NCBI GenBank assembly: GCA_944322785.1
Contig: CALUPW010000001.1
Coordinates: 310,001 to 374,000, forward strand
DNA from: Candidatus Gastranaerophilales bacterium
GTDB taxonomy: Bacteria; Cyanobacteriota; Vampirovibrionia; Gastranaerophilales; Gastranaerophilaceae
DNA: 64,000 nucleotides
Reading direction: 5' to 3'
Position numbers and translations under genes: made by a program. Position 1 is the first letter of the stretch; the number at the start of each line of letters is the position of its first letter. Of this stretch, positions 1-64,000 are shown piece by piece. A model generated the notes under the pieces. It saw only the letters and a program-made list of their open reading frames with translations, ran no database searches and was not told where the DNA came from.

Positions 1-1
1 A

Positions 2-196
2 GAAGCTTTGCACGCAAAGAAAGCAAGCGGAGTAAAACTCGGCAGACCAAAAGGCAGAGGCAAATCAAAACTTGATGAAAACAAAGAAGAAATATTAAAA
101 CTGATTGAATTAAAAGTGCCAAAAACAATAATAGCAAGACAATACAACACTTCTACTGCTAATCTGCATAGGTTTTTGAAATTCTGTAATGCATGA
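2..196 (+). CDS. C-terminal fragment of a serine resolvase/invertase (cut by window edge)
   Basis: The frame is open from the first bases of the window, so the start lies upstream. The visible 64 residues open with EALHAKKASGVKLGRPKGRG, the usual junction between the catalytic domain and the DNA-binding tail of small serine recombinases (Hin/Tn3 resolvase type). A short helix-turn-helix follows (about residues 28-60: ILKLIELKVPKTIIARQYNTS). The catalytic serine domain is not in the window. The gene ends 56 bases before a second, large serine recombinase, so two recombinases of different subfamilies lie side by side, as is common at the edge of integrated elements. The family assignment is good; whether the gene is intact cannot be judged. 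Confidence 0.75.
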   Translation, partial: EALHAKKASGVKLGRPKGRGKSKLDENKEEILKLIELKVPKTIIARQYNTSTANLHRFLKFCNA

Positions 197-252
197 AACT
201 TTAAAAAGTTGAGTATAATAACTGGGCGACAACCCCAGAAAGAAGGAAACTT

Positions 253-1755
253 ATGTTAAAGCAAAAAATTAAAGCAGTAACTTATTGTCGTGTATCAAGT
301 GTGGAACAGGAAAAAGGGTTTTCAATATCTGCACAAAAAGAACTGTTAAATCAGTTTGCAGAAAAACATAATATTGAAATAGTAAAAGAATTTTCAGAGG
401 CTGAAACTGCAAAAAATGCAGGAAGACATAAATTTAATGAGATGTTGCAGTTTTTAAAAAAGAACAGTGAAGTTAATACAATTCTCGTGGAAAAAACAGA
501 TCGGCTTTATCGTAATTTTAAAGATTATGTAGATTTAGATGTGGACAAAACAGGTTATAATGTGTATTTAGTTAAAGAAGGTGTAGTCCTGACTTCACAA
601 TCTTCATCACATGAAAAACTTATGCATGGTTTAAAGGTGTTAATTGCAAAAAATTTCATAGACAATTTGCGGGAAGAAACACAAAAAGGTAGAAAAAAGA
701 AAGTGGAAGAAGGCTTTTTTATAGGTCAAGTTCCCTATGGATATAAAAAACTTGATAAGTGTACAACTGTTTTACATGAGCAAAGAGCCAAATTTGTTAA
801 GCGTGCATTTGAATTATATGCACAAGGAAATATTTCATTAAAAAATCTAGTACAACAGTTATACAAAGAAGGTTATATTTACACATCAAGCCATGCAAAA
901 ATATCATCAGGTCAACTTGAAAAAATGTTGAAAAATGAAAGTTATATCGGATGTATAAGATACAGAGGTAAATTATATAGTGGCAAACATCCTTCAATAG
1001 TATCAGAACAGTTGTTTATGAAAACACAAAAGGCATTTAAAAAAGACGGAAAACCTGATACAAAATGCGGACATAATTTTTTGTATAAAGGAATGCTCAA
1101 ATGTGCCGAATGCGGTTGTGCTATTACAAGTGAGATTAAAAAAGGTAAATGGATTTATTATCATTGTACAGGAAATTCTAAAGTTCCATGTGTACAGAAG
1201 AAAAATTACATAAAACAGGAAGAATTAGATTTACAAGTTGATGAAGCAATTAAGCGTGTTGTAATAGATGATAGTCTGTCAGATTATATTAATGTACTAC
1301 TTGAAGACAGCTATAAAGAAATGCAGGTTAATACAAAACAGAAGTATGATTATTTAACAACGGAGATTAAAAAGGCACAGACACGTAAGGATAAATTGCT
1401 TGAAATGTATATGGATAATGATATAGACAAAGATGTTTGGACAAAGAAAACATCTGATATAGATACACAATTAAATTTACTTACAAAACAGCTTGAAACG
1501 ATGGATTTATCAGAAAAGCAGTTTATAGATGAAGGGAAAAATATTATTGAGGTTGCCAAACAGACATATAATTTGTATAAACAACAGACAATAGAAGAAA
1601 AACGCAGATTGTTAGATGTAATCTTTGAGAGCATAACTGTTAAAGATAGGCTTATACACTACACATACAAGAAACCCTTTTGTTACTTTGCACAATGTGA
1701 TTTAGACGATGTTAGCGGAATTGTAGACTACATAAAGCAGAATATTAACAAATAA
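253..1755 (+). CDS. Large serine recombinase (site-specific integrase/resolvase family)
   Basis: The 500-residue protein has the large serine recombinase layout. The N-terminal resolvase domain (about 6-150) carries YCRVSS, holding the nucleophilic serine, and EKTDRLYRN. A recombinase domain (about 160-270) contains GFFIGQVPYGYKK. A zinc ribbon follows (about 275-315; CAEC and a later HC...C), then a long charged coiled coil (about 350-450). Members cut and rejoin DNA through a phosphoserine link to insert or excise elements. The start is supported by AGAAGGAAA just upstream. A small inverted repeat (CTGGG...CCCAG) lies in the 5' leader. The 3' end is about 160 bases from tRNA-Arg, which fits the end of an integrated element. 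No directionality factor was recognised. Confidence 0.9.
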   Translation: MLKQKIKAVTYCRVSSVEQEKGFSISAQKELLNQFAEKHNIEIVKEFSEAETAKNAGRHKFNEMLQFLKKNSEVNTILVEKTDRLYRNFKDYVDLDVDKTGYNVYLVKEGVVLTSQSSSHEKLMHGLKVLIAKNFIDNLREETQKGRKKKVEEGFFIGQVPYGYKKLDKCTTVLHEQRAKFVKRAFELYAQGNISLKNLVQQLYKEGYIYTSSHAKISSGQLEKMLKNESYIGCIRYRGKLYSGKHPSIVSEQLFMKTQKAFKKDGKPDTKCGHNFLYKGMLKCAECGCAITSEIKKGKWIYYHCTGNSKVPCVQKKNYIKQEELDLQVDEAIKRVVIDDSLSDYINVLLEDSYKEMQVNTKQKYDYLTTEIKKAQTRKDKLLEMYMDNDIDKDVWTKKTSDIDTQLNLLTKQLETMDLSEKQFIDEGKNIIEVAKQTYNLYKQQTIEEKRRLLDVIFESITVKDRLIHYTYKKPFCYFAQCDLDDVSGIVDYIKQNINK

Positions 1756-1774
1756 TTCGGTTTTTAGTCGAACT

Positions 1775-1813
1775 ATTGCAAATGCACTTATAGCGTACAA
1801 TTTGCGATTTTTT
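1775..1813 (+). terminator. Probable terminator of the serine recombinase
   Basis: A nine-base arm ATTGCAAAT (1775-1783) pairs with ATTTGCGAT (1800-1808) with one wobble, and is followed by six T. It lies 20 bases after the recombinase stop codon. The stem is AT-rich, so strength is uncertain. Confidence 0.45.
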
Positions 1814-1872
1814 ATGTGAATTTAGCAAATATTGCAAATATTATTTAATCGAACTCTCAAAAAGCAATAATA

Positions 1873-1900
1873 AAGAGGGTTTGAAGCATATCAACCCTCT
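1873..1900 (-). terminator. Probable terminator of tRNA-Arg
   Basis: AGAGGGTT and AACCCTCT form an 8-bp stem directly downstream of the tRNA on the minus strand, followed on that strand by a T-rich stretch. It may also stop plus-strand transcription from the recombinase side. Confidence 0.5.
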
Positions 1901-1914
1901 GTTTTACAAAAAAA

Positions 1915-1988
<74 letters not shown>

Positions 1989-2287
1989 TTGGATCCAGAG
2001 GGTCTAGACAGACGTTTGGTTTCTTGGGGTATCTGTATATTCCCTCCAAAAATTATATTATCATAAACATTTTTTCATGCAACCTGTATCAAAATTTTTG
2101 TAATCTAAAATATATTTGGCTTTCGTTTTTTTTTTTTTGACGAAAACATTAATCGTTTTTGTTCTGAGCTTTATTAGTCCGTCTATTTTCATAATCGGTA
2201 GAAACTCTTATCAGGTGTCGTTTCGCAGCCGCAAATTGTACAAATAACACTGCCGGTTGAAGCTGAAAATATAAATATAAGTCAAAT
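1989..2287. other. Intergenic region upstream of tRNA-Arg
   Basis: No convincing gene is seen. On the minus strand, TATAAT about 75 bases before the tRNA, with TTGCAT 19 bases further upstream, is a possible promoter. A run of 13 T (2126-2138) sits between short TTTCG and CGAAA arms. The rest is unassigned AT-rich sequence. Confidence 0.4.
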
Positions 2288-3175
2288 TTAACGGTTTGCT
2301 TTAGTTTTTATTTTTAAAACCGGAATCAGGCCGAATAATGTGTATAATCTGGTTTCAGGATAGTAATAAAAAATTTTCAGGATAGTTAAATTAAACAATT
2401 TAATTCTTTCCCGTTTTGACATTTTATAACCATACAAAATATTTTCTAATCCGTGTTCTTTTGCAAAATTAATCATTATTTTTTCGCCATATTCGCAGTC
2501 AAGATTATATTTTTGAGTTTTGCTGAGTCTGATTGAACTTGAAGTCCTTCGGTAATAATAATTAGTATCAGGAACAGTCACAAGTCCTTTCAGTCCGTAA
2601 ATTACACGGATTGACCAGGGTATATCCTCGTATGCTTTGCCTTCAATAAACGGTATGTTAAGTTTTACAAGGCTTTCCCGTTTGTAAATTTTGTTCCAGA
2701 CATAATTATTTAAAGGTATCCCTGCAGTTTTCAATTTTTTTTCATTATCCGTAAATAATTCTTCTTTGTCATATTTAAGGCGGTATCTTTCTTTATCATT
2801 GCCAAAGCGCATTATGTTGGCGCAAGCCGTTTCGCTGTTATGTTTTGTTGCCGCTGTGTAAAGTTTTTCATAAAAGTCTGTATCAATCCAGTCGTCAGAA
2901 TCTACATATCCGATATATTCGCCTGTTGAAATTTTTAAACCGTCATTTCGGGCTGCTGATAGCCCTTCATTTCCTTTAGTAAGAATTTTAATCCTGCAAT
3001 CTTTTTCTGCGTATTCTTTAAGTATTTTTAAAGAATTATCAGTTGAGCCGTCATTAATACAAATTATTTCAATATCTTTTAATGTTTGGTTAATTAATGA
3101 CTCCAAACACGTGTTAATATATTTTTCACAATTATATACAGGAACAATTACCGAAACTTTAGGTCTGTTATACAT
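2288..3175 (-). CDS. Family 2 glycosyltransferase (first of a pair)
   Basis: The N-terminal GT-A domain (about 1-110) is typical of GT2 enzymes: VSVIVPVYNCEKYI, NQTLKDIEIICINDGSTDNS and the metal/nucleotide-binding YVDSDDWID. Such enzymes transfer a sugar from a nucleotide sugar to surface polysaccharide, LPS or protein acceptors at the inner face of the membrane. The C-terminal half (about 120-295) is specific and ends in a basic, hydrophobic stretch that could bind membrane. It overlaps the upstream glycosyltransferase by 8 bases, so the two are cotranscribed and probably coupled. Donor and acceptor cannot be read from the sequence. It is also a close relative of the gene at 25059. Confidence 0.9.
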   Translation of the reverse strand: MYNRPKVSVIVPVYNCEKYINTCLESLINQTLKDIEIICINDGSTDNSLKILKEYAEKDCRIKILTKGNEGLSAARNDGLKISTGEYIGYVDSDDWIDTDFYEKLYTAATKHNSETACANIMRFGNDKERYRLKYDKEELFTDNEKKLKTAGIPLNNYVWNKIYKRESLVKLNIPFIEGKAYEDIPWSIRVIYGLKGLVTVPDTNYYYRRTSSSIRLSKTQKYNLDCEYGEKIMINFAKEHGLENILYGYKMSKRERIKLFNLTILKIFYYYPETRLYTLFGLIPVLKIKTKANR

Positions 3176-4160
3176 TGACGCCTTTCTTTAAGTTGAACAT
3201 CATTTGGGCAATGAAAATTTTGAATTTAATTATTTCATAGCTATCATTTTTGTTTAGTTTAAACGATGTCCACCAGCCTTCAGGATATTTGGTATCAATA
3301 CAATCTTTCATTTTAATCAAATTGTCAAAGAATTCTTCTTTAAAATTCTCTTCACATTTTCCATACCATGATAAGGCTTTGCTAAAATATTTGTTTACAA
3401 CCTGATTAATAAATTTTTCAGTAAAATTAAGTTCCATTAAAAGTTTTTCGGCTCGATAGAAGTTTTCAATCGGTGAATCGGATGTCTTTTTGCGTTTGGA
3501 GGTAATTGCGCCGGAGCGTTTTTTCAGATAATAGTACAAATTTTCATCCAATACATAAATACTTTTTGCGGTTAAAATTGTATGAAGATAAAATAATTGA
3601 TCTTCTCCGTTTCTTATTTCCTGAAATTTTATGGTGTTTTCTTCCAGAAATTTTTTGCGATACAATTTTGTCCATGCCGTCGGAGGAAGACAAAAAAGGT
3701 TATCTTCATAATCATTCAATGTTATAGTTTGGTTTTTGTATTTATCAGGAATTTTTTCAGTGCTGTACATTCCTTTTGCGGGAGAGTTGTTGTTTTTCAC
3801 CGAATATGCACCGAAAATCAAAACATCGGCATTGCTTTTTTCAATATTTTTAACAGTTTTTTCTATAAGTGTTCTGTCAATCCAGTCATCTGAATCAACG
3901 AACAAAATAAATTCACCTTCTGCCAGTTTCATTCCGCAATGTCTTGCGGCAAAAAGTCCCTGATTATGCTGTGTAATAATTTTTATACGATTATCTTTGA
4001 CCCGATAAGTTTCGAGAATTTTTGCGGAATTATCAGTAGAGCCGTCATTTACACAAATAATTTCTATATCTTTAAATGTCTGGTTGATTACACTGTCCAA
4101 ACATTTGTCGATATATTTTTCAACATTATAAACAGGTATAATAACGGAGACTTTTGTCAT
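3168..4160 (-). CDS. Family 2 glycosyltransferase (second of a pair)
   Basis: The 330-residue GT2 enzyme opens with VSVIIPVYNVEKYIDKCLDS and has NDGSTDNSAKIL and FVDSDDWIDR (DxD-type site near residue 97). The C-terminal part (about 120-330) differs from its neighbour and ends in a hydrophobic/basic tail (IFIAQMMFNLKK). It is the first gene of a two-gene minus-strand unit, with the next gene starting inside its last codons. It is divergent from the EF-hand gene at 4281, with a 120-base spacer that must hold both promoters. A role in surface glycan assembly is inferred from the family; no polymerase, flippase or other polysaccharide gene lies beside the pair. Confidence 0.9.
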   Translation of the reverse strand: MTKVSVIIPVYNVEKYIDKCLDSVINQTFKDIEIICVNDGSTDNSAKILETYRVKDNRIKIITQHNQGLFAARHCGMKLAEGEFILFVDSDDWIDRTLIEKTVKNIEKSNADVLIFGAYSVKNNNSPAKGMYSTEKIPDKYKNQTITLNDYEDNLFCLPPTAWTKLYRKKFLEENTIKFQEIRNGEDQLFYLHTILTAKSIYVLDENLYYYLKKRSGAITSKRKKTSDSPIENFYRAEKLLMELNFTEKFINQVVNKYFSKALSWYGKCEENFKEEFFDNLIKMKDCIDTKYPEGWWTSFKLNKNDSYEIIKFKIFIAQMMFNLKKGVNV

Positions 4161-4280
4161 AACAAACCAATTTTATTATTATAGAAAATTAAAGTCAACC
4201 GCCCCGATTGTCAGGATATTTGTAAATTTTGTTAAAAACTGCGGTCATAGTGGTATAATAAATCAAAAGGAGAAAAATTT

Positions 4281-5450
4281 ATGACCGAAATAAACCCTGT
4301 AAATACCAGCGGACACAATACCAGCCGCGCAAAAGTTTCAAAGACAAAAGAAAATGGTATGAAAGAGAGTTTGTTTACAAAGCTTGACAGTAACAAAGAC
4401 GGGCAAATTTCAAAAGAGGAGCTTAAATCAGCAGGTTATCAGGGGGAGGACTTAGTAGCATTGAATGAGGCAATGTTCAAGGCTGAACGCAGCGTTAACA
4501 AATGGATGCGCATTGATTTAAATCGTAATGGAACGACAGATAATATAGAAGATGCAATATGGAATAAGCATAATACGGATGACGGACATACAGACGGTGA
4601 TTTATCACCGGAGGAATTTGCTAAAAAATATAATCTGGAAAAATTTTCAAACTATCAAGGCAGGGATTTTGAAGAATGGTGTAAAATCTGGATTGAAGAT
4701 GAAAATCCTATGGTCGGGGTAAAATCATGGATGAAGAAACAATATGGTAAAGATTTGAATGAGGCAGAAACCAGGCTTCTATATGATGTGATGAAAAGTC
4801 AGGCTAACAGATGGCTTTTTAAAGAGAACGCTTTGTATGAAAGATTAAATCTTGATGCCTACACCCGTCTTGTGACTCCTGAACAAACTGTATCCTGCTG
4901 CGGCGGTGACGTTTCAAAACCTCCTATCGGACCGCAGAATCCTGATGAAGGCTGTGCGATTATTTTCCGTGGATTGACAGATTATGACGGTTCTAACAGC
5001 TCTTTTGATACTAAAAACAGACTTGCGTGGGCTGCTTTTAAAACGATTCCGCAGGATGAAGTCTTAAAAATGACCCCTGAGGAATATAAAGTATATCAGG
5101 CTGAATGGCAAAAAGTTCGGAATATGAAAGCTTCAGATTATAGAAATTTGTTAAAGCCGGAAAATAAAGAGAAACTTGAAAAGTTTGAACAAAACTCTAA
5201 CATGACAGTTCAACAGATTGTTGACTATATTGATATCGTGGAAAGTTCAACTGGACAGGATTTTGACTCAAATGACTGGACAATTGACAGCCAAACTTTT
5301 TTTGAAGAAATTATGCCCAAAATAAACGGAACATACGGCGATGATACAATTCTGGAAGGCAAAACACGCTTGGATATTCCGCCGGAAAAACAAAATTGGC
5401 TTAATTATCTGGAGCAGCACGATTTGCTTCTTGAGCAGTTTAAAGAGTAA
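4281..5450 (+). CDS. EF-hand domain protein of unknown function
   Basis: The 389-residue protein has a clear EF-hand loop near residues 36-47 (DSNKDGQISKEE), a looser one near 76-90 (DLNRNGTTDN) and a third acidic loop near 98-110 (DDGHTDGDLSPEE). The rest (about 120-389) matches no family I recognise. It is acidic and rich in W, E and D and contains SCCGGD. No signal peptide is visible. The N terminus, MTEINPVNTSG, resembles the opening of other unknown proteins here (18922). The start is supported by AAAAGGAG 8 bases upstream. Calcium binding is inferred from the loops; secretion is possible but not shown. Confidence 0.75.
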   Translation: MTEINPVNTSGHNTSRAKVSKTKENGMKESLFTKLDSNKDGQISKEELKSAGYQGEDLVALNEAMFKAERSVNKWMRIDLNRNGTTDNIEDAIWNKHNTDDGHTDGDLSPEEFAKKYNLEKFSNYQGRDFEEWCKIWIEDENPMVGVKSWMKKQYGKDLNEAETRLLYDVMKSQANRWLFKENALYERLNLDAYTRLVTPEQTVSCCGGDVSKPPIGPQNPDEGCAIIFRGLTDYDGSNSSFDTKNRLAWAAFKTIPQDEVLKMTPEEYKVYQAEWQKVRNMKASDYRNLLKPENKEKLEKFEQNSNMTVQQIVDYIDIVESSTGQDFDSNDWTIDSQTFFEEIMPKINGTYGDDTILEGKTRLDIPPEKQNWLNYLEQHDLLLEQFKE

Positions 5451-5476
5451 CAAAGCCGGATTACAGCCCGGTTTTG
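5451..5476 (+). terminator. Bidirectional terminator between convergent genes
   Basis: AAAGCCGG, a short loop and CCCGGTTTTGTTTTT form a GC stem with T on the plus side and A on the minus side. It sits between the EF-hand gene and the convergent membrane-protein gene and overlaps the stop of the latter. Confidence 0.6.
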
Positions 5477-6489
5477 TTTTTGAAGATAAAGCTTCTTATA
5501 CTGTTTTCAAGTTTTTCGGAATTTTTTGCATAATATGTGCCTGCAAATATTATGCCGAGACCTGCTATAATAACAACAGGAACAAAAAACGGTGAATACT
5601 TAAATACCGAATAAGAAAGATGTGCAATGTAAATAAATAAACCGGTTGCACCGAGTACCATAAATACTTTTCTTCTGATTATAATGCTGAAAATTATATA
5701 AAAAATGCTGAAAATGGCAAAAATCAGGTAAGCAAATTCATTATCCCATTCTAATTGCATAAAAGTTGACCATAACCCGCCATATAACATTATTGCACTA
5801 AAAATATAAAACCATCTTGAATAATCCTCTTTTGTTTTTCTGTCTAATTTTATGGACAAACCAAGCATAAGTATTGCAAATATAAGAGTTGTAAAATTTC
5901 TCATCCCCCATGACGGAGCGACCGAAGTTCCAAGACAAAGCGGCACAATATCCATAGAAAGACACCACCCAGCATAACTTATTGGTAATGTTAAAAAAGG
6001 AAATTTTCGGAATTTTAAAAATATAATTCCGGTTACAATTGTTGCAATTTCCATTAGTATGTAGTAAAAAATTGAGTCATCTGTGATACAGAGCATTTTT
6101 TCTAATCCATACACACCTGATGGAACCATTGATACCGCACAAACATAAAGCAGTCCAGCCGGAGTTGTTTTGTCATACTTCCATAATAAATTGCCGGTAA
6201 GCGTAAATATTGTAAAGTACAATACGGTCATGCAGAGAAGACCTTGATAAGAAAAATCAGTAAAAATTTCTATAAAAAACCAGCCCATCGTTAATATAAT
6301 AATTAACCCGCCCAAATAATAGAGAAAGTATTCAAAACTGAATTTTGAAGAGAAATTTTTCGGTTTCTTCGGTGTATCATCGGCTTTGTTATGCAAATTT
6401 TGCAGAAAATTTACCAATTTTGCAAAATCCTCAGGCGAAATAACTCCTTCTTTTTGTGCAATCAGTAAATCCTTTTCATTAAAATTCAT
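5461..6489 (-). CDS. Polytopic membrane protein, DUF2157-like
   Basis: After a 50-residue cytoplasmic-looking N terminus (LIAQKEGVISPEDFAKLVNFL, a short helical module), the protein has about ten hydrophobic segments, from YYLGGLIIILTMGWFFIEIF near residue 57 to VPVVIIAGLGIIFAGTYYA near 310. A short soluble helical segment followed by many membrane helices resembles the DUF2157 family, whose role is not known. It ends convergent to the EF-hand gene and is divergent from alaS, so it is transcribed alone. No transport or catalytic motif was seen. Confidence 0.6.
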   Translation of the reverse strand: MNFNEKDLLIAQKEGVISPEDFAKLVNFLQNLHNKADDTPKKPKNFSSKFSFEYFLYYLGGLIIILTMGWFFIEIFTDFSYQGLLCMTVLYFTIFTLTGNLLWKYDKTTPAGLLYVCAVSMVPSGVYGLEKMLCITDDSIFYYILMEIATIVTGIIFLKFRKFPFLTLPISYAGWCLSMDIVPLCLGTSVAPSWGMRNFTTLIFAILMLGLSIKLDRKTKEDYSRWFYIFSAIMLYGGLWSTFMQLEWDNEFAYLIFAIFSIFYIIFSIIIRRKVFMVLGATGLFIYIAHLSYSVFKYSPFFVPVVIIAGLGIIFAGTYYAKNSEKLENSIRSFIFKNKTGL

Positions 6490-6599
6490 AGATTTTATAC
6501 CCTTTAAAATCAGAATATCATTTTAAATTTTTTCTGGCAATTTTGTTATGTTTACGTTACAATTTCAGCAGATGTAAACAATTTTTAGAGGAATTAATT

Positions 6600-9218
6600 A
6601 TGCTAACCGGAAATCAAATTCGTAAATTATATTTGGATTATTTTAAAGATAAACACCAGCATACGGTTGTCGAAAGTTCAAGCCTTGTACCGGACAACCC
6701 GACTGTTTTATTGACAACAGCGGGAATGCTTCAATTTTTGCCGATATTTCTTGGTATTGTAAAATCGCCTTATAATCCTCCACGTGCTACATCATGTCAG
6801 AAATGCGCAAGAGCAGGCGGTAAAGATTCCGATATTGAAAATGTCGGACGTACACCCAGACACCATACTTTTTTTGAAATGCTCGGTAACTTCTCGTTCG
6901 GCGATTATTACAAAAAAGAAATTATTCCGTGGGCGTGGGAGTTTGTAACAGAATTTTTGAAACTGGATAAAGACCGCCTGTGGATTACGATTTTTGAAAC
7001 TGATGACGAAGCTTACCAAATCTGGAGAAGTGTCGGTGTTCCGGCAGAAAGAATTAAACGCAAAGGCAAAAAAGACAACTTCTGGGGACCTCCCGGCGCA
7101 TCAGGTTCCTGCGGACCCTGTTCTGAAATTCATTATGATCTTGGCGAACAGTACAAATGTGATGACCCGAGAGGCTGCGGAATTGATACCTGCGAATGTG
7201 ACAGATGGGTTGAAATCTGGAACCTTGTGTTTACGGAACTTTATCAGGATGAAGAAGGCAATCAGTCACCTTTAGACAGCAAAAACGTTGATACAGGCAT
7301 GGGGCTTGAACGTATTACAATGGTTTGTCAGGGTGTGGCTTCAACCTTTGAAACAGATTTGTTAAAACCTATTTTAGATAAAGTTTGTGAAATGTCGGGT
7401 GTTCCATACAAAAAATCTGAAAAAACAGACATTTCTCTGCGTATAATTACAGACCACGCAAGATGTGTAACCTTCCTTATCTCTGATGGAGTAATCCCCG
7501 GAAATGAAGGCAGAAGCTATGTTTTAAGAATGATTTTAAGACGTGCTCTCCGCCATGGTAAAATTTTGGGAATGGATTTGCCTTTCCTCTACAAACTCGT
7601 TGATGTTGTTGTTGAAAATTACGGAGAAGCATATCCGGATTTAATCAAAAACAAAGCAAAAATTGTTGACACAATCAAAAAAGAAGAAGAACGCTTTAAC
7701 AAAACACTCGACAGAGGCTACAAACTTCTTGATGAATTTATTGTTAACAAAAAAGACATTGACGGCGAAAGTGCCTTCAAGCTTTATGATACATACGGAT
7801 TTCCGCTTGAACTTACAAAAGAAATCGCAGAGGAAAACGGCTTAAAAGTTGATGAAGACGGCTATAAAGCTGCAATGCAGGAACAAAAAGAACGTGCAAA
7901 AGCAGCTGCTGCAAAAATTTCAGTTACGGGTGATATTAAATATGCAAAAATAGAAGATGAAGTTGGTTCAACGGAATTTGTCGGATACACCGAAAACGGA
8001 GCTGAAGCTAAAATTCTTGCAACTGTCGAAGGCGACGGATATGTTGATATTGTTCTTGACAAAACTCCGTTTTATGCTGAATGCGGCGGTCAGATCGGCG
8101 ACAGCGGTGTTATTGAAAACGACAATATGAAGGCCGAAGTTCTGACAACATTTAAAGTCAATAAACTTTTTGTACACCGGGCAAAACTTATAAACGGCGA
8201 TATCGCAATCGGTGAAAAAGTAAAGGCTATGATTGATGTTGCAAGACGTGAAGAAATCAGACTTCACCATACATCAGCCCACTTGCTTCAGGCAGCATTG
8301 ATAAAGGTATTGGGCGATGAAGTTCATCAGGCGGGTTCTCAGGTTGAGGAAAACAGAATGCGTTTTGACTTTACATTTAACCGTGCAATGACGCCTGAGG
8401 AAATATTTAAAACCGAAGAAATCATGAATAACTGGATTTCTAAAGGCTATGATGTTCAAACAGAGGTTATGGATATTGAAAAAGCCCGTCTTACCGGAGC
8501 AACTGCCCTGTTCGGCGAAAAATACGATGATATTGTTCGTGTTGTTTCAATTACTGATGGCAAAACCTGTATTTCAAAAGAGTTTTGTGCTGGAACACAC
8601 GCAAGAAATATTCGGGATTTAAGACTGGTCAAAATCGTAACGGAAGGAGCAATTGCGGCAGGAACACGTCGTATTGAACTTGTTGTTGCAAAAACGGCTT
8701 TTGAATTTATGAATGCAAAAGTAAGAGAAATGGATAAACTTTCTTTGATGTTCAAAGCTCATTATGATGAAGTTGTGGAACGTGTTGAAAAATTGCAGGA
8801 AGAAAATAAAGAGCTTTCTAAAAAAATCGAAAGATTAGAGGAAGAAAACGCAAGAGCGAAATTCGCAACATTTGCCTCAAAAACAGAAGATATTGATGGC
8901 GGAAAACTGTTTATCTCCAAAATTGAAGATATTACACCTCTCGGTGCTAAAATCGGTATTGAATTTCTGGCAAACAAATTCGGTGAAAGCATTATAGTAT
9001 TTGCGAATTCAAAAACAGTTATGGCAAAAGTTTCCGACGGATTTGTGAAAAAAGGAATTAATGCCGGAAAAATCGTCGGTGAAATTGCACGATTTACAGG
9101 TGCAAACGGCGGAGGTCGTCCAAACTTTGCTCAGGGCGGCATAAAAGATTCCTCAAAGCTTGATGAAATTCTTTCAAAAATTGAAAGTGATTTAAAAGGT
9201 GCAAAAGTTGAGGCATAA
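6600..9218 (+). CDS. alaS: Alanyl-tRNA synthetase
   Basis: AlaS charges tRNA-Ala with alanine in the cytoplasm and edits mischarged serine and glycine. The 872 residues match the usual length (about 875). The class II catalytic core (about 1-250) contains SCQKCARAGGKDSDIENVG and GMGLERI. The editing domain carries the zinc set HHTSAHLL (near 555) and CAGTHARN (near 660). The C-terminal C-Ala part has a coiled coil and ends in a glycine-rich GGRPNFAQGG segment. I chose the ATG at 6600 rather than an upstream TTG (6543) because AGAGGAATTAATT precedes it and the protein then begins MLTGNQIRK as in the family. It is followed by a strong terminator. Confidence 0.97.
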   Translation: MLTGNQIRKLYLDYFKDKHQHTVVESSSLVPDNPTVLLTTAGMLQFLPIFLGIVKSPYNPPRATSCQKCARAGGKDSDIENVGRTPRHHTFFEMLGNFSFGDYYKKEIIPWAWEFVTEFLKLDKDRLWITIFETDDEAYQIWRSVGVPAERIKRKGKKDNFWGPPGASGSCGPCSEIHYDLGEQYKCDDPRGCGIDTCECDRWVEIWNLVFTELYQDEEGNQSPLDSKNVDTGMGLERITMVCQGVASTFETDLLKPILDKVCEMSGVPYKKSEKTDISLRIITDHARCVTFLISDGVIPGNEGRSYVLRMILRRALRHGKILGMDLPFLYKLVDVVVENYGEAYPDLIKNKAKIVDTIKKEEERFNKTLDRGYKLLDEFIVNKKDIDGESAFKLYDTYGFPLELTKEIAEENGLKVDEDGYKAAMQEQKERAKAAAAKISVTGDIKYAKIEDEVGSTEFVGYTENGAEAKILATVEGDGYVDIVLDKTPFYAECGGQIGDSGVIENDNMKAEVLTTFKVNKLFVHRAKLINGDIAIGEKVKAMIDVARREEIRLHHTSAHLLQAALIKVLGDEVHQAGSQVEENRMRFDFTFNRAMTPEEIFKTEEIMNNWISKGYDVQTEVMDIEKARLTGATALFGEKYDDIVRVVSITDGKTCISKEFCAGTHARNIRDLRLVKIVTEGAIAAGTRRIELVVAKTAFEFMNAKVREMDKLSLMFKAHYDEVVERVEKLQEENKELSKKIERLEEENARAKFATFASKTEDIDGGKLFISKIEDITPLGAKIGIEFLANKFGESIIVFANSKTVMAKVSDGFVKKGINAGKIVGEIARFTGANGGGRPNFAQGGIKDSSKLDEILSKIESDLKGAKVEA

Positions 9219-9219
9219 A

Positions 9220-9250
9220 TAAAGCGGGATTAATTCCCGCTTTGTTTTTA
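9220..9250 (+). terminator. Rho-independent terminator of alaS
   Basis: AAAGCGGGA and TTCCCGCTTT form a 9-bp GC-rich stem with a short TTAA loop, followed by GTTTTT, just after the alaS stop. Confidence 0.85.
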
Positions 9251-9336
9251 AAGTTAAGATTTGTCAAAAATCTTGATGTATGCGGAAATTCGCAGTAAAA
9301 TAGTTTTGGAGAATAGCTTGTTAAGGAAAAAGATTT

Positions 9337-9810
9337 ATGAAAAATGTTACCCCGATATCAAATACGGCACCTGCTTTCGGAATGGCTGTCAAATTCAATA
9401 AGGCCGGCAGAAAGTTTTTTAATGAGGTTTTTAAAGACAATCCTAAAGCCGCAGAACAATATATTTTACGTCAGGCTAAAAACAAATCCTCCGATATTTT
9501 TGTAAAAGGTTCTGAAATCTCTGTGGGATTTGAAGGGCAGAATTGGAATATCGCAGGGTATATCTTGACGGAAAAACCGAACGGCAAATTTGTTGAGGAA
9601 ATTTTGCTGATGAGAAATAAAAATCCACTGATGGCTATGCAGTTAAAAACTCTTATTCGTGAAAGCAGCAAACCTTTTTCCGAAATTTACGGCGACAGCG
9701 GCAAGCTTCTGGCTGCAGCCGAAGATATTGCAAATTACCAGTCGTATGTCAACAATAACAAAGCACCATCCCTTTTACAAAAAATAAAATCAATTTTTAC
9801 ACGGAAATAA
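9337..9810 (+). CDS. Unknown 157-residue protein with N-terminal PAFGMAVKF motif
   Basis: I do not recognise a family. The protein opens MKNVTPISNTAPAFGMAVKF. A short unstructured N terminus carrying an FG-containing motif, as here, is a style I associate with unknown proteins of this bacterial group. The body (about 20-140) is a mixed charged globular sequence with FNEVFKDNPKAAEQYILR and MAMQLKTLIRESSKPFSEIYG; the tail is basic (LLQKIKSIFTRK). There is no signal peptide or membrane helix. AAGGAAAAAG precedes the ATG. It stands alone between alaS and a minus-strand small gene; a weak hairpin (AAGCGGGA/TCCCACTT) follows the stop. Confidence 0.65.
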   Translation: MKNVTPISNTAPAFGMAVKFNKAGRKFFNEVFKDNPKAAEQYILRQAKNKSSDIFVKGSEISVGFEGQNWNIAGYILTEKPNGKFVEEILLMRNKNPLMAMQLKTLIRESSKPFSEIYGDSGKLLAAAEDIANYQSYVNNNKAPSLLQKIKSIFTRK

Positions 9811-9880
9811 AAAGCGGGAACTTAATCCCACTTCAAAACTTTTCAAATATAATTTTCAAATAAAAATAATATTGCCGTGC

Positions 9881-10105
9881 TTATGCAGCAAGTGCATCAA
9901 TTTTTATATCTGCAAAGTCAAATACAATATCCTGAAATTCCAGCTTGATTTCGGGCATATCCATCGATATTTCTAAAAATTCAAAGTTTGTAAAGTTGTC
10001 ACAAACAATATTGTCGTAATTATTTTTGGATATAGAATGTGCAAAACACCTTTCCAAAAATTCAATTACATCTGAAATGGTAAGGGGAGTAAATAATACA
10101 CTCAT
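9881..10105 (-). CDS. Small acidic protein of unknown function (74 aa)
   Basis: The protein is rich in D, E, I and F (MPEIKLEFQDIVFDFADIKIDALAA at its end) with a hydrophobic-acidic pattern and a single FLERCFAH segment. No family is recognised. It is kept as real because AGAGAGG lies 9 bases before the ATG and no other gene overlaps it. It is divergent from dut. Confidence 0.5.
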   Translation of the reverse strand: MSVLFTPLTISDVIEFLERCFAHSISKNNYDNIVCDNFTNFEFLEISMDMPEIKLEFQDIVFDFADIKIDALAA

Positions 10106-10256
10106 CAGGTTGCCTCTCTTTTCTTAAACTTTGTCCGGTATATATTAAAAGTGTTTTAGTATATATAATTTGCATAATTAATATATATTGTTACAAAATT
10201 TAATAATTTTATAAAAACAGGTTTCCGCATTATTATAAAGAAAAAGGAGATGAGAA

Positions 10257-10694
10257 ATGACTGTATTAAAAATAAAAAGACTGCCTCATAACAAAAATCT
10301 GCCGGAATACAAAACCGAAGGTGCTGCAGGAATGGATTTGTGTGCTGCAATTGAGGAGCCGGTAACATTAAAACCGCTTGAAAGAACTCTTGTTCCGACA
10401 GGAATTAAAATTGAACTTGAACACGGGTATGAAGCTCAGATAAGACCCCGTTCCGGACTTTCAATAAAGCACGGAATTTCTTTGATTAATTGTGTCGGAA
10501 CCATTGATGAAGACTACAGGGGCGAAGTTTGTGTGCCTGTCGTAAACCTTTCAAATGAAACTTATACAATTGAGCCGCAGGAACGGATTGCGCAAATGAT
10601 TATCGCACGTGTCGAACAGGCAAAGATTGAAGTTGTAACAGAGTTGACTGATACCGTAAGAGGTGCAGGCGGTTTCGGCTCTACCGGCAGGTAA
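10257..10694 (+). CDS. dut: dUTP diphosphatase
   Basis: Dut hydrolyses dUTP to dUMP and pyrophosphate, keeping uracil out of DNA and feeding thymidylate synthesis. The 145 residues match the trimeric dUTPase family. Motif 1 is AAGMDLCAA (about 24-32), motif 2 [11 protein letters not shown] (about 63-73), motif 3 with the catalytic Asp [11 protein letters not shown] (about 81-91), motif 4 in QERIAQMII, and the glycine-rich flap [10 protein letters not shown] is at the very end. AAGGAGATGAGAA places the start. A weak hairpin (ACCAT/ATGGT) and a T-rich run follow. A thymidine kinase at 49684 would act in the same nucleotide pool. Confidence 0.97.
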
Positions 10695-10755
10695 GACCAG
10701 TACAAAACCATAGAAATGGTATATTTCCTTTTTAAAATCATATGTTTGTTTTATT

Positions 10756-10770
10756 CCCCCCCCCCCCCCC
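10756..10770. repeat. Homopolymeric tract of 15 C
   Basis: Fifteen consecutive C lie between dut and the TM2-domain gene, about 60 bases before the chosen TM2 start. TTGTTT (10746-10751) and TATTCT (10771-10776) flank it at a 19-base spacing, so the tract would form the spacer of a poor -35/-10 pair. It is not inside a reading frame: a stop lies at 10803-10805 in the frame of the gene. Confidence 0.85.
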
Positions 10771-10829
10771 TATTCTGATATGATTATTGCGTTATTTCAG
10801 AGTAGCTAATGAATGAAAGGAACTTTACT

Positions 10830-11177
10830 ATGACAATGTACAGTGATCAGCTTGCTGCGCAAGAACAACAACAAAAGCTTCAGAAAAGTAAAATAGAAGC
10901 GGGTGAAAAAAGCTGGCTTGCCACAACATTACTTGCTGCAATTCTTGGACCGTTCGGTGTTCATAGATTTTATACAGGTTATACAATTATCGGGATATTA
11001 CAGCTTTTAACCCTCGGCGGCTGCGGGATATGGCTGTTAATTGATTACATTATGCTTCTTGCAAACAAATATAAAGACAAAGACGGGCTTCCGCTTGATA
11101 AGTATAATGGAATAACCGCATTTGTACTTTTAGTTTTATCAATATTTGGAGCAGTTATAATATTAGGTTCAGAATAA
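10830..11177 (+). CDS. TM2-domain membrane protein
   Basis: After about 30 mostly charged, Q-rich residues comes a TM2 domain (about 34-105): KSWLATTLLAAILGPFGVHRFYTG, a second helix with the glycine-rich LGGCGIWLLIDYIML, and a loop KYKDKDG. One more hydrophobic segment (FVLLVLSIFGAVIIL) ends the protein. TM2 proteins are small inner-membrane proteins whose roles are mostly unknown. I chose the ATG at 10830 over 10809 because AAAGGA lies 8 bases before it. The upstream 15-C tract may influence its promoter. A good terminator follows. Confidence 0.85.
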   Translation: MTMYSDQLAAQEQQQKLQKSKIEAGEKSWLATTLLAAILGPFGVHRFYTGYTIIGILQLLTLGGCGIWLLIDYIMLLANKYKDKDGLPLDKYNGITAFVLLVLSIFGAVIILGSE

Positions 11178-11182
11178 AAAAA

Positions 11183-11206
11183 GACCTGTCTATCAGGTCA
11201 TTTTTA
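11183..11206 (+). terminator. Terminator of the TM2 gene
   Basis: GACCTG and CAGGTC form a 6-bp stem with a TCTAT loop, followed by ATTTTTAT and preceded by a run of A, so it could act on both strands (a minus-strand gene ends at 11207). Confidence 0.75.
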
Positions 11207-11392
11207 TCAATCTTTTGATTTAAAAACAGAAATGCTCTTTAAATTCTCAATATCAAAATTTGTTTTAATCAAAGTGTCAAAAAGGTTGTAAGTTTCTGTT
11301 TTTTCTGACTTGTTCTTTTGATTTTGCCAGTAATCCCTGTCAAGCTGCGGATTACCTTTGTTGTTTGAATAGTCTGAATATAAATCTGTCAT
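11207..11392 (-). CDS. Small hydrophilic protein of unknown function (61 aa)
   Basis: The protein is rich in N, D, K and S (YSDYSNNKGNPQLDRDYWQN) and looks disordered at its N terminus; a short amphipathic part follows (YNLFDTLIKTNFDIENLK). No family is recognised. AAAGGACAGAAA precedes the ATG at good spacing and the gene fits neatly between its neighbours, which is why I keep it. Confidence 0.5.
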   Translation of the reverse strand: MTDLYSDYSNNKGNPQLDRDYWQNQKNKSEKTETYNLFDTLIKTNFDIENLKSISVFKSKD

Positions 11393-11480
11393 TTTCTGTC
11401 CTTTATTTATATTTAGTCCTTAACGGCTCAAAAATAAAAAACTTTACTATATTTGTAATTTTTTTACAAATTTTAATAAA

Positions 11481-13712
11481 TTATTCCCGTCGTATGGTCA
11501 AAAGCATATCGTTCGGGATAAAGAAATCTTTTATTCCGTAATTTGCATTTACAAAACAAAACTCAACCGTTTCAGTGTAATCAATATCTATCAAATTAAA
11601 AGGTATTGCTAAATCAATTACGTTTGCATAAACGGATTTTATATCTTTTGTGCTTTGAAGCACCCACAAGTTGTTCGGAATTGATTTGATAAGTCTTAAA
11701 AACTGGATTTTTCCGCCTTGAACAGCAATCTGAATTTCGTTGTGAAATTTTTCCTTTGAAACAGGAAGGATGTTCTCCGTTTTATTTATCAGTCTGACCG
11801 GTGAAAGTGTCTGCTTTCTGTCTGCATTTCTCAAATAAATGTATATTTGAAAAGCTTTGTCATTCAATTCAGGATTGTTTTGAATGTATTCATTTACATA
11901 AAATCTCAAATATAAATTATTTCTGTCATAACCAAAACAAATTCTGTCGAAAAATTTGTTCTCTTTTAAAAGCGGTCCGTCAGGAATTTCAATACATCCC
12001 GCATTAAGCCAAGAGTCATCTTTATAATCAATCCCTGTCATAACAGGTGTGATTTCGCCTTTGGGATAACGTGACGGCTTTGCAATCGCTGATGTTAGAG
12101 GTGTGTCAAGGTATTTTGGCGGTTCAAGTCCGAGGCAGTAGTAGATATTTTTTAAATGTTCCCTGAACAGATAATCAAAAATATTATCACGACCCGAGTC
12201 ATTAGGCTCTCCGTACCACCAGAACCAGTCGCTGCCCTCGCAGAGGAAAAGTTCCCTGCGTGCGGTTTTAATATTGGGATGGAGAGGATTTTCTTTTACA
12301 AATTTGGAAAAATCATCTCTCACCTGTTTCAAATAAGTCCAAGCAAGATTTTTTAAAGGTTCGTCAATCCAGAGTTTAAAATTCCTGTTAATCCATGAAC
12401 CTGCCTCAAGTTTTTTTAAAGGTTTGTGATGTTTTTCATTTTCTATATATTCGGATATCAAAACCGTTTCCAGAGATTTGTCTTCTTCAATAAGTTTGTA
12501 TAATGTTTTTAAGAATAAAAAACCGTTTTGTGCATAATTTTCCCAGCAGTTTTCGCCATCCATTGCAATTGTCAGCAGATGGTTTTCATCAGGAGATGAA
12601 AGAAGTTTTCCCTGTATAACTTTTATTCTGTCATACAAATCATTTGCAGCAAGAACAGCATCATGGTTCGGGTATTCAAAACTTATAAGGTTTGGAATAA
12701 CTGCGTCACGGAAAATTATCTTTATTCCGTTCTTATATTCATAAGATTTTAAAAGATGATAAGGATCTTCCAGATATCCTTTAAAATCCCTCACAAATTC
12801 AAAATCAATACTGTTTGACAGAACCCCTTCATCCGAAATCGTCCAGTTAATACCAAGGTCATTCAACATATCAAGTGTTTTATTGCTTACACAGTGTTCG
12901 GAAGGCCAGATTCCTTTCGGTCGTTTGCCAAAAATTTCTTCAATCCTGTCAAGTGCAAGTTTTGTCTGAAGCTTTGCATCAAGTCCCATTTTTAAATCAA
13001 CCGGAAGGTCGTCAGTAAATGATTTTTTGATTCCGTTTATGTCAATTAAAATCGGCAAAATCGGATGGTAATACGGACTTGTCGTAATTTCAATTCTGTT
13101 TTTTTGTGAGAATTTTTTGTATGCAGGTATTATTTTTCGAATTATATCCCTTTGAATTTCTATTATATGTTCACGATCTTCACGGGTATAATTTTTCCCT
13201 TTTTTAAAAAGTTTTTTTAATTCAGGGTATTTGTTTTTATAATCCGAGTCAAACCATGCAAGATTAAACAAAGCCATAAGGTCGGAATATTCCTGATTAT
13301 TGAATAAATCAAGCTGACAATCAGGATTGGATACCCGTTTTTGATAAAGACGGTTGTATTCCTCAAACGGAAAAATCATCGTTTGATAGTTTGCATCAAA
13401 AAAGTTGTTTAAAATAAATTCTTTGTCGTCATCAGTCAGTTCGTTTACATCTTTTACGGTAATTCTTGAATGCAAATCATGAATTCCTTTTTCGCCGTAA
13501 TCTTCAAAGGCATCCAATAAAACAGGCACAAGATTGAAGTTTAGTTTTATTTTTTTGAATTTGTCCAGAATAGTGACCATTTCAAGATAATCTTTTACCG
13601 CATGGAGCCGCACCCATGGCATCAGATAATCCCCGTCAGGCGTAAGCTGATAAACCGGCTGGTGAAAATGCCAGTAAAACGCAACAGATAATTTTTTTGT
13701 TTGACTCATCAT
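11481..13712 (-). CDS. Glycoside hydrolase family 57 enzyme (alpha-amylase/branching type)
   Basis: GH57 enzymes cleave or transfer alpha-glucans such as starch or glycogen. The family opening is clear: FYWHFHQPVYQ near residues 12-22. The presumed nucleophile glutamate lies in GIWPSEHCVS (about 270) and the acid/base aspartate in AMDGENCWENY (about 384). The N-terminal 400 residues would form the (beta/alpha)7 barrel. The remaining 340 include a helical part and a C-terminal beta-rich domain (about 560-743; FGYDRNNLYLRFYV), probably carbohydrate binding. There is no signal peptide, so a cytoplasmic role on stored alpha-glucan is likely. It is a single gene. The precise reaction cannot be read from motifs alone. 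Confidence 0.92.
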   Translation of the reverse strand: MMSQTKKLSVAFYWHFHQPVYQLTPDGDYLMPWVRLHAVKDYLEMVTILDKFKKIKLNFNLVPVLLDAFEDYGEKGIHDLHSRITVKDVNELTDDDKEFILNNFFDANYQTMIFPFEEYNRLYQKRVSNPDCQLDLFNNQEYSDLMALFNLAWFDSDYKNKYPELKKLFKKGKNYTREDREHIIEIQRDIIRKIIPAYKKFSQKNRIEITTSPYYHPILPILIDINGIKKSFTDDLPVDLKMGLDAKLQTKLALDRIEEIFGKRPKGIWPSEHCVSNKTLDMLNDLGINWTISDEGVLSNSIDFEFVRDFKGYLEDPYHLLKSYEYKNGIKIIFRDAVIPNLISFEYPNHDAVLAANDLYDRIKVIQGKLLSSPDENHLLTIAMDGENCWENYAQNGFLFLKTLYKLIEEDKSLETVLISEYIENEKHHKPLKKLEAGSWINRNFKLWIDEPLKNLAWTYLKQVRDDFSKFVKENPLHPNIKTARRELFLCEGSDWFWWYGEPNDSGRDNIFDYLFREHLKNIYYCLGLEPPKYLDTPLTSAIAKPSRYPKGEITPVMTGIDYKDDSWLNAGCIEIPDGPLLKENKFFDRICFGYDRNNLYLRFYVNEYIQNNPELNDKAFQIYIYLRNADRKQTLSPVRLINKTENILPVSKEKFHNEIQIAVQGGKIQFLRLIKSIPNNLWVLQSTKDIKSVYANVIDLAIPFNLIDIDYTETVEFCFVNANYGIKDFFIPNDMLLTIRRE

Positions 13713-13806
13713 ACGACCGACTTAACTCCGACTGTAAAATTATTATATCATTGAAATCTTTTTTTGAAAACAGCTTCGAAAGTTTATTCTATATTTTGTA
13801 TTAATA

Positions 13807-13838
13807 AAAGCACTGTTAAAAAAATTAACAGTGCTTTA
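13807..13838 (-). terminator. Terminator of the symporter-ACT operon
   Basis: AAAGCACTGTTAA and TTAACAGTGCTTT form a perfect 13-bp stem around five A. On the minus strand it is followed by TATTAAT. It lies 30 bases beyond the ACT gene. Confidence 0.8.
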
Positions 13839-13867
13839 TTATGTGGTATAAAAAGAAAGGTTGGTAT

Positions 13868-14146
13868 TTATAAATTATGCATGTTATCGAAAATCTCTTT
13901 TCTCTGAACCCAGATTTCCATTCCTAGTTCCCTGCCGGCTTCGGCAAGAGCTTCTTTAATTTCTTTAAATGAATATTTTGATTTTTCAATATTACCGAGC
14001 ATAAACATTACAAAATGTCCCTGCATAAGTGTTTGTTTTATATCTTCAATATTTACTTCGTATTCCGCCATAACGGAAGTTACTTTTGCAACAATTCCGA
14101 CTTTATCAACTCCGGAAACGGTTACGATTATTTGCTGATCTGACAT
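13868..14146 (-). CDS. ACT-domain protein, UPF0237 type
   Basis: This small protein is essentially one ACT fold: IIVTVSGVDKVGIVAKVTSVMAEYEVNIEDIKQTLMQGHFVMFMLG. It matches the UPF0237/GcvR-like group of stand-alone ACT proteins thought to sense amino acids. Its start overlaps the end of the sodium:amino-acid symporter gene by 19 bases, with GAGGAGGA 3 bases before the ATG, so translation is coupled to the transporter. An amino-acid-sensing partner of the transporter is a reasonable inference, but the ligand is unknown. Confidence 0.9.
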   Translation of the reverse strand: MSDQQIIVTVSGVDKVGIVAKVTSVMAEYEVNIEDIKQTLMQGHFVMFMLGNIEKSKYSFKEIKEALAEAGRELGMEIWVQRKEIFDNMHNL

Positions 14147-15696
14147 ACATCCTCCTCACTGACACTTACGGTAACAGGCGCAGGGTTGAGCCAATCTCTG
14201 TTAATCCATTTACCGAGTTTATGTTCAATACAATAATCTTTCAAATCTTTTTTAACTTCCGGAGCCAGAATATACATTGCAATAATATTCGGAACGGACA
14301 TTGCAATCATCATTGCATCTGTTATGTTTATTACGGATGTTACGTTAAGAACAGAACCGATTACGATAAATGCACAGTAAATAAACTGGAATGTCAGAGT
14401 TCGTTTTTTACCTTCACCGAAAAGGAAGTTCCAAGATTTTTGACCGTAATAAGCCCAGCTTATGATTGTTGAAAGTGCGTAAAGAAGAACAATTCCTGCA
14501 AGCAGAGTCGGGAAAAACGGCATAACTGAAGAAATTGCATCTGATGTCATTTCAATACCGGAGGTGTGTCCCGCATGAGTTTTGTAAACTCCTGTAATTA
14601 CAATTGCAAAAGCTGTCAATGTGCACATAAAACCTGTCAAAAACGGGTCAAGCAGTGCAACAAAACCTTGAGAGAGGGGTTCTTCAGTTTTTACTGTTGC
14701 ATAAACAATCGGTGCAGACCCTGTTCCTGCTTCATTTGACTGAACTGAACGGCGCAAACCCATAATCATTGCAACAAACATTCCGCCATAAATTGATTCC
14801 GGACAGAACGCTTCTTTTGCAATAATCCATGCCGCATGCGGAATTTGTTTAAAGTTTACTAAGATAACTACCATTGCGGAAAATAAATATACAAATATTT
14901 TTAAAGGAACGATTTTTTCAGTTACTTTAACAATATTTTTGATACCGCCTATTACAATCAACCCTACAACAACAGCCATGCCAAGCCCTACAACCCAGTG
15001 AAGATTGTGCATAAAGCCCTGTTCGCCTCCTGCAACGTTCACAAACTGGTTTGCGGCCTGATTAATCTGAATCATATTTCCGCCTGTGATACCGCCGCAA
15101 ATGCAAAGTATTGCAAAAATTACGGACAGAGGCTGACCGAGCCAGCGCAGTTTTTTACGGGTAAGCCCGTGGGCCATATAATGCATCGGCCCGCCTGAGA
15201 TTGAGCCGTCAAGATTAAATCTTCTGTATTTAACTGCAAGTGCAGCTTCGACAAATTTTAATGACATCCCGAGAATTGAGCCGACTATAATCCAGAATGC
15301 AGCACCGGGGCCTCCCATTGAAATCGCAATTGCAACACCTGCAATACTTCCTAAACCAATTGTTCCGGATAATGCGGTCATAAGAGCCTGAAATGATGAA
15401 ACTTCACCGGAGCCGTCGCCGGATTTTTTAGGTTTTACAAGCAAATCTATTGCATGTTTAAAACCCCAGACAGCAATACCTCTTAAATAGAATGTGAAAA
15501 ATACCCCTGCGAGTAGTATCCAGAATATGATAATCGGGACATCAGTGCCAAAAATATGTATCGGATGAAAGATAAAATCCGCAATTGCATCGGATACAGG
15601 CGCAATGTTTTTATCCATAAACGTGTCAAAACTGAATGCAGAAGCCTGCTGGATGTTTAATAAAAGTGTCAAAAGTACAATTAAAAATTTGTTCAT
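14128..15696 (-). CDS. Sodium:alanine/glycine symporter (AGCS family)
   Basis: The 522-residue inner-membrane protein takes up alanine or glycine with sodium. AGCS features are strong: about eleven membrane helices, the signature region ALSGTIGLGSIAGVAIAISMGGPGA (about 110-134), GGPMHYM near 167 and RRSVQSNEAGTGSAPIVYA near 315. It has an additional N-terminal segment resembling a signal peptide (MNKFLIVLLTLLLNIQQASA). It is the first gene of a two-gene operon with an ACT-domain protein. The 250-base upstream region can fold (GGGT closing with ACCC around several small helices), but I could not assign it to a known riboswitch. Confidence 0.95.
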   Translation of the reverse strand: MNKFLIVLLTLLLNIQQASAFSFDTFMDKNIAPVSDAIADFIFHPIHIFGTDVPIIIFWILLAGVFFTFYLRGIAVWGFKHAIDLLVKPKKSGDGSGEVSSFQALMTALSGTIGLGSIAGVAIAISMGGPGAAFWIIVGSILGMSLKFVEAALAVKYRRFNLDGSISGGPMHYMAHGLTRKKLRWLGQPLSVIFAILCICGGITGGNMIQINQAANQFVNVAGGEQGFMHNLHWVVGLGMAVVVGLIVIGGIKNIVKVTEKIVPLKIFVYLFSAMVVILVNFKQIPHAAWIIAKEAFCPESIYGGMFVAMIMGLRRSVQSNEAGTGSAPIVYATVKTEEPLSQGFVALLDPFLTGFMCTLTAFAIVITGVYKTHAGHTSGIEMTSDAISSVMPFFPTLLAGIVLLYALSTIISWAYYGQKSWNFLFGEGKKRTLTFQFIYCAFIVIGSVLNVTSVINITDAMMIAMSVPNIIAMYILAPEVKKDLKDYCIEHKLGKWINRDWLNPAPVTVSVSEEDVCQISK

Positions 15697-15947
15697 TAAA
15701 TAAGTTCCTTTCGGGTCATCTTCACAACTATTCGGCTATGTGTCCTAAGGGCAAATTACCAACCCAAGTTTTATACTACCAGAAACATGCTTGAACTTTG
15801 TCAAATCTTTACAAAATCTTAAAAAATGTTGCGAAAATCTGCGAGAGATTTTATCCGAAAAGCAGCATGACAGAATAGTTTCAGTCATTATTGATTGTTG
15901 TTTACAATTTGAAGATGTAAATGTATAAAAAATAATTCACCGGAACA

Positions 15948-16928
15948 TTACAGTTTGAACATTCTGTTTTTAAAATCCGTAATCAGTGAATAAGAGTATT
16001 CGATACAATTTTTAAGTTCGTTGTCGCTTTCGGCGATAGATGCAATTTTTTCAATCACTTCAATAGTTTCAGGTATTGAATTCCTGTAAATAAACATATT
16101 TAATCCTGCTTTAATTCCAATAACACATGCTTCAACAGCTCCGTATGCCGCAACCCCTTTCATAATCATATCATCGGAAATTATTATACCTTTATAATTC
16201 AATTCATTTCTCAAATAGGAAAGTGCGTTTTTGCTTAAAGAGGCCGGAAGCGTATTTTTGTCAAAACAGGTGCAATGAAGATGAGCCGCCATAATCATTT
16301 CAATTCCGTTTTCAATTGCAGATTTAAAAGGTGCAATATGAATTTTTTCCATAATCTCAAGCGGCAAATCTATTACCGGAAGGCTAAGATGGCTGTCTTT
16401 GTCAGCGTCGCCGTGTCCGGGAAAATGTTTTACGCATGGAATAATTCCGTTTTTTAAATATTCTTTTATAACAATATTTTCAGCCTTTATTATATCCTCC
16501 GGATTATCGGAAAAAGAGCGTTCGCCGATTATTGGATTTTGAGGATTAGTATTTACGTCAATACATGGCGCAAAATTCAGATTTATTCCGAAACTTATAA
16601 GTTCTTTTGCGATTTCATCTGTCTGCCGCTTCAAAAAATCTTTGCCTTTTTGAAAGGCAAATTTTGCTGACAAATATTTTTTACCGTTATGAATATTTTC
16701 TGTTCGTTCAACCCGTCCGCCCTCCTGATCAATCGAAAGAAAAAGCGGTGCTGTTGATTTTTGTTTTATATCATCAACAAGTTTTTTAAACTGTTCTTTT
16801 GATTTAATATCATAAGTAAAAAAAATCAGACCGCCGAGCGGATAATTAAGCGCTTTTTCATATCCGCCGCCGTCGGTTCCAAGTATGAACATTGAATAAA
16901 CTTTGTCGATTAATTCCATATTTTCCAT
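15948..16928 (-). CDS. nagZ: Beta-N-acetylhexosaminidase (GH3)
   Basis: NagZ-type GH3 enzymes remove GlcNAc from cell-wall muropeptides during peptidoglycan recycling. The protein has LFLSIDQEGGRVER (about 62-75), the diagnostic KHFPGHGDADKDSH loop with its catalytic Asp/His pair (about 165-178) and the nucleophile aspartate in IIISDDMIMKG (about 245-255). A length of 326 residues and the lack of a signal peptide fit the cytoplasmic NagZ class. It starts 48 bases downstream of an unknown gene in the same direction and probably shares its transcript. Confidence 0.94.
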   Translation of the reverse strand: MENMELIDKVYSMFILGTDGGGYEKALNYPLGGLIFFTYDIKSKEQFKKLVDDIKQKSTAPLFLSIDQEGGRVERTENIHNGKKYLSAKFAFQKGKDFLKRQTDEIAKELISFGINLNFAPCIDVNTNPQNPIIGERSFSDNPEDIIKAENIVIKEYLKNGIIPCVKHFPGHGDADKDSHLSLPVIDLPLEIMEKIHIAPFKSAIENGIEMIMAAHLHCTCFDKNTLPASLSKNALSYLRNELNYKGIIISDDMIMKGVAAYGAVEACVIGIKAGLNMFIYRNSIPETIEVIEKIASIAESDNELKNCIEYSYSLITDFKNRMFKL

Positions 16929-16976
16929 GTTATATTTAGAGGGCAGAAGCGAATATTTGACTCTGCCCTGACGATT

Positions 16977-17597
16977 TTATACACCAGATTTTGCTGTTTG
17001 TTTCCCGAAAAGTTTTTCATTCAACGGATAAAGTTCTTTGAAATTACCGCTTTCAACGACGTCTGCAATTTTTTCCAGTACGATTTCTTTGTCCTTTGCA
17101 TTAAGTTTGTTTATTCCTTCATTAAGCTTCAAATCAGATGAGTTTTGAACGTTTGTAAAACCTTTATTCAGTTTCAAAAATTCCTCATATTCATCAAGAA
17201 CTCTCGGAATAAATTCATCAACTTTGTATTCCTGACCAAGATAATATTTGACGTCTTTTTGAAATTGTTTCAAATATTGTCTTACGAAATCAACTTCGCC
17301 TGTGGTTTCTTGTTCGTTGTACTCAGCCCCGTAGCAAAGATTGTTTAATACAGGTTTGTCCAAATCCTTTATAGATGCCGCCCACAGTATGCATCCAAGA
17401 TAAAATCCCGTGTAGGATTCTATTAAATGTTTGATTTTGTTATAGTACATTTTGAATTTCAATTTTTTCTGGTTAAAGTTTTTAACTCTTAAAATATCCC
17501 GATAAATATATTCAATACTCGGTACAAAAGCATTCATGTGTCCTATAAAACCGGGGTCAAACTGTACGCCATCCGTAAAATCAAATTTTTCACTCAT
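16977..17597 (-). CDS. Unknown 206-residue protein in the nagZ transcript
   Basis: No family is recognised. The sequence is mostly helical and hydrophilic with aromatic-rich parts (YYNKIKHLIESYTGFYLGCILWAASIKDL, about 50-79) and a lysine-rich end. There is no signal peptide and no membrane helix strong enough to call. AGAGGACAAAT precedes the ATG. It lies 18 bases after the secreted hydrolase-like gene and 48 bases before nagZ, so the three probably form an operon. Confidence 0.65.
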   Translation of the reverse strand: MSEKFDFTDGVQFDPGFIGHMNAFVPSIEYIYRDILRVKNFNQKKLKFKMYYNKIKHLIESYTGFYLGCILWAASIKDLDKPVLNNLCYGAEYNEQETTGEVDFVRQYLKQFQKDVKYYLGQEYKVDEFIPRVLDEYEEFLKLNKGFTNVQNSSDLKLNEGINKLNAKDKEIVLEKIADVVESGNFKELYPLNEKLFGKQTAKSGV

Positions 17598-17615
17598 ATT
17601 TGTCCTCTTTTCTTT

Positions 17616-18803
17616 TTATAACAATTCGTATTTTTTACTTTTTTCTTTCATTTTTTCACGGTATAAAGTATCATATTGATATCTGTAACCGTTTATAAAA
17701 CTTTTTACAACAGCTTTTGAAAATTTTTTGTTAGCCGACCAGTAGGATGTGTGTGCCAGAAAAAACGGACGCCAGCTCCACACGCCGGAATCATCAAAAA
17801 TAAATCCTTTCGGATCTTTAAATTCGGAATTAAGGATTTTTTCCATTTCTTCGTATGTCAGGTTATGTGATGTCGGAAATGCAAGCGGGTCTTCACGGAA
17901 GTTTACGGTCAGCCAGAAAAGCCCGTTTTCCATAATATATTTAAGCATCAATTTGTTGTAATATGTTTGTTCATACTCCGGGTCTGCAAGGTCAGAATAA
18001 AACAGTACAAGCGGGCTTGCAAAATTAACAACACCACGAACGGCACCTTTTGGAGAGCAGACATTTTCGGTTGATTTGTCAATCTCAAGATAATGCTGTT
18101 TTAAAGACTCTCCATTGGTATTAAATACAAGTTTGCCCCCTGAGGATACAACACCAATGTTTGCATCGGCAAGAGCAGAAATACATGTATCTTTTCTCGG
18201 ATTTTCTTTTATGAAATTTTTGAATTCATCTGTTACATTTAGAGAATTAAAAAGTTTTTCCAGATTGATATACGGAAGGGTATTGAATAAATATTCATAT
18301 GTTATAAATGTTCCGGCGGAATATCCGTAAAGAACGGTTGTATTGCCTTCTTTAAATTCATTTTTTACGGTTTCATTAAGGTTTTTGACAATCGGAAGCA
18401 TATGGTGTGGTTTTTGAACCCATATAGCATCATGCATATACTGTGTAATCAAATGTCGTACCTGAAATGCAACCGTCGGGCTGAAGTCTTTTGAAATATC
18501 AAGCTGTTTGTTTACAAAGTCCAGATCCGCTTTGCTCATATCGCCCCAGAAAAATATTGAGGGTTCATTTTTGATATGTAAGCCTTCGCTGCTCAACATT
18601 AATTGTTTTATTTGTTCGTTTGTTTCAAACTGTTTTTTCATTTCCGGATGGAGTTTTTGAACCCCTTTTTCAAACCAGTTTTTCATTTTTTCGTCGTTGT
18701 TATTTGAGCCGTTTATGTAAACAAAACTCACATCCGCCGCATATGAAAAATTTTGTACCAGCAATGATAAAAATATAAATATCCCGACCGTAAACTTTTT
18801 CAT
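17616..18803 (-). CDS. Secreted alpha/beta-hydrolase-like protein
   Basis: A signal peptide is clear (MKKFTVGIFIFLSLLVQNFSYAAD, cut near residue 22). The mature part has VLYGYSAGTFITYEYL (about 158-173), a GxSxG nucleophile elbow typical of alpha/beta hydrolases, and a late HTSYW histidine (about 355) that could complete a triad. The family could be lipase- or esterase-like, but the substrate is unknown and the rest is divergent. It is the first gene of the unit that continues with an unknown protein and nagZ. Location outside the inner membrane is predicted. Confidence 0.65.
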   Translation of the reverse strand: MKKFTVGIFIFLSLLVQNFSYAADVSFVYINGSNNNDEKMKNWFEKGVQKLHPEMKKQFETNEQIKQLMLSSEGLHIKNEPSIFFWGDMSKADLDFVNKQLDISKDFSPTVAFQVRHLITQYMHDAIWVQKPHHMLPIVKNLNETVKNEFKEGNTTVLYGYSAGTFITYEYLFNTLPYINLEKLFNSLNVTDEFKNFIKENPRKDTCISALADANIGVVSSGGKLVFNTNGESLKQHYLEIDKSTENVCSPKGAVRGVVNFASPLVLFYSDLADPEYEQTYYNKLMLKYIMENGLFWLTVNFREDPLAFPTSHNLTYEEMEKILNSEFKDPKGFIFDDSGVWSWRPFFLAHTSYWSANKKFSKAVVKSFINGYRYQYDTLYREKMKEKSKKYELL

Positions 18804-18921
18804 ACTTAAATACTAGCACAAATCACAGTTTTAACAAATTATGAACTGTTGTAAAGATTTATTCTTTCATGACAATTTTTATATTCAGCGGTTTTGTGTT
18901 AGTATCAGGAATTATAAAGTT

Positions 18922-20901
18922 ATGAAAATTTACCCGATAAATAATATAAAATATAATCTGCAAGCTGGAGTTCAACCAAGCCTGTCGCCGGTTAATGCAG
19001 AAGATGTCCGGAATATGACCGAACTTTCAGGAATTTATATGCCTGTTATAAGTTTTTGCGGTGATTATGAAGAATTTAAACGACAAATGCTTTCTCTTGA
19101 TAATATTCATTGTCCTGGCTGCGGAAATAAAATGCTAAGTGAAAAGAAACTTAAACAGATTGTCAACAATGCTGCATATACAAAAACAATACCCGAATAT
19201 GCAAAATTTCTTGAAAAAAATAAAGAATATTTTCACCCCCAGTATCAGCCTTTTATAGCTTATGTTAACAGATTTGCCCAAAATACTCCGGAAAAATCCA
19301 TTCAGGATATGCTTAATGTAATGTCTAAAGGTTCATCGGTTCTAATGAACAAGCAGTTTGTAAAAGATGCTGACTATTTACAAAAGCAGCTGGAGCGCAA
19401 ACAGTTTTCCCCTTCTGATAAAGAAAAAATAAATGAATGCATTAATTATTTCCGCACATTAGAAAAAATTCCCAAATACAGTGATTTAAAAGAACATCTT
19501 TTAAATACGCTCGGCAGTCTTGACAGCGAACAAAAATGGGAACTTTACAATAAGATAAAGAAGAATTTCCAAAAGATTTACACCTACAATTTTGTATTAA
19601 AAAATCGTGATATAAATACGGCCGGACTGCCTGAACATGCAGCAGTTACTTATAATATTCTTTTAAATTCAAAAAGCAGTCTTGCCAGTGTATACCAAAA
19701 TCCGGCTAAGGAAAAAAGATTTAATAAATTTCTTTTATGCGACAATTGTGCGGCTTCATATAAATCATTTTCCGCAATAACTTCCAAGCCAGATGCAAAA
19801 GAAAAGTTGGAATTATATTCAAATGATATAGCAGATGCCATTGCCCAGCGAAAACTTGCCGGAAACAATTTGTATTTATATGAATTTTTCAGAACAGTAA
19901 GAGGTTTTACAAAAAACAGAATCAGCCTTGACAGAGGACAGATATGCAGTGAGGCTAAAAATACGATATTCAACGAAGAAAAAAGCCAGTATATTTTCAG
20001 TGGATATTCCGGAATTCCATGTGCCTGCTGCGGAACGAATATGCTGACTCATGAAGAAAAAGAAGATATCTATCGACAAATAATAAAAAGTGACGGACTT
20101 TTTGAGTTAAGGAATGTTGCAAAAGTAAATGAGAAATATATAAGCAGACGATATAATGGCATAATTGACAGATATAATAAAATTCTTGAAAAGTATCCTG
20201 AAATTACTGAAAAAGAAATGGTTCAGCTGCTCCAAAAACTTACGAAACGGGATTTGAAACAGCAGATTGAAAAAAATAAAAATGAAGTATTAAAATATCA
20301 GGCACGCTGCAGATTAAACTATCTTGATAAAGAATATTTAAATGATTATGTATATAGGGTTAATAAAAAATACAAGAATTTGGAAAATGAATCGGAATTC
20401 AGATTTGACGATTACAAAAAATTACTCAAACAAACACTTGAAAATATAAACAATCCTGCGCGAGAAAAATTTATAGAACTTGCAAAACAGGATATTCAAC
20501 ATCTTTATATATTAAACAGACTTGTAAATCCGCTTCCTCATGTAGCAGAAAAAACAGGAGGTGAGCTAAAGGCAATATTTGAAAATATATTTAAAGGTTC
20601 GGTAATAACCGTTGACCATATTCAATCCCGGTATGAAGCCGGAGCAGATGAATATTATAACAAAATAGGTTATTGCCGGGACTGTAACCGTGAAAAAACT
20701 AACATGACATTTGAAGAATGGATTAAAGTGCATCCAGAAATCAGAAAAAATCTTCCAAGGCATCTTCAAAAAATAAGCGAAATAATTAAAAAAGAAAAAA
20801 TAAAATCGATGTATGATTATCCGGAAAAAGTGGCAAGATTCACAATGAAACTTGCCAACGGAAAGTTGAAAATCCAGGCTAAATACGATACTAAAGGTTA
20901 A
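18922..20901 (+). CDS. Two-module HNH-nuclease-like protein with CxxC knuckles
   Basis: The C-terminal module ends in an HNH-type core: TVDHIQSR (about 568-575), then YCRDCNREKTNMTFEEW (about 588-604), the metal-binding D-H, C-C and N/K layout of HNH endonucleases. The protein looks duplicated. Module 1 starts IHCPGCGNKMLS (near 68) and ends LCDNCAASYKSFS (near 273), whereas module 2 starts IPCACCGTNMLTHEEK (near 367) and ends with the HNH. Module 1 lacks the D-H pair, so only module 2 should be active. The N terminus MKIYPINNIKYN and later VISFCGDYEEF resemble motifs of other unknown proteins here. I chose ATG 18922 over 18841 for its family-like opening. It overlaps the convergent aquaporin by 11 bases. 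Confidence 0.7.
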   Translation: MKIYPINNIKYNLQAGVQPSLSPVNAEDVRNMTELSGIYMPVISFCGDYEEFKRQMLSLDNIHCPGCGNKMLSEKKLKQIVNNAAYTKTIPEYAKFLEKNKEYFHPQYQPFIAYVNRFAQNTPEKSIQDMLNVMSKGSSVLMNKQFVKDADYLQKQLERKQFSPSDKEKINECINYFRTLEKIPKYSDLKEHLLNTLGSLDSEQKWELYNKIKKNFQKIYTYNFVLKNRDINTAGLPEHAAVTYNILLNSKSSLASVYQNPAKEKRFNKFLLCDNCAASYKSFSAITSKPDAKEKLELYSNDIADAIAQRKLAGNNLYLYEFFRTVRGFTKNRISLDRGQICSEAKNTIFNEEKSQYIFSGYSGIPCACCGTNMLTHEEKEDIYRQIIKSDGLFELRNVAKVNEKYISRRYNGIIDRYNKILEKYPEITEKEMVQLLQKLTKRDLKQQIEKNKNEVLKYQARCRLNYLDKEYLNDYVYRVNKKYKNLENESEFRFDDYKKLLKQTLENINNPAREKFIELAKQDIQHLYILNRLVNPLPHVAEKTGGELKAIFENIFKGSVITVDHIQSRYEAGADEYYNKIGYCRDCNREKTNMTFEEWIKVHPEIRKNLPRHLQKISEIIKKEKIKSMYDYPEKVARFTMKLANGKLKIQAKYDTKG

Positions 20902-21541
20902 TTTCGATTTTGTCCGGAGCTATATAGTTGTATAAAAATGCAGCAACAGCACCTGCCGCAAGATTTGTAACTATTGTAACAAAAACACTCTGCCAGCAGG
21001 CAATGTTCATCATTCCCAGAGCCATTGCAACAGCAGGATTGAACGCTCCGTAACATAAAACGCTTCCGACCGCAAATATTCCGACAGTAACTGTAGCGCC
21101 GATTGCAAGTCCATAGTAAGAATTACCTCTTGTTTCTTTTGATGTTGCGCTCATCAAAACAACGTAACAAAGTGCAAATGTGAATAAAAATTCACCTGTC
21201 ACCATTGGAAGCATGTTAAATGCGCAGCCTTCAAAGTTTGCAACATGTCCGGAAAAATGATTTACAAGCAAAACTGCACCTGCAGCCCCTAAAAGCTGTG
21301 ATATAATATAGGGAATAAGTTCTGATGCCGGAAGTGCTTTTCGGATTACGGCAGCAAGCGTAACCGCAGGATTGTAATGTCCTCCGCTTACAAATCCGCC
21401 CGCATAAACCATAATCATCAGTGCAAACCCTATTGCGATTGCATTGATTACTCCGTCACCGCCCAGAAGCAGGACACATCCTATTGTAAATACAAGAAAA
21501 AATGTTCCGATAAATTCAACAATATAACTTCTAATGTTCAT
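20891..21541 (-). CDS. Aquaporin (MIP family channel)
   Basis: The 216 residues hold six membrane helices and the two pore loops with HYNPAVTLA (about 55-63) and AFNPAVAMA (about 166-174), the NPA boxes of the MIP family. These channels pass water or small neutral solutes such as glycerol. The arginine that usually follows the second NPA box is absent here (NPAVAM), unlike classical AqpZ (NPARS), so permeability may differ. AGGAGAATCAG precedes the ATG. It is a single gene, convergent with the HNH-like gene. Confidence 0.92.
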   Translation of the reverse strand: MNIRSYIVEFIGTFFLVFTIGCVLLLGGDGVINAIAIGFALMIMVYAGGFVSGGHYNPAVTLAAVIRKALPASELIPYIISQLLGAAGAVLLVNHFSGHVANFEGCAFNMLPMVTGEFLFTFALCYVVLMSATSKETRGNSYYGLAIGATVTVGIFAVGSVLCYGAFNPAVAMALGMMNIACWQSVFVTIVTNLAAGAVAAFLYNYIAPDKIEINL

Positions 21542-21644
21542 CTGATTCTCCTTTTGCTTAAATCTTTACCGTGTTAAGTTATCATGTTTTTTGAAAACTT
21601 GCTATTGTATGGCAGGATTAAAACTTTTGGTATAAAATAAAATC

Positions 21645-22391
21645 ATGTTTTATTTTGAAAAAATTAACGGAAAAACAGTAATGAAATCGGATATTTTATC
21701 CGGAGTAGAACATTTTTTTACTACAAGAGAAAGTTTTATTAAAACTAAAGAATCAGAATTTCAAAAAACGACTGATGAAAATAAAAAAATGTTTTGTGAA
21801 GTTTTGAATATAGATTACAAAAATTTTGTAAATCCTTCCCAGACACATTCGGTTAATATTAAAACCGCAAAAGTCGGACAAAAAGATTATCCGGAATGCG
21901 ACGGTCTGATACTGGACAATTTTGAACAGGCAATATTTTTAAATTTTGCAGATTGTACGCCGGTGATATTTTATGACGAAAAACTTAATATCGGGGCAGT
22001 ATCACATGCAGGCTGGCGGGGGACAGCAGGTGAAATTTCGAAATTGACGGTTGAAAAAATGATTGATGATTTCGGCTCAAAACCTGTAGATATAATAGCT
22101 GCTATCGGCCCTGCAATTTCAATGTGCTGCTATAATGTAGGGGAAGATGTTCTGGAAAAACTGCTTTCGACAGTTAAAGATAAAAACGGTGTTTTTGAAA
22201 AAAGAGAGAATGAATATTTTGTGGATTTAAAAGAAATTAATAAAAGACAGCTTGAGCAGAGCGGGGTTAAAAATATTGATGTTTGTCCGTATTGTACGGT
22301 ATGCGATAATGACATGTTTTTTTCATACAGAAAGGAAAACGCAACAACAAACCGTCACGGTGCAATTTTAAAATTAAAAAGAAAAATTTAA
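21645..22391 (+). CDS. pgeF: Multicopper-oxidase-like/purine nucleosidase domain protein (YfiH/PgeF family)
   Basis: The family signature HAGWRGTAGEI (about 124-134) is present, with CGL/CCYNVG-like (about 163-170) and a late CPYCTVCDNDMFFSYR (about 217-232). Proteins of this family have been assigned purine nucleoside phosphorylase/adenosine deaminase activity and a peptidoglycan-editing role. The zinc ligands would be the histidine of QTHS (about 66), the cysteine near 164 and the histidine of HAGW. The 248-residue length is normal. It is 48 bases from the next gene in the same direction. Confidence 0.93.
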   Translation: MFYFEKINGKTVMKSDILSGVEHFFTTRESFIKTKESEFQKTTDENKKMFCEVLNIDYKNFVNPSQTHSVNIKTAKVGQKDYPECDGLILDNFEQAIFLNFADCTPVIFYDEKLNIGAVSHAGWRGTAGEISKLTVEKMIDDFGSKPVDIIAAIGPAISMCCYNVGEDVLEKLLSTVKDKNGVFEKRENEYFVDLKEINKRQLEQSGVKNIDVCPYCTVCDNDMFFSYRKENATTNRHGAILKLKRKI

Positions 22392-22438
22392 AATATATGT
22401 TATAATATTCAAATAATTGGCAACGGAAGGGTAAAGAT

Positions 22439-23626
22439 ATGAAATCGAATTTTTGTGTAATTATATTTATATCGGTAATTCTGCTGGGGATGCTCTATTT
22501 GTTGTTACGTAAACCGGCAGCTCATGCAGTGAACGTTGACACGAATCTTGACAGAGCGATTGCATACGCACTTGAATATCTTTCCAAAAGTACGGGTGAA
22601 AACGGAAGATTTGTATATGAAGCAAATGTCGATGCTGATGTAAAATACGGCAACATTCGTTATAATGCTCTCCGTCATGCAGGAACTTTATATTCTATGT
22701 ATCTTTGCGAAAGATATTTGAAAAATTTTTCATTACAACAAAAAAGATATCTTGCCTCAGATTATTTTGTAAAAAAATATGTGAAAGAAGTTCGTCCGAA
22801 TTTATATGCTGTTGTTTCCGACATGAAGGAAGAAAATTTGAATTCACCGCAGGCAAAACTCGGCGGCACGGGGCTTGCACTTATCGGGCTTTCAAACCTT
22901 TATCCCGAAGGAAAAATTGATTTAAAAATTCTGAGAGGACTCGGAGATTTTGCAATTTATATGCAAAAATCTGACGGAAGCTTTTATTCAAAATATCTGG
23001 TTCCCGAATCCAAACGGGATGAAGATTTCGTTTCTCTTTATTACCCGGGTGAAGTTGCTCTCGGACTTTTATACTTAAATGAAGTTGACCCGCAGAAAAA
23101 ATGGATTGATACAACTAAAAAAGCTCTTTTATATCTTGCAAATTCCCGAAAAGATAAAGGTAAAAAAGTCCCCTTTGACCACTGGGCAATGCTTGCGACA
23201 AGAAAACTTTTTGAAACGCCGGACAACGGCTTGACACCGGCAGAAAAAAGTACCTTGCAAAAACATGCAGAACAAATGGCTCTTTCAATTCTGGATAATC
23301 AAATTGTTGACGAAAGTAATACTTATCGTGGCGGATTTGTGGAAAATGTCAGACTTTGCAGTATCGGAACAATTATGGAAGGTCTGGTTGCAATCTATTA
23401 TTCGGTTGACGATGAAAAATTAAAAGCACGTGTTATGAATGCTCTGAATTACGGGGTGGATTTCTTGAGCCGATATCAGGTTAAAGAAGGTGAAATGCGC
23501 GGGGGAATTCCGACAAGTGCATACTGGCGGCTTTCAAATGCAAGCGAAAAGTCAAAAGTTATAAGAATTGATAATGTCCAGCATGTTTTGTCAGCATGGA
23601 TAACTTATAAACAAATTGGCAGATAA
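22439..23626 (+). CDS. Membrane-anchored alpha/alpha-barrel protein, possibly glycan-acting
   Basis: A single N-terminal membrane anchor (about 5-24; VIIFISVILLGMLYLLL) is followed by a soluble domain with repeated paired helices. YNALRHAGTLYSMYLCERYL (about 75-94), GLGDFAIYMQKSDGSFYSKYL and FVSLYYPGEVALGLLYL are characteristic of alpha/alpha toroid folds found in terpene cyclases, glycoside hydrolases of the six-hairpin type and related proteins. The catalytic residues cannot be assigned, so I do not name an activity. The domain would face the periplasm. GGAAGGGTAAAGAT precedes the start. It is probably cotranscribed with pgeF. Confidence 0.6.
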   Translation: MKSNFCVIIFISVILLGMLYLLLRKPAAHAVNVDTNLDRAIAYALEYLSKSTGENGRFVYEANVDADVKYGNIRYNALRHAGTLYSMYLCERYLKNFSLQQKRYLASDYFVKKYVKEVRPNLYAVVSDMKEENLNSPQAKLGGTGLALIGLSNLYPEGKIDLKILRGLGDFAIYMQKSDGSFYSKYLVPESKRDEDFVSLYYPGEVALGLLYLNEVDPQKKWIDTTKKALLYLANSRKDKGKKVPFDHWAMLATRKLFETPDNGLTPAEKSTLQKHAEQMALSILDNQIVDESNTYRGGFVENVRLCSIGTIMEGLVAIYYSVDDEKLKARVMNALNYGVDFLSRYQVKEGEMRGGIPTSAYWRLSNASEKSKVIRIDNVQHVLSAWITYKQIGR

Positions 23627-23651
23627 TCTTTTAAAATACTGTCACATCCAA

Positions 23652-24311
23652 TTACAGTGCAAGGCTGCTGATAACCTGATTACGTCCTCGTTCTTTTGCA
23701 AGATAAAGTGCTTTGTCGGCATTATTTAACATATCATCCGGTGTTTCAATATTTTCGTTAAATCCTTCAACCCCGATGCTTACTGTAATTTTCATACTGT
23801 TGCAGTCATAACAAAAAGGGTATTCCTCAATTGCTTTCCGCAGTCTTTCAATAGGAATGACTGCCTTGTCAAGAGGCGTTTCGGTCAATAGTATAACGAT
23901 TTCCTCCCCGCCGTATCTGAAAACAAAATCAGTTTTCCTGAAATTTTCAAGCGTTAAATATGCGATTTCTCTTAAAACATAATCACCGCAGAGGTGTCCG
24001 TAGGTGTCATTAATTTTTTTGAAAAAATCAACATCCATAAGAGCGATGCTCAAATCACTTTTATACCTTTGAGCACGCAAAAATTCTCTTTCAATTGTTG
24101 TCTCAAAATGCCGTCTGTTATAAAGCCCTGTCAAAGGGTCGGTAACGGACAGATGTCTGGTGTGAGAATACATAAAATTAATTTTTTTAATCACATCAAT
24201 CTTATTGTTTTCCGCAATCGGAAAACTTTTTATTATTTCTTCAATATTAGTCTGGATTTGATCAAGCAGCTCCGGAGATAAATCAAAATCGTTTCCCTTG
24301 ATATTGTCCAT
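23652..24311 (-). CDS. Diguanylate cyclase (GGDEF domain)
   Basis: The GGDEF domain occupies about residues 58-215: DPLTGLYNRRHFE, ALMDVDFFKKINDTYGH and the active loop YGGEEIVIL (GGEEF-type). It should make cyclic di-GMP from two GTP. No RxxD inhibitory site is obvious five residues before the loop. The N-terminal 55 residues are helical without a recognised sensor. I chose the second ATG (24311) because GAGG lies 8 bases before it but only 2 before the first. It is convergent with the preceding gene and divergent from the HD-domain gene at 24385. No PilZ or EAL domain was seen in the window. Confidence 0.93.
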   Translation of the reverse strand: MDNIKGNDFDLSPELLDQIQTNIEEIIKSFPIAENNKIDVIKKINFMYSHTRHLSVTDPLTGLYNRRHFETTIEREFLRAQRYKSDLSIALMDVDFFKKINDTYGHLCGDYVLREIAYLTLENFRKTDFVFRYGGEEIVILLTETPLDKAVIPIERLRKAIEEYPFCYDCNSMKITVSIGVEGFNENIETPDDMLNNADKALYLAKERGRNQVISSLAL

Positions 24312-24384
24312 AACCATTACCTCACACTAAATTTATTATACCATAAAATTTGAAATCAGAAGATTTTTTTGCTAATCTGTTTGT

Positions 24385-24972
24385 ATGAAATTGTCAGCGG
24401 AAGAATTGTTGAAAAAGTATTCAAATGACACCTCTCATCCTTTTGAAGTGCGAAGAATTGCCATGATGATTTTTGATGAAGTTTCCGCAAAAATTTTCGA
24501 GATGCCGCAGGTGCACAGACGCATTCTTGAAAGTGCTGCGATATTGCATGATATCGGTTATTATATTGACAGCAAAAGCCACAACAAACACAGTCAGCAA
24601 ATGGTTTTGGAACACGGACTTTCGGGTTTTGAATTAAAAGAAATTGAATTTATATCCTGTATCTGCCGGTATCATAGAGGCGGGCTTCCGGATAAGGAAA
24701 AGCATGAAATTTATAAAGAATTTGACAAAAAAGACAGAAAAACAGTAAAGCGTCTGGGAGGAATTTTGCGGCTGGCTGACGGGCTTGACAGAGCGCATCT
24801 TGCATTGATTAAAAAAATTAAATTAGATTATGACCGAGAAAACAATATCGTTACATTTATTTTGTCGCCCAATACCCCTGATTATTACCCAGATATAACG
24901 GCGGCAATAAGAAAAAGAGATCTTTTTGAAATCGGTTTTAAAACACAGTCTGTTCTAAAATTTGAGCATTAA
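24385..24972 (+). CDS. HD-domain phosphohydrolase (Ppx/GppA C-terminal-like)
   Basis: HD motifs are clear: an early histidine in VHRRILESAAILHDIGYYID (H-D at about 53-54), then HNKHSQQMV and a late ADGLDRAHLA (about 132-141). The spacing resembles the C-terminal HD domain of exopolyphosphatase/GppA. The protein stands alone without the ASKHA domain. Activity is probably metal-dependent phosphohydrolase on a nucleotide or polyphosphate. It is divergent from the diguanylate cyclase with a 73-base spacer, so the two may share regulation, but there is no direct evidence. Confidence 0.85.
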   Translation: MKLSAEELLKKYSNDTSHPFEVRRIAMMIFDEVSAKIFEMPQVHRRILESAAILHDIGYYIDSKSHNKHSQQMVLEHGLSGFELKEIEFISCICRYHRGGLPDKEKHEIYKEFDKKDRKTVKRLGGILRLADGLDRAHLALIKKIKLDYDRENNIVTFILSPNTPDYYPDITAAIRKRDLFEIGFKTQSVLKFEH

Positions 24973-25058
24973 GCCTTTTTCATTATATTATTTGACTTTG
25001 CAGTACTTCTGTAATAGAATACTTTGTTGTTTGTTATAAAATTCTGGGAAGTCTAAAA

Positions 25059-25913
25059 ATGGCCAAAATAAGTGCAATTGTTCCTGTTTATAATACCGAA
25101 CAATATCTGGAACGCTGTCTAGACAGTCTGATAAATCAAACATTTAAAGATATTGAAATAATTTGTATTAATGACGGTTCTCCTGATAATTCATTATCAA
25201 TTTTAAAAAGATATCAGGCGAAAGATTCAAGAATAAAAATTATAACAAAAGAAAACGAAGGACTTTCCTGTGCAAGAAATGACGGATTAAAACTTGCATC
25301 CGGCGAATACACAAGTTTTGTGGATTCCGATGACTGGATAGATTTGAATTTTTATGAAAAACTATATTCCGCAGCGAAAAAGTATGATGCAGATATTGCC
25401 GCATGCGGCATAAAAAGATTACGCAGCTACAAATGGAAATACCATTTGAAAATCGAAAAAGAAGAATTCACCGAAGATAACAACAGAAAGTTTGTTCTCT
25501 GTGATGTTCCTGAAAAATGTTATGTTTGGAACAAAATCTATAGAACTTCCGAAATTAAAAAATACAATCTGGGATTTGAACCTGATACTTATTTTGAAGA
25601 CAGAATGTTTACCTGTCAGGTTCTTGTCAATATGAAAAAACTTGTTGTCGTGCCTGAAATTTATTACAATTACTGGACAAACAGCAATTCAATCGTAAAA
25701 ACAAAATCAGATAAAAAACAACGGGATTTTGATTATACAAATAAAAAGATGATGGATTTTCTGAAAGAGCACAACATTAATCTTGACCACCATTTTAGTG
25801 AATATAAAAAATACAAACTTTTTAATCTTACATATTTTACAGTCAAATACTTTAAATCAAAACGTGAATGCAAGCTATTTAACGTCATAAAGTTTGATTT
25901 GCCGCCTGTTTAA
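25059..25913 (+). CDS. Family 2 glycosyltransferase
   Basis: The GT-A domain opens ISAIVPVYNTEQYLERCLDSL, with NDGSPDNSLSIL and the DxD-type FVDSDDWIDLNFYEKL near residue 90. It is very similar over the first 110 residues to the proteins at 2288 and 3168; the C-terminal part resembles 2288 most (VWNKIYR, then YYNYW). No signal or membrane segment is present. It is a single gene far from other glycan genes. Donor and acceptor are not known. Confidence 0.9.
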   Translation: MAKISAIVPVYNTEQYLERCLDSLINQTFKDIEIICINDGSPDNSLSILKRYQAKDSRIKIITKENEGLSCARNDGLKLASGEYTSFVDSDDWIDLNFYEKLYSAAKKYDADIAACGIKRLRSYKWKYHLKIEKEEFTEDNNRKFVLCDVPEKCYVWNKIYRTSEIKKYNLGFEPDTYFEDRMFTCQVLVNMKKLVVVPEIYYNYWTNSNSIVKTKSDKKQRDFDYTNKKMMDFLKEHNINLDHHFSEYKKYKLFNLTYFTVKYFKSKRECKLFNVIKFDLPPV

Positions 25914-26012
25914 CGCTTTGTTAAAAAATGTAACGAAAAATAGGGAAATTGTAACATTTCTTCATGAAAAATACTTTATATATATAAGGGAAAAATATGA
26001 AAGGAAAATGTT

Positions 26013-26294
26013 ATGAGTTTCGATGCGAACGTACTGAGCGTAAAGCCTGTAATCAGAGAAACTGCAAACATGAACAATGACGGCGGCGGCGGAAATCTCG
26101 GTTACATGCAAAGGGGAAAACAGGACGATGAAAAGGAAAAGAAATTTTTCTCAGATGAAAGTATTTTTGACAAAAAGAATGAAAAAGATGTTTTTGTAAG
26201 CCGCAAGGAAATTGAAATTCCGGATGAATACAAATTCAATCTCAAAAAAGTTCTGTTAAAATTGATTGCAAAAATAAAACGTATGTTAAAATAA
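26013..26294 (+). CDS. Small charged protein of unknown function (93 aa)
   Basis: The protein has a glycine/asparagine-rich part (NNDGGGGNLGYM, about 21-32), a long run of K, D and E residues and a basic amphipathic end (FNLKKVLLKLIAKIKRMLK) that may bind membrane. The family is not recognised. AAAGGAAAATGTT precedes the ATG at good spacing and the frame is open from a clear start, so I think it is a real gene. Confidence 0.55.
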   Translation: MSFDANVLSVKPVIRETANMNNDGGGGNLGYMQRGKQDDEKEKKFFSDESIFDKKNEKDVFVSRKEIEIPDEYKFNLKKVLLKLIAKIKRMLK

Positions 26295-26335
26295 AAAATC
26301 TTTACTCCCTGCAGACTTTGCGCAATAATAGGGGT

Positions 26336-27055
26336 ATGAAAGAGGTTTTTGTTGATACTGAAGACGGGGTTAAAATTGCATTTAATTTGTACAAATGCGG
26401 GCATGATGAGGTTGTGATAATTTGCCCCGGCTGGTATATGACAAAAGACAGCAGTGCTTTTTTAAGTCTTGCCGAAAAAATTACCGTTAAATATGATGTG
26501 ATTTCTATGGACTTTCGAGGGCACGGCAAAAGTTCCGGATTTTTTACCTTCACCTCAAAGGAAATTTTTGACCTTGACGCCGTTGTAAATTATGCAAAAG
26601 AAAATTACAAAAAAATATATTTAATGGGCTTTTCACTCGGCGGTGCAATGGTTTTAATATATGGTGCAATACGGGGCGGTGCAGACAAAATCATTGCGGT
26701 TTCGGCGCCTTCTGACTTTTACAAAATCGAAAACAGAATGTGGCACCCTAATGCGTGGATTCCGACGTTTAAAAAATTTGAGCCGAAAAGATGGATTTCA
26801 ATTCGTCCTTCTCTTATTATCCACAAAAAAATCAAGCCGGCGGATATTGTAGAGCAAATAAATGTTCCGACACTTTTTGTCGCAGGCAAAAAAGACGTGA
26901 CCGTCTGCCCCTGGCATACCGAACTTTTGTATAAAAAAGCAAAATGTGAAAAAAAGTTTGAACTTTTTGAAAACGGTATTCACGCCGAAGACCTGTTTTT
27001 ATCAGAACCTGACAGATTTTTAAATTTGTGTTTTGACTGGCTTGATAACAGATAG
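26336..27055 (+). CDS. Alpha/beta hydrolase (serine aminopeptidase S33/lysophospholipase-like)
   Basis: The fold elements run in order: VIICPGWYMTKDSSAF (oxyanion region), VISMDFRGHGKSSGF (about 61-75), the nucleophile elbow LMGFSLGGAMVLIYG (Ser near 99), a late aspartate in LFVAGKKDVTVCP (about 185) and the final histidine in ENGIHAEDLFL (about 215). A full Ser-Asp-His triad is therefore present. The substrate is not known. I chose the ATG at 26336 over 26318, as AGGGGT lies before it. It lies 36 bases before hom, but a functional link is doubtful. Confidence 0.85.
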   Translation: MKEVFVDTEDGVKIAFNLYKCGHDEVVIICPGWYMTKDSSAFLSLAEKITVKYDVISMDFRGHGKSSGFFTFTSKEIFDLDAVVNYAKENYKKIYLMGFSLGGAMVLIYGAIRGGADKIIAVSAPSDFYKIENRMWHPNAWIPTFKKFEPKRWISIRPSLIIHKKIKPADIVEQINVPTLFVAGKKDVTVCPWHTELLYKKAKCEKKFELFENGIHAEDLFLSEPDRFLNLCFDWLDNR

Positions 27056-27091
27056 TTATACTATTTTTTATTTTCGTGCTAAAATTTTTCT

Positions 27092-28369
27092 ATGGAAAAT
27101 AAAAAAATTAAAATCGGATTAATCGGGCTTGGAACCGTTGGAACAGGTGTTTATAAAACTTTAAAGCCCTTTGAAGATATTGAAATTACAAAAATCGGGG
27201 TCAAAAATATTAACAAACCCCGCAATATCGAAAATTTTGACAGCTCAATTTTGACAGACGACTGTTATGATGTCGTAAATGACCCTGAAATTGATATTGT
27301 CTGTGAACTTATCGGAGGCGTTCAGCCGGCATTTGATTTGATTAAAACCGCAATCAAAAACGGCAAACATATTGTGACCGCAAACAAAGAACTTCTCGCA
27401 AAACACGGAGAGGAACTTTTTAATTTTGCGGAAAAATATAATAAAGTTGTACTTTACGAAGCCGCTATTGCAGGCGGAATTCCTTTGATAATGCCAATCA
27501 AAACTATTATGGCAGGCAACAAAATCAGTAAAATTGAAGCAATTTTAAACGGAACAACCAATTATATTTTAACAAAAATGGATACCCTCGGCGCATCGTA
27601 TCAAGATGTCTTAAAAGAGGCTCAAGAACTGGGTTATGCAGAAACCGACCCAACCGGTGACGTTGAAGGCTTTGATGCAGCTTACAAAATTACAACTCTT
27701 GCCACAATAGCATTTAAAAAACGGATTAAACTGGATAATGTTTATCGTGAAGGCATTACAAAAATCCGTTCTCAGGATATGAAAGCAGCAAATGATCTGG
27801 GATACAAAATTAAACTTATCGCATCGGCTTCTATTGATGAAAACAATAATGCTGACGTTCGTGTACATCCGATGCTGATTTCACAAAATACGCCGCTTGC
27901 CCATATCAACTATGTAACAAATGCCGTAAGGCTTTCCGGTCATCCGATAGGGGATATTACCCTTTCAGGCCCCGGAGCAGGCGAATTCCCGACCGCAAGC
28001 TCAGTTGTCGGCGACATCCTTGCAATTGCCGCAGAATTCGGTAAAACGGATTACCTTCTTCCTATGATGCGGTGCAGGCATGAAGGAAATGCAAATTGTA
28101 TTAATATAAAAGATACCGTGAATAAATATTATCTTTCAATCAATGCCAAAAATAACAAAGGCGTCATCGGAACAATCGGAAAAATTTGCGCCGAAAACGA
28201 TATAAGCCTTCAAAGTATTGTGCAGAGAGGGGTTGACGAGGATAATACTGCAAATATTACGGTAATCACCGAACTCGCACTTGAAAAAAATATGCGCCGT
28301 GCGATTGAAGACTTTGAAAAAGACAAATTCATAAACAAAGTCAACAGCATGATACGGGTTCAGGTGTAA
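27092..28369 (+). CDS. hom: Homoserine dehydrogenase
   Basis: Hom reduces aspartate semialdehyde to homoserine with NAD(P)H, the branch to threonine and methionine. The dinucleotide-binding loop GLIGLGTVGTGVYK is at about 9-22. The catalytic domain contains ANKELLAKHG, NGTTNYILTKM and GYAETDPTGDVEGFDAAYK (about 180-198), with the conserved lysines. An ACT domain (about 350-425) suggests feedback control by threonine. The 425-residue length is usual. It is 18 bases upstream of thrC, forming a two-gene threonine operon; the homoserine kinase gene is not in the window. Confidence 0.97.
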   Translation: MENKKIKIGLIGLGTVGTGVYKTLKPFEDIEITKIGVKNINKPRNIENFDSSILTDDCYDVVNDPEIDIVCELIGGVQPAFDLIKTAIKNGKHIVTANKELLAKHGEELFNFAEKYNKVVLYEAAIAGGIPLIMPIKTIMAGNKISKIEAILNGTTNYILTKMDTLGASYQDVLKEAQELGYAETDPTGDVEGFDAAYKITTLATIAFKKRIKLDNVYREGITKIRSQDMKAANDLGYKIKLIASASIDENNNADVRVHPMLISQNTPLAHINYVTNAVRLSGHPIGDITLSGPGAGEFPTASSVVGDILAIAAEFGKTDYLLPMMRCRHEGNANCINIKDTVNKYYLSINAKNNKGVIGTIGKICAENDISLQSIVQRGVDEDNTANITVITELALEKNMRRAIEDFEKDKFINKVNSMIRVQV

Positions 28370-28387
28370 AAGAAAAAGAGGGAAACT

Positions 28388-29440
28388 ATGTACTATCAGG
28401 GATTAATCAACACATTCAGAGAATATCTTCCGGTAACGGACAAAACTCCGGTTGTAACGCTTAATGAAGGTAACACGCCTTTGATAAAAGCTGAAAATCT
28501 GGCAAAAAAAATCGGGCTTGACGCAGAGATTTATTTGAAGTTTGAAGGATGCAACCCGACCGGAAGTTTTAAAGACAGAGGGATGACAATGGCGGTTTCA
28601 AAAGCCAAAGAATCCGGCTCCGGTGCAATAATCTGCGCCTCAACCGGAAACACATCCGCCTCAGCCGCCGCATACGGTGCAAAAGCCGGATTAAGAACTT
28701 TTGTATTAATTCCTGACGGATATATTGCGCTCGGCAAACTTTCGCAGGCAATGATGTACGGGGCAGAAATCATTGCAATTCAAGGAAATTTTGATGAAGC
28801 GCTTGAGCTTGTCCGAAAAATTGCTGACAAATACCCGATTACTCTTGTAAATTCCGTAAATCCTTACAGAATTGAAGGACAGAAAACAGGCGCATTTGAA
28901 ATTATCAATGCACTGGGTAAAGCTCCTGATTACCATTTTATTCCGGTAGGAAATGCAGGAAACATAACCGCATACTGGAAAGGTTATAAAGAGTGGCATG
29001 CTGCAGGCAAAATTTCTGCATTACCGAAGATGATGGGATTTGAAGCCGAAGGTGCAGCAGCAATTGTTAAGGGTGAACGAATTTTGAAACCTGAAACACT
29101 TGCAACGGCAATTCGTATCGGAAATCCTGCAAGCTGGAAGCAGGCAGAAGCCGCAAGAGATGAAAGCAACGGTATGATTAATTTTGTAACTGATGATGAA
29201 ATTGTGAAAGCTTACAAACTTATAGCGTCATCTGAGGGGGTTCTGGCAGAACCCGCAAGTGCCGCATCAGTTGCCGGATTGATAAAAGTTAAAGATAAGA
29301 TAAAAGAAGGCTCAAAGATTGTTTGTATTTTGACTGGCAACGGACTTAAAGACCCTGACAATGCAATCAAATATTCAAATGCCGATGTCAAAAAGACAAC
29401 TTCTGAAATGAACGATATTTTGAAAGCTATGAATATATAA
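28388..29440 (+). CDS. thrC: Threonine synthase
   Basis: ThrC converts O-phosphohomoserine to threonine using pyridoxal phosphate. The PLP lysine lies in [14 protein letters not shown] (Lys near 62). The phosphate-binding and substrate motifs [14 protein letters not shown] (about 81-94) and [15 protein letters not shown] follow. At 350 residues it belongs to the short bacterial class without the long N-terminal extension. GAGGGAAACT precedes the ATG. It is the last gene of the hom-thrC operon, ended by a strong terminator that also isolates it from the pilin gene downstream. Confidence 0.97.
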
Positions 29441-29445
29441 ATTTA

Positions 29446-29478
29446 AAATTCCCGTCTTGCAAAGGGCGGGAATTTTTT
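29446..29478 (+). terminator. Terminator of hom-thrC
   Basis: AAATTCCCG and CGGGAATTT form a 9-bp stem with a 12-base loop, followed by TTT. It lies 6 bases after the thrC stop and just before the promoter region of pilin copy 1. Confidence 0.85.
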
Positions 29479-29519
29479 ATATAATAAAGGTTGTTTTATA
29501 TAAAAATAAGGAGCAAAAA

Positions 29520-29573
29520 ATGGTAAAAAAGCAGACTATGATTGAAATTCAGGGGGGGGGGGGCAACCCGTAA
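29520..29573 (+). CDS. Leader reading frame with G tract before pilin copy 1 (OFF phase)
   Basis: An ATG preceded by AATAAGGAGCAAAAA, the best ribosome site of the locus, opens a frame MVKKQTMIEIQ that runs into 12 G. With 12 G the frame ends after 17 codons (GGGGNP, stop). With 11 G it would join the long pilin frame. It is nearly identical to the leader at 37777 and related to that at 31169. The same start, peptide and tract occur before three pilin-like genes, so I read this as the 5' end of a phase-variable gene rather than as an independent peptide. Confidence 0.7.
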   Translation: MVKKQTMIEIQGGGGNP

Positions 29574-30654
29574 AACAGGCTCCTGTTGCGGTTTAACCTT
29601 ATGTCATTCTTCAGCCAAGGACAATTTAAGTCCAAAGATTGAAGAATTTTACGAAAAAATGAAACGTCATTCCGGACTTGATCCGGAATCTATCAATGCT
29701 GATAGAAACAGACTCCGGCTCGGGGGCCGGAGTGACGAAGGCGGTAAAATCATACCTTCTTCTTACCGTCACCCTGAACTTGATTCAGGGTCTATTAAGA
29801 TAGGAAAAGATTCCGGCTCGGAGGCCGGAATGACGGGTACAGAGTCAAACATCCTTCACCGCAAAGTCCAGAGTGACGAAGGCAGCAGGACGCCATGCAC
29901 CACCTTCCGTCACTCTGACGGAAGTCAGAGTCTGTCAATGCCGGTTAATTCAATCCGGTACTTTTGGCGTCAAAAGTCCCGCAAAGCCGCCTTCACCATG
30001 GCAGAAGTTCTGATAACGCTTGGAATAATCGGCATAGTAGCCTCAATGACTTTGCCATCATTATATATAAAAAATCAGAACAAAGCTCTTGAAGCTTCGT
30101 TAAAAAAGAATTATTCAGTGCTTCAACAGGCACTTGACATGTATCAGGCTCAAAACGGATTTCGTTTGAAGTCGGATGATTTGGATACTCATGAATTGAA
30201 GCCGGCTATTCTTCCATATTTTAATGTGTTAAATGATTGCGGAGTGGGCACAGAACTTTCAGGGAAAGCATGTATTCCAAATACGGAAGAAAATAAATCA
30301 AATATATACAAATCATATAACGGTAATACGATTACTCTGGCTGTATTCGATGACGGACAGTTTGTTTTAAATGACGGAAGCCTGATTTTGCTGGAAAATG
30401 TTCGTTATGGATACGGTGTATTAATTTCAGTAGATGTAAACGGGTATAACAAACGACCGAATAGATGGGGGCATGATTTATTTACATTTCAGCTTATGAA
30501 AGATGGTGAACTTCTGCCTATGGGAGCCCCGGAAACTCAATGGCATAATGAAAATACATATTGTTCCACTACTTCGACAAATAATATGAACGGCGCCGGC
30601 TGTACCTACAAAGCATTGACTGATAAAGATTATTTTAATAATCTGCCAAAATAA
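29542..30654 (+). CDS. Pilin-like protein, copy 1, with palindrome-derived leader (phase variable, frame-shifted from its best start)
   Basis: The open frame as given starts from a weak TTG; the likely ON start is ATG 29520 if the G tract loses one base. Residues 1-150 are a leader translated from palindromic repeats. From residue 151 comes a type IV pilin/pseudopilin N terminus, A|FTMAEVLITLGIIGIV, with Phe+1 and Glu+5 and a helix of about 22 residues, after SRKA. The mature domain (about 200) has four or more cysteines (NDCGVG, KACIPN, YCSTTS, GCTYKA). Prepilin peptidase would cleave before Phe 151, leaving a leader far longer than usual. An internal ATG (29938) would give a normal 18-residue leader but has only a weak ribosome site. 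Confidence 0.75.
   Translation: MKFRGGGATRKTGSCCGLTLCHSSAKDNLSPKIEEFYEKMKRHSGLDPESINADRNRLRLGGRSDEGGKIIPSSYRHPELDSGSIKIGKDSGSEAGMTGTESNILHRKVQSDEGSRTPCTTFRHSDGSQSLSMPVNSIRYFWRQKSRKAAFTMAEVLITLGIIGIVASMTLPSLYIKNQNKALEASLKKNYSVLQQALDMYQAQNGFRLKSDDLDTHELKPAILPYFNVLNDCGVGTELSGKACIPNTEENKSNIYKSYNGNTITLAVFDDGQFVLNDGSLILLENVRYGYGVLISVDVNGYNKRPNRWGHDLFTFQLMKDGELLPMGAPETQWHNENTYCSTTSTNNMNGAGCTYKALTDKDYFNNLPK
29552..29563 (+). repeat. Poly-G tract (12) in pilin copy 1
   Basis: Twelve G directly follow CA of the leader glutamine codon. The tract is within the predicted coding part, so a length change of one base alters the reading frame of the whole pilin gene. Confidence 0.9.
29665..29737. repeat. Composite palindrome, CGTCA/TGACG family (pilin copy 1, first unit)
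   Basis: The unit runs CGTC, hairpin ATTCCGGA-cttga-TCCGGAAT, a CTATCAA/GATAG middle, hairpin ACTCCGGC-tcggg-GCCGGAGT, GACG. Outer CGTCA and TGACG are complementary. It is read in frame as part of the pilin leader (RHSGLDPESINAD...). Confidence 0.85.
29767..29835. repeat. Composite palindrome, CGTCA/TGACG family (pilin copy 1, second unit)
   Basis: Same architecture as the first unit: ACCCTGAA-cttga-TTCAGGGT, then ATTAAGATAG, then ATTCCGGC-tcgga-GCCGGAAT, TGACG. A further hairpin (ACTCTGAC-ggaa-GTCAGAGT, about 29912-29931) lies just before the pilin domain. Confidence 0.85.
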
Positions 30655-30659
30655 AAAAT

Positions 30660-31066
30660 AAAGCAGCCCGTAAGCCGTGTTCTGTTTATAGATAATCATC
30701 TGTCTGGTATTGCGGTTACCCGCAATCTCTAGCGATATTTCTGAAGTCGGCGGACAGCCTTTATAACCTTCAATTTAATCTTGCATCCTATCGGGGGTTG
30801 CCTGGCCGGTGCTTCTCAACACCGCCGGTGAGCTCTTACCTCGCCGTTGCACCATCGCCTGTGACTTTCGTCCATCGGCAGTCTAACATTTCTGTGGTCC
30901 TATTCCACCGGCTCACGCCGTCCGGAGTTTCTCCGGCGATTTGTCCTCGGATGCACGGACTTTCCTCACATTGTTGACCGGCTGCCAAATTTTGACAGCC
31001 ACCTGATTTTTTACAAAATTGTAACAATATCCGTCAGCGCAATGCGCGATTATCCGGCTGCTTTAT
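30660..31066 (-). ncRNA. rnpB: RNase P RNA (type A)
   Basis: On the minus strand the sequence carries the hallmark GAGGAAAGTCC near the 5' side and ACAGAACACGGCTTACGGGC near the 3' end, with AGGTAAGAGCTCACC in between. The ends pair as P1 (AAAGCAGCC with GGCTGCTTT). The length of about 405 bases is normal for type A RNase P RNA, the ribozyme that matures tRNA 5' ends. The promoter is visible just upstream. The RNA lies between pilin copies 1 and 2 and ends 6 bases beyond the convergent pilin copy 1 stop; no protein gene should be called on it. Confidence 0.97.
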
Positions 31067-31073
31067 TAAATTT

Positions 31074-31102
31074 ATTATATATATAATTCTTTTATTTTTC
31101 AA
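31074..31102 (-). promoter_or_regulatory. Promoter of rnpB
   Basis: On the minus strand TTGAAA (31102-31097) and TATAAT (31079-31074) are separated by exactly 17 bases and lie 8 bases before the first paired base of the RNA, a near-consensus housekeeping promoter. Confidence 0.8.
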
Positions 31103-31168
31103 TATATTGTTTTTCATATAAAAATATGGTATAGTTTAAACAGGTTATCAAATAGGGGAATTAGAGAC

Positions 31169-31243
31169 GTGAAAATGCAGACTATGATTGAGTTTCAGGG
31201 GGGGGGGGTACCTTCAAACACCTTTTTATCAGGAGAATTTTAA
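31169..31243 (+). CDS. Leader reading frame with G tract before pilin copy 2 (OFF phase)
   Basis: GTG 31169 (or ATG 31175), after AGGGGAATTAGAGAC, opens a leader KMQTMIEFQ that runs into 11 G and stops after 24 codons (...SGEF). It shares QTMIE and the tract with copies 1 and 3. The frame of the pilin is open without a stop back to the tract, but offset by two, so 12 or 9 G would join them. Confidence 0.6.
   Translation: MKMQTMIEFQGGGVPSNTFLSGEF
31198..31208 (+). repeat. Poly-G tract (11) in pilin copy 2
   Basis: Eleven G follow CA of the leader glutamine codon, at the same position as in copies 1 and 3. Here the predicted in-frame lengths are 9 or 12. Confidence 0.9.
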
Positions 31244-31287
31244 ACTTATTATTTATAATTCGGCATTCATTTTATAATATCTTAAGT

Positions 31288-32085
31288 GTGGCCTTCCGTC
31301 GGGTATGTTTTTTATCAAAGAGAAATAAAAACCCGCAATATGCATTTACTATGGCGGAGGTTTTGATAGTTCTTGGAATTTTGGGGATAATAGCTGCGTT
31401 GACCTTAATGCAGGTGTTGACAAAAGTTGATAAAAAAGTTGCGTCAGTAAAGGTTTACAAATTCTATTCAATGATTAATCAGGCAGTAGCTATGTCTACT
31501 TTGTATAACGGAGGTATTGACGGGTGGTTTTATGGTGGAAAACCTGTAGCATCAGCTGATACTGCAAATATTACGTATGAAAATAACCGTGATTTTGTTG
31601 AAACTTATTTTACAAAATATATGAGAGCCGGAAATTGCGAAAACTATATGGTCGGCAGTAAAAATGAAAATGATAAACGGGGCGTCAAATGTATGATGGA
31701 ATCCGGAGATGCCGTAATATTTGCTATTTATCAAGTTATCGGTGCTGATATCGGAATTTCCGTGGATATTTATTATGTAACAAACTTTACTGCAATGAGC
31801 AAAAGGCATGAGGAAGGGAACTTTTTAACCGATACAAGATATGTATATTATTTTTCAATGCGTAAAGAAACCTTTGATGACAACATGGAGGAAGTAAATT
31901 CAAATTTAAATAATAAGATTTTTGTCGGACCTTATTCTTTGAATTGGGACGGGACAGTTGAAGGATTAACGAAAACCGGAACACAATATTCCTGTTCAAA
32001 GAAAGGATACACATTTTATCCGGCATATTGTACAAAACTGCTTGAACTTAACGGATGGGAATTCCCTGACAATTATCCGTGGTAA
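31288..32085 (+). CDS. Pilin-like protein, copy 2
   Basis: From a GTG the protein begins with a basic leader of 19 residues (RVCFLSKRNKNPQYA) followed by A|FTMAEVLIVLGILGIIAAL: Phe at 20, Glu at 24, a hydrophobic helix and then a mature domain of about 220 residues with cysteines (GNCENY, VKCMM, YSCSKKG, AYCTK). It is a type IV pilin/pseudopilin-like protein by its N terminus only; no function is shown. The GTG has no clear ribosome site, and the frame continues open for 28 codons upstream to a G tract, so the true start may be 31169/31175 when the tract is 12 G. It ends one base from the convergent methyltransferase. Confidence 0.75.
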   Translation: MAFRRVCFLSKRNKNPQYAFTMAEVLIVLGILGIIAALTLMQVLTKVDKKVASVKVYKFYSMINQAVAMSTLYNGGIDGWFYGGKPVASADTANITYENNRDFVETYFTKYMRAGNCENYMVGSKNENDKRGVKCMMESGDAVIFAIYQVIGADIGISVDIYYVTNFTAMSKRHEEGNFLTDTRYVYYFSMRKETFDDNMEEVNSNLNNKIFVGPYSLNWDGTVEGLTKTGTQYSCSKKGYTFYPAYCTKLLELNGWEFPDNYPW

Positions 32086-32086
32086 T

Positions 32087-32656
32087 TTATCGTAATTTTC
32101 TGGCAAGTGATAGTCCTGCGGGAAGATTTAATACGACGTTCTGGTAATCGGGATTTTGGGCAATAGCATCAATAAAAGGTTTTACCTTTTCCCTGTGAGA
32201 AAGAACGTTGTCTACAGCAAGAATTCCTCCCTGTATAAGATGCGGATTAATAAGTTCAAAATATTTTAAAGTTTCGCTTTTGTTGGCATCAATAAAAACG
32301 AAATCAAATTTTGTATCCTCAGGAAGATATTCAAGAATTTTTATTGCAGAGCCTTCAATCGTTGTAATTATATCAAGCACTCCGCATTTTTCAAAATTTT
32401 CCCGTGCGGGTTTAATTCTTTTTTCATAAAATTCAACAGTCGTTAGTTTTCCGCCAGTTTCCTTTAGGGCTTTTGCAATCCATATACCTGAATACCCGTT
32501 TGAGGTGCCGAGTTCAAGAACGTTTTTGGATTTTGCGGTTCGGATTAAGAGATTTAAAAATTCTCCGGTTACCCGTGCAATATTCCAGAATTGTTTCTGA
32601 GTATTTTCGAGTTCTAAAAGTGTTTGTTTTGTTATTTCATCAAAATTTTCAATCAT
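32087..32656 (-). CDS. O-methyltransferase (SAM-dependent, caffeoyl-CoA type)
   Basis: The 189-residue protein has SAM-binding motif I VLELGTSNGYSGIWIA (about 46-61), TVEFYEKR, the metal/acceptor region FVFIDANKSETLKYF (about 118-132) and GGILAVDNVL, as in family 3 O-methyltransferases. The acceptor is unknown. Its start overlaps the stop region of the beta-propeller gene by 4 bases, so it is the last gene of the grpE-dnaJ transcript. Confidence 0.88.
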   Translation of the reverse strand: MIENFDEITKQTLLELENTQKQFWNIARVTGEFLNLLIRTAKSKNVLELGTSNGYSGIWIAKALKETGGKLTTVEFYEKRIKPARENFEKCGVLDIITTIEGSAIKILEYLPEDTKFDFVFIDANKSETLKYFELINPHLIQGGILAVDNVLSHREKVKPFIDAIAQNPDYQNVVLNLPAGLSLARKLR

Positions 32657-34083
32657 TTGTTTATCTTTTTCACTTTGTCAACAACAACAATTGAATTTAT
32701 CGGAATTTCAACAGCATTTGTTTTGATTACTTTTTTTAATTCCAGATCAATTATTGAATATTTTTTTGCTTTTGTATCCGTTATAATAGCAAGGTTTGTA
32801 CCGTCTATTCTGAATATTTTTGTCGAAAATCCGTCAGTGCCGAGTTCTATAATATCCGTTAATTGATCGGTTGTAGTGTCAATTATGCATATTTCGTTGT
32901 TAATTGCGCCCAGAACATAAAGTTTGTCATTAAAAACAAGCATATCAACCGGTTTTGTTGTAATATTCGTTTCACCGACAAGTCCGATTGTTTTGTAGTC
33001 AATAATTGCAAGACGATTTTTGGTGCGGCTTGTTATATATATTTTTTTGTTTGCATAGGCAATTTTTGATGTGTTCGGAAACCTTCCTATTTCACGGAGA
33101 AGATATCCGTTATCAAGTTCAACCGCCCAGATTTCGTTTGTTTTTTTGTCTACATAAAATAATTTTGTTCCGTCCTCGCTCAAGGTTAGTTTTTCACACA
33201 TTCCGTTAAGTTTAAGCTGTTTTTTTAACGTCATGTTTTCAAGACTCAACACATATATGCTGGCATCTTCAGGGCTTGCTATGTATGCGATTTTGTTGTT
33301 TTTATCAATAATTATTTCACCTGGTTGTGTTTTAAGATTGATTTGTTTGATAATTTGTTCATCCGCAAGAGAAATTATATCAACTGATTTCTTGTTAAAG
33401 GAACTTACAAGAAGAAATTGACCGTCATAACCTTTCATTGAAATCGGGATGTTTTCTTGAGAAAAAGAATATTCCGGTGTTTGTCTTGATGGGTTTAGAA
33501 CTTGAATATTTTTTGTGAAATTTGTTGTTGCATAAATCGTTTTGTTTTTTAACTGCGGAATTTCGGAAAGTGAATTTACAACGGAATTTTCACCCTTATT
33601 TTTTGCAGGGATAACTTTTAATGTCGGTTCATTTATTGTTGTGATTTCAAGGTTGCCGATAATGCCTTTTATATTTTCCGGAATTGCAAGTCCGTGCGGA
33701 ACAAGCATATCCTGCGGCAAAAGTCCTGATTTCAACTGATGCGGTGGATTTTGGAGTTTTATGATACTTTTTTTGCCTTCTTTGTCTTCAAGAACTTTTA
33801 AAAGTACATAATCATTATTAAAAATTACGACATCCGGTTTTTGAGAAAGGGTTTTACCTTCAGGAATAGTCGAGGATATTTCCAACGTTTCCGGATTAAT
33901 AATTTTTGCGGGAATTACCGGAAGATAAATTGTATTGTCAGGAAGTATAATTACCCCGTCAAAACGAAAATTCGTTTCCGGAAAATTTTGCATCACTATA
34001 TTTTTAACGTCTTTAGGCAGTTCCGCTGAAAAACAACCCTGCGCCGCTAAAAATAAAGCTAATACAATAAGTATTTTCCGCAT
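32653..34083 (-). CDS. Secreted YVTN-type beta-propeller protein
   Basis: A signal peptide is visible (MRKILIVLALFLAAQGCFSAELP, cut near 19-20). Residues about 190-470 contain repeats with blades such as KIAYIASPEDASIYVLSLEN, KLFYVDKKTNEIWAVELDNG and KIYITSRTKNRLAIIDYKT, typical of YVTN/lactonase-like propellers. These are usually surface or periplasmic proteins. No catalytic site was recognised. The ATG shares one base with the stop of dnaJ, and it overlaps the methyltransferase at the other end, so four genes are tightly coupled. The link of a secreted propeller with the heat-shock genes is unusual. Confidence 0.8.
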   Translation of the reverse strand: MRKILIVLALFLAAQGCFSAELPKDVKNIVMQNFPETNFRFDGVIILPDNTIYLPVIPAKIINPETLEISSTIPEGKTLSQKPDVVIFNNDYVLLKVLEDKEGKKSIIKLQNPPHQLKSGLLPQDMLVPHGLAIPENIKGIIGNLEITTINEPTLKVIPAKNKGENSVVNSLSEIPQLKNKTIYATTNFTKNIQVLNPSRQTPEYSFSQENIPISMKGYDGQFLLVSSFNKKSVDIISLADEQIIKQINLKTQPGEIIIDKNNKIAYIASPEDASIYVLSLENMTLKKQLKLNGMCEKLTLSEDGTKLFYVDKKTNEIWAVELDNGYLLREIGRFPNTSKIAYANKKIYITSRTKNRLAIIDYKTIGLVGETNITTKPVDMLVFNDKLYVLGAINNEICIIDTTTDQLTDIIELGTDGFSTKIFRIDGTNLAIITDTKAKKYSIIDLELKKVIKTNAVEIPINSIVVVDKVKKINK

Positions 34084-35210
34084 TATTGAAAAACTCCTTT
34101 AACTTTATTTAAAAGGGAATCCTGTTGCTGCACTTTTTTCCCTTTTTTTAATTCATAAAGTTTTTTGTACAACTGTTTCTCCTCATCTGTCGGCTGGGAC
34201 GGGATTACCACATTAACTATAATAATATGATCCCCTCTTTGAGATGGTCTTGAAAGATGAGGAACTCCTGCACCCTTTATTTTTATCAGATTGCCGCTTT
34301 GAACACCCGGTTGAATTTTAACGGTTTTAACCCCGTCCAGAGTGCCGATTTGAAGTTCGTCCCCTAAAACAGCCTGCGATGGATCAATTTCAACGGTTGA
34401 AAATATATCCACGCCGTCACGTTTGTAATATTTTGACGCTCTTACATGAATTACGACAAACAAATCTCCGGCTGGACCGCCGTTTGAACCTGCATCTCCT
34501 TCGCCTGAAACCCTTATTTTAGACAAATTATCAACACCTGCCGGAATTTTTATCTCAATTTTCTTCTCCTTTTCGATTTTGCCGTAACCTTTGCATGCTT
34601 TACATGGTGTTCCGATTTTTTGTCCCGTTCCGTTGCAGTCAGGACAGATTGTGATTTGTGAAATCGCACCGAGAGGTGTTCTTGTTACTCTTTGAACCTG
34701 TCCTGTCCCGTGGCATGTTGTACAGGTTACGGGTTTGGTGCCTTTTTGTGCGCCTGTTCCGTTACATTCGGAGCAAACTTCAAGATGTTCAAATTTGATT
34801 TCTTTTGTTGTGCCAAAAACAGCTTCTTTAAAATCAATTTCAATATCATATCTCAAATCATCGCCACGCTGCGGTGCATTTGGATCTGCTCCGCCGAATC
34901 CGAAGCCGCCAAATCCGCCGAAAAATGAATTAAAGATATCATTCAAATCGCCAAATCCGCCTGCAAACGGGCCGTTTGTATCAAAGCCCGCATTTTTCAA
35001 CCCGTCTTCGCCGTAACGGTCATAAGTTGCCCGTTTGTTATCATCCATTAAGGTTTCATAGGCTTTTCCGAGTTCTTTAAATTTTTCCTCAGCATCCGGT
35101 GCTTTATTTACGTCGGGGTGAAGCGTGCGGGCTTTTTTTCGGAATGCCGATTTTATCTCTTCTTTTGTCGCTGTTTGCGATACTTCCAATATTTCGTAAT
35201 AGTTTGCCAT
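34083..35210 (-). CDS. dnaJ: Chaperone protein DnaJ
   Basis: DnaJ (Hsp40) delivers substrates to DnaK and stimulates its ATPase. The J domain (1-70) has the HPD tripeptide near 32-34 and is followed by a G/F-rich region (FFGGFGGFGFGG, about 90-105). Four CxxCxGxG zinc repeats (CSECNGTG, CTTCHGTG, CPDCNGTG, CKACKGYG) are at about 143-212, then the two C-terminal beta domains. At 375 residues it is a full-length type I protein. It is downstream of grpE and directly coupled to the propeller gene; dnaK is not in the window. Confidence 0.97.
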   Translation of the reverse strand: MANYYEILEVSQTATKEEIKSAFRKKARTLHPDVNKAPDAEEKFKELGKAYETLMDDNKRATYDRYGEDGLKNAGFDTNGPFAGGFGDLNDIFNSFFGGFGGFGFGGADPNAPQRGDDLRYDIEIDFKEAVFGTTKEIKFEHLEVCSECNGTGAQKGTKPVTCTTCHGTGQVQRVTRTPLGAISQITICPDCNGTGQKIGTPCKACKGYGKIEKEKKIEIKIPAGVDNLSKIRVSGEGDAGSNGGPAGDLFVVIHVRASKYYKRDGVDIFSTVEIDPSQAVLGDELQIGTLDGVKTVKIQPGVQSGNLIKIKGAGVPHLSRPSQRGDHIIIVNVVIPSQPTDEEKQLYKKLYELKKGKKVQQQDSLLNKVKGVFQ

Positions 35211-35271
35211 TTTTTCTTTTTTCTGTTCTTTCCGGTTGTCACATATTTATTTTAAGGCGAGGTGACGACTT

Positions 35272-35850
35272 TTATTCTGCTGTAGCTACATTAACAAGTG
35301 ATGGACGTAGAACTTTGTCGCCCATTTTGTAACCTTTTTGAAGCTCTGCAATAATCGTGTGTTCAGGATGTTCACCGGTTGGAGTCTGCATTACGGCTTC
35401 ATGAAAATTAGGGTCAAAAGTTTTGCCTTCCGCCTCAATTATTTCCAGCCCGAGTTTGGACAGGCTGTCCCAAACTTGTTTGTGAACAAGATTAAAGCTT
35501 TCTTTGCATTTTTCACAATCTTCTACATTTTCAAGAGCCTTTTCGCCTCTTTCAAAGTTGTCCAGAACTTCAATCATTTTTTTCATAGTGTTTTCTATTC
35601 CGAGCTTGTAAAGACTTTCTCTTTCCTGAGCCTGACGTTTTCTGTAGTTGTCAAAATCCGCAGCAAGTCTTAAATACTGATTGTTTAATTCATCATATTT
35701 TTCCTGCAGTTTTGAAAGTTCATCCTCAGTTTTTTCGTCCGGTTTGCTTTCCGTATTTTCGGAATTTTCTGTTTCGTTATTTAATTCGGTATCAAGTTTA
35801 ATTTCTTCATCCGAATGATTTTTAAACGGATTGTTGTGTTTGTGTGTCAT
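35272..35850 (-). CDS. grpE: Nucleotide exchange factor GrpE
   Basis: GrpE releases ADP from DnaK. An acidic N-terminal part (about 1-45) is followed by a long coiled coil (LSKLQEKYDELNNQYLRLAADFDNYRKRQAQE, 46-77) and the beta head with VLDNFERGEKALEN, DPNFHEAVMQTPTGEHPEHTI and the terminal VLRPSLVNVATAE. The 192-residue length is standard. It is the first gene of the four-gene operon. No HrcA-type CIRCE element was seen upstream, so heat regulation must differ or come from a distant promoter. Confidence 0.96.
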   Translation of the reverse strand: MTHKHNNPFKNHSDEEIKLDTELNNETENSENTESKPDEKTEDELSKLQEKYDELNNQYLRLAADFDNYRKRQAQERESLYKLGIENTMKKMIEVLDNFERGEKALENVEDCEKCKESFNLVHKQVWDSLSKLGLEIIEAEGKTFDPNFHEAVMQTPTGEHPEHTIIAELQKGYKMGDKVLRPSLVNVATAE

Positions 35851-36055
35851 ATCTCTACCTCTACAATATAGTATAACTTAATTATAATTTATCAAGCTGA
35901 CAAGACGGTCAAAATTTATTATTTTTTAATAATTGGACTTAAATAAATTGATTTTTATATACTTTACATTATTTAACTTATTTACTTATTGAAATATTGT
36001 TGTATTATCATATATGTAGTATTGATTAAAAGTAGTTTTTCTTTTCGGAGGAAAA

Positions 36056-37375
36056 GTGACAGATAAATTTTACATAAAAGGCGGAACACCCCTAAAAGGA
36101 GAGGTTAAAATAGGAGGAGCCAAAAACTCTGTTTTAAAGCTCATGGCAGCAGCTCTTCTTGCAAAAGGCAAAACAAAAATCCATAATGTACCAGATTTGA
36201 CCGATGTTGAAATCATGCTTAATGTTATTGCGGAACTGGGCGCAAAAACTTCATACGACAAATCAGAAAAATCGGTTACGATAGATGCAACAGATATTAC
36301 GGATATTACTGCCAAATATGAACTTGTAAGCAAAATGAGAGCATCGTTTATTGTTCTGGGTGCGCTTGTTTCGAGATGTAAAGAAGCTATTGTAGCACTT
36401 CCGGGCGGATGTGCAATCGGCGAACGCCGTGTGGATTTCCATATAAGAGGTCTTGAGGCGTTAGGTGCCAAAATCAAGATTGAAAACGGCTATGTGCATG
36501 CAAAAGCAAACAGATTAGCCGGCACCGATATTTATCTGGATATTCCGTCAGTCGGGGCAACCGAAAATCTTATGCTTGCGGCGGTTCTAGCAGAGGGTTC
36601 AACCCGTATTCAAAATGCGGCTCAGGAGCCTGAAATTGTTGATCTTGCAAACTTTTTAAATTCAATGGGTGCTGATATTAACGGCGCAGGTACTTCTGAA
36701 ATCGTTATTAACGGAGTAAAACAGTCTGATTTGCATCCGATTGAATATACGACAATTCCTGACAGAATTGAAGCCGGAACTTTTATGACGGCAATTATTG
36801 CAACCCGTGGCAAAGGTATTATACGGAATGTTTTTCCGGCTCATTTGACATTCTTTACTGACAAACTTTTAAAAATGGGCGCAAACATAAAACTAATCGA
36901 GCCTAATTCGTTAGAGGTGAGCTGTAAAAACAGACTTAATTCAATCAATTTTATCACACAGCCCTATCCGGGATTTCCTACAGATTTGCAATCAATGGCA
37001 ATGACTCTGTTGACAACTGCAAACGGAGTTGGAATAATTACCGAAAGTTTGTATGAAAACCGTTTTATGCAGGTGCCGGAACTCCGCCGCATGGGAGCAG
37101 ATATCCATCAGGACAGAAACCATGCAATAATAAAAGGTGTTAAAAAACTTACCGGAACAACTCTTGCTGCAAGCGATCTTCGTGCCGGAGCTTCTCTTGT
37201 TGTTGCCGCTTTAATGGCAGAGGGAAATTCCGTTATTGAAAACTTACATCATATAGATAGAGGATACGAAAATTTTGAAACTAAGCTAAGATTGTTAGGT
37301 GGCAGGATTGAACGAAAAGACGATACTTTGCCTGCAAACCTAACGGAGGATACGCATAATGAGTCCTACTTATAA
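36056..37375 (+). CDS. murA: UDP-N-acetylglucosamine 1-carboxyvinyltransferase
   Basis: MurA transfers enolpyruvate from PEP to UDP-GlcNAc, the first committed step of peptidoglycan synthesis. The protein begins MTDKFYIKGGTPLKGEVKIGGAKNS. The catalytic Cys lies in LPGGCAIGERRVD (about 119), so a fosfomycin-binding cysteine is present. FPTDLQSMAM and DLRAGASLVVAALMAEG (about 375-391) are family motifs. It starts at GTG with CGGAGGAAAA 0-4 bases before, and is 439 residues long. Its end overlaps the next small gene by 17 bases. Confidence 0.97.
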   Translation: MTDKFYIKGGTPLKGEVKIGGAKNSVLKLMAAALLAKGKTKIHNVPDLTDVEIMLNVIAELGAKTSYDKSEKSVTIDATDITDITAKYELVSKMRASFIVLGALVSRCKEAIVALPGGCAIGERRVDFHIRGLEALGAKIKIENGYVHAKANRLAGTDIYLDIPSVGATENLMLAAVLAEGSTRIQNAAQEPEIVDLANFLNSMGADINGAGTSEIVINGVKQSDLHPIEYTTIPDRIEAGTFMTAIIATRGKGIIRNVFPAHLTFFTDKLLKMGANIKLIEPNSLEVSCKNRLNSINFITQPYPGFPTDLQSMAMTLLTTANGVGIITESLYENRFMQVPELRRMGADIHQDRNHAIIKGVKKLTGTTLAASDLRAGASLVVAALMAEGNSVIENLHHIDRGYENFETKLRLLGGRIERKDDTLPANLTEDTHNESYL

Positions 37376-37697
37376 GCGCTGGTATGATCACGATCCGCTA
37401 TTATTGGAAGTTATAGAGCTTTTAAGAAATTATCAGACGGAACTGAGAGCTCAGGCAGAGATATTTTTGGCAAAAATTGAGGAAAAAGTTTCCAAAGAAA
37501 CTGTTGAAAAGTTTTATCAAATGACAAAGGAAACAAGCGCAAACAACCGCTGGTATGACAAAGATCCAGTTATTTCAAGAACAGTTGAATTGTTAAGGAT
37601 TGTACCGCCTGAGGCGCAGAAAATTTGTGCGGAAAACTTTATAAGAACTTTAAAAGAAATGGGTATTGAATACGAAAGCCCGAATAAAGAAAATTGA
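37359..37697 (+). CDS. Small protein with tandem RWYDxDP repeats, coupled to murA
   Basis: The 112-residue protein contains two copies of the same unit: KRWYDHDPLLLEVIELLRN (about 6-24) and NRWYDKDPVISRTVELLRI (about 64-82), each followed by a charged helix (AEIFLAKIEE; AENFIRTLKE). The family is not recognised. It overlaps murA by 17 bases, so translation is coupled and a role in cell-wall synthesis or its control is possible. A good terminator follows. Confidence 0.75.
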   Translation: MSPTYKRWYDHDPLLLEVIELLRNYQTELRAQAEIFLAKIEEKVSKETVEKFYQMTKETSANNRWYDKDPVISRTVELLRIVPPEAQKICAENFIRTLKEMGIEYESPNKEN

Positions 37698-37704
37698 TTT
37701 TTAT

Positions 37705-37735
37705 AAAGTCTGTCTTAAAAATGACAGACTTTTTG
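37705..37735 (+). terminator. Terminator of the murA transcript
   Basis: AAAGTCTGTC and GACAGACTTT form a 10-bp stem followed by TTT, separating murA from pilin copy 3. Confidence 0.85.
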
Positions 37736-37776
37736 GACTGTGCTATGTGAAGATACTAATATAACAGGAGCAATAA

Positions 37777-37830
37777 ATGGTGAAAAAGCAGACTATGATT
37801 GAAATTCAGGGGGGGGGGGGCAACCCGTAA
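37777..37830 (+). CDS. Leader reading frame with G tract before pilin copy 3 (OFF phase)
   Basis: ATG 37777 follows AACAGGAGCAATAA and opens MVKKQTMIEIQ, then 12 G and a stop after 17 codons. This is the same arrangement as at 29520, with only a silent change in codon 2 (GTA to GTG). Loss of one G would join it to the pilin frame. Confidence 0.7.
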   Translation: MVKKQTMIEIQGGGGNP

Positions 37831-38950
37831 AACAGGCTCCTGCTGCGGTTTAGACTTATGTCATAATTTCAAAATTACATGTCTTGAAGCCTCAGGCGAA
37901 AAATTTCTGCGTCATTCTGAGCTTGACTCAGAATCTATCAATGCTGATAACAACAGACTCCGGCTCGGGGGCCGGAGTGACGAAAGCGGTAAAATTATAC
38001 CTTCGTCTTTCCGTCACCCTGAACTTGTTTCAGAATCTCTTAATACATCAACAGATTCCGGCTCGGAGGCCGGAATGACGGGTGCAGAGTCAAACATTCT
38101 TCACCGCAAAGTCCGAAGTGACGAAGGTCGTAAACGCACCACCTTCCGTCACTCTGACGGAAGTCAGAGTCTGTCAATGCCGGTTAATTTAATCCGGCAC
38201 TTATGGCCGCAAAAGTCCCGCAAAGCCGCCTTCACCATGGCAGAAGTTTTGATAACACTCGGTATAATCGGAATAATAGCCGCAATGACACTGCCTGCAC
38301 TGATACAGCGAAAACAGGAAAAAGTAACCGTAACCCGCCTTAAAAAAGTGTATTCAATTCTTTCACAAACCTACGACCGTTTGTTTTATGAAAACGGTTC
38401 CGATGCGACAGGCTGGGGGCTTGGAGATATGTATGAACAAGAAAGTCATGAAATTTTAGCCAATAAATTTCTGCCTTATCTGAATGTAATACAAAATTGT
38501 GTCGGAAAAGACAGTACTTATGTTGCAAAACATTGTACAAAGATTTATAACTACTCTCCGTCATATTCAAGCGTTCGTCTGATTGACGGAGTAACCGTAA
38601 TATTCCGGTCATGGTATGGCGATTGTCGTATGAATTTGGGTAACGAACCTCATTTAAAAAATGTTTGCGGGGAAATATTGGTTGATATAAACGGGACAGG
38701 ACGTCCTGACTTGCCGGGAAACGATATATTTACTTTTTACCTGACAAAAAACGGAATATATCCAATGGGAACAGAATTTGATACTCGAAATTCTTTTAAA
38801 GAAAAATGCAACAAAGATATTGAATGGGGAGCAAGTGTAGGCGATATGCAAAACGGTATGGGCTGTACAGCATGGGTGTTGTATAAAGAAAATCAGGAGT
38901 ATCTCAGGTGTTCTGATTTGGACTGGAACGGCAAAAATAAATGCAGATAG
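37799..38950 (+). CDS. Pilin-like protein, copy 3, with palindrome-derived leader (phase variable)
   Basis: As in copy 1, the open frame starts from a weak TTG and passes through the G tract. Residues 1-144 are the leader (ATRKTGSCCGLDLCHN, then palindrome-derived segments such as RLRLGGRSDE and DSGSEAGMTG). Phe+1 is residue 145 in A|FTMAEVLITLGIIGIIAAM, followed by the usual helix. The mature domain differs from copy 1 (QNCVGK, KHCTK, GDCRM, NVCGE, GMGCTA, cysteine-rich). Copy 1 and 3 leaders differ by indels of 12 and 6 bases, which keep the frame. An internal ATG (38177) would give a short normal leader. Confidence 0.75.
   Translation: MKFRGGGATRKTGSCCGLDLCHNFKITCLEASGEKFLRHSELDSESINADNNRLRLGGRSDESGKIIPSSFRHPELVSESLNTSTDSGSEAGMTGAESNILHRKVRSDEGRKRTTFRHSDGSQSLSMPVNLIRHLWPQKSRKAAFTMAEVLITLGIIGIIAAMTLPALIQRKQEKVTVTRLKKVYSILSQTYDRLFYENGSDATGWGLGDMYEQESHEILANKFLPYLNVIQNCVGKDSTYVAKHCTKIYNYSPSYSSVRLIDGVTVIFRSWYGDCRMNLGNEPHLKNVCGEILVDINGTGRPDLPGNDIFTFYLTKNGIYPMGTEFDTRNSFKEKCNKDIEWGASVGDMQNGMGCTAWVLYKENQEYLRCSDLDWNGKNKCR
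37809..37820 (+). repeat. Poly-G tract (12) in pilin copy 3
   Basis: Twelve G after CA of the leader glutamine codon, identical in position and length to copy 1; eleven or fourteen would be the in-frame lengths. Confidence 0.9.
37910..37982. repeat. Composite palindrome, CGTCA/TGACG family (pilin copy 3, first unit)
   Basis: CGTC, hairpin ATTCTGA-gcttgac-TCAGAAT, CTATCAATGCTGAT, hairpin ACTCCGGC-tcggg-GCCGGAGT, GACG. The same unit as at 29665 with base changes on both arms of the first hairpin (CCGGA to CTGAG type), suggesting that pairing is kept. Confidence 0.85.
38012..38080. repeat. Composite palindrome, CGTCA/TGACG family (pilin copy 3, second unit)
   Basis: CGTC, CCTGAA-cttgt-TTCAGAAT, a short spacer, hairpin ATTCCGGC-tcgga-GCCGGAAT, TGACG. 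Corresponds to the unit at 29767 and is also translated in frame. Confidence 0.85.
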
Positions 38951-39040
38951 TTTTGGAAGAAACATACTGCGCCCCGTGTGCAAGGTGCAGGATGTGAAAA
39001 TTCTATTTACATTTTGTTACATCTAATATAAACTGTTCTT

Positions 39041-42000
39041 GTGTTTGATATAGGAAATCTTGACAACGAGAATTATTCACAGTTTCAGTATCTTGTAAAA
39101 TCAAGATACTCTTTTGCCGTGACAGGGCTTATTACGATATTGAGATTGTTTTTGTTGAAGCAGGCTGCAAAAATTTCAAAGAAAAAAATCCTTTTTATAA
39201 CTTCAACAGAACAAAATGCTCTTAAATATCAGAACGATTTGCAGCGGGCGTTTGATTTAAAATCGGAAATTCTGCCTTTCCAAAACATTTCAATGTATGA
39301 AACAATTGCTCCAAACTGTTATGAATACGCAGAACAAATAAGAATTTTACGTAGCAGACCTGATGTTGTGATTGCGCCGGTTAAAGTTATGCTAGAAAAG
39401 TTTCCGGATGAAGATTTTTTTGATAAAAATTCCGTTAAAATTAAAGTGGGAGAAGATATTGATACTAAAAAAATCGGAGAAACTCTTGTTCAATTCGGTT
39501 ACAAACGTTCGACTATGGTTAGTGATATCGGAGAATTTTCAATCAGAGGCGATATAATTGATATTTTTTCGCTCGACAAAAAGCCGGTCAGAATTGAACT
39601 CTGGGGAGATGAAGTTGTTGATTTAAGATATTTTGACAACGAAACTCAAAAATCTGTTGAAAAAATTAAAGAAATAGAAATCTTTCCGGTTCACAAGTTT
39701 TTAACAGAAATTTCCTCGCCCTTTGCAGATGATTTTCAAAAGCTTTCTGCGGAACTTGCAGAACAATTGAGAGAGGAAGGATATTTTGAAGGGATTGATG
39801 TTTATCAAAGTTATTTCAATTCAAATCTGGTGACTGTTCTTGATTACTTTAAAGATTATCTTGTAATAGTTGATGAAGCCGCAGAAGTTTATTCAAAATT
39901 TGAGAGTTTTGATGATACATACGAAGACCAGATTGCGGAAAACCTTAAACTCGGGCTTCATTATGAGTTGAAGGACAAAAATCACGTGGTTTTTGAAGAA
40001 TTTATTCAAAAACTTGCAGGATTTGTAAAAATAGGATTTAATAACTTCCTTGATGATGAGATGGATGAGATTGTTGAATTTAACACCCTTCCTCTCAAGA
40101 ATTTTGAGGCAAATCTTGATGAAATTGCACAGTTTATAAAAGAAAATTCAAACTATGATATCGTAATTGCAACGGACTACAAAGAACGTGTAAAAGAAAT
40201 TCTGAAAGAACGGGAAGTTTTTAAAATAATAGAATTTACTGACAGCATAACTTCTCATGGCGGAATTCTTGAGGATTTCAAAACAATAATTTTTACGGAC
40301 CGTGAACTTTTTAACAAACGCTCAAAAGAAGTTACGGCAGCACGCAAATCTTATTATAAAGAAAAGCCCGAATATATTGAAAACATTAACGACATAAAAG
40401 AGGGCGAATACGTAGTCCACAGTATTCACGGGGTCGGAATTTACAGAGGTTTAAGCCAGCAGGAAATCGACGGGCAGTTGAAGGATTACCTGACAATAGA
40501 ATACGCAGCAAAAGACCGGCTTCATATACCTGCCGAGCAGATTAACCTTCTTGTCAGATACCGCGGCTCAGGTTCAATAAAACCTAAACTTTCGAGAATG
40601 GGCGGAAAAGACTGGGAAAATACAAAAGCCAGAGTTAAAAAAGAAGTCGAACAGGTTGCCTATGATTTATTGAGGCTTTACGCACGACGCAAAATGCAGC
40701 AGGGAATTGCGTTTCTTCCTGACACCAACTGGCAGGTCGAAATGGAGGAGGCTTTTGAATACACGGAAACTCCTGATCAGATGAAGGCGATTACAGAAGT
40801 CAAAGCTGATATGGAAAGCAGCCAGCCGATGGACAGACTTATATGCGGGGATGTCGGATTCGGCAAAACTGAAGTTGCAATGAGAGCAATTTTTAAAGCC
40901 GTTACATCAGGCAAACAGGCAGCCGTAATTGTTCCGACAACAATTCTTGCACTCCAGCATTTCCAGACAATGAGTGAACGTTTTAAACCTTTCGGGGTGA
41001 ATGTTGAACTTCTTTCACGTTTCCGGACACACAAAGAACAGAAAGAAACCGTAAAAAGACTTGCGCTCGGCGAGTGTGATGTTGTTATCGGAACCCACAG
41101 ACTTTTACAGGAAGGAATTGTGTTTAAAGATCTGGGGCTTCTGGTGATTGATGAGGAACACAGGTTCGGCGTAAAACACAAAGAAAAATTGAAAGCATTC
41201 AGGGAAAATATTGATATAATTACAATGTCTGCAACGCCTATTCCGAGAACGCTTTATATGTCATTATCCGGCATCAAAGATATGTCAATAATTAACACAC
41301 CGCCCAAAAATCGTATGCCGATTAAGACTTATGTCGGCGTATGGAATGATACAATGGTTAAAAACGCAATTATCCACGAACTTGATAGGGAAGGTCAGGT
41401 GTTCTATCTTTACAACCGTGTTGAAACCATTGAAGAATTCAAATTTCAGCTGCAGCAGCTTGTGCCTAACGCAAGAATTGCCGTCGGCCACGGGCAGATG
41501 GATGAAAAAGCTCTGGAAAAAGTTATCGTTGATTTCGCAAATCATGAATATGATATCCTTCTTGCCACAACGATTATCGAAAATGGTATTGATATTCCAA
41601 ACGCAAATACAATGATAATCCATGACGCAGATCGTTTCGGGCTTGCACAGCTTTATCAGTTGAGAGGCCGTGTAGGACGTTCACAAAGACAGGCTTACTG
41701 CTATTGCTTCTATAAAAAAAGTAAAGAAATTACAAAAGAGGCATTCCAGCGATTGAAAGCAATAAAAGAATTTACGACACTAGGCAGCGGCTATCAGATT
41801 GCAATGAGAGATGTCGAAATACGTGGTGTCGGAAATATTCTGGGTACAAAACAGCACGGACACATGATAAATGTGGGCTTTGATACTTATTGTCAGCTGC
41901 TGGACGAAACAGTCAGAGAACTTCAGGGTGAAATAATAAACAAAAATCATCCTGCAATTGTAGATATAAATGTAACGGCATTTATTCCTGACGAGTGGGT

Positions 42001-42430
42001 CGGGTCAGCCGAACAAAAAATGATTGAATACAAGCGCCTTGCAGATGTTAAAAATGATGTGGAACTTGATTATATTACGGAGGAATGGAAAGACCGTTTT
42101 TCAAAACCACCCGAAAGCGTTGAAAATTTAATCAAACTTATAAGAATTCGTCTTGCCGCAACGGATGTGGGAATTTCTTTGATACGAGAAACATCAGACA
42201 ACATAAGAATTTATATGCCGTTTCTCGAAGGCGAATGGAAAATCATTCAGCGGGGGCTTCCTTCAAATATTTTGAAAAAGATAAAATTTACAATAGCACC
42301 AAAATCCTGCCAGGAAGGCAATTCCATTTTGCTTTTAAATAATCAATATATGAATTTTGATGAAGTATTTAACATTTTGACAGATTTGTTTTATTATATA
42401 CATAAAATAAGTCATGAATTTACATACTAA
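39041..42430 (+). CDS. mfd: Transcription-repair coupling factor
   Basis: Mfd removes RNA polymerase stalled at lesions and recruits the UvrAB machinery. UvrB-like N-terminal modules (about 1-330) are followed by the RNA polymerase interaction domain ([16 protein letters not shown], about 463-478). The RecG-like translocase has Walker [13 protein letters not shown] (about 604-615), DEEH (about 705) with the following [11 protein letters not shown], and [18 protein letters not shown]. The last domain (about 960-1129) is the TRCF C-terminal part. The 1129-residue length is usual. The start is a GTG with a poor ribosome site, but the protein begins in the region expected for the family. Confidence 0.95.
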
Positions 42431-42446
42431 AAGAAAGAGAGAAATT

Positions 42447-43592
42447 ATGAAGGGAAAAAAACTCTTAGTTACACTTGCAGTATCGGCGATATTATTTACC
42501 GGCTGCGGCTTAAAGGGCGGAAACACTATCATTAAAATTAATGACAGTAAAATTACACAGGGACAATTTGATAAAAAATTGAATCAAACAATCGGCACAT
42601 CAATGTTTTCTCAAATGGGTGTTGATTTAAAAAACAATAAAAATACTTTCCTGTTAAATTTGATTAAAGAAAGAGTAGTTAATGAATTAATTGTTAAAAC
42701 ACTTCTTGACGAAGAAATTAAAAAACGTGGTATCAAAATTACCAATAAAGATACGGAAGATGCAATCAAGGATATTATTGACAAAGTGGGATCAAAAGAA
42801 CAATTGAACAATATCTTAAAACAAAACGGCATGACATCCTCTCAATTCAGAAATGATATCGCAGAACAGGTAAGAATTAAAAAATTGGCAGAACAGTTGG
42901 GCAATTCTGATGTATCCGACGCTGATGCAAAAAAATATTATGACAAGCATATACAAAGATTCAAATATCCTGAACAGGTGAGAGCTTCTCATATTCTTGT
43001 TGCAGCAAACAGAAAAGATTTAGAAGAACTTGTAAAAGCTGAAAATGAAGGCAAAGAACTTTCTCAAGCTGATTTGAATGCAAAAGTTGATGCAAAAATC
43101 AAAGAAAAGAAAGATAAAGCAGAAAAGATTTTGTCAGAAGTAAAGAAAGATCCGTCAAAATTTGCAAAAATCGCCAAAGAAAATTCTGAAGATCCGGGTT
43201 CAGCCATCAACGGCGGTGATTTAGGATTTTTCCCCAGAGGCAGAATGGTTGCGGAATTTGAAAAAGCCGCATTCAATCTAAAACCGAATACTCTGTCAGA
43301 CGTAATTCAAACACAGTTCGGATATCACATTATCTATGTAACAGATAGAAAAGCTGCCGGACAGGAACCGTATGACAAAGTTCAAAAAGATATTAAAGAA
43401 TTTTTGAAAAATCAAAAACAGGTTGAAATGATTGATGAGCTGGTTGAATCTTTGAAAAAGAATGCAAAAATCGAATTTGTTGATCCTTCATACGATCCTC
43501 AAAATATTCAGGCAGAAGTTCAAAAACAGCTTGATCCTAAAAATCAGGCACCGCAGGAAGAAAAAATCCCTGATATTCAAAAGAAAAAGTAA
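42447..43592 (+). CDS. Parvulin-type peptidyl-prolyl isomerase lipoprotein (PrsA/SurA-like)
   Basis: A lipoprotein signal is clear ([22 protein letters not shown], lipid cysteine near 21). An N-terminal SurA-like chaperone region (about 30-150) follows. The parvulin domain has [12 protein letters not shown] (about 178-189) and [24 protein letters not shown] (about 250-273), with [15 protein letters not shown] near the end. Such proteins help fold exported proteins in the periplasm. A lysine-rich stretch (about 190-230) is inserted early in the parvulin fold. I chose ATG 42447 over 42414 because AGAGAG lies before it. A strong terminator follows. Confidence 0.92.
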
Positions 43593-43610
43593 TCTGAAAA
43601 ATAATTATAG

Positions 43611-43642
43611 AAATCCCGCTTGTTTGCCAAGCGGGATTTTAT
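43611..43642 (+). terminator. Terminator of the parvulin gene
   Basis: AAATCCCGCTT and AAGCGGGATTT form a perfect 11-bp stem around GTTTGCC, followed by TATTATTTT. Confidence 0.9.
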
Positions 43643-43718
43643 TATTTTCAAATCTTTATAAATTATTGCAAATCCGCTGTATCTCTTATAATATGAAAAT
43701 AACTAAGGGGTATTGCAA

Positions 43719-44432
43719 ATGAGTGAAATTCAAAAAAGAATACTTATTGTTGATGATGACGATGAAATCCGTGATTTACTTGAATTTGACATCTCACAAA
43801 GCGGATATTTTGTTGATACCGCACATGACGGCATGGAAGGGCTTAATAAAGCTCTTAACAATGCATATGATTTGATTCTGCTGGATGTTATGATGCCGAA
43901 AATGAACGGATTTGATGTATGCCGTAATATCCGTCAGGCAAAACTTGCAATACCGATTTTGATGCTGACGGCAAAAGGTACAATTGATGATAAGACCGAA
44001 GGTTTTGACTGCGGGGCTGATGATTATCTTGTAAAACCCTTTGATATCCGTGAAGTTTTGTTGAGAATCCGGGTTTTGCTCCGCCGTAATCAGGTTGAAG
44101 ATACAAATGATTTGTCTAATGAAGTTTTAAAAGTGGGCGATATAGAGATTTTTCCGGAAGCTCTTGAAACAGTTGTGATAAATAAAAGGGTAAAATTAAC
44201 ACCCACGGAATTTGAAATTTTGTATTGTTTAATGCAGCATTTTAACAATCCGGTGACACTTGCAACGCTCCTTGATGAAGTCTGGGGCTACGACAGCGAT
44301 GAAGATGTCAGAATGCTCAGGGTGCATGTCGGAGGACTCAGGAATAAAATCGAACCAAATCCTAAAATCCCTAAATATCTCCATACGGTTACAAATGTAG
44401 GTTACAAACTTACTCCGTTCGGCGAGGGCTAA
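43719..44432 (+). CDS. OmpR/PhoB-type response regulator
   Basis: The receiver domain (about 1-120) has the acidic pair ILIVDDDDE, the phospho-acceptor Asp in LILLDVMMPKMNG (near 57), MLTAKG and YLVKPFD. The winged-helix effector (about 135-237) contains KLTPTEFEILYCLMQH and RMLRVHVGGLRNKIEP and ends in the usual VTNVGYKL. It is the first gene of a run that continues with a histidine kinase 4 bases after its stop, so the two are a cognate pair. The signal is unknown. I chose ATG 43719 over the TTG at 43713 because of ribosome-site spacing. Confidence 0.95.
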   Translation: MSEIQKRILIVDDDDEIRDLLEFDISQSGYFVDTAHDGMEGLNKALNNAYDLILLDVMMPKMNGFDVCRNIRQAKLAIPILMLTAKGTIDDKTEGFDCGADDYLVKPFDIREVLLRIRVLLRRNQVEDTNDLSNEVLKVGDIEIFPEALETVVINKRVKLTPTEFEILYCLMQHFNNPVTLATLLDEVWGYDSDEDVRMLRVHVGGLRNKIEPNPKIPKYLHTVTNVGYKLTPFGEG

Positions 44433-44436
44433 CTCT

Positions 44437-46137
44437 ATGCTGCTGTTTAAATTTAAGCGTCTTAAAATAGTTGAACAAATAGCAATAGTTTTCTTTTTTG
44501 CAGTGCTCATCCCGATGTCGGTAAGCGGTTTTATTATAAACAACGTTAACCAGCATTCAATGCGCTATCAGCTACGGGAATCTGCTGTGCTGATTGCCAA
44601 TATGGTTTCGGATGAAATTGATTTTTTTACGGATACCGTGACCGGAAACATGGAACAGCTTGCGTTTTCGTTAAAATATTTTAAATCCCCTTCTCGTCGG
44701 GCAAAGTATCTTCAAGATGTAAAAGAAAATCTGCAAAATTGCGAAGACCTTGTAATTGCTAAAAATCAGGATGAAGCAAATATAATACGGGACAAAAATA
44801 AATCCGAAAATAAAGCTACAATTGCAGTACCTTTAGAAACCGGCGAAGTCCTTGTCGCAACCTATTCTCTTGTTGAACTTAATGATGAACTTTTCAGTTC
44901 ATTAAAGGATGACAGCAGGCAAATTTATGTCTTGACTGATGACAGCAAGCTTATTGCATCTCACAACTTTACTGATGAGGATTTTAAAAAAACAATCTCT
45001 CTTCTGCCGAAAACTTTAAAACAGGGAAAACCCGTGATTTTCGGGGATGTAAAAAATCAGCCGCTGGTTTACGTATCAAAAACAAATCCCAGAATTACAA
45101 TTATTGTAAATACAACCGAGGATGTTACAAATCGTGCGATTAATGAAAACAGATTGAAAATAATACTTTCAATCATTGCTGCGACTCTTGTTATTCTTTT
45201 TGTAACAGCGCTTTATACATTTTATTTATATATCAATATCCGTCAGCTGTTTAAGGGGATTATTGCCTTATCTAAAGGAAATTACGAGCGTCAAATAAGA
45301 CTTTTGACAACAGCTTTTACCCCTCATGAAATTGTGTTTCTGGCATCGGAATTCAACAGTATGGCGAGTGAAATCCACAAATCTTACAAGCAGTTGAAAA
45401 AGAATAACAAAGAACTTAAACAGCTTAACGATTTTCGTTCAAACCTGATTGATACGGTGAGTCATGAATTGAGAACACCTTTAACAAGTATTCAAGGATA
45501 CACTTCAAGGCTTTTGCGAAACGATATCAAAATTGATGAAGAAACAAGACAAAAATCTCTAAGGATAATCAAGGAGCAATCCGAACGGCTGAAACGCCTG
45601 ATTGAAGACCTTTTGACAATTCCGGATATTGAGGGTATGAGATTAAAAACTATTGTTGAAAGTGTTTATATGCCGGAGGTTCTGGAAACCGCAAGATTTC
45701 TTGTGAAAAATAAAGACAACAAACAAATTGAAATTAATATAGCTGAAGATTTTCCAGATGTTTCAGGCGACAAAAACAGGCTTGAGCAGGTGTTTGTAAA
45801 TTTAATTGAAAATGCGGTCAAATATGCCAGACCTGACTCAATAATTATTGTAGACACAGAAGTTGCGGCAGATAAGGCAAAAATCTTTGTGAAAAACGAT
45901 TGCGATGTAATTCCGCCAAAACAGTTGAAAAAACTATTTGAAAAGTTTGTTCGTCTTGATGATAATACTACAAGAATGACAAGAGGAACAGGTTTGGGAT
46001 TATTTATCGTAAAAGGTCTTGTGGAAGCTATGGGCGGTACAATAGAGCTTCATTCCGATAAAAATATCGGTTTTTGTGCGGAAGTTACGCTAAAATTAGC
46101 AGCATTTGACGGGGCATTAAATGAAACGGGCAATTGA
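44437..46137 (+). CDS. Membrane sensor histidine kinase
   Basis: The protein has two membrane helices (about 12-34 and 245-267) enclosing a periplasmic sensor domain of about 210 residues, cache-like in layout. It then has a HAMP segment, a coiled linker (SYKQLKKNNKELKQLNDF), the HisKA phospho-site VSHELRTPLTSIQGY (His near 343) and an ATPase domain with NLIENAVKYARPD and GTGLGLFIVKGL. It phosphorylates the response regulator just upstream. Its last codons overlap the start of tadA by 17 bases. Confidence 0.94.
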   Translation: MLLFKFKRLKIVEQIAIVFFFAVLIPMSVSGFIINNVNQHSMRYQLRESAVLIANMVSDEIDFFTDTVTGNMEQLAFSLKYFKSPSRRAKYLQDVKENLQNCEDLVIAKNQDEANIIRDKNKSENKATIAVPLETGEVLVATYSLVELNDELFSSLKDDSRQIYVLTDDSKLIASHNFTDEDFKKTISLLPKTLKQGKPVIFGDVKNQPLVYVSKTNPRITIIVNTTEDVTNRAINENRLKIILSIIAATLVILFVTALYTFYLYINIRQLFKGIIALSKGNYERQIRLLTTAFTPHEIVFLASEFNSMASEIHKSYKQLKKNNKELKQLNDFRSNLIDTVSHELRTPLTSIQGYTSRLLRNDIKIDEETRQKSLRIIKEQSERLKRLIEDLLTIPDIEGMRLKTIVESVYMPEVLETARFLVKNKDNKQIEINIAEDFPDVSGDKNRLEQVFVNLIENAVKYARPDSIIIVDTEVAADKAKIFVKNDCDVIPPKQLKKLFEKFVRLDDNTTRMTRGTGLGLFIVKGLVEAMGGTIELHSDKNIGFCAEVTLKLAAFDGALNETGN

Positions 46138-46543
46138 ATTTTTAAAAAAAAATATTTCACCTGATGAAATTCCGGTAGCGGCAATTGTTGTAAAAGACGG
46201 GGATATAATTTCTTCAGCATGCAACAGAAAAGAATTTGAAAAAGATGTAACTTCTCATGCCGAAATTATTGCGTTGCGTTCAGCTGCCCAAAAACTTGGC
46301 AGATGGCGGCTTGACGATTGTGAGATGTATGTTACGCTTGAACCCTGTCCTATGTGTGCCTGGGCAATTTTGCAGTCAAGATTGAGGGCAGTTTATTTTG
46401 GCTCATATGATACAAAATACGGGGCCTTAGGTTCTGTTATTGATTTAAGAAATTTCTCTGGTACAAAACCAAAGGTTTACGGCGGAATTATGGAAAAAGA
46501 ATGTGATGAAATTTTAAAAGAATTTTTTTCGAGGTTAAGATGA
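46121..46543 (+). CDS. tadA: tRNA adenosine(34) deaminase
   Basis: TadA converts A34 to inosine in tRNA-Arg(ACG). The zinc/catalytic motifs are complete: HAEIIAL (His/Glu near 46-48) and EPCPMCAWAI (two Cys near 74-77), with SRLRAVYFGSYD and GALGSVIDL downstream. The 140-residue length is slightly short of the E. coli protein but normal. It overlaps the kinase gene by 17 bases and the following gene by 4, so the whole run is cotranscribed. Confidence 0.94.
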   Translation: MKRAIEFLKKNISPDEIPVAAIVVKDGDIISSACNRKEFEKDVTSHAEIIALRSAAQKLGRWRLDDCEMYVTLEPCPMCAWAILQSRLRAVYFGSYDTKYGALGSVIDLRNFSGTKPKVYGGIMEKECDEILKEFFSRLR

Positions 46544-47319
46544 TTACAAAAGAAAAAATGGATGAACTTGTCAAAAGATATGAAACAGCAAACTTTATAG
46601 GGGCTGATCCGATAAGTATTCCGCACAATTTTAAAACCAAAAAAGATATTGAAATTGCCGGATTTGTCGCATCTCTTGTCGCCTACGGCAGCCGGAAAGT
46701 TTTTCTAAAAAAACTTGATGAGCTTTTTAAAATAGCAGAAAATGAACCGTTAAATTTCATTATGAATTTTGACGCTAAAATTCTTGGAGATTTCAATTAC
46801 AGATTTGGAAAAACATCTGATTTTGCGGAAATTTTTAAAATTTTGAAAGAACTTTATAAAAATGACGGCGGACTGGAGGAACTTTTTAAATACGGATATA
46901 ACCGTTATGAATCTGCAGAAACAGACAGACGTGCCCGTATGTTTTCTGTAGTAACCGATTATTTTTATTCAAGAGCAGGAAAAGGTGCCGGACAGGGATT
47001 TTATTTTATGATTCCCGATGTAAAAAAGGGAGGTGCAATGAAACGGATGTGTATGTATCTTCGCTGGATGGTAAGGAAACCGCCTGTTGATTTCGGAATA
47101 TGGAATTTTATGCCGCAATCTGAGCTGTTGATACCTCTGGATGTTCATGTTGCAAGAGTTTCACGTGAAATGGGATTGCTTTCCCGTAAACAGAATGATT
47201 TTAAAGCTGTTCTTGAACTCACTGAAAATCTCAAAAATTTTGATGCTGAAGATCCTTCCAAATACGATTTTGCGATGTTCGGCTACGGAGTTGATACCGC
47301 TGTTGACAAAAAGATTTAA
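46540..47319 (+). CDS. TIGR02757/DUF2400 family protein
   Basis: The opening IGADPISIPHNFKTKKDIEIAGFVASLVAYGSRKVFL (about 20-55) and MYLRWMVRKPPVDFGIW (about 169-185) with LIPLDVHVARVSREMGLL are the signature of this family of about 260-residue proteins with distant similarity to DNA glycosylase-like helical folds. Function is not established. It overlaps tadA by 4 bases and ends the operon. Confidence 0.9.
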   Translation: MITKEKMDELVKRYETANFIGADPISIPHNFKTKKDIEIAGFVASLVAYGSRKVFLKKLDELFKIAENEPLNFIMNFDAKILGDFNYRFGKTSDFAEIFKILKELYKNDGGLEELFKYGYNRYESAETDRRARMFSVVTDYFYSRAGKGAGQGFYFMIPDVKKGGAMKRMCMYLRWMVRKPPVDFGIWNFMPQSELLIPLDVHVARVSREMGLLSRKQNDFKAVLELTENLKNFDAEDPSKYDFAMFGYGVDTAVDKKI

Positions 47320-47363
47320 AATGTTATGATAATTGTCCGGTTAGGGATAATGAAAGGATTTAT

Positions 47364-47681
47364 ATGAACGGAATTCAGGCAGTTACAGGCAGACTGGCAC
47401 AATTGAGATCGGAAAGAATGCTTTCCTGGTTGACAGGTGATTATAAAGGTTATAAAGCAGCATCAAAAGAGTTTTCAAAACTTGCGTTAAACAATCAAGA
47501 TGCTTTTAAAAATCTGGCGCCGGTTCCGAAAGTTACCGTGCCGTTGTTTTCAAAAACCGGATTAAAAATGATGAAAATATGGTTTCTTGAAAAATTCAGA
47601 ATAAAAACTCCGGAGGAAAAAGCATTTAAAAAAATGGCAGAAAAAGAGGCTGTCAAACGGAAATTTATAAGCAATATTTAA
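47364..47681 (+). CDS. Unknown 105-residue basic protein
   Basis: The protein is basic and helical (LRSERMLSWLTGDYKGYKAASKEFSKLALNNQD, about 14-46; end KKMAEKEAVKRKFISNI). No family is recognised; the start MNGIQAVTGRL recalls the short variable N termini of other unknown proteins in the group. AAAGGATTTAT precedes the ATG. The last 17 bases overlap the convergent mrnC gene. Confidence 0.6.
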   Translation: MNGIQAVTGRLAQLRSERMLSWLTGDYKGYKAASKEFSKLALNNQDAFKNLAPVPKVTVPLFSKTGLKMMKIWFLEKFRIKTPEEKAFKKMAEKEAVKRKFISNI

Positions 47682-48033
47682 GTTTTTCCTCAATTATTGA
47701 GATTATATAATTAAATCTTTCCTTATCGTTCTGATACCACCAGCCGATTAATGTTTCAAAAGCCGTAGCCTGACGGTATTCTCCTTGATTTGAACGTCTG
47801 CCGACAGGAATCGGAAGATTTCGTCCCCGTCTTAAGATATCCTTTTCCTCATCCGTTAAAAATGTTTCAATCTCATCTAAAAGAAAAGCCTGAAAACTAC
47901 CTTTTACTTTGTCCGTCGTAAGTTTGTGGAGTTTCTGTGCATTGTTCGTTAAATAAATAGTCTTTTTTCTTATAAAAAGTTCCCATACGGCATCGCCGAG
48001 GTATGCGTAATTTCGTAAATTCATTTCATCCAT
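47665..48033 (-). CDS. mrnC: Mini-ribonuclease III
   Basis: MrnC trims 23S rRNA precursor ends in those bacteria where it is known. The protein is a single RNase III catalytic domain without a double-stranded RNA-binding domain: LRNYAYLGDAVWELFIRK (about 5-22), then KGSFQAFLLDEI, RRGRNLPIPVGRRSNQGEYRQATAFETLIGWWY (about 69-101), with the catalytic acidic residues. The 122-residue length fits. It is a single minus-strand gene, convergent with an unknown gene. Confidence 0.92.
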   Translation of the reverse strand: MDEMNLRNYAYLGDAVWELFIRKKTIYLTNNAQKLHKLTTDKVKGSFQAFLLDEIETFLTDEEKDILRRGRNLPIPVGRRSNQGEYRQATAFETLIGWWYQNDKERFNYIISIIEEKLKYCL

Positions 48034-48109
48034 AACTTCAGTTTACAACAAATATATTGAAAAAATTTCACCTCTATGCGAAAATCCTGATATTGATAAG
48101 GAAGAATTT

Positions 48110-48730
48110 ATGATTAAAAAAGTTTTTATATCGGTGATACTTGTTTTTGCAGGCATAAATATTTGTCAGGCAGAAATGATTATGCCTTCTCAAAGTATTG
48201 AAAATGAAGTTCTGGAAGTTGAACGCCCCAGTCAGGCTTACAACATGATGTCCAGAATAAAAAAGGACAGAAATACGATTTATAATGTTTTAAATTTAAC
48301 TCCCGACCAGATTTGTAAAATGACGGAAATTGAGCAGGAAAGGTATAAAGAAATTGTGCCTGTTGTTGAATGTTTGATGCAGAAAAAAAGTGAGATTAAA
48401 CAATTAAAAGAAGAAGGCGCTTCAAAAAGCAAAATATCTGCAGCAGAGAGAGAAGCCGACAAACTTGAAAGCAAAGTTAAAAAAATAGGAAACAAATACG
48501 ATAAACAGTTTGAAAAAATTCTTAATAAAGAACAAAAAAGCAAATATAAAATGATTCAAAAACTCAGATATGAGGATTTGAAAAAACTAAAAAAGATTGA
48601 CAAATACGGGCGAAAAGAATCCGATTTAAGGCCATTCGGCTGTAAAATAAGCCAGCCTGCATATTTGGAACAATTAAACAAGGAGCGTTCGTTTAAAAAT
48701 AAATGCCGCAGCTTTTTTAAAAAGAATTAA
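48110..48730 (+). CDS. Secreted CpxP/Spy-like helical protein
   Basis: A signal peptide is visible (MIKKVFISVILVFAGINICQAEM, cut near 21). The mature part is helical and highly charged. It has LNLTPDQICKMTEIEQERY (about 63-81) and, later, ILNKEQKSKYKMIQKLRYED, two spaced LTxxQ-like motifs as in the periplasmic chaperone family of CpxP and Spy. A lysine-rich tail ends the protein. The role may be a periplasmic chaperone or stress sensor; this is family inference. It is a single gene. Confidence 0.7.
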   Translation: MIKKVFISVILVFAGINICQAEMIMPSQSIENEVLEVERPSQAYNMMSRIKKDRNTIYNVLNLTPDQICKMTEIEQERYKEIVPVVECLMQKKSEIKQLKEEGASKSKISAAEREADKLESKVKKIGNKYDKQFEKILNKEQKSKYKMIQKLRYEDLKKLKKIDKYGRKESDLRPFGCKISQPAYLEQLNKERSFKNKCRSFFKKN

Positions 48731-48766
48731 CTTGTCTGCATGCCAAAAATTTGATACAATTCGTTT

Positions 48767-49585
48767 ATGAACGATATTATTGAAAGTTTAAAAGAAATCG
48801 GACTAAACGGATATGAGGCGAAAGTTTATGTTGCGCTTTTGAAGAAGTATCCGGCAACCGGATATGAAATCAGCAAACTGGCAGATATTCCGCAGTCACG
48901 TGCGTATGATACGTTAAAAGCATTAGAAAATTCACAGATTGTCATGAGTTCTAATTCAAAGCCCGTAACCTACACGCCAATCCGTCCGAAAGAACTTACC
49001 AAACGCTACAAACGAAAGATTACATCAACTCTTGATTTTCTTGAAAAGAAACTGCCGAATGTAAAAGAGGATTATACGGAACCTATTTTGGCGGTTAGCG
49101 GAAGCAGTGAAATAAGAGAAAAAGTAATTGAAATTATAAAAAATGCAAAAAAAGAAATCTATCTGGAAGTTTGGTCACAGGATTTTAAATATATAGAAAA
49201 CGAGCTTCTGGACGGGTATAACCGCGGGCTTGATATCAAAATCGTCGGATATGACAATTTTGAATGCATGTTCGGGACGGTTTTCAAACATTCTGGCGCA
49301 CGGGAGATAGAACATTCTCTTGGCGGGCGGATGATTTTTATTACGGCAGACAATAATGAGGGACTTTTCGGTAAAATCGAATCAAAAAAACATGAACATA
49401 TTACGTCAATCTGGACAAAAAATGAGGATATTGTATTTTTGATAAAGGAATTTATTGTGCATGATATGTATTTGATTGATATAGAAGAACATTTTCCCGA
49501 ACAGTTGAGATATTTTTACGGCAAAGGCTGGAAAAAATTGAAAGATAAAGTTTTGAGTTTTGACGCTCAATATAAAATACACTAA
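48767..49585 (+). CDS. TrmB-family transcriptional regulator
   Basis: The N-terminal winged helix (about 1-75) has LKEIGLNGYEAKVYVALLKKYPATGYEISKLADIPQSRAYDTLKALE, characteristic of TrmB. The C-terminal part (about 105-260) is a phospholipase-D-like fold used as an effector-binding domain (AVSGSSEIREKVIEIIKNAKKEIYLEVWSQ). TrmB proteins often bind sugars and regulate transport or central metabolism; no target is visible. It is 36 bases after the CpxP-like gene and may be read with it. Confidence 0.9.
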   Translation: MNDIIESLKEIGLNGYEAKVYVALLKKYPATGYEISKLADIPQSRAYDTLKALENSQIVMSSNSKPVTYTPIRPKELTKRYKRKITSTLDFLEKKLPNVKEDYTEPILAVSGSSEIREKVIEIIKNAKKEIYLEVWSQDFKYIENELLDGYNRGLDIKIVGYDNFECMFGTVFKHSGAREIEHSLGGRMIFITADNNEGLFGKIESKKHEHITSIWTKNEDIVFLIKEFIVHDMYLIDIEEHFPEQLRYFYGKGWKKLKDKVLSFDAQYKIH

Positions 49586-49683
49586 AAAATTAACAAATTT
49601 TTACTTTCAAAAAAATATTGTAGGATTATAATAAAAAATATAAAGAACAATAATATTTTGGGAACAGGGGACATAAAAACAAT

Positions 49684-50304
49684 ATGGAAGGTTACAGTTT
49701 CGAACTTATAACAGGGCCGATGAGCTGCGGCAAAACCGAGGAACTTTTAAGACGGGTGCGCCGTTGTATAATTGCAAAGAAAAAAGTTAAAGTTATATCA
49801 CCTGATGTCGATACACGCACAAAAGGTGATTATATAGAATCCAGAAACGGCTTGTGGCTTGATGCAATAAAAGTTAAACATTCCGTCCAGATTTTGAGTC
49901 TGGTAAAACCGGACGATGAAGTTGTTGCAATTGATGAACTGCAGTTTTTTGATGCAAATATTACAAAAGTAATTTCAAAACTCATGGACGATGGCAAAAA
50001 AGTTATCGGAACCGGACTTGAACTTGATTTTAAAGCAGAACCGTTCGGAGCAATGCCTGAACTTCTCTGTCTTGCAACTTCAGTTGATAAACTCCATGCC
50101 GTTTGCATGAAATGCGGATGCGAGCATGCAACAAGAACTCAAAGACTTATTGACGGCAAACCTGCGGATAAAAGTTCTCCGCTCATTATGATTGGCGGGG
50201 ATGAAACTTATGAAGCAAGGTGTGTAAAATGTTATGAACTGCCTGACAAAAACCATGAAAAAGCAAAATCAGTTTTAAAAGTTTTGCCGTTCGGGCACAG
50301 ATAA
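49684..50304 (+). CDS. tdk: Thymidine kinase
   Basis: Tdk phosphorylates thymidine with ATP. The P-loop GPMSCGKTEELL is at about 11-22, the Walker B-like VVAIDELQFFD at about 80-90, and GLELDFKAEPFG follows. A zinc site is formed by CMKCGCEHA (about 142-150) and CVKCYE (about 180-185). The 206-residue length is that of type II bacterial enzymes. It stands alone. Confidence 0.95.
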   Translation: MEGYSFELITGPMSCGKTEELLRRVRRCIIAKKKVKVISPDVDTRTKGDYIESRNGLWLDAIKVKHSVQILSLVKPDDEVVAIDELQFFDANITKVISKLMDDGKKVIGTGLELDFKAEPFGAMPELLCLATSVDKLHAVCMKCGCEHATRTQRLIDGKPADKSSPLIMIGGDETYEARCVKCYELPDKNHEKAKSVLKVLPFGHR

Positions 50305-50389
50305 AAATAATTTATTTATTTATTATAATCCGGTTCAAGCTGGTTTAAATAAAGGATGATTTTTTTTGTGAAATCATTATAATTGTGGT

Positions 50390-51028
50390 ATGAAAAAGTC
50401 CTTAATTCTGATACTGGCTTTAATTTTTTCAACAACAAATGCCTTTGCATTTTTCGGGAAAGATGACAAAATTGATACCGAAGGTAAAGGTTATCTCGGC
50501 ACTTTGCCAAATCTCACAAAGCAGTATGAAATATCAGAACCGGCAGAAGGTACTCCGATTTTTGACAAAACGCAGCAGTTTCATTCGGTTAATGAATTAA
50601 AGCCGATACCGAGAGAAGATCCTTCGTTTGTAAATATTATCTTAAAGCCCGACAAGACAAGTGAATATGTAAATGATTTAAATGAATTTATTTTGATGCT
50701 GGAAAAAATTTACGATTCTATTGAAAATCGGGAGGATGTTCAAAAATTTGCGGCAAAAGTATATTTCTTCAACAAAAATGCCGATTATTTCCGTGACAAA
50801 TATGCAAACAAACCGGAAAGTTATTTTATCAGTTATCAAAGACTTCTGGAATTGAGTTTACGAGCAAATACCGTTTCAAATCTCCGTACCGAAGCCGAAA
50901 AATACAAAGCATATCTTGCCTATTCAAATTCCGGCAGAATTTATAATGCCGAAAATATTGACCTGCAGCTTGAATATCTCAAAAATGAGATTGAATCGGT
51001 CATTGTCATTTTAAAAGAAGTCGAATAA
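50390..51028 (+). CDS. Secreted protein of unknown function (212 aa)
   Basis: A signal peptide is clear (MKKSLILILALIFSTTNAFAFFG, cut near 20). The mature part is hydrophilic and mostly helical beyond residue 85 (YVNDLNEFILMLEKIYDSIENREDV). No family is recognised. It is a single gene convergent with a minus-strand unit. Confidence 0.65.
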   Translation: MKKSLILILALIFSTTNAFAFFGKDDKIDTEGKGYLGTLPNLTKQYEISEPAEGTPIFDKTQQFHSVNELKPIPREDPSFVNIILKPDKTSEYVNDLNEFILMLEKIYDSIENREDVQKFAAKVYFFNKNADYFRDKYANKPESYFISYQRLLELSLRANTVSNLRTEAEKYKAYLAYSNSGRIYNAENIDLQLEYLKNEIESVIVILKEVE

Positions 51029-51043
51029 CAAATTTTTTTCAAT

Positions 51044-51454
51044 TTATTTTTCTTCAACTTGTTTGTTTAATAACTGGAATTTATACTCAAAACTCTTTTT
51101 TTCAAAAAAGTTTGCACAGATTTTATCAAGATTTTCTCTCTGTTTGGTTTGAAAATTCAATTTGTCATTACCTGTCATAAAATATAAATTAAAATCATAT
51201 GCATAAATTACATCTTGATCTTTCACATCTTTTTTATAAATTGTTTCAATGTTGCATTGCATAACGTCTTTGAATTTAAAAGATGTTTCATCTGTAATAT
51301 TTCCGAATCCGCTCTGTTTGCTGTAGGTGCATTCTCCCGCAGCAGAATCACATGAAACTATAATATAATTCCGGTTGTAGATTTCTGCTGTAAAAATTGC
51401 TGCTACAATAGCCAGCAAAATAATTGATATGATAATAACAGTTCTTTTAGTCAT
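51044..51454 (-). CDS. Single-span membrane protein coupled to the solute-binding lipoprotein
   Basis: An N-terminal membrane helix (about 6-22; VIIISIILLAIVAAIFTA) is followed by a periplasmic-looking domain of about 110 residues with four cysteines (SCDSAAGECTYS, MQCNIE, KICANF) and many lysines. No family is recognised. The ATG overlaps the stop of the upstream gene (TAATG), so the two are translationally coupled. I prefer this start to the longer 51469 start. Confidence 0.65.
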   Translation of the reverse strand: MTKRTVIIISIILLAIVAAIFTAEIYNRNYIIVSCDSAAGECTYSKQSGFGNITDETSFKFKDVMQCNIETIYKKDVKDQDVIYAYDFNLYFMTGNDKLNFQTKQRENLDKICANFFEKKSFEYKFQLLNKQVEEK

Positions 51455-52236
51455 TAGTTTAATCCCCATTTGTGTTGAAGTCTGGATAATTTTCCCGTAC
51501 GGGCGTATTCTTTAAGAAAGAAGTTCGTATATTCACGAAGGCTTTCGGTATCTTTTCCTTTTCTGAATGCAATAGCGTAAGGTTCAACCGAATACCTTCC
51601 GGGTAAAATTTTAAAATATTTGTCGTTATAAACATAGTCTAAAAGAATTGAATCATCGGCAATTATTGCAACTGCAAGACCGTCTTTTAATGCTTTGACG
51701 GCATCGTCATAGTTTCTGTAACCCATTATTGTCGAATCCGGAAGTTCGTTGCGGACATTCAGTTCGCTTGTGGAGCCGTAAACAATAATTACACGTTTTC
51801 CGTTTAATTCTTTTAATGTTGTAATTTTACTCCAGTGCGGAACCATTATAGCCTGACCGGATTCATAGTAAGGAATGGAAAAGTCCATTAGTTTTGAGCG
51901 GTTTTCGGTTATTGACATTGTGGCAATCAGGCAGTCTACTTTTCCTGAATTTAAGTATGCAATACGGTTCTGAGCGGTTACAGGAACATATTCGACTGCA
52001 TTTGCATATCTGTTTACAAGATAGAGTGCAAGTTCTGAACCTAAATCCACATCAAATCCATAGTTATACCCGTCCTGTCCTATAAAGCCGAATGGTTTTG
52101 CATCTGTTCTTACTCCTACAATAAGTTTTTTTCGTTTTAATACTGCGCCAAGAGTTCCGGGAGTTTTGTCGTTTTGACCGCAGCCGCACAAAAAAATACT
52201 CATGAACAAAAATATGCAAGCTATTTTTTTAAACAT
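51454..52236 (-). CDS. Amino-acid-type ABC transporter solute-binding lipoprotein
   Basis: A lipobox is present (FLFMSIFLCGCGQND, lipid cysteine near 18-20). The mature protein is a type II periplasmic binding fold: LIVGVRTDAKPFGF, YNYGFDVDLGSELALYL, DCLIATMSITENRSKLMDFSIPYYESGQAIMV and VIIVYGSTSELNV. This is the family that binds polar amino acids. No permease or ATPase gene is beside it, so its transporter is elsewhere or it acts as a sensor. The gene downstream is coupled to it. Confidence 0.9.
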   Translation of the reverse strand: MFKKIACIFLFMSIFLCGCGQNDKTPGTLGAVLKRKKLIVGVRTDAKPFGFIGQDGYNYGFDVDLGSELALYLVNRYANAVEYVPVTAQNRIAYLNSGKVDCLIATMSITENRSKLMDFSIPYYESGQAIMVPHWSKITTLKELNGKRVIIVYGSTSELNVRNELPDSTIMGYRNYDDAVKALKDGLAVAIIADDSILLDYVYNDKYFKILPGRYSVEPYAIAFRKGKDTESLREYTNFFLKEYARTGKLSRLQHKWGLN

Positions 52237-52339
52237 AAACTTTCCTTCTTATTTATAAAATAATAATGTAGCGGAGTTTAAAAGTCAATAATTTAAAGAT
52301 AGAAATTATATACAAGTTTACACCAAACAATATTGAAGT

Positions 52340-52402
52340 CGTCACCCTGAACTAGTTTCAGGGTCGTGTTGTTGATAGATGCTGAAACAAGTTCAGCATG
52401 AC
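52340..52402. repeat. Composite palindrome, CGTCA/TGACG family (intergenic copy)
   Basis: CGTC, ACCCTGAA-ctagt-TTCAGGGT, a GATAG-containing spacer, hairpin ATGCTGAA-acaag-TTCAGCAT, GAC. It is the same architecture as the units inside the pilin leaders, here between two minus-strand genes and outside any protein, which shows that the units are dispersed elements. Confidence 0.8.
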
Positions 52403-52460
52403 AATGTTACACTTAATTTAGTATAAACGGCTATATAAATCCCTTAAAGTTTTGATATTT

Positions 52461-52491
52461 AAAAAGCTCCATTTTATTTATGGAGCTTTTT
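52461..52491 (-). terminator. Terminator of dnaG-rpoD
   Basis: AAAAAGCTCCA and TGGAGCTTTTT form an 11-bp stem with a TTTTATTTA loop, 6 bases beyond the rpoD stop; T follow on the minus strand. Confidence 0.85.
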
Positions 52492-52496
52492 AAAAC

Positions 52497-53597
52497 TTAT
52501 GATTCTACATATTCACGTAATCTTTTGCTTCTGTTCGGGTGACGTAGTTTTCTTAAAGCTTTAGCTTCAATTTGTCTGATACGTTCACGAGTAACGCCGA
52601 AAAGCTGTCCTACTTCTTCTAATGTTCTCTGGCGTCCGTCATCCATTCCGAAACGAAGTCTTAAAACATCACGTTCACGCGGAGATAATGTGCATAAAAC
52701 TTCTGCCAGATCTTCACGCAAAAGTTCTGATGCTACTGTTTTAATAGGTGCATCTGCTTCTTTGTCTTCTATAAAATCGCCCAAACGGCTGTCTTCTTCC
52801 TTCCCGATAGGGGTTTCAAGAGAAAGAGGCTCCTGTGCAATCTTGATTATTTCACGAAGTTTCGGAATTGAAACATTCATTTCAATTGCAAGTTCATCTT
52901 CGGTCGGTTTTCTTGAAAGTTCCTGAGCAAGACGGCGGGTTACTTTTTTCAACTTGTTGATAGTTTCAACCATGTGAACAGGAATACGAATTGTTCTTGC
53001 CTGATCAGCGATTGCTCTTGTAATTGCTTGTCTAATCCACCATGTTGCATAAGTTGAGAATTTAAATCCTCTTTCATGGTCAAATTTTTCTGCTGCACGG
53101 ATTAAACCAAGGTTTCCTTCCTGAATAAGGTCTAAAAAGAGCATTCCGCGACCGACGTATTTTTTTGCGATTGAAACAACAAGACGCAAGTTTGCCTGTA
53201 CAAGTTTTCTTTTTGCAATTGCACCGGGAGTTCCGCCTTCCAGAATTTTTCTTGCAAGTTCGATTTCTTCGTTTGCGGAAAGAAGTTTGATACGCCCGAT
53301 TTCTCTTAAATAAAGTCTTACCGGATCATCAACCGCAATTCCTTTAGGCAATTCAAAATCGTTTTGATTTTCTTCCTCAGTTGAATTCATCATATAGATG
53401 TCATCAAGGTTCATTTTGTTATCAATTTTTGCAGTTACAATATCTTCAATATTGTCTGTGCTGATATCCATATTAATGTAATTTACATCATCATGTTCAT
53501 TGTCAAGTGAAGAATCCTCGTCAATGTCAGGAATGTTTAAATTATCATCTTCCAAAATGCTGACAATTGAGGAGTTTGGTTGTCTTTTTTTAGTCAT
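52497..53597 (-). CDS. rpoD: Primary RNA polymerase sigma factor
   Basis: Sigma-70 regions are present in order. Region 1.2 is [22 protein letters not shown] (about 85-106), region 2 is [36 protein letters not shown] with [18 protein letters not shown] (about 130-195), then region 3. Region 4 is [48 protein letters not shown] (about 305-352). At 366 residues and with an acidic N terminus it fits the housekeeping factor. It overlaps dnaG by 8 bases, the classic dnaG-rpoD order. Confidence 0.95.
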
Positions 53598-55491
53598 TTA
53601 TTTTCTCCGAGTTTAATCTTTTATTTATCTTATCTCTTAGCTGCATTTGTAGTTTCAGGGCTTGTGTGTCATCATCCACAGCATCAATATATAATTTCCG
53701 TAATTGTTCTTTTTCCTTTTCCCTCTGACATTGGTATATTTTATTTTTATTTTCCTCTATAACTGTTTGAAAGTCTTTGGGTGTCAAATTATTGAAGGTT
53801 TCGGATATACTGATTAGTTCTGTCAAAAGCCCCTGTACATCAGGGTTTTGGCAGTATTCCGTATATAAATTTTCAATCAATTCTTTTACATTATTTACGG
53901 TACATATTAATTTGTCAATTGTAGATTTTACATTTATTAACGTTTGGTCGGTAAATGCAGTATCACCAATCATTTCATTGATTTGTTCAAATGAAAACTG
54001 ATTGTCGGTTACAAAAAAAACACTCAATAAATTTTTTTGCGCTTTTTCGAAAACCGTTACATTTTTTGTTACAATTTTAGTAATTCTTAGCGGGGATTCA
54101 TCAACGCTGCCTGCCGGAACTGCTTTACGACGTCTGACTTCGGCGGCAAGAGCTTTTTCATCAATACTTAGTGCGGTTGCAACCATTTTTATATACTCTG
54201 TTCTTACAATATCGTTATTAATTTCCTGTAAAATAGGAATGATATCTTTTACAAATCTTGTTTTTTCAAGCGGAGTTTTAATTTCGTTTTTGTGTTTCAG
54301 AATACTGTTAAGTTGAAAATCAATCAGAAGCGGTGCATTTTTAACGATTTGCTTAAAACTGTCGGCGCCGATTGTTCTTATAAATTCGTCGGGGTCTTTG
54401 CCTTCCGGCGGACAGATTACACGGATTTCGCAGGCATATTTGTCGTCGGAGGTTGAGATATAGCTTTCATCAAACTGTTTTATGTTGCCGAGTCCCTGAA
54501 AAGCTTCTTTGATAATTTCTGCCCCTCTGTTTGTGGCTTTTTGGCCTGCGCTGTCCGTGTCAAAAGAAAGGTAAATTCTTCTTGAATTTGTGTATCTTGA
54601 AAGAAGTTTTACATGCTCGGGAGTTAAAGCTGTTCCGCAAGCCGCAATGGCATTTTCAATACCGTGTGCCTGCGCAGAAATTACATCAAAATATCCTTCC
54701 ATCAAAATTACGCCGTCTTCTTCCTTTATAGCGTTTCGTGCCGTATAAAGCCCGTAAAGTACTTTACTTTTGTTATAAATCATTGAATCGGATGAATTCA
54801 GATATTTGGGCTGTCCGTCTTTTTCCATTGTGCGAGCACCAAAGGCAACGTAATCCCCCATTTCGTTTTGAATAGGGATAATTATACGGTTGCGGAAACG
54901 GTCGATAAATTTTCCGGCATCTTTGCTCGGCATAATAATTCCTGCTTTTTCAAGCACTTCGTCAGAAAAATCTTTTTTCAAAATATCATAAAGTGTTGAA
55001 AAAGATTTCGGAGCAACCCCCAGACAGTATTTTTTTATAATATCACGGGAAATCCCGCGGGAGGTCAAATATTCAAAAGCTGTTTGTATTTCAGGATTTT
55101 TGTGATTAAGGAGCATGTCGTTGTAAAATTCTGCTGCTCTTTGTGTTGCTTTAAGCATATTTCTTTTAAGGTCTTTTGATTCCGTGTTGTTGAATTTTTT
55201 AGGAACTTCAAGACCGAACTGCTCTGCCAGACTCATAATCATCGGGAAAAATTCAAGGTTTTGAGTTTTTTGAATGAATGACAGTGCATCTCCGCCTGCC
55301 CCGCAGCTGAAACATTTGTAGATGCCGAGCTTAGGATTAACTGAAAACGAGGGGGTTTTCTCTTTATGAAAAGGGCACAATCCCCAGTAGTGGCTACCCT
55401 GTTTTTTTAAGATGACTTCTTTTTCTACGACCTCTACAATGTCAAGACGGTCTTTGATTTGTGCTATTAATTCCTGAAAAGTTTCTGCCAT
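53590..55491 (-). CDS. dnaG: DNA primase
   Basis: DnaG makes the RNA primers for DNA replication. The zinc finger is [13 protein letters not shown]...[16 protein letters not shown] (about 39-70). The TOPRIM core has [17 protein letters not shown] (about 260-276), with the acidic residues in [16 protein letters not shown] (about 306-321). The helicase-binding C-terminal part follows. The 633-residue length is typical. It starts the dnaG-rpoD operon. Confidence 0.96.
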
Positions 55492-55648
55492 AATTCACCG
55501 TAATTATATTTTAGCATTAATAAATTTATAAGCAAAAAGAGAAATTTTCAAAATAAAACAGTACAGTCGGACATCTTTTGGGGTAGTACAAAATATTACC
55601 CGACTGTGTAATTGTCATGGATTAATTTATATATATTATGGATATGAA

Positions 55649-57052
55649 ATGCAAGAGCTTATTAAACATATTGAAAATGAAAACCTGATTTTCGTTGAAA
55701 GTTTAAAGGATTTACAAAATATCACCGGGTTGTCCAAAAAGAAACTTTGTATTGCGAAAACAGATTTTAAGGATTTATATCTGGTCAAAAGGATAAACAA
55801 AAAATACCCGAATCTTGAAATATGGTTAACTTCGCCTGAAATTTCAAGAAAAAATATTCTTCTTGCAAATTCAAGCGGAGTTAAAAATGTTATTCAGTAT
55901 CCTGTCGATGCAAAATTGGTGCAAAATTATTTCCAAAAGCAGAACAAAACTTGTATGACAATTCCTGATATGCCCAATTATACATCATTAAAAGGTTTAA
56001 AAGTTATGGTTGTGGACGACAATCAAATGAATGTGGATCTTCTGGTCGAAACATTGTCTGTTCTTGATATTAGCATAACAACTTTTTTGAAACCCATAGA
56101 AGCAAGCAGGGCTGCGGTCAATGAAAAATTCGATTTATTTCTTCTGGATATTATGATGCCTGAAATGTCCGGATTTGAACTTGCAAACATAATCAAACAT
56201 TCAAAAATTAATTCCGATACACCGATTATGTTTATATCAGCGCTTTCGGATGCGGAAAACAAGATTATGGGGTACAACATAGGTTCATGCGCATATATTG
56301 AAAAACCTTTTGAAGTGTCGGTTGTCCGTTCTCAGATTTACAACATGTTAAAAACAAAATCTTTATCGGATGCGCTGAATGATAAAAAAGAAACTTTTCT
56401 TCAAATGGTGACGCATGATTTGAAAACACCGATTTACGCAGAAATTTGTGCTTTAGAACTTTTAGGCAAAAACAATGAAAAGCTTAACGGTCAGCAAAAG
56501 GAAATTATATCGGATATTTTGAGCGCTGCAAAATACATGAAAAATCTTGTGGAAAATATTACTCAAAAATATAAAGTTGAAAATGAAAATCTTGTTCTGC
56601 AAAAAACGAAATGTTCATTAAAAGAGATTGTGGTAAGTTGCATTGAAGATACAAAATATCTTTTTGAAGAAAAAGGGATGATATATATTTTGAATTGCAG
56701 TGCACGAAATCTTTTTGCGTCGATGGATGAACTTGAAATCAAGAGGGTTGTACACAATCTTATTATCAACACAATAGAACACGGGATTTCCAAATCGAAA
56801 GTTATAATGGATATAAAAGAGAACGGAAAATTTTTAATTTTTTCAATAACAAACTTCGGCGTCGGGCTTGAGATAACAAATCCGGATGATATCTTTTTAA
56901 AATATGTAACCTATGCTAAAAAACATAAAAAGCTCGGTTCCGGTTTAGGGCTTTATATTGCAAAAAAGATAATTGATGCCCATGGTGGAAAAATTAAAGT
57001 TGAAAGCGAAACAAATAATTATGTCAAATTTACGTTTTCGCTTCCAAGATAG
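55649..57052 (+). CDS. Soluble receiver-histidine kinase protein
   Basis: A receiver domain (about 115-235; VMVVDDNQMNVDLL, LLDIMMPEMSG with the acceptor Asp, YIEKPFE) precedes a HisKA/ATPase unit: MVTHDLKTPIYAEIC (His near 254), NLIINTIEHG and GSGLGLYIAKKIIDAHGG. The receiver stands before the kinase, with no membrane helix. The N-terminal 110 residues (LEIWLTSPEISRKNILL, KNVIQYPVDAKLV) look like a second receiver that has lost its acidic pocket and phospho-aspartate. The protein should therefore be controlled by a separate kinase or relay. No partner is next to it. A bidirectional terminator follows. Confidence 0.88.
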   Translation: MQELIKHIENENLIFVESLKDLQNITGLSKKKLCIAKTDFKDLYLVKRINKKYPNLEIWLTSPEISRKNILLANSSGVKNVIQYPVDAKLVQNYFQKQNKTCMTIPDMPNYTSLKGLKVMVVDDNQMNVDLLVETLSVLDISITTFLKPIEASRAAVNEKFDLFLLDIMMPEMSGFELANIIKHSKINSDTPIMFISALSDAENKIMGYNIGSCAYIEKPFEVSVVRSQIYNMLKTKSLSDALNDKKETFLQMVTHDLKTPIYAEICALELLGKNNEKLNGQQKEIISDILSAAKYMKNLVENITQKYKVENENLVLQKTKCSLKEIVVSCIEDTKYLFEEKGMIYILNCSARNLFASMDELEIKRVVHNLIINTIEHGISKSKVIMDIKENGKFLIFSITNFGVGLEITNPDDIFLKYVTYAKKHKKLGSGLGLYIAKKIIDAHGGKIKVESETNNYVKFTFSLPR

Positions 57053-57073
57053 AAGGCAGCTTTTAAAATATAA

Positions 57074-57122
57074 AAAGATTCTCCGTATATACTCAAAACA
57101 GCAAAAACCGAAGAATCTTTTT
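57074..57122 (+). terminator. Terminator between convergent genes
   Basis: AAAGATTCT and AGAATCTTT form a 9-bp stem with a 29-base loop, then TTT. It lies between the kinase gene and the minus-strand gene and could serve both. Confidence 0.6.
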
Positions 57123-57147
57123 TAATAAATATTCGGTTCCGATAAAA

Positions 57148-58590
57148 TTAATAGCCCGGACGGCTTCTCCAGTAACCGCTGACTTCCGTGCCGTCGGATC
57201 TTGTATAAGGTCTTACATAAATAAGTCCGCCACGAGTTATGCTTGCTTCCTCAAGTTCTGCTTCATGAGGTATTCCGATAGTTTTCAACTGCGCCATAAT
57301 GGCTGATTCGTTTCCTGTGTATTCATCACCAGTCATTTGAGAGATTGCCTCACGTGAAAATATTTTGCCATCTCCGGTTTCGGGGTTTATGTAGCCGGAA
57401 TAGTCAACTTCCTGTTTTTGAGGTTTTATTAAACCATTTTTTAACTGTTGTTCTATTATCTGAAGGTTTTTCTCAAATTCGTCTGATGTCATATTTCCGA
57501 TTTGCTCATGCGTGAAAATTTGATTGCCGTTTGTGTCTACATTCATTTCAACACTGCCTTCAAGTAAAAATGATGGATGGTTATCTTCTTGAAGATTTTG
57601 TAATATTTGAGGCGGGATTATCATTGGAGCAGGGTTGACATTCTTGGAATTATCATTTATAATATTATATGGACTCACAAGAGCATCCGTGCTAGTAGCA
57701 TGTGAACCGCTCTTGTGAGTATCCTTAAGGATATCATCTTTGGAGCCCGGGCTTACAGCCTGTGGTGTACCATTGGTGGTATCCTTTGTTATATAATATC
57801 TTTTGTGCCTATCTTTTAATACTTCTATGTGATGTATTCCATTTTTACCTTGGTATAACTCATAATGATCAACTAAGGGCTTTTGATCCGGTTTTAAATT
57901 TGGCACATCAGGCAATTGTTTTGCATCTTTTATATCTTTAATCAGTTCAGGATAGTTTTGCCCCTGTTTGGGATTCCATCGAAGTTGTTCCTGAACACCA
58001 CGTTTAGAAAAATTAATACTGCCATTTCTGTCCAAAATTATTTCTTGAATATAATCTTTATAAAAATTTTTGACATCTTGTGTATATTGTTTCCTTATCT
58101 CCTTAGGCAATAAATCAATATCTCCATAGTTTTTTATAGATTGTCCTCGAACAAACCGTTCAGCTTGACCTAATATATTTCCTCCTAATGCTCCTAATGC
58201 AATTCCTAAAGCTGCATCCTGCAGCGCTGTAAGCAACGGATTTTTCTCCTCAAGCATTCCTCTGCCTGTGCCGAACATCGCACCTGAGACCAGACCGGAG
58301 GCTGCGCCGGAGCCGATTTCCTGCGCTATCTTTTTGCCTATAGATTTTTGAAGCAGTTTTTGTCCTGCCTTTGCGCCTAATTTGCCGACTCCTGAATAAG
58401 GCAAGGCTGCACTTCCGATTTCCAGAGCGGCGCCTGCCCAAATCTTAATCAAATAATTTCTCAAATCTTCGTCAAGTTTTTGTCTATAATTGTTGTAGAC
58501 AAAGTTAATCCGTTGAATTTTTTCTTCCTGTGTTAATTTTTCGTTTTTCAAAATCAATTCTAAATAATTTTTCGGCATAGTGTTTGACAT
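57148..58590 (-). CDS. Unknown multidomain protein with an in-frame palindromic insert; possible nuclease-toxin-like middle
   Basis: Residues about 50-150 contain a glycine/alanine-rich segment (GAASGLVSGAMFGTGRGM, ALGIALGALGGNILG) like glycine zippers. About 175-260 read as a hydrophilic domain (LDRNGSINFSKRGVQEQL, HHIEVLKDRHKRYYITKD) that recalls the nuclease-like C-terminal domains of phage MuF-type proteins; this is weak. Residues about 269-313 (DTTNGTPQAVSPGSKDDILKD...) are encoded by palindromic sequence also found at 58724-59170. Two related repeats close the protein: IFTHEQIGNMTSDEFEKN (about 370) and IFSREAISQMTGDEYTGN (about 425). The last residues are RPYTRSDGTEVSGYWRS. A toxin role would need proof. 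Confidence 0.5.
   Translation of the reverse strand: MSNTMPKNYLELILKNEKLTQEEKIQRINFVYNNYRQKLDEDLRNYLIKIWAGAALEIGSAALPYSGVGKLGAKAGQKLLQKSIGKKIAQEIGSGAASGLVSGAMFGTGRGMLEEKNPLLTALQDAALGIALGALGGNILGQAERFVRGQSIKNYGDIDLLPKEIRKQYTQDVKNFYKDYIQEIILDRNGSINFSKRGVQEQLRWNPKQGQNYPELIKDIKDAKQLPDVPNLKPDQKPLVDHYELYQGKNGIHHIEVLKDRHKRYYITKDTTNGTPQAVSPGSKDDILKDTHKSGSHATSTDALVSPYNIINDNSKNVNPAPMIIPPQILQNLQEDNHPSFLLEGSVEMNVDTNGNQIFTHEQIGNMTSDEFEKNLQIIEQQLKNGLIKPQKQEVDYSGYINPETGDGKIFSREAISQMTGDEYTGNESAIMAQLKTIGIPHEAELEEASITRGGLIYVRPYTRSDGTEVSGYWRSRPGY
57650..57785. repeat. Palindromic element, ATCATTTATAATAT family, in frame inside the gene
   Basis: The element contains ATCATTTATAATATTA, arms ACTCACAAGAGC and GCTCTTGTGAGT around GTGCT-agt-AGCA, the palindrome ATCCTTAAGGAT, and GGAGCCCGGGCTTACAGCCT with ACCA-ttgg-TGGT. 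The last part matches 59073-59115 almost base for base. It lies within the minus-strand gene without disturbing its frame. Confidence 0.7.
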
Positions 58591-59252
58591 AAAATTTTCC
58601 CTTTCATGTTTATAAGGAACAAAATTTGATGAACGTATAAATTAATAAGGCTTTATATATTAATTAGACTATATGTTTTCAAATTTTGTCAACCATGAAA
58701 TCTATTTTACAGTTGACATTTATGGAAATATCATTTATAATATAATTGGGTTCTATTTCAAGCGCCGGGTTTTGGTTCCGGTATGCAGGAGTAGAGCCTG
58801 CTTCTTTAAGATTACTATTTTATCGGCATTTGTTATAATGAATAAATCAGCTGCAAGTCTGGAGATAGAGTTCCTGCCTTTCTCCGGCGAAAGGTTTGAT
58901 GCAGGTGCAGAATCCATCAAACGCTTCGCAGCTGATTTGTTTGAATTATGTAAATTTTTAAGTACGTGGCTGTACAGGGTTGATATTTTCGGAAATATCA
59001 TTTATAATATAATTGGGTTCTATTTCGAGCGCTGGGGCTTGGTCCCAGTATGCAGGAGTAGAACCTGCTTCTTTGGAACCCGGGCTTGCAGCCTGCGGTG
59101 TACCATTGATGGTAAAAGCACCACCGGAGCTAGTACCTTCTACTCGAGAAGGAGTGCCTTGACCGGTGGTTATTTTTATCTGTTTGAAAATAGAAACAAA
59201 TTTGTTTCACGACTCTTGCAAAATTTGAAAAAAAAGAGTAAATTTTTAAAGT
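58591..59252. repeat. Palindrome-rich intergenic cluster
   Basis: About 660 bases hold no credible gene. Two direct copies of an 84-base unit (58724-58807 and 58991-59074) begin GGAAATATCATTTATAATAT and end in GCAGG-agtaga-CCTGC hairpins. Between them AAATCAGCTGC (about 58844) pairs with GCAGCTGATTT (about 58930) around smaller inverted repeats. After the second copy come GAACCCGGGCTTGCAGCCTG, ACCA-ttga-TGGT and a large palindrome, ACCACCGG...CCGGTGGT (59130-59168) enclosing CCTTCT-actcg-AGAAGG. A long plus-strand reading frame over the region is made of these repeats and I reject it. Confidence 0.75.
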
Positions 59253-60119
59253 ATGAGCGTGCAGATTTTATCACAGTATCTTGATTTTCTGGAGGTGGAA
59301 AAAGGGCTTTCCGCAAACACGATTGATGCATACCGCCGTGATTTGTCGGATTTTTTGGACTTTTGTGCCTCAAAAGGGGTTGAGGAACTTAATAAAATCG
59401 AAAGAACTCAGATAAACGGCTATATTTTAAAGCTTCATGATGAAAAATACACCCCTACAAGTGTAATGCGAAAAACAGCCTCGCTTCGGGGTTTTTTCAA
59501 ATGGCTCTGTGCAAACGAAATCTGTCAAAAAAATCCGGCGCTGACATTAGAGCCGCCAAAGATTCCCAAAAAACTCCCGAAAGTTATGACGGTTGAAGAA
59601 ATAAATGCGATTTTGTCGCAAAACCTTTCCAAAATCGAAAAAGTAATTTTAGAACTTTTATACGGCTGCGGGCTGCGTGTTTCGGAGCTTGTAAATCTGA
59701 AAATTAACGATATTGATATTCCTGCAAGATATCTTCAGTGTACCGGCAAAGGCTCCAAAGAAAGAATTGTTCCGATAGGTTCCAAAGCAATTAAAGCTAT
59801 AAAGGATTATATGAAAGAACGTGATTTTGTCCTTCAAAAAAACAGACAAACATCTAAAATTTTTCTTTTAAACGATACAGGCAAAAACATTACCCGTCAG
59901 GATGTTTACAACTTTATTCACAAACAGGGCGAAAAAATTCATAAATCAATTTCCCCTCACACTCTCCGCCACACTTTCGCAACGCATCTGCTTGAAAACG
60001 GTGCGGATTTACGTGTTGTTCAGGAGCTTCTCGGTCACAGCGATGTTGCAACAACACAGCTTTATACTCATATAAGCAAAAAACGCTTAAAAGAAGTTTA
60101 CTTTGCAATCAACGGTTGA
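59253..60119 (+). CDS. xerD: Tyrosine recombinase XerC/XerD type
   Basis: Xer recombinases resolve chromosome dimers at dif. A SAM-like N-terminal domain (FLEVEKGLSANTIDAYRRDLSDFLDFC, about 10-36) precedes the catalytic domain: LYGCGLRVSELVNLKI (Arg near 141), CTGKGSKERIVPI (Lys near 167), SPHTLRHTFATHLLENGADLRVVQELLGHSDVATTQLYTHI (His/Arg near 234-237, His near 260, Tyr near 270). At 288 residues it is a stand-alone Xer rather than a phage integrase. It could be XerC, XerD or a single Xer; I use xerD loosely. It lies right after the palindrome cluster. Confidence 0.88.
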   Translation: MSVQILSQYLDFLEVEKGLSANTIDAYRRDLSDFLDFCASKGVEELNKIERTQINGYILKLHDEKYTPTSVMRKTASLRGFFKWLCANEICQKNPALTLEPPKIPKKLPKVMTVEEINAILSQNLSKIEKVILELLYGCGLRVSELVNLKINDIDIPARYLQCTGKGSKERIVPIGSKAIKAIKDYMKERDFVLQKNRQTSKIFLLNDTGKNITRQDVYNFIHKQGEKIHKSISPHTLRHTFATHLLENGADLRVVQELLGHSDVATTQLYTHISKKRLKEVYFAING

Positions 60120-60137
60120 GCATGCTAGGATTTAGCT

Positions 60138-60854
60138 ATGTTAGACGTCTTTATAACTGGTTCAGAAAGCAGATTAGGGAAAAGACTCGTAACCGCAGGA
60201 CTTGCTGCCACAATGCAGAGTCTCGGGTATTCAACCGGAGTTTATATGCCCGTGCAAACCGGTGCGGTTGAACGTAACGGCTATATTGAGGCGCCTGATT
60301 TGATTTATATTAAAAAAGCTGATAAAAATATCAAAACTTATTGCAGTTATCTGCTTCGAGAAAATGAAGTTCCGCTTATTGCGGCCGCAAAAGAACATAT
60401 TAAAATTGACAGAAAGACAATTCTTGAAGATTACAAAAGTGTTTATAATGAATTTGATTGTTTTTTGACCCTCGGAACCGATGGTATCGCAACACCTGTC
60501 GGAAACAATTTTCTTGAAATAGATGTTGTTAAAACTCTTGAACTGCCTGTTCTTTTTGTAATTTCACCTTATATGAACATCAACGATATTCTTGTTATGA
60601 TAAATCATGCTGTTGTTCAAAACGTTAAAATAAGCGGGGTTGTTGTTTATAATTGTCCTTATCACACGGATGATGAAAATATAAAAAATCTTCCGAAACT
60701 TATTGAAAAATATACGGATACCCGTGTGGTCGGCGTTTTTCCGGAAATTGAGAATATTTACAAACTAACTCCCGGGGATTTAATTTCATACGTTCTGTCA
60801 GGCGTGAATTTAGAGCGTCTTTTTGATGTAAAAATAGCTAAGCTTAATTTTTAA
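60138..60854 (+). CDS. BioD-like ATPase-fold protein with degenerate nucleotide-binding loop
   Basis: The layout is that of dethiobiotin synthetase: an N-terminal loop MLDVFITGSESRLGKRLVTAG, VYMPVQTGAVERNGYIEAPD (about 35-54), FDCFLTLGTDGIATPVGNNFLEIDVV (about 110-135) and LPVLFVISPYM. In true BioD the loop is GTDTxVGKT and the next motif is KPVQTG. Here the loop ends GKR instead of GKT, and the lysine before PVQTG is methionine. Canonical dethiobiotin synthesis is therefore doubtful; other members of this fold have different roles. It follows xerD by 18 bases. No other biotin genes are nearby. Confidence 0.7.
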   Translation: MLDVFITGSESRLGKRLVTAGLAATMQSLGYSTGVYMPVQTGAVERNGYIEAPDLIYIKKADKNIKTYCSYLLRENEVPLIAAAKEHIKIDRKTILEDYKSVYNEFDCFLTLGTDGIATPVGNNFLEIDVVKTLELPVLFVISPYMNINDILVMINHAVVQNVKISGVVVYNCPYHTDDENIKNLPKLIEKYTDTRVVGVFPEIENIYKLTPGDLISYVLSGVNLERLFDVKIAKLNF

Positions 60855-60960
60855 TCCGTTGTCAGTTTTTTAAAAATCCTCTATTTAAAGGATTAAAAAA
60901 ATCTTTTTGCCGTTTAAAATCATATTGGCTGGTTAATAACAATTTTTGGGGGAGAAAAGT

Positions 60961-61194
60961 ATGGAAAAGGTTGATTTATCCGAAAAGTACACATTTCAGC
61001 CCCAAACAAACGGGGAAATATCAAATTCAATAACAAAAGCATGGACCGAACAGGCTATGGAATGTTATTCAATAAATTGCGACTGCAGCAAATGTTCGCT
61101 TTCCAAAGGCAACTACTCTTTTGTATGCCAGATGCCTAAAGTTATTGAAATCTTAATCGAATTTGCCGGCAAACCGGTCATAAATACATTATGA
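60961..61194 (+). CDS. Small cysteine-rich protein (77 aa)
   Basis: The protein contains CYSINCDCSKCSLSKGNYSFVCQMPKVIEIL (about 35-65), a group of five cysteines that could bind a metal or a cluster. No family is recognised. GGGGGAGAAAAGT directly precedes ATG 60961, which I prefer over the upstream start at 60946. It stands alone, followed by a good terminator. Confidence 0.7.
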   Translation: MEKVDLSEKYTFQPQTNGEISNSITKAWTEQAMECYSINCDCSKCSLSKGNYSFVCQMPKVIEILIEFAGKPVINTL

Positions 61195-61221
61195 ATAATC
61201 CTTCTTGAATTTTGTAAAATC

Positions 61222-61247
61222 AAAGCGGGAATGCAACCCCGCTTTTT
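61222..61247 (+). terminator. Terminator of the cysteine-rich protein gene
   Basis: AAAGCGGG and CCCGCTTT form an 8-bp stem with an 8-base loop, followed by TTATTTG. Confidence 0.8.
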
Positions 61248-61297
61248 ATTTGTCAAAATTTATGTTTAGGTTAAAATAGATTTTGAGATAGTTATAT

Positions 61298-62572
61298 ATG
61301 AGAGTAATTTTAATAATATTATGTTTTGCGGTATTTGTTCTGCCGGCTCAAGCTAATGTCAAAAGGATTTCTCTTGACGAAGCTGTCGGGCTTGCAATGT
61401 CATATAATATTGATTTGCAGGCAAAACGTAAAGAATTAGGTATTGCACAGGCAGATATAAAGATTGCCAACCGTCTTAAAAATCCGCAGGTTCAATCCAA
61501 TATTCTAATAGGTCAGGTAAGAACAGGTAATTCAAGTCAGGCAGGATTGATGCTTCCTGTTGAAACCTTTAAGCGGGGGGTGCGTAAAAAAGCCGCAATT
61601 GCAAAGAAAAAATCAATAGAAAGTGAAATCGCACAGTTTGAGCATAATTTGAAGATAAAGGTTATGAAAGCATATTTTGAGGTGCTTTTTTATAAATCAG
61701 TCGTGCATATTATGAACGAACGTAAAGACCTTTTTGAAGATATGAAGAAAATCGCTCAGGCAAAGCCTCAATCGGATTCTAATTACAAAATAGATAATCT
61801 CCAATCGGATATTAAATATAAAAAACAATTGATAGAGCTTAATCGAGCAAAAGCCGAGTTGTTAAACGCTCAATTTAATCTGAATAAAGTTATTAACGCC
61901 GCAAATGACGAAAATATGTATGACACACAGGAAGATTCTTTATTCGGGGATGATTTGTCAATTCTGGAAATTAAATTGCCTGTGTATAAACAAATTGAAG
62001 CCGCAGCTCTTAAATACAGTTACTCAATAAGAATTGCCGAAAGTAATATTGAAAAATACGGACAGGAATATATTCTTGCAAAACGCCAGCGGATTCCGAA
62101 TATAACAGTCGGAGGCGGTTATGCATGGCAGCTGAAATACGGTCGTGACGGAGATGATTGGTCAGGTGCTTTTGTAGGCGGCGGATTTGATTTGCCTGTT
62201 TTATATACCTACAGACCCGAAATTGACAGAGCATATACAATTCTTGAAAAAGCCCGCATGGACAAGGCTTCTTTTGAAAATAAACTGAAAATAACTTTAA
62301 AACAGGATTATAACAATTTTAAATATTCAAAACAGAATATGGATTATTATAAAGAAATATTGGAAGAATCCGATGAAATTTTAAAAATGTCAACAGAACG
62401 ATACCGTATGGGCGAAACAGCATTGATTAATCTGCTTATGGTTGAAAACGGACATCAAGCTCTGTTGAATGAGTATATAACGGCTATGGATATATATTAC
62501 GGTGTTTATCTGAATATGATGCAGAATATCGGGCATGACGTGTTTTTGGAAGATGAAATCTTCGAAGATTGA
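61298..62572 (+). CDS. TolC-family outer membrane efflux protein
   Basis: A signal peptide (MRVILIILCFAVFVLPAQA, cut near 19) is followed by a TolC-like domain: ISLDEAVGLAMSYNIDLQAKRKELGIAQADIKIANR (about 25-60), long helices and a second repeat (about 230-420) with ERYRMGETALINLLMVENGHQALLNEYITAM. Such proteins form the outer membrane channel of tripartite efflux pumps or type I secretion, which argues for a double-membrane cell. No pump partners are beside it. The 424-residue length is usual. Confidence 0.92.
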   Translation: MRVILIILCFAVFVLPAQANVKRISLDEAVGLAMSYNIDLQAKRKELGIAQADIKIANRLKNPQVQSNILIGQVRTGNSSQAGLMLPVETFKRGVRKKAAIAKKKSIESEIAQFEHNLKIKVMKAYFEVLFYKSVVHIMNERKDLFEDMKKIAQAKPQSDSNYKIDNLQSDIKYKKQLIELNRAKAELLNAQFNLNKVINAANDENMYDTQEDSLFGDDLSILEIKLPVYKQIEAAALKYSYSIRIAESNIEKYGQEYILAKRQRIPNITVGGGYAWQLKYGRDGDDWSGAFVGGGFDLPVLYTYRPEIDRAYTILEKARMDKASFENKLKITLKQDYNNFKYSKQNMDYYKEILEESDEILKMSTERYRMGETALINLLMVENGHQALLNEYITAMDIYYGVYLNMMQNIGHDVFLEDEIFED

Positions 62573-62590
62573 AATATTTTAAAATAAATA

Positions 62591-62624
62591 AAACTCCTCC
62601 GGTATTGTTTTGGGAGGAGTTTGC
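62591..62624 (-). terminator. Bidirectional terminator after tolC
   Basis: AAACTCCTCC and GGGAGGAGTTT form a 10-bp stem with an 11-base loop. A T-rich run follows on the minus strand, and the stem lies between tolC and the convergent small gene. Confidence 0.7.
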
Positions 62625-62647
62625 TATAATATTCGTCTCTCTTCTTA

Positions 62648-62857
62648 TTAGGGGGTAAAGCCTTCATTGTGAAATTTCATCAGTTTTGCCAGATGCCACT
62701 GGCGGGCTTTTATATCTTCAATGGAATTTTTTATCACTTCAAGTTCTGCAAGAAGTGTTGTCAAATCTTTTCTCTGCGGAACAAAGACTTCATTTTCCTC
62801 AACTTCAGCCCAGCCCGGAGAAAAACATCCGTTGTCAAAGATTTCTTTCATATCCAT
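62648..62857 (-). CDS. Small acidic helical protein (69 aa)
   Basis: The 69 residues form mostly an acidic helix (LTTLLAELEVIKNSIEDIKARQWHLAKLMKFHNEG) after a short N-terminal part (MDMKEIFDNGCFSPGW). No family is recognised. TGAGGAT lies 7 bases before the ATG and the gene follows another small gene on the same strand, so it is probably real. Function is unknown. Confidence 0.6.
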   Translation of the reverse strand: MDMKEIFDNGCFSPGWAEVEENEVFVPQRKDLTTLLAELEVIKNSIEDIKARQWHLAKLMKFHNEGFTP

Positions 62858-62887
62858 AATCTTATCCTCAAATTGTTACTTCTAAAA

Positions 62888-63100
62888 CTACTGTTCTTTT
62901 TGGGAGATGAATGAATGAAATAAATCAACTAAATCAAATTTACCGTATTTGAAAGGAATTGCCTGTTTTGAATAATCGCTTCCCGTAATATTCTGCAAAT
63001 CCTGTATTTCCTTAAAACTTAATGAATTAAAGTCAAAACTCGTCATTTCACCATAATCAATCATCAAATCTTCCATGTCGAGAATCTTTTTTTCATCCAT
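62888..63100 (-). CDS. Small acidic protein (70 aa)
   Basis: The protein begins MDEKKILDMEDLMIDYGEMTSFDFNSL and is rich in D, E, S and F. I chose this ATG over one 24 bases upstream because AAGGAG lies 9 bases before it. No family is recognised. It is 30 bases upstream of the next small gene on the same strand, so the two form a small unit. Confidence 0.55.
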   Translation of the reverse strand: MDEKKILDMEDLMIDYGEMTSFDFNSLSFKEIQDLQNITGSDYSKQAIPFKYGKFDLVDLFHSFISQKEQ

Positions 63101-63369
63101 TTTTACACACTCCTTAATTTTCAAATCTAATTACAGAATTTTTGTCGGAATGTTTAGGGGGGTTCTTTAAGATTTCAGGCATGTTTGTAACAAAATTTTA
63201 CAATCGTATGCATGGTGGTTGATTTATTTTGAAAAATCATTAGAATTATCATGACAGATTTTTGGCATGGTGAAGTTTGTTCAAAAACAGCTGAATCAAG
63301 TCTTAAATTTATCAGGATTTACGTATTAATACGGTTTTTACCGTTCAGGAAGTAAAGTGAGGGCTAAAT

Positions 63370-63921
63370 ATGGCAAATTATGGAGCTTTATCGGGAATAT
63401 ACGCAGGACTTTCAAATACATACTCGGTTCTGGCAAATCAATATGAAGACGGCGTTACGCTGGAAAATATACTTGATGCACAGGGAAAATCATCAAATGC
63501 AAATATAGTTAACAGTTCTTTTGCATCATACTTACAAAACAATTTTGGCTCAATTGACAAAAACGGTGACGGAAAAATTTCAGCAGATGAAATGTCAACT
63601 CTGACAAATACAATGTCTGCTCAAGGTTTGACAAAACAGGAATTTACACAACTTGCACTGTCGGGTAACAGCGGGCTTTCGACCGCAACCATAAACAATA
63701 TTTTGGAACATTTCGAAGATATGGACACAAATGGTGACGGAAGAATTACGAGTGCGGAAATCGCAGCCTTTGATATTGACAGTTCAAGGCAGGAAAAGAT
63801 GGATGAATTTGCACACAAATTTGCGACAAATATGTCAACGTTTTACGGCGACGACAGTTCATCCGATGTTTCCGGTTCATACAGCATGCTGAGTTACAGA
63901 TATAAAAAATCAGACAGTTAG
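63370..63921 (+). CDS. EF-hand protein with two calcium loops (183 aa)
   Basis: Two near-consensus EF-hand loops are visible: DKNGDGKISADE (about 63-74) and DTNGDGRITSAE (about 118-129). A serine/alanine/glycine-rich N-terminal part (NYGALSGIYAGLSNTYSVLA) precedes them, and an S/D-rich tail with a Y-rich end follows. There is no standard signal peptide. GAGGG lies before the ATG. The role is unknown; calcium binding is a safe inference from the loops. With the gene at 4281 this is the second EF-hand protein in the window. Confidence 0.85.
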   Translation: MANYGALSGIYAGLSNTYSVLANQYEDGVTLENILDAQGKSSNANIVNSSFASYLQNNFGSIDKNGDGKISADEMSTLTNTMSAQGLTKQEFTQLALSGNSGLSTATINNILEHFEDMDTNGDGRITSAEIAAFDIDSSRQEKMDEFAHKFATNMSTFYGDDSSSDVSGSYSMLSYRYKKSDS

Positions 63922-63950
63922 TAACATATCTTTGGAAAGGATTAAAAAAC

Positions 63951-63984
63951 GCCGCAATTTGTGTACTTATTGCGGCATTTTTAT
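63951..63984 (+). terminator. Terminator of the EF-hand gene
   Basis: GCCGCAA and TTGCGGC form a 7-bp stem with a 12-base loop, followed by ATTTTTATT. Confidence 0.85.
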
Positions 63985-64000
63985 TGTAAATTTTTGAGTG

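Follow-up and report, generated by a model that had tools for sequence, protein, structure and literature searches.

The locus

The window, a stretch of 64,000 nucleotides, belongs to a genome of 1.95 Mb (18 contigs, 99.75% complete) that, judging from its relatives, is probably metagenome-assembled, and it contains copies 1, 2 and 3 of a type IV pilin-like gene in which a run of G lies close to the start codon (Table 1). All tract lengths given here, including the 12 G of copy 1, are assembly consensus values; the chance expectation for nine-G matches in the window is 0.05. The prepilin cleavage/methylation motif of copy 1 opens a hydrophobic stretch, as in pilin-like proteins, and matches PF07963 (21.9 bits, cut-off 21.2) and TIGR02532 (18.5 bits, cut-off 16.3). 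Copy 2, which would be in frame (ON) at 12 or 9 G, encodes a pilin with N_methyl plus DUF6613 that runs to 32085, and the pilin frame of copy 3 occupies 37823-38950. Copies 1 and 2 are directly separated by a class A RNase P RNA gene of the opposite strand (30655-30989, -). The window also has a 15-G intergenic tract upstream of a dUTPase-like gene (10756-10770, -); no start codon with a Shine-Dalgarno sequence reads into this tract, which may therefore have a transcriptional effect or no role at all.

Table 1. Features of copy 1 and of the neighbouring tract-bearing copies, in window positions
Feature	Position	Strand	Basis
Terminator-like hairpin 3' of threonine-synthase-like gene (candidate)	29455..29471	+	consensus scan only
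Promoter-like TTGCAA-17-TATAAT before the pilin gene (candidate)	29457..29485	+	consensus scan, 10/12 matches
Shine-Dalgarno AGGAGC, 5' arm of complementarity with 29579-29584	29509..29514	+	sequence, comparative support, fold centroid
17-codon mini-ORF at 12 G, MVKKQTMIEIQGGGGNP, TAA 29571-29573	29520..29573	+	translation
12-G tract; 11 G would link ATG 29520 with the pilin frame	29552..29563	+
Leader-coding stretch of 142 codons that follows the tract, in frame with the pilin; repeat-derived	29566..29991	+
Anti-Shine-Dalgarno GCTCCT, complementary to 29509-29514	29579..29584	+	comparative, fold
Palindromic repeat GTCATTCCGGACTTGATCCGGAATCT in leader	29666..29691	+
Palindromic repeat unit in leader	29714..29737	+
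Palindromic repeat unit in leader	29812..29835	+
Internal in-frame ATG, rival start, without a well-placed Shine-Dalgarno	29938..29940	+
Mature pilin-like domain FTMAEVLITLGIIG..., N_methyl / GFxxxE motif	29992..30654	+	profile matches
Copy 2: 11-G tract after GTG/ATG start (31169/31175), OFF	31198..31208	+
Copy 3: 12-G tract after ATG 37777, OFF	37809..37820	+

Reading frames of copy 1

A preliminary description of copy 1 had proposed that one G fewer would join its best start codon to the pilin, and its statements about the sequence itself were borne out. The start at ATG 29520 reads AAGGAG-CAAAAA-ATG, with the Shine-Dalgarno sequence well spaced as described. Translation from this codon reproduced the early stop after 17 codons at 12 G, yielded a 377-aa product (MVKKQTMIEIQGGGATRKTGSCCG...) that continues through the pilin at 11 G, and gave only 25 aa at 13 G. 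Copy 1 thus carries a slippage-prone simple repeat inside its coding region, the length of which sets the frame (11, 12 and 13 G correspond to 377, 17 and 25 aa). The pilin frame, said to be open back to the tract, has no stop from 29566 to its own terminator at 30652-30654. The F of FTMAEV is residue 158 of the 11-G product, so the leader, put earlier at about 157 residues, has exactly 157 residues before the cleavage site; the ON form therefore lacks the short leader of type IV pilins.

A family of tract-bearing pilin genes

The architecture seen in copy 1 recurs in the genome and the genus, and is therefore beyond chance. The genome has 45 tracts of at least nine G and nine occurrences of the near-identical start motif AGACTATGATTGA...CAGGGGGG, and among its 64 prepilin-motif matches 36 have a same-strand G tract within 900 nt upstream. 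Twenty-eight copies are intact from tract to pilin, and about eight further copies have broken leaders. Across the genus, 136 intact copies were collected from 13 genomes, and of 68 genomes sampled across the family 55 have tracts of at least 10 G, with up to 124 in a single genome; these genus and family counts use one genome per species and cover part of each genome's tracts. The start peptides are of several types (MVKKQTMIEIQ, METIDMTGLQ, MKTQTMRGIAP and others). Related loci were found in Candidatus Gastranaerophilales genomes, and a search of viral contigs gave no matches. One genome of the same genus (G001, 99% complete) has zero tracts of at least nine G.

In 83 of the 136 intact copies there is no ATG, GTG or TTG in the pilin frame between the tract and the pilin motif, so production of these pilins requires that the tract be read through.

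One out-of-frame phase predominates

When the phase of a copy is defined as the number of bases by which its start codon misses the pilin frame, 110 of the 136 genus copies would be in frame with one G fewer and 10 with one G more, and 16 already are. A drift-like spread of phases is usual, though not strictly defining, for SSR-mediated phase-variable genes. The even spread expected from drift was not found here (16 ON, 110 and 10): at an expectation of one third, 16 or fewer ON copies among 136 has P = 6e-9 if kinship is ignored, a value that overstates the independence of these related copies. Free slippage would leave about a third of the copies ON and populate both OFF phases, so the observed 16, 110 and 10 call for selection or mutational bias in addition to slippage, or for another mechanism.

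It is the phase, and not the length, that is kept. The modal tract is 12 G where the ON state needs N = 2 mod 3 (75 of 86 copies), 13 G where it needs N = 0 mod 3 (18 of 29) and 11 G where it needs N = 1 mod 3 (16 of 21), which rules out a single mutational equilibrium length as the source of the 12-G mode, since the modal length moves to 13 or 11 with the frame. When G counts were shuffled among copies (20,000 shuffles), agreement in phase reached at most 83, as against the 110 observed. Phase is also preserved where boundary substitutions alter the G count.

Genera g1 and g3 favour one off-phase, and g8 favours the opposite one. The g3 genome (G027) has the off-phase of the window's genus in 32 of 43 copies, with 10 ON, whereas the g8 genome (G049) has the opposite off-phase in 28 of 32, with 3 ON, its tracts being mostly G10 and ON at G11. 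The preliminary description had put its emphasis on copy 1; the more notable feature is that one out-of-frame phase is common to nearly all copies.

Tract length differs between close relatives

Differences in repeat length between otherwise identical sequences exist among the relatives of copy 1. For example, one genome (G011) holds a 12-G OFF locus (L200) and an 11-G ON locus (L249) with flanks identical over 25+60 nt, in another (G182) tracts of G10 and G12 share an identical upstream flank, and a locus in genome G004 has 99.7% identity over 1 kb to one in genome G005 from which it differs in both tract and phase. Among 99 pairs in the genus with near-identical flanks, 21 differ in tract length, nearly all by one G; the pairs overlap, a few copies supply many of the differing ones, and three pairs belong to a methyltransferase-like gene. 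Several orthologous pairs that are 5-10% diverged share equal tract length. The tracts do change, then, but their phase either comes back to a single value or stays there.

Explanations for the tract

The reading that best accounts for the tract-bearing pilin family, to which we assign a probability of roughly 0.7 from comparison of the sequences, is DNA phase variation with an OFF majority. Copy 1 is one of about 36 type IV pilin-like genes of the genome with poly-G between the start and the prepilin signal, and in these genes replication slippage would alter the tract by single Gs and shift a good start codon into or out of the pilin frame. At the assembled 12 G copy 1 is OFF and would produce only the 17-residue peptide, whereas 11 G would turn it ON and yield a prepilin whose 157-residue leader would be removed by prepilin peptidase. 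If most copies are OFF and one G from ON, each cell would be predicted to express a small, changing subset of the pilin repertoire. The sequences show the tract and the frames, the family with its conserved phase, the length differences between copies with identical flanks and, for most copies, that the tract has to be read through; the rates of slippage, the expression of the genes, removal of the long leader and any benefit to the cell are inferred. Given the family-wide evidence, slippage in the tract is the best reading of copy 1 as well, and the interpretation in the preliminary description is supported in part; the long leader to which that description drew attention is atypical of the system.

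The skewed phase, its retention across G counts and the orthologues with equal tracts count against plain slippage. One candidate for the uniform off-phase is deletion-biased slippage together with selection that disfavours expression in the majority of cells; a second is a translational effect of the complementarity to the Shine-Dalgarno sequence described below. The G10-G11 tracts of C. jejuni are deletion-biased (PMC4085013), which by analogy would fit an OFF state one G above ON in the genus of the window.

The same skew could instead reflect programmed recoding, in which the tract is fixed and RNA polymerase slippage or ribosomal frameshifting skips one base, predicting a low, constitutive pilin output from the 'OFF' DNA of all copies. 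The predominance of one out-of-frame phase (110 of 136; 32 of 43 in g3), kept across G counts, speaks for this proposal, as does the fact that the leader frame stays open although nearly all copies are nominally OFF. Recoding would account for the uniform phase inside a genus; one slip direction does not, however, explain all genera, because g8 favours the phase opposite to that of g1 and g3 (28 of 32). There are copies whose flanks are identical and whose G numbers differ, in-frame copies are too common to be errors (16 of 136), and the tRNA-Gly(CCC) anticodon loop is an ordinary 7 nt (TTCCCAA), so there is no sign of a tRNA that reads GGGG and a sufD-like tRNA-Gly of this kind is ruled out. 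We consider recoding unlikely on balance. The corresponding view of the tract as a built-in recoding or translation switch, with a selected out-of-frame phase and a mini-ORF stop just before the anti-Shine-Dalgarno arm, is likewise doubtful, and the odds are similarly low that pilins are made family-wide at a low level through slippage in RNA synthesis or on the ribosome.

Assembly is a further potential source of uniformity, if near-identical repeats were collapsed to one length and a mixture of phases was thereby masked. The compared genomes are mostly metagenome-assembled (where an origin is stated), and four copies in genome G000 share 20-nt flanks on both sides. The ratio nevertheless stays at 110/16/10 if the count is restricted to contexts that differ at 35+35 nt, a check that limits, and does not remove, the concern that assemblers collapse repeats, and several species, each assembled separately, have the same phase, as does another genus. 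It is thus quite improbable that the uniform 12 G is largely an artefact. The least probable of the readings is translation from a downstream start (ATG 29938 in copy 1), with the tract and leader forming an upstream repeat that has no coding role. This start would leave a normal 18-residue leader, and the longer leader is rich in repeats and little conserved as protein. Such a start cannot hold for the family, since 83 of the 136 copies have no start codon between the tract and the pilin, although for copy 1 itself it may, with low probability, apply; ATG 29938 is absent from some long-leader copies and has no placed Shine-Dalgarno sequence, and in long leaders the pilin frame contains 0 stops, compared with 280 and 534 in the other frames, in copies that were chosen for being open.

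Leader and palindromic repeats

Most relatives have 6-40 residues between the tract and the pilin, and some have an ordinary short leader past the tract (e.g. YNSLLTG-FTMAEV). The long leader of copy 1 is therefore probably a derived trait and no basic part of the system. It is a local, repeat-derived elaboration; the long leaders in this genome are strings of one palindromic repeat. The palindromic repeat family has 65 occurrences genome-wide, which, by our reading of their positions, lie mostly in the leaders of tract-bearing pilin genes.

Long-leader copies in G000 have 0 stops in 2,804 codons of the pilin frame and 127 and 286 in the other frames; the genus-wide stop counts given above refer to intact copies with leaders of at least 30 residues. 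Because such copies were selected for being open, these counts are a description and not a test. Leader differences are spread nearly evenly over codon positions (807/872/1014), those of the pilin body less so (123/76/256, from only 5 body pairs), and the lengths of most gaps in the leader alignments cannot be divided by three. Although open, the leader is thus hardly conserved as protein, and its being a conserved domain is ruled out. This pattern would agree with a tolerated expansion of repeats in a segment that would be removed.

Complementarity across the tract

The Shine-Dalgarno region can pair over at least 5 bp with a stretch within 35 nt past the tract in 115 of the 136 copies, as compared with 23-49 copies for the same pairing at other distances, and two positions beside the GGAG core covary (p <= 4e-4). 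Relative to the pilin, the anti-Shine-Dalgarno arm is spread over all three frames (37/33/33), a sign that it is conserved as nucleic acid. In 94 of these 115 copies the stop of the common off-phase precedes the arm, whereas the stop of the rare off-phase falls in or after it in 109 of 115; in G049, the stop of its own common phase is again before the arm (14 of 18). A possible lead from these positions is a putative function in which the arm could close over the Shine-Dalgarno sequence when a gene is in the common off-phase. Shared ancestry accounts for part of the complementarity pattern. The helix count in G049 is barely above its control (18 vs 12) and that in G027 is near it (13 vs 8), and the local folding energy at copy 1 is not above that of shuffled sequences (z 0.67).

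Relation to known systems

The family resembles the poly-G contingency genes of Campylobacter and Neisseria, which also have intragenic G tracts, early stops when off-frame and tens of loci per genome. The number of phase-variable genes in a Campylobacter strain is 5-81, their tracts are mainly G9 (53%) and G10 (26%), and the share of ON genes in draft genomes is near neutral (PMC6321876). In the present case, most loci belong to a single family of pilin-like paralogues, the modal tract is longer and varies with the phase, ON copies make up 12%, and switching is predicted from sequence.

Opa proteins, outer-membrane barrels that are switched at a pentameric repeat, offer a second comparison, in that both are dispersed families of surface proteins whose copies are switched separately (a property predicted here from sequence). 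The genes described here differ in encoding pilin-like proteins, in using a G homopolymer and in having about three times more copies than the Opa family of Neisseria gonorrhoeae, which numbers about 11 phase-variable genes (PMC3745409).

Membership of the type IV pilins or pseudopilins is indicated by the FTMAEVLITLGIIG motif with A or G before F and by Pfam and NCBIfam motif matches above cut-off, whereas the body of the copy 1 protein received no family assignment; the leader of the copy 1 ON form, as noted, departs from the usual short one. Rickettsia palindromic elements and REP-like sequences are palindromic repeats that sit inside reading frames without breaking them. The repeats described here differ in being located in a leader, presumably removable, that belongs to a single gene family, and among the leaders looked at they are in the orientation of the gene.

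No literature on phase variation in Gastranaerophilales was found among open-licence papers, and dozens of pilin genes with a start-proximal run of about 12 G look like a large, previously unreported case of it. If this is correct, gut Gastranaerophilales, which are non-photosynthetic relatives of cyanobacteria, would own a very large repertoire of phase-variable surface proteins, and dozens of their pilins would each be one base from expression. In addition, the skewed phases make it testable what sets the phase of contingency genes: mutation bias, selection against expression, or a translational effect of stop position.

Other tract-bearing genes

Genes outside the pilin family also carry tracts, among them one glycosyltransferase-like and several acyltransferase-like genes, both kinds being often phase-variable elsewhere. 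The glycosyltransferase-like gene (L153 2523, -; G000:C4 near 173969) has G10 right after its start and is in frame. One acyltransferase-like gene (L171 3140, -; G000:C3 near 164852) is broken mid-frame by G12CAACCCGTAAAACAGCTCCT, a 32-nt unit that is also present in pilin genes, suggesting that the unit has been copied between the two. A further locus (L275; G005:C8:21200-31700) has three near-identical DNA-methyltransferase-like fragments with tracts of 9, 10 and 12 G.
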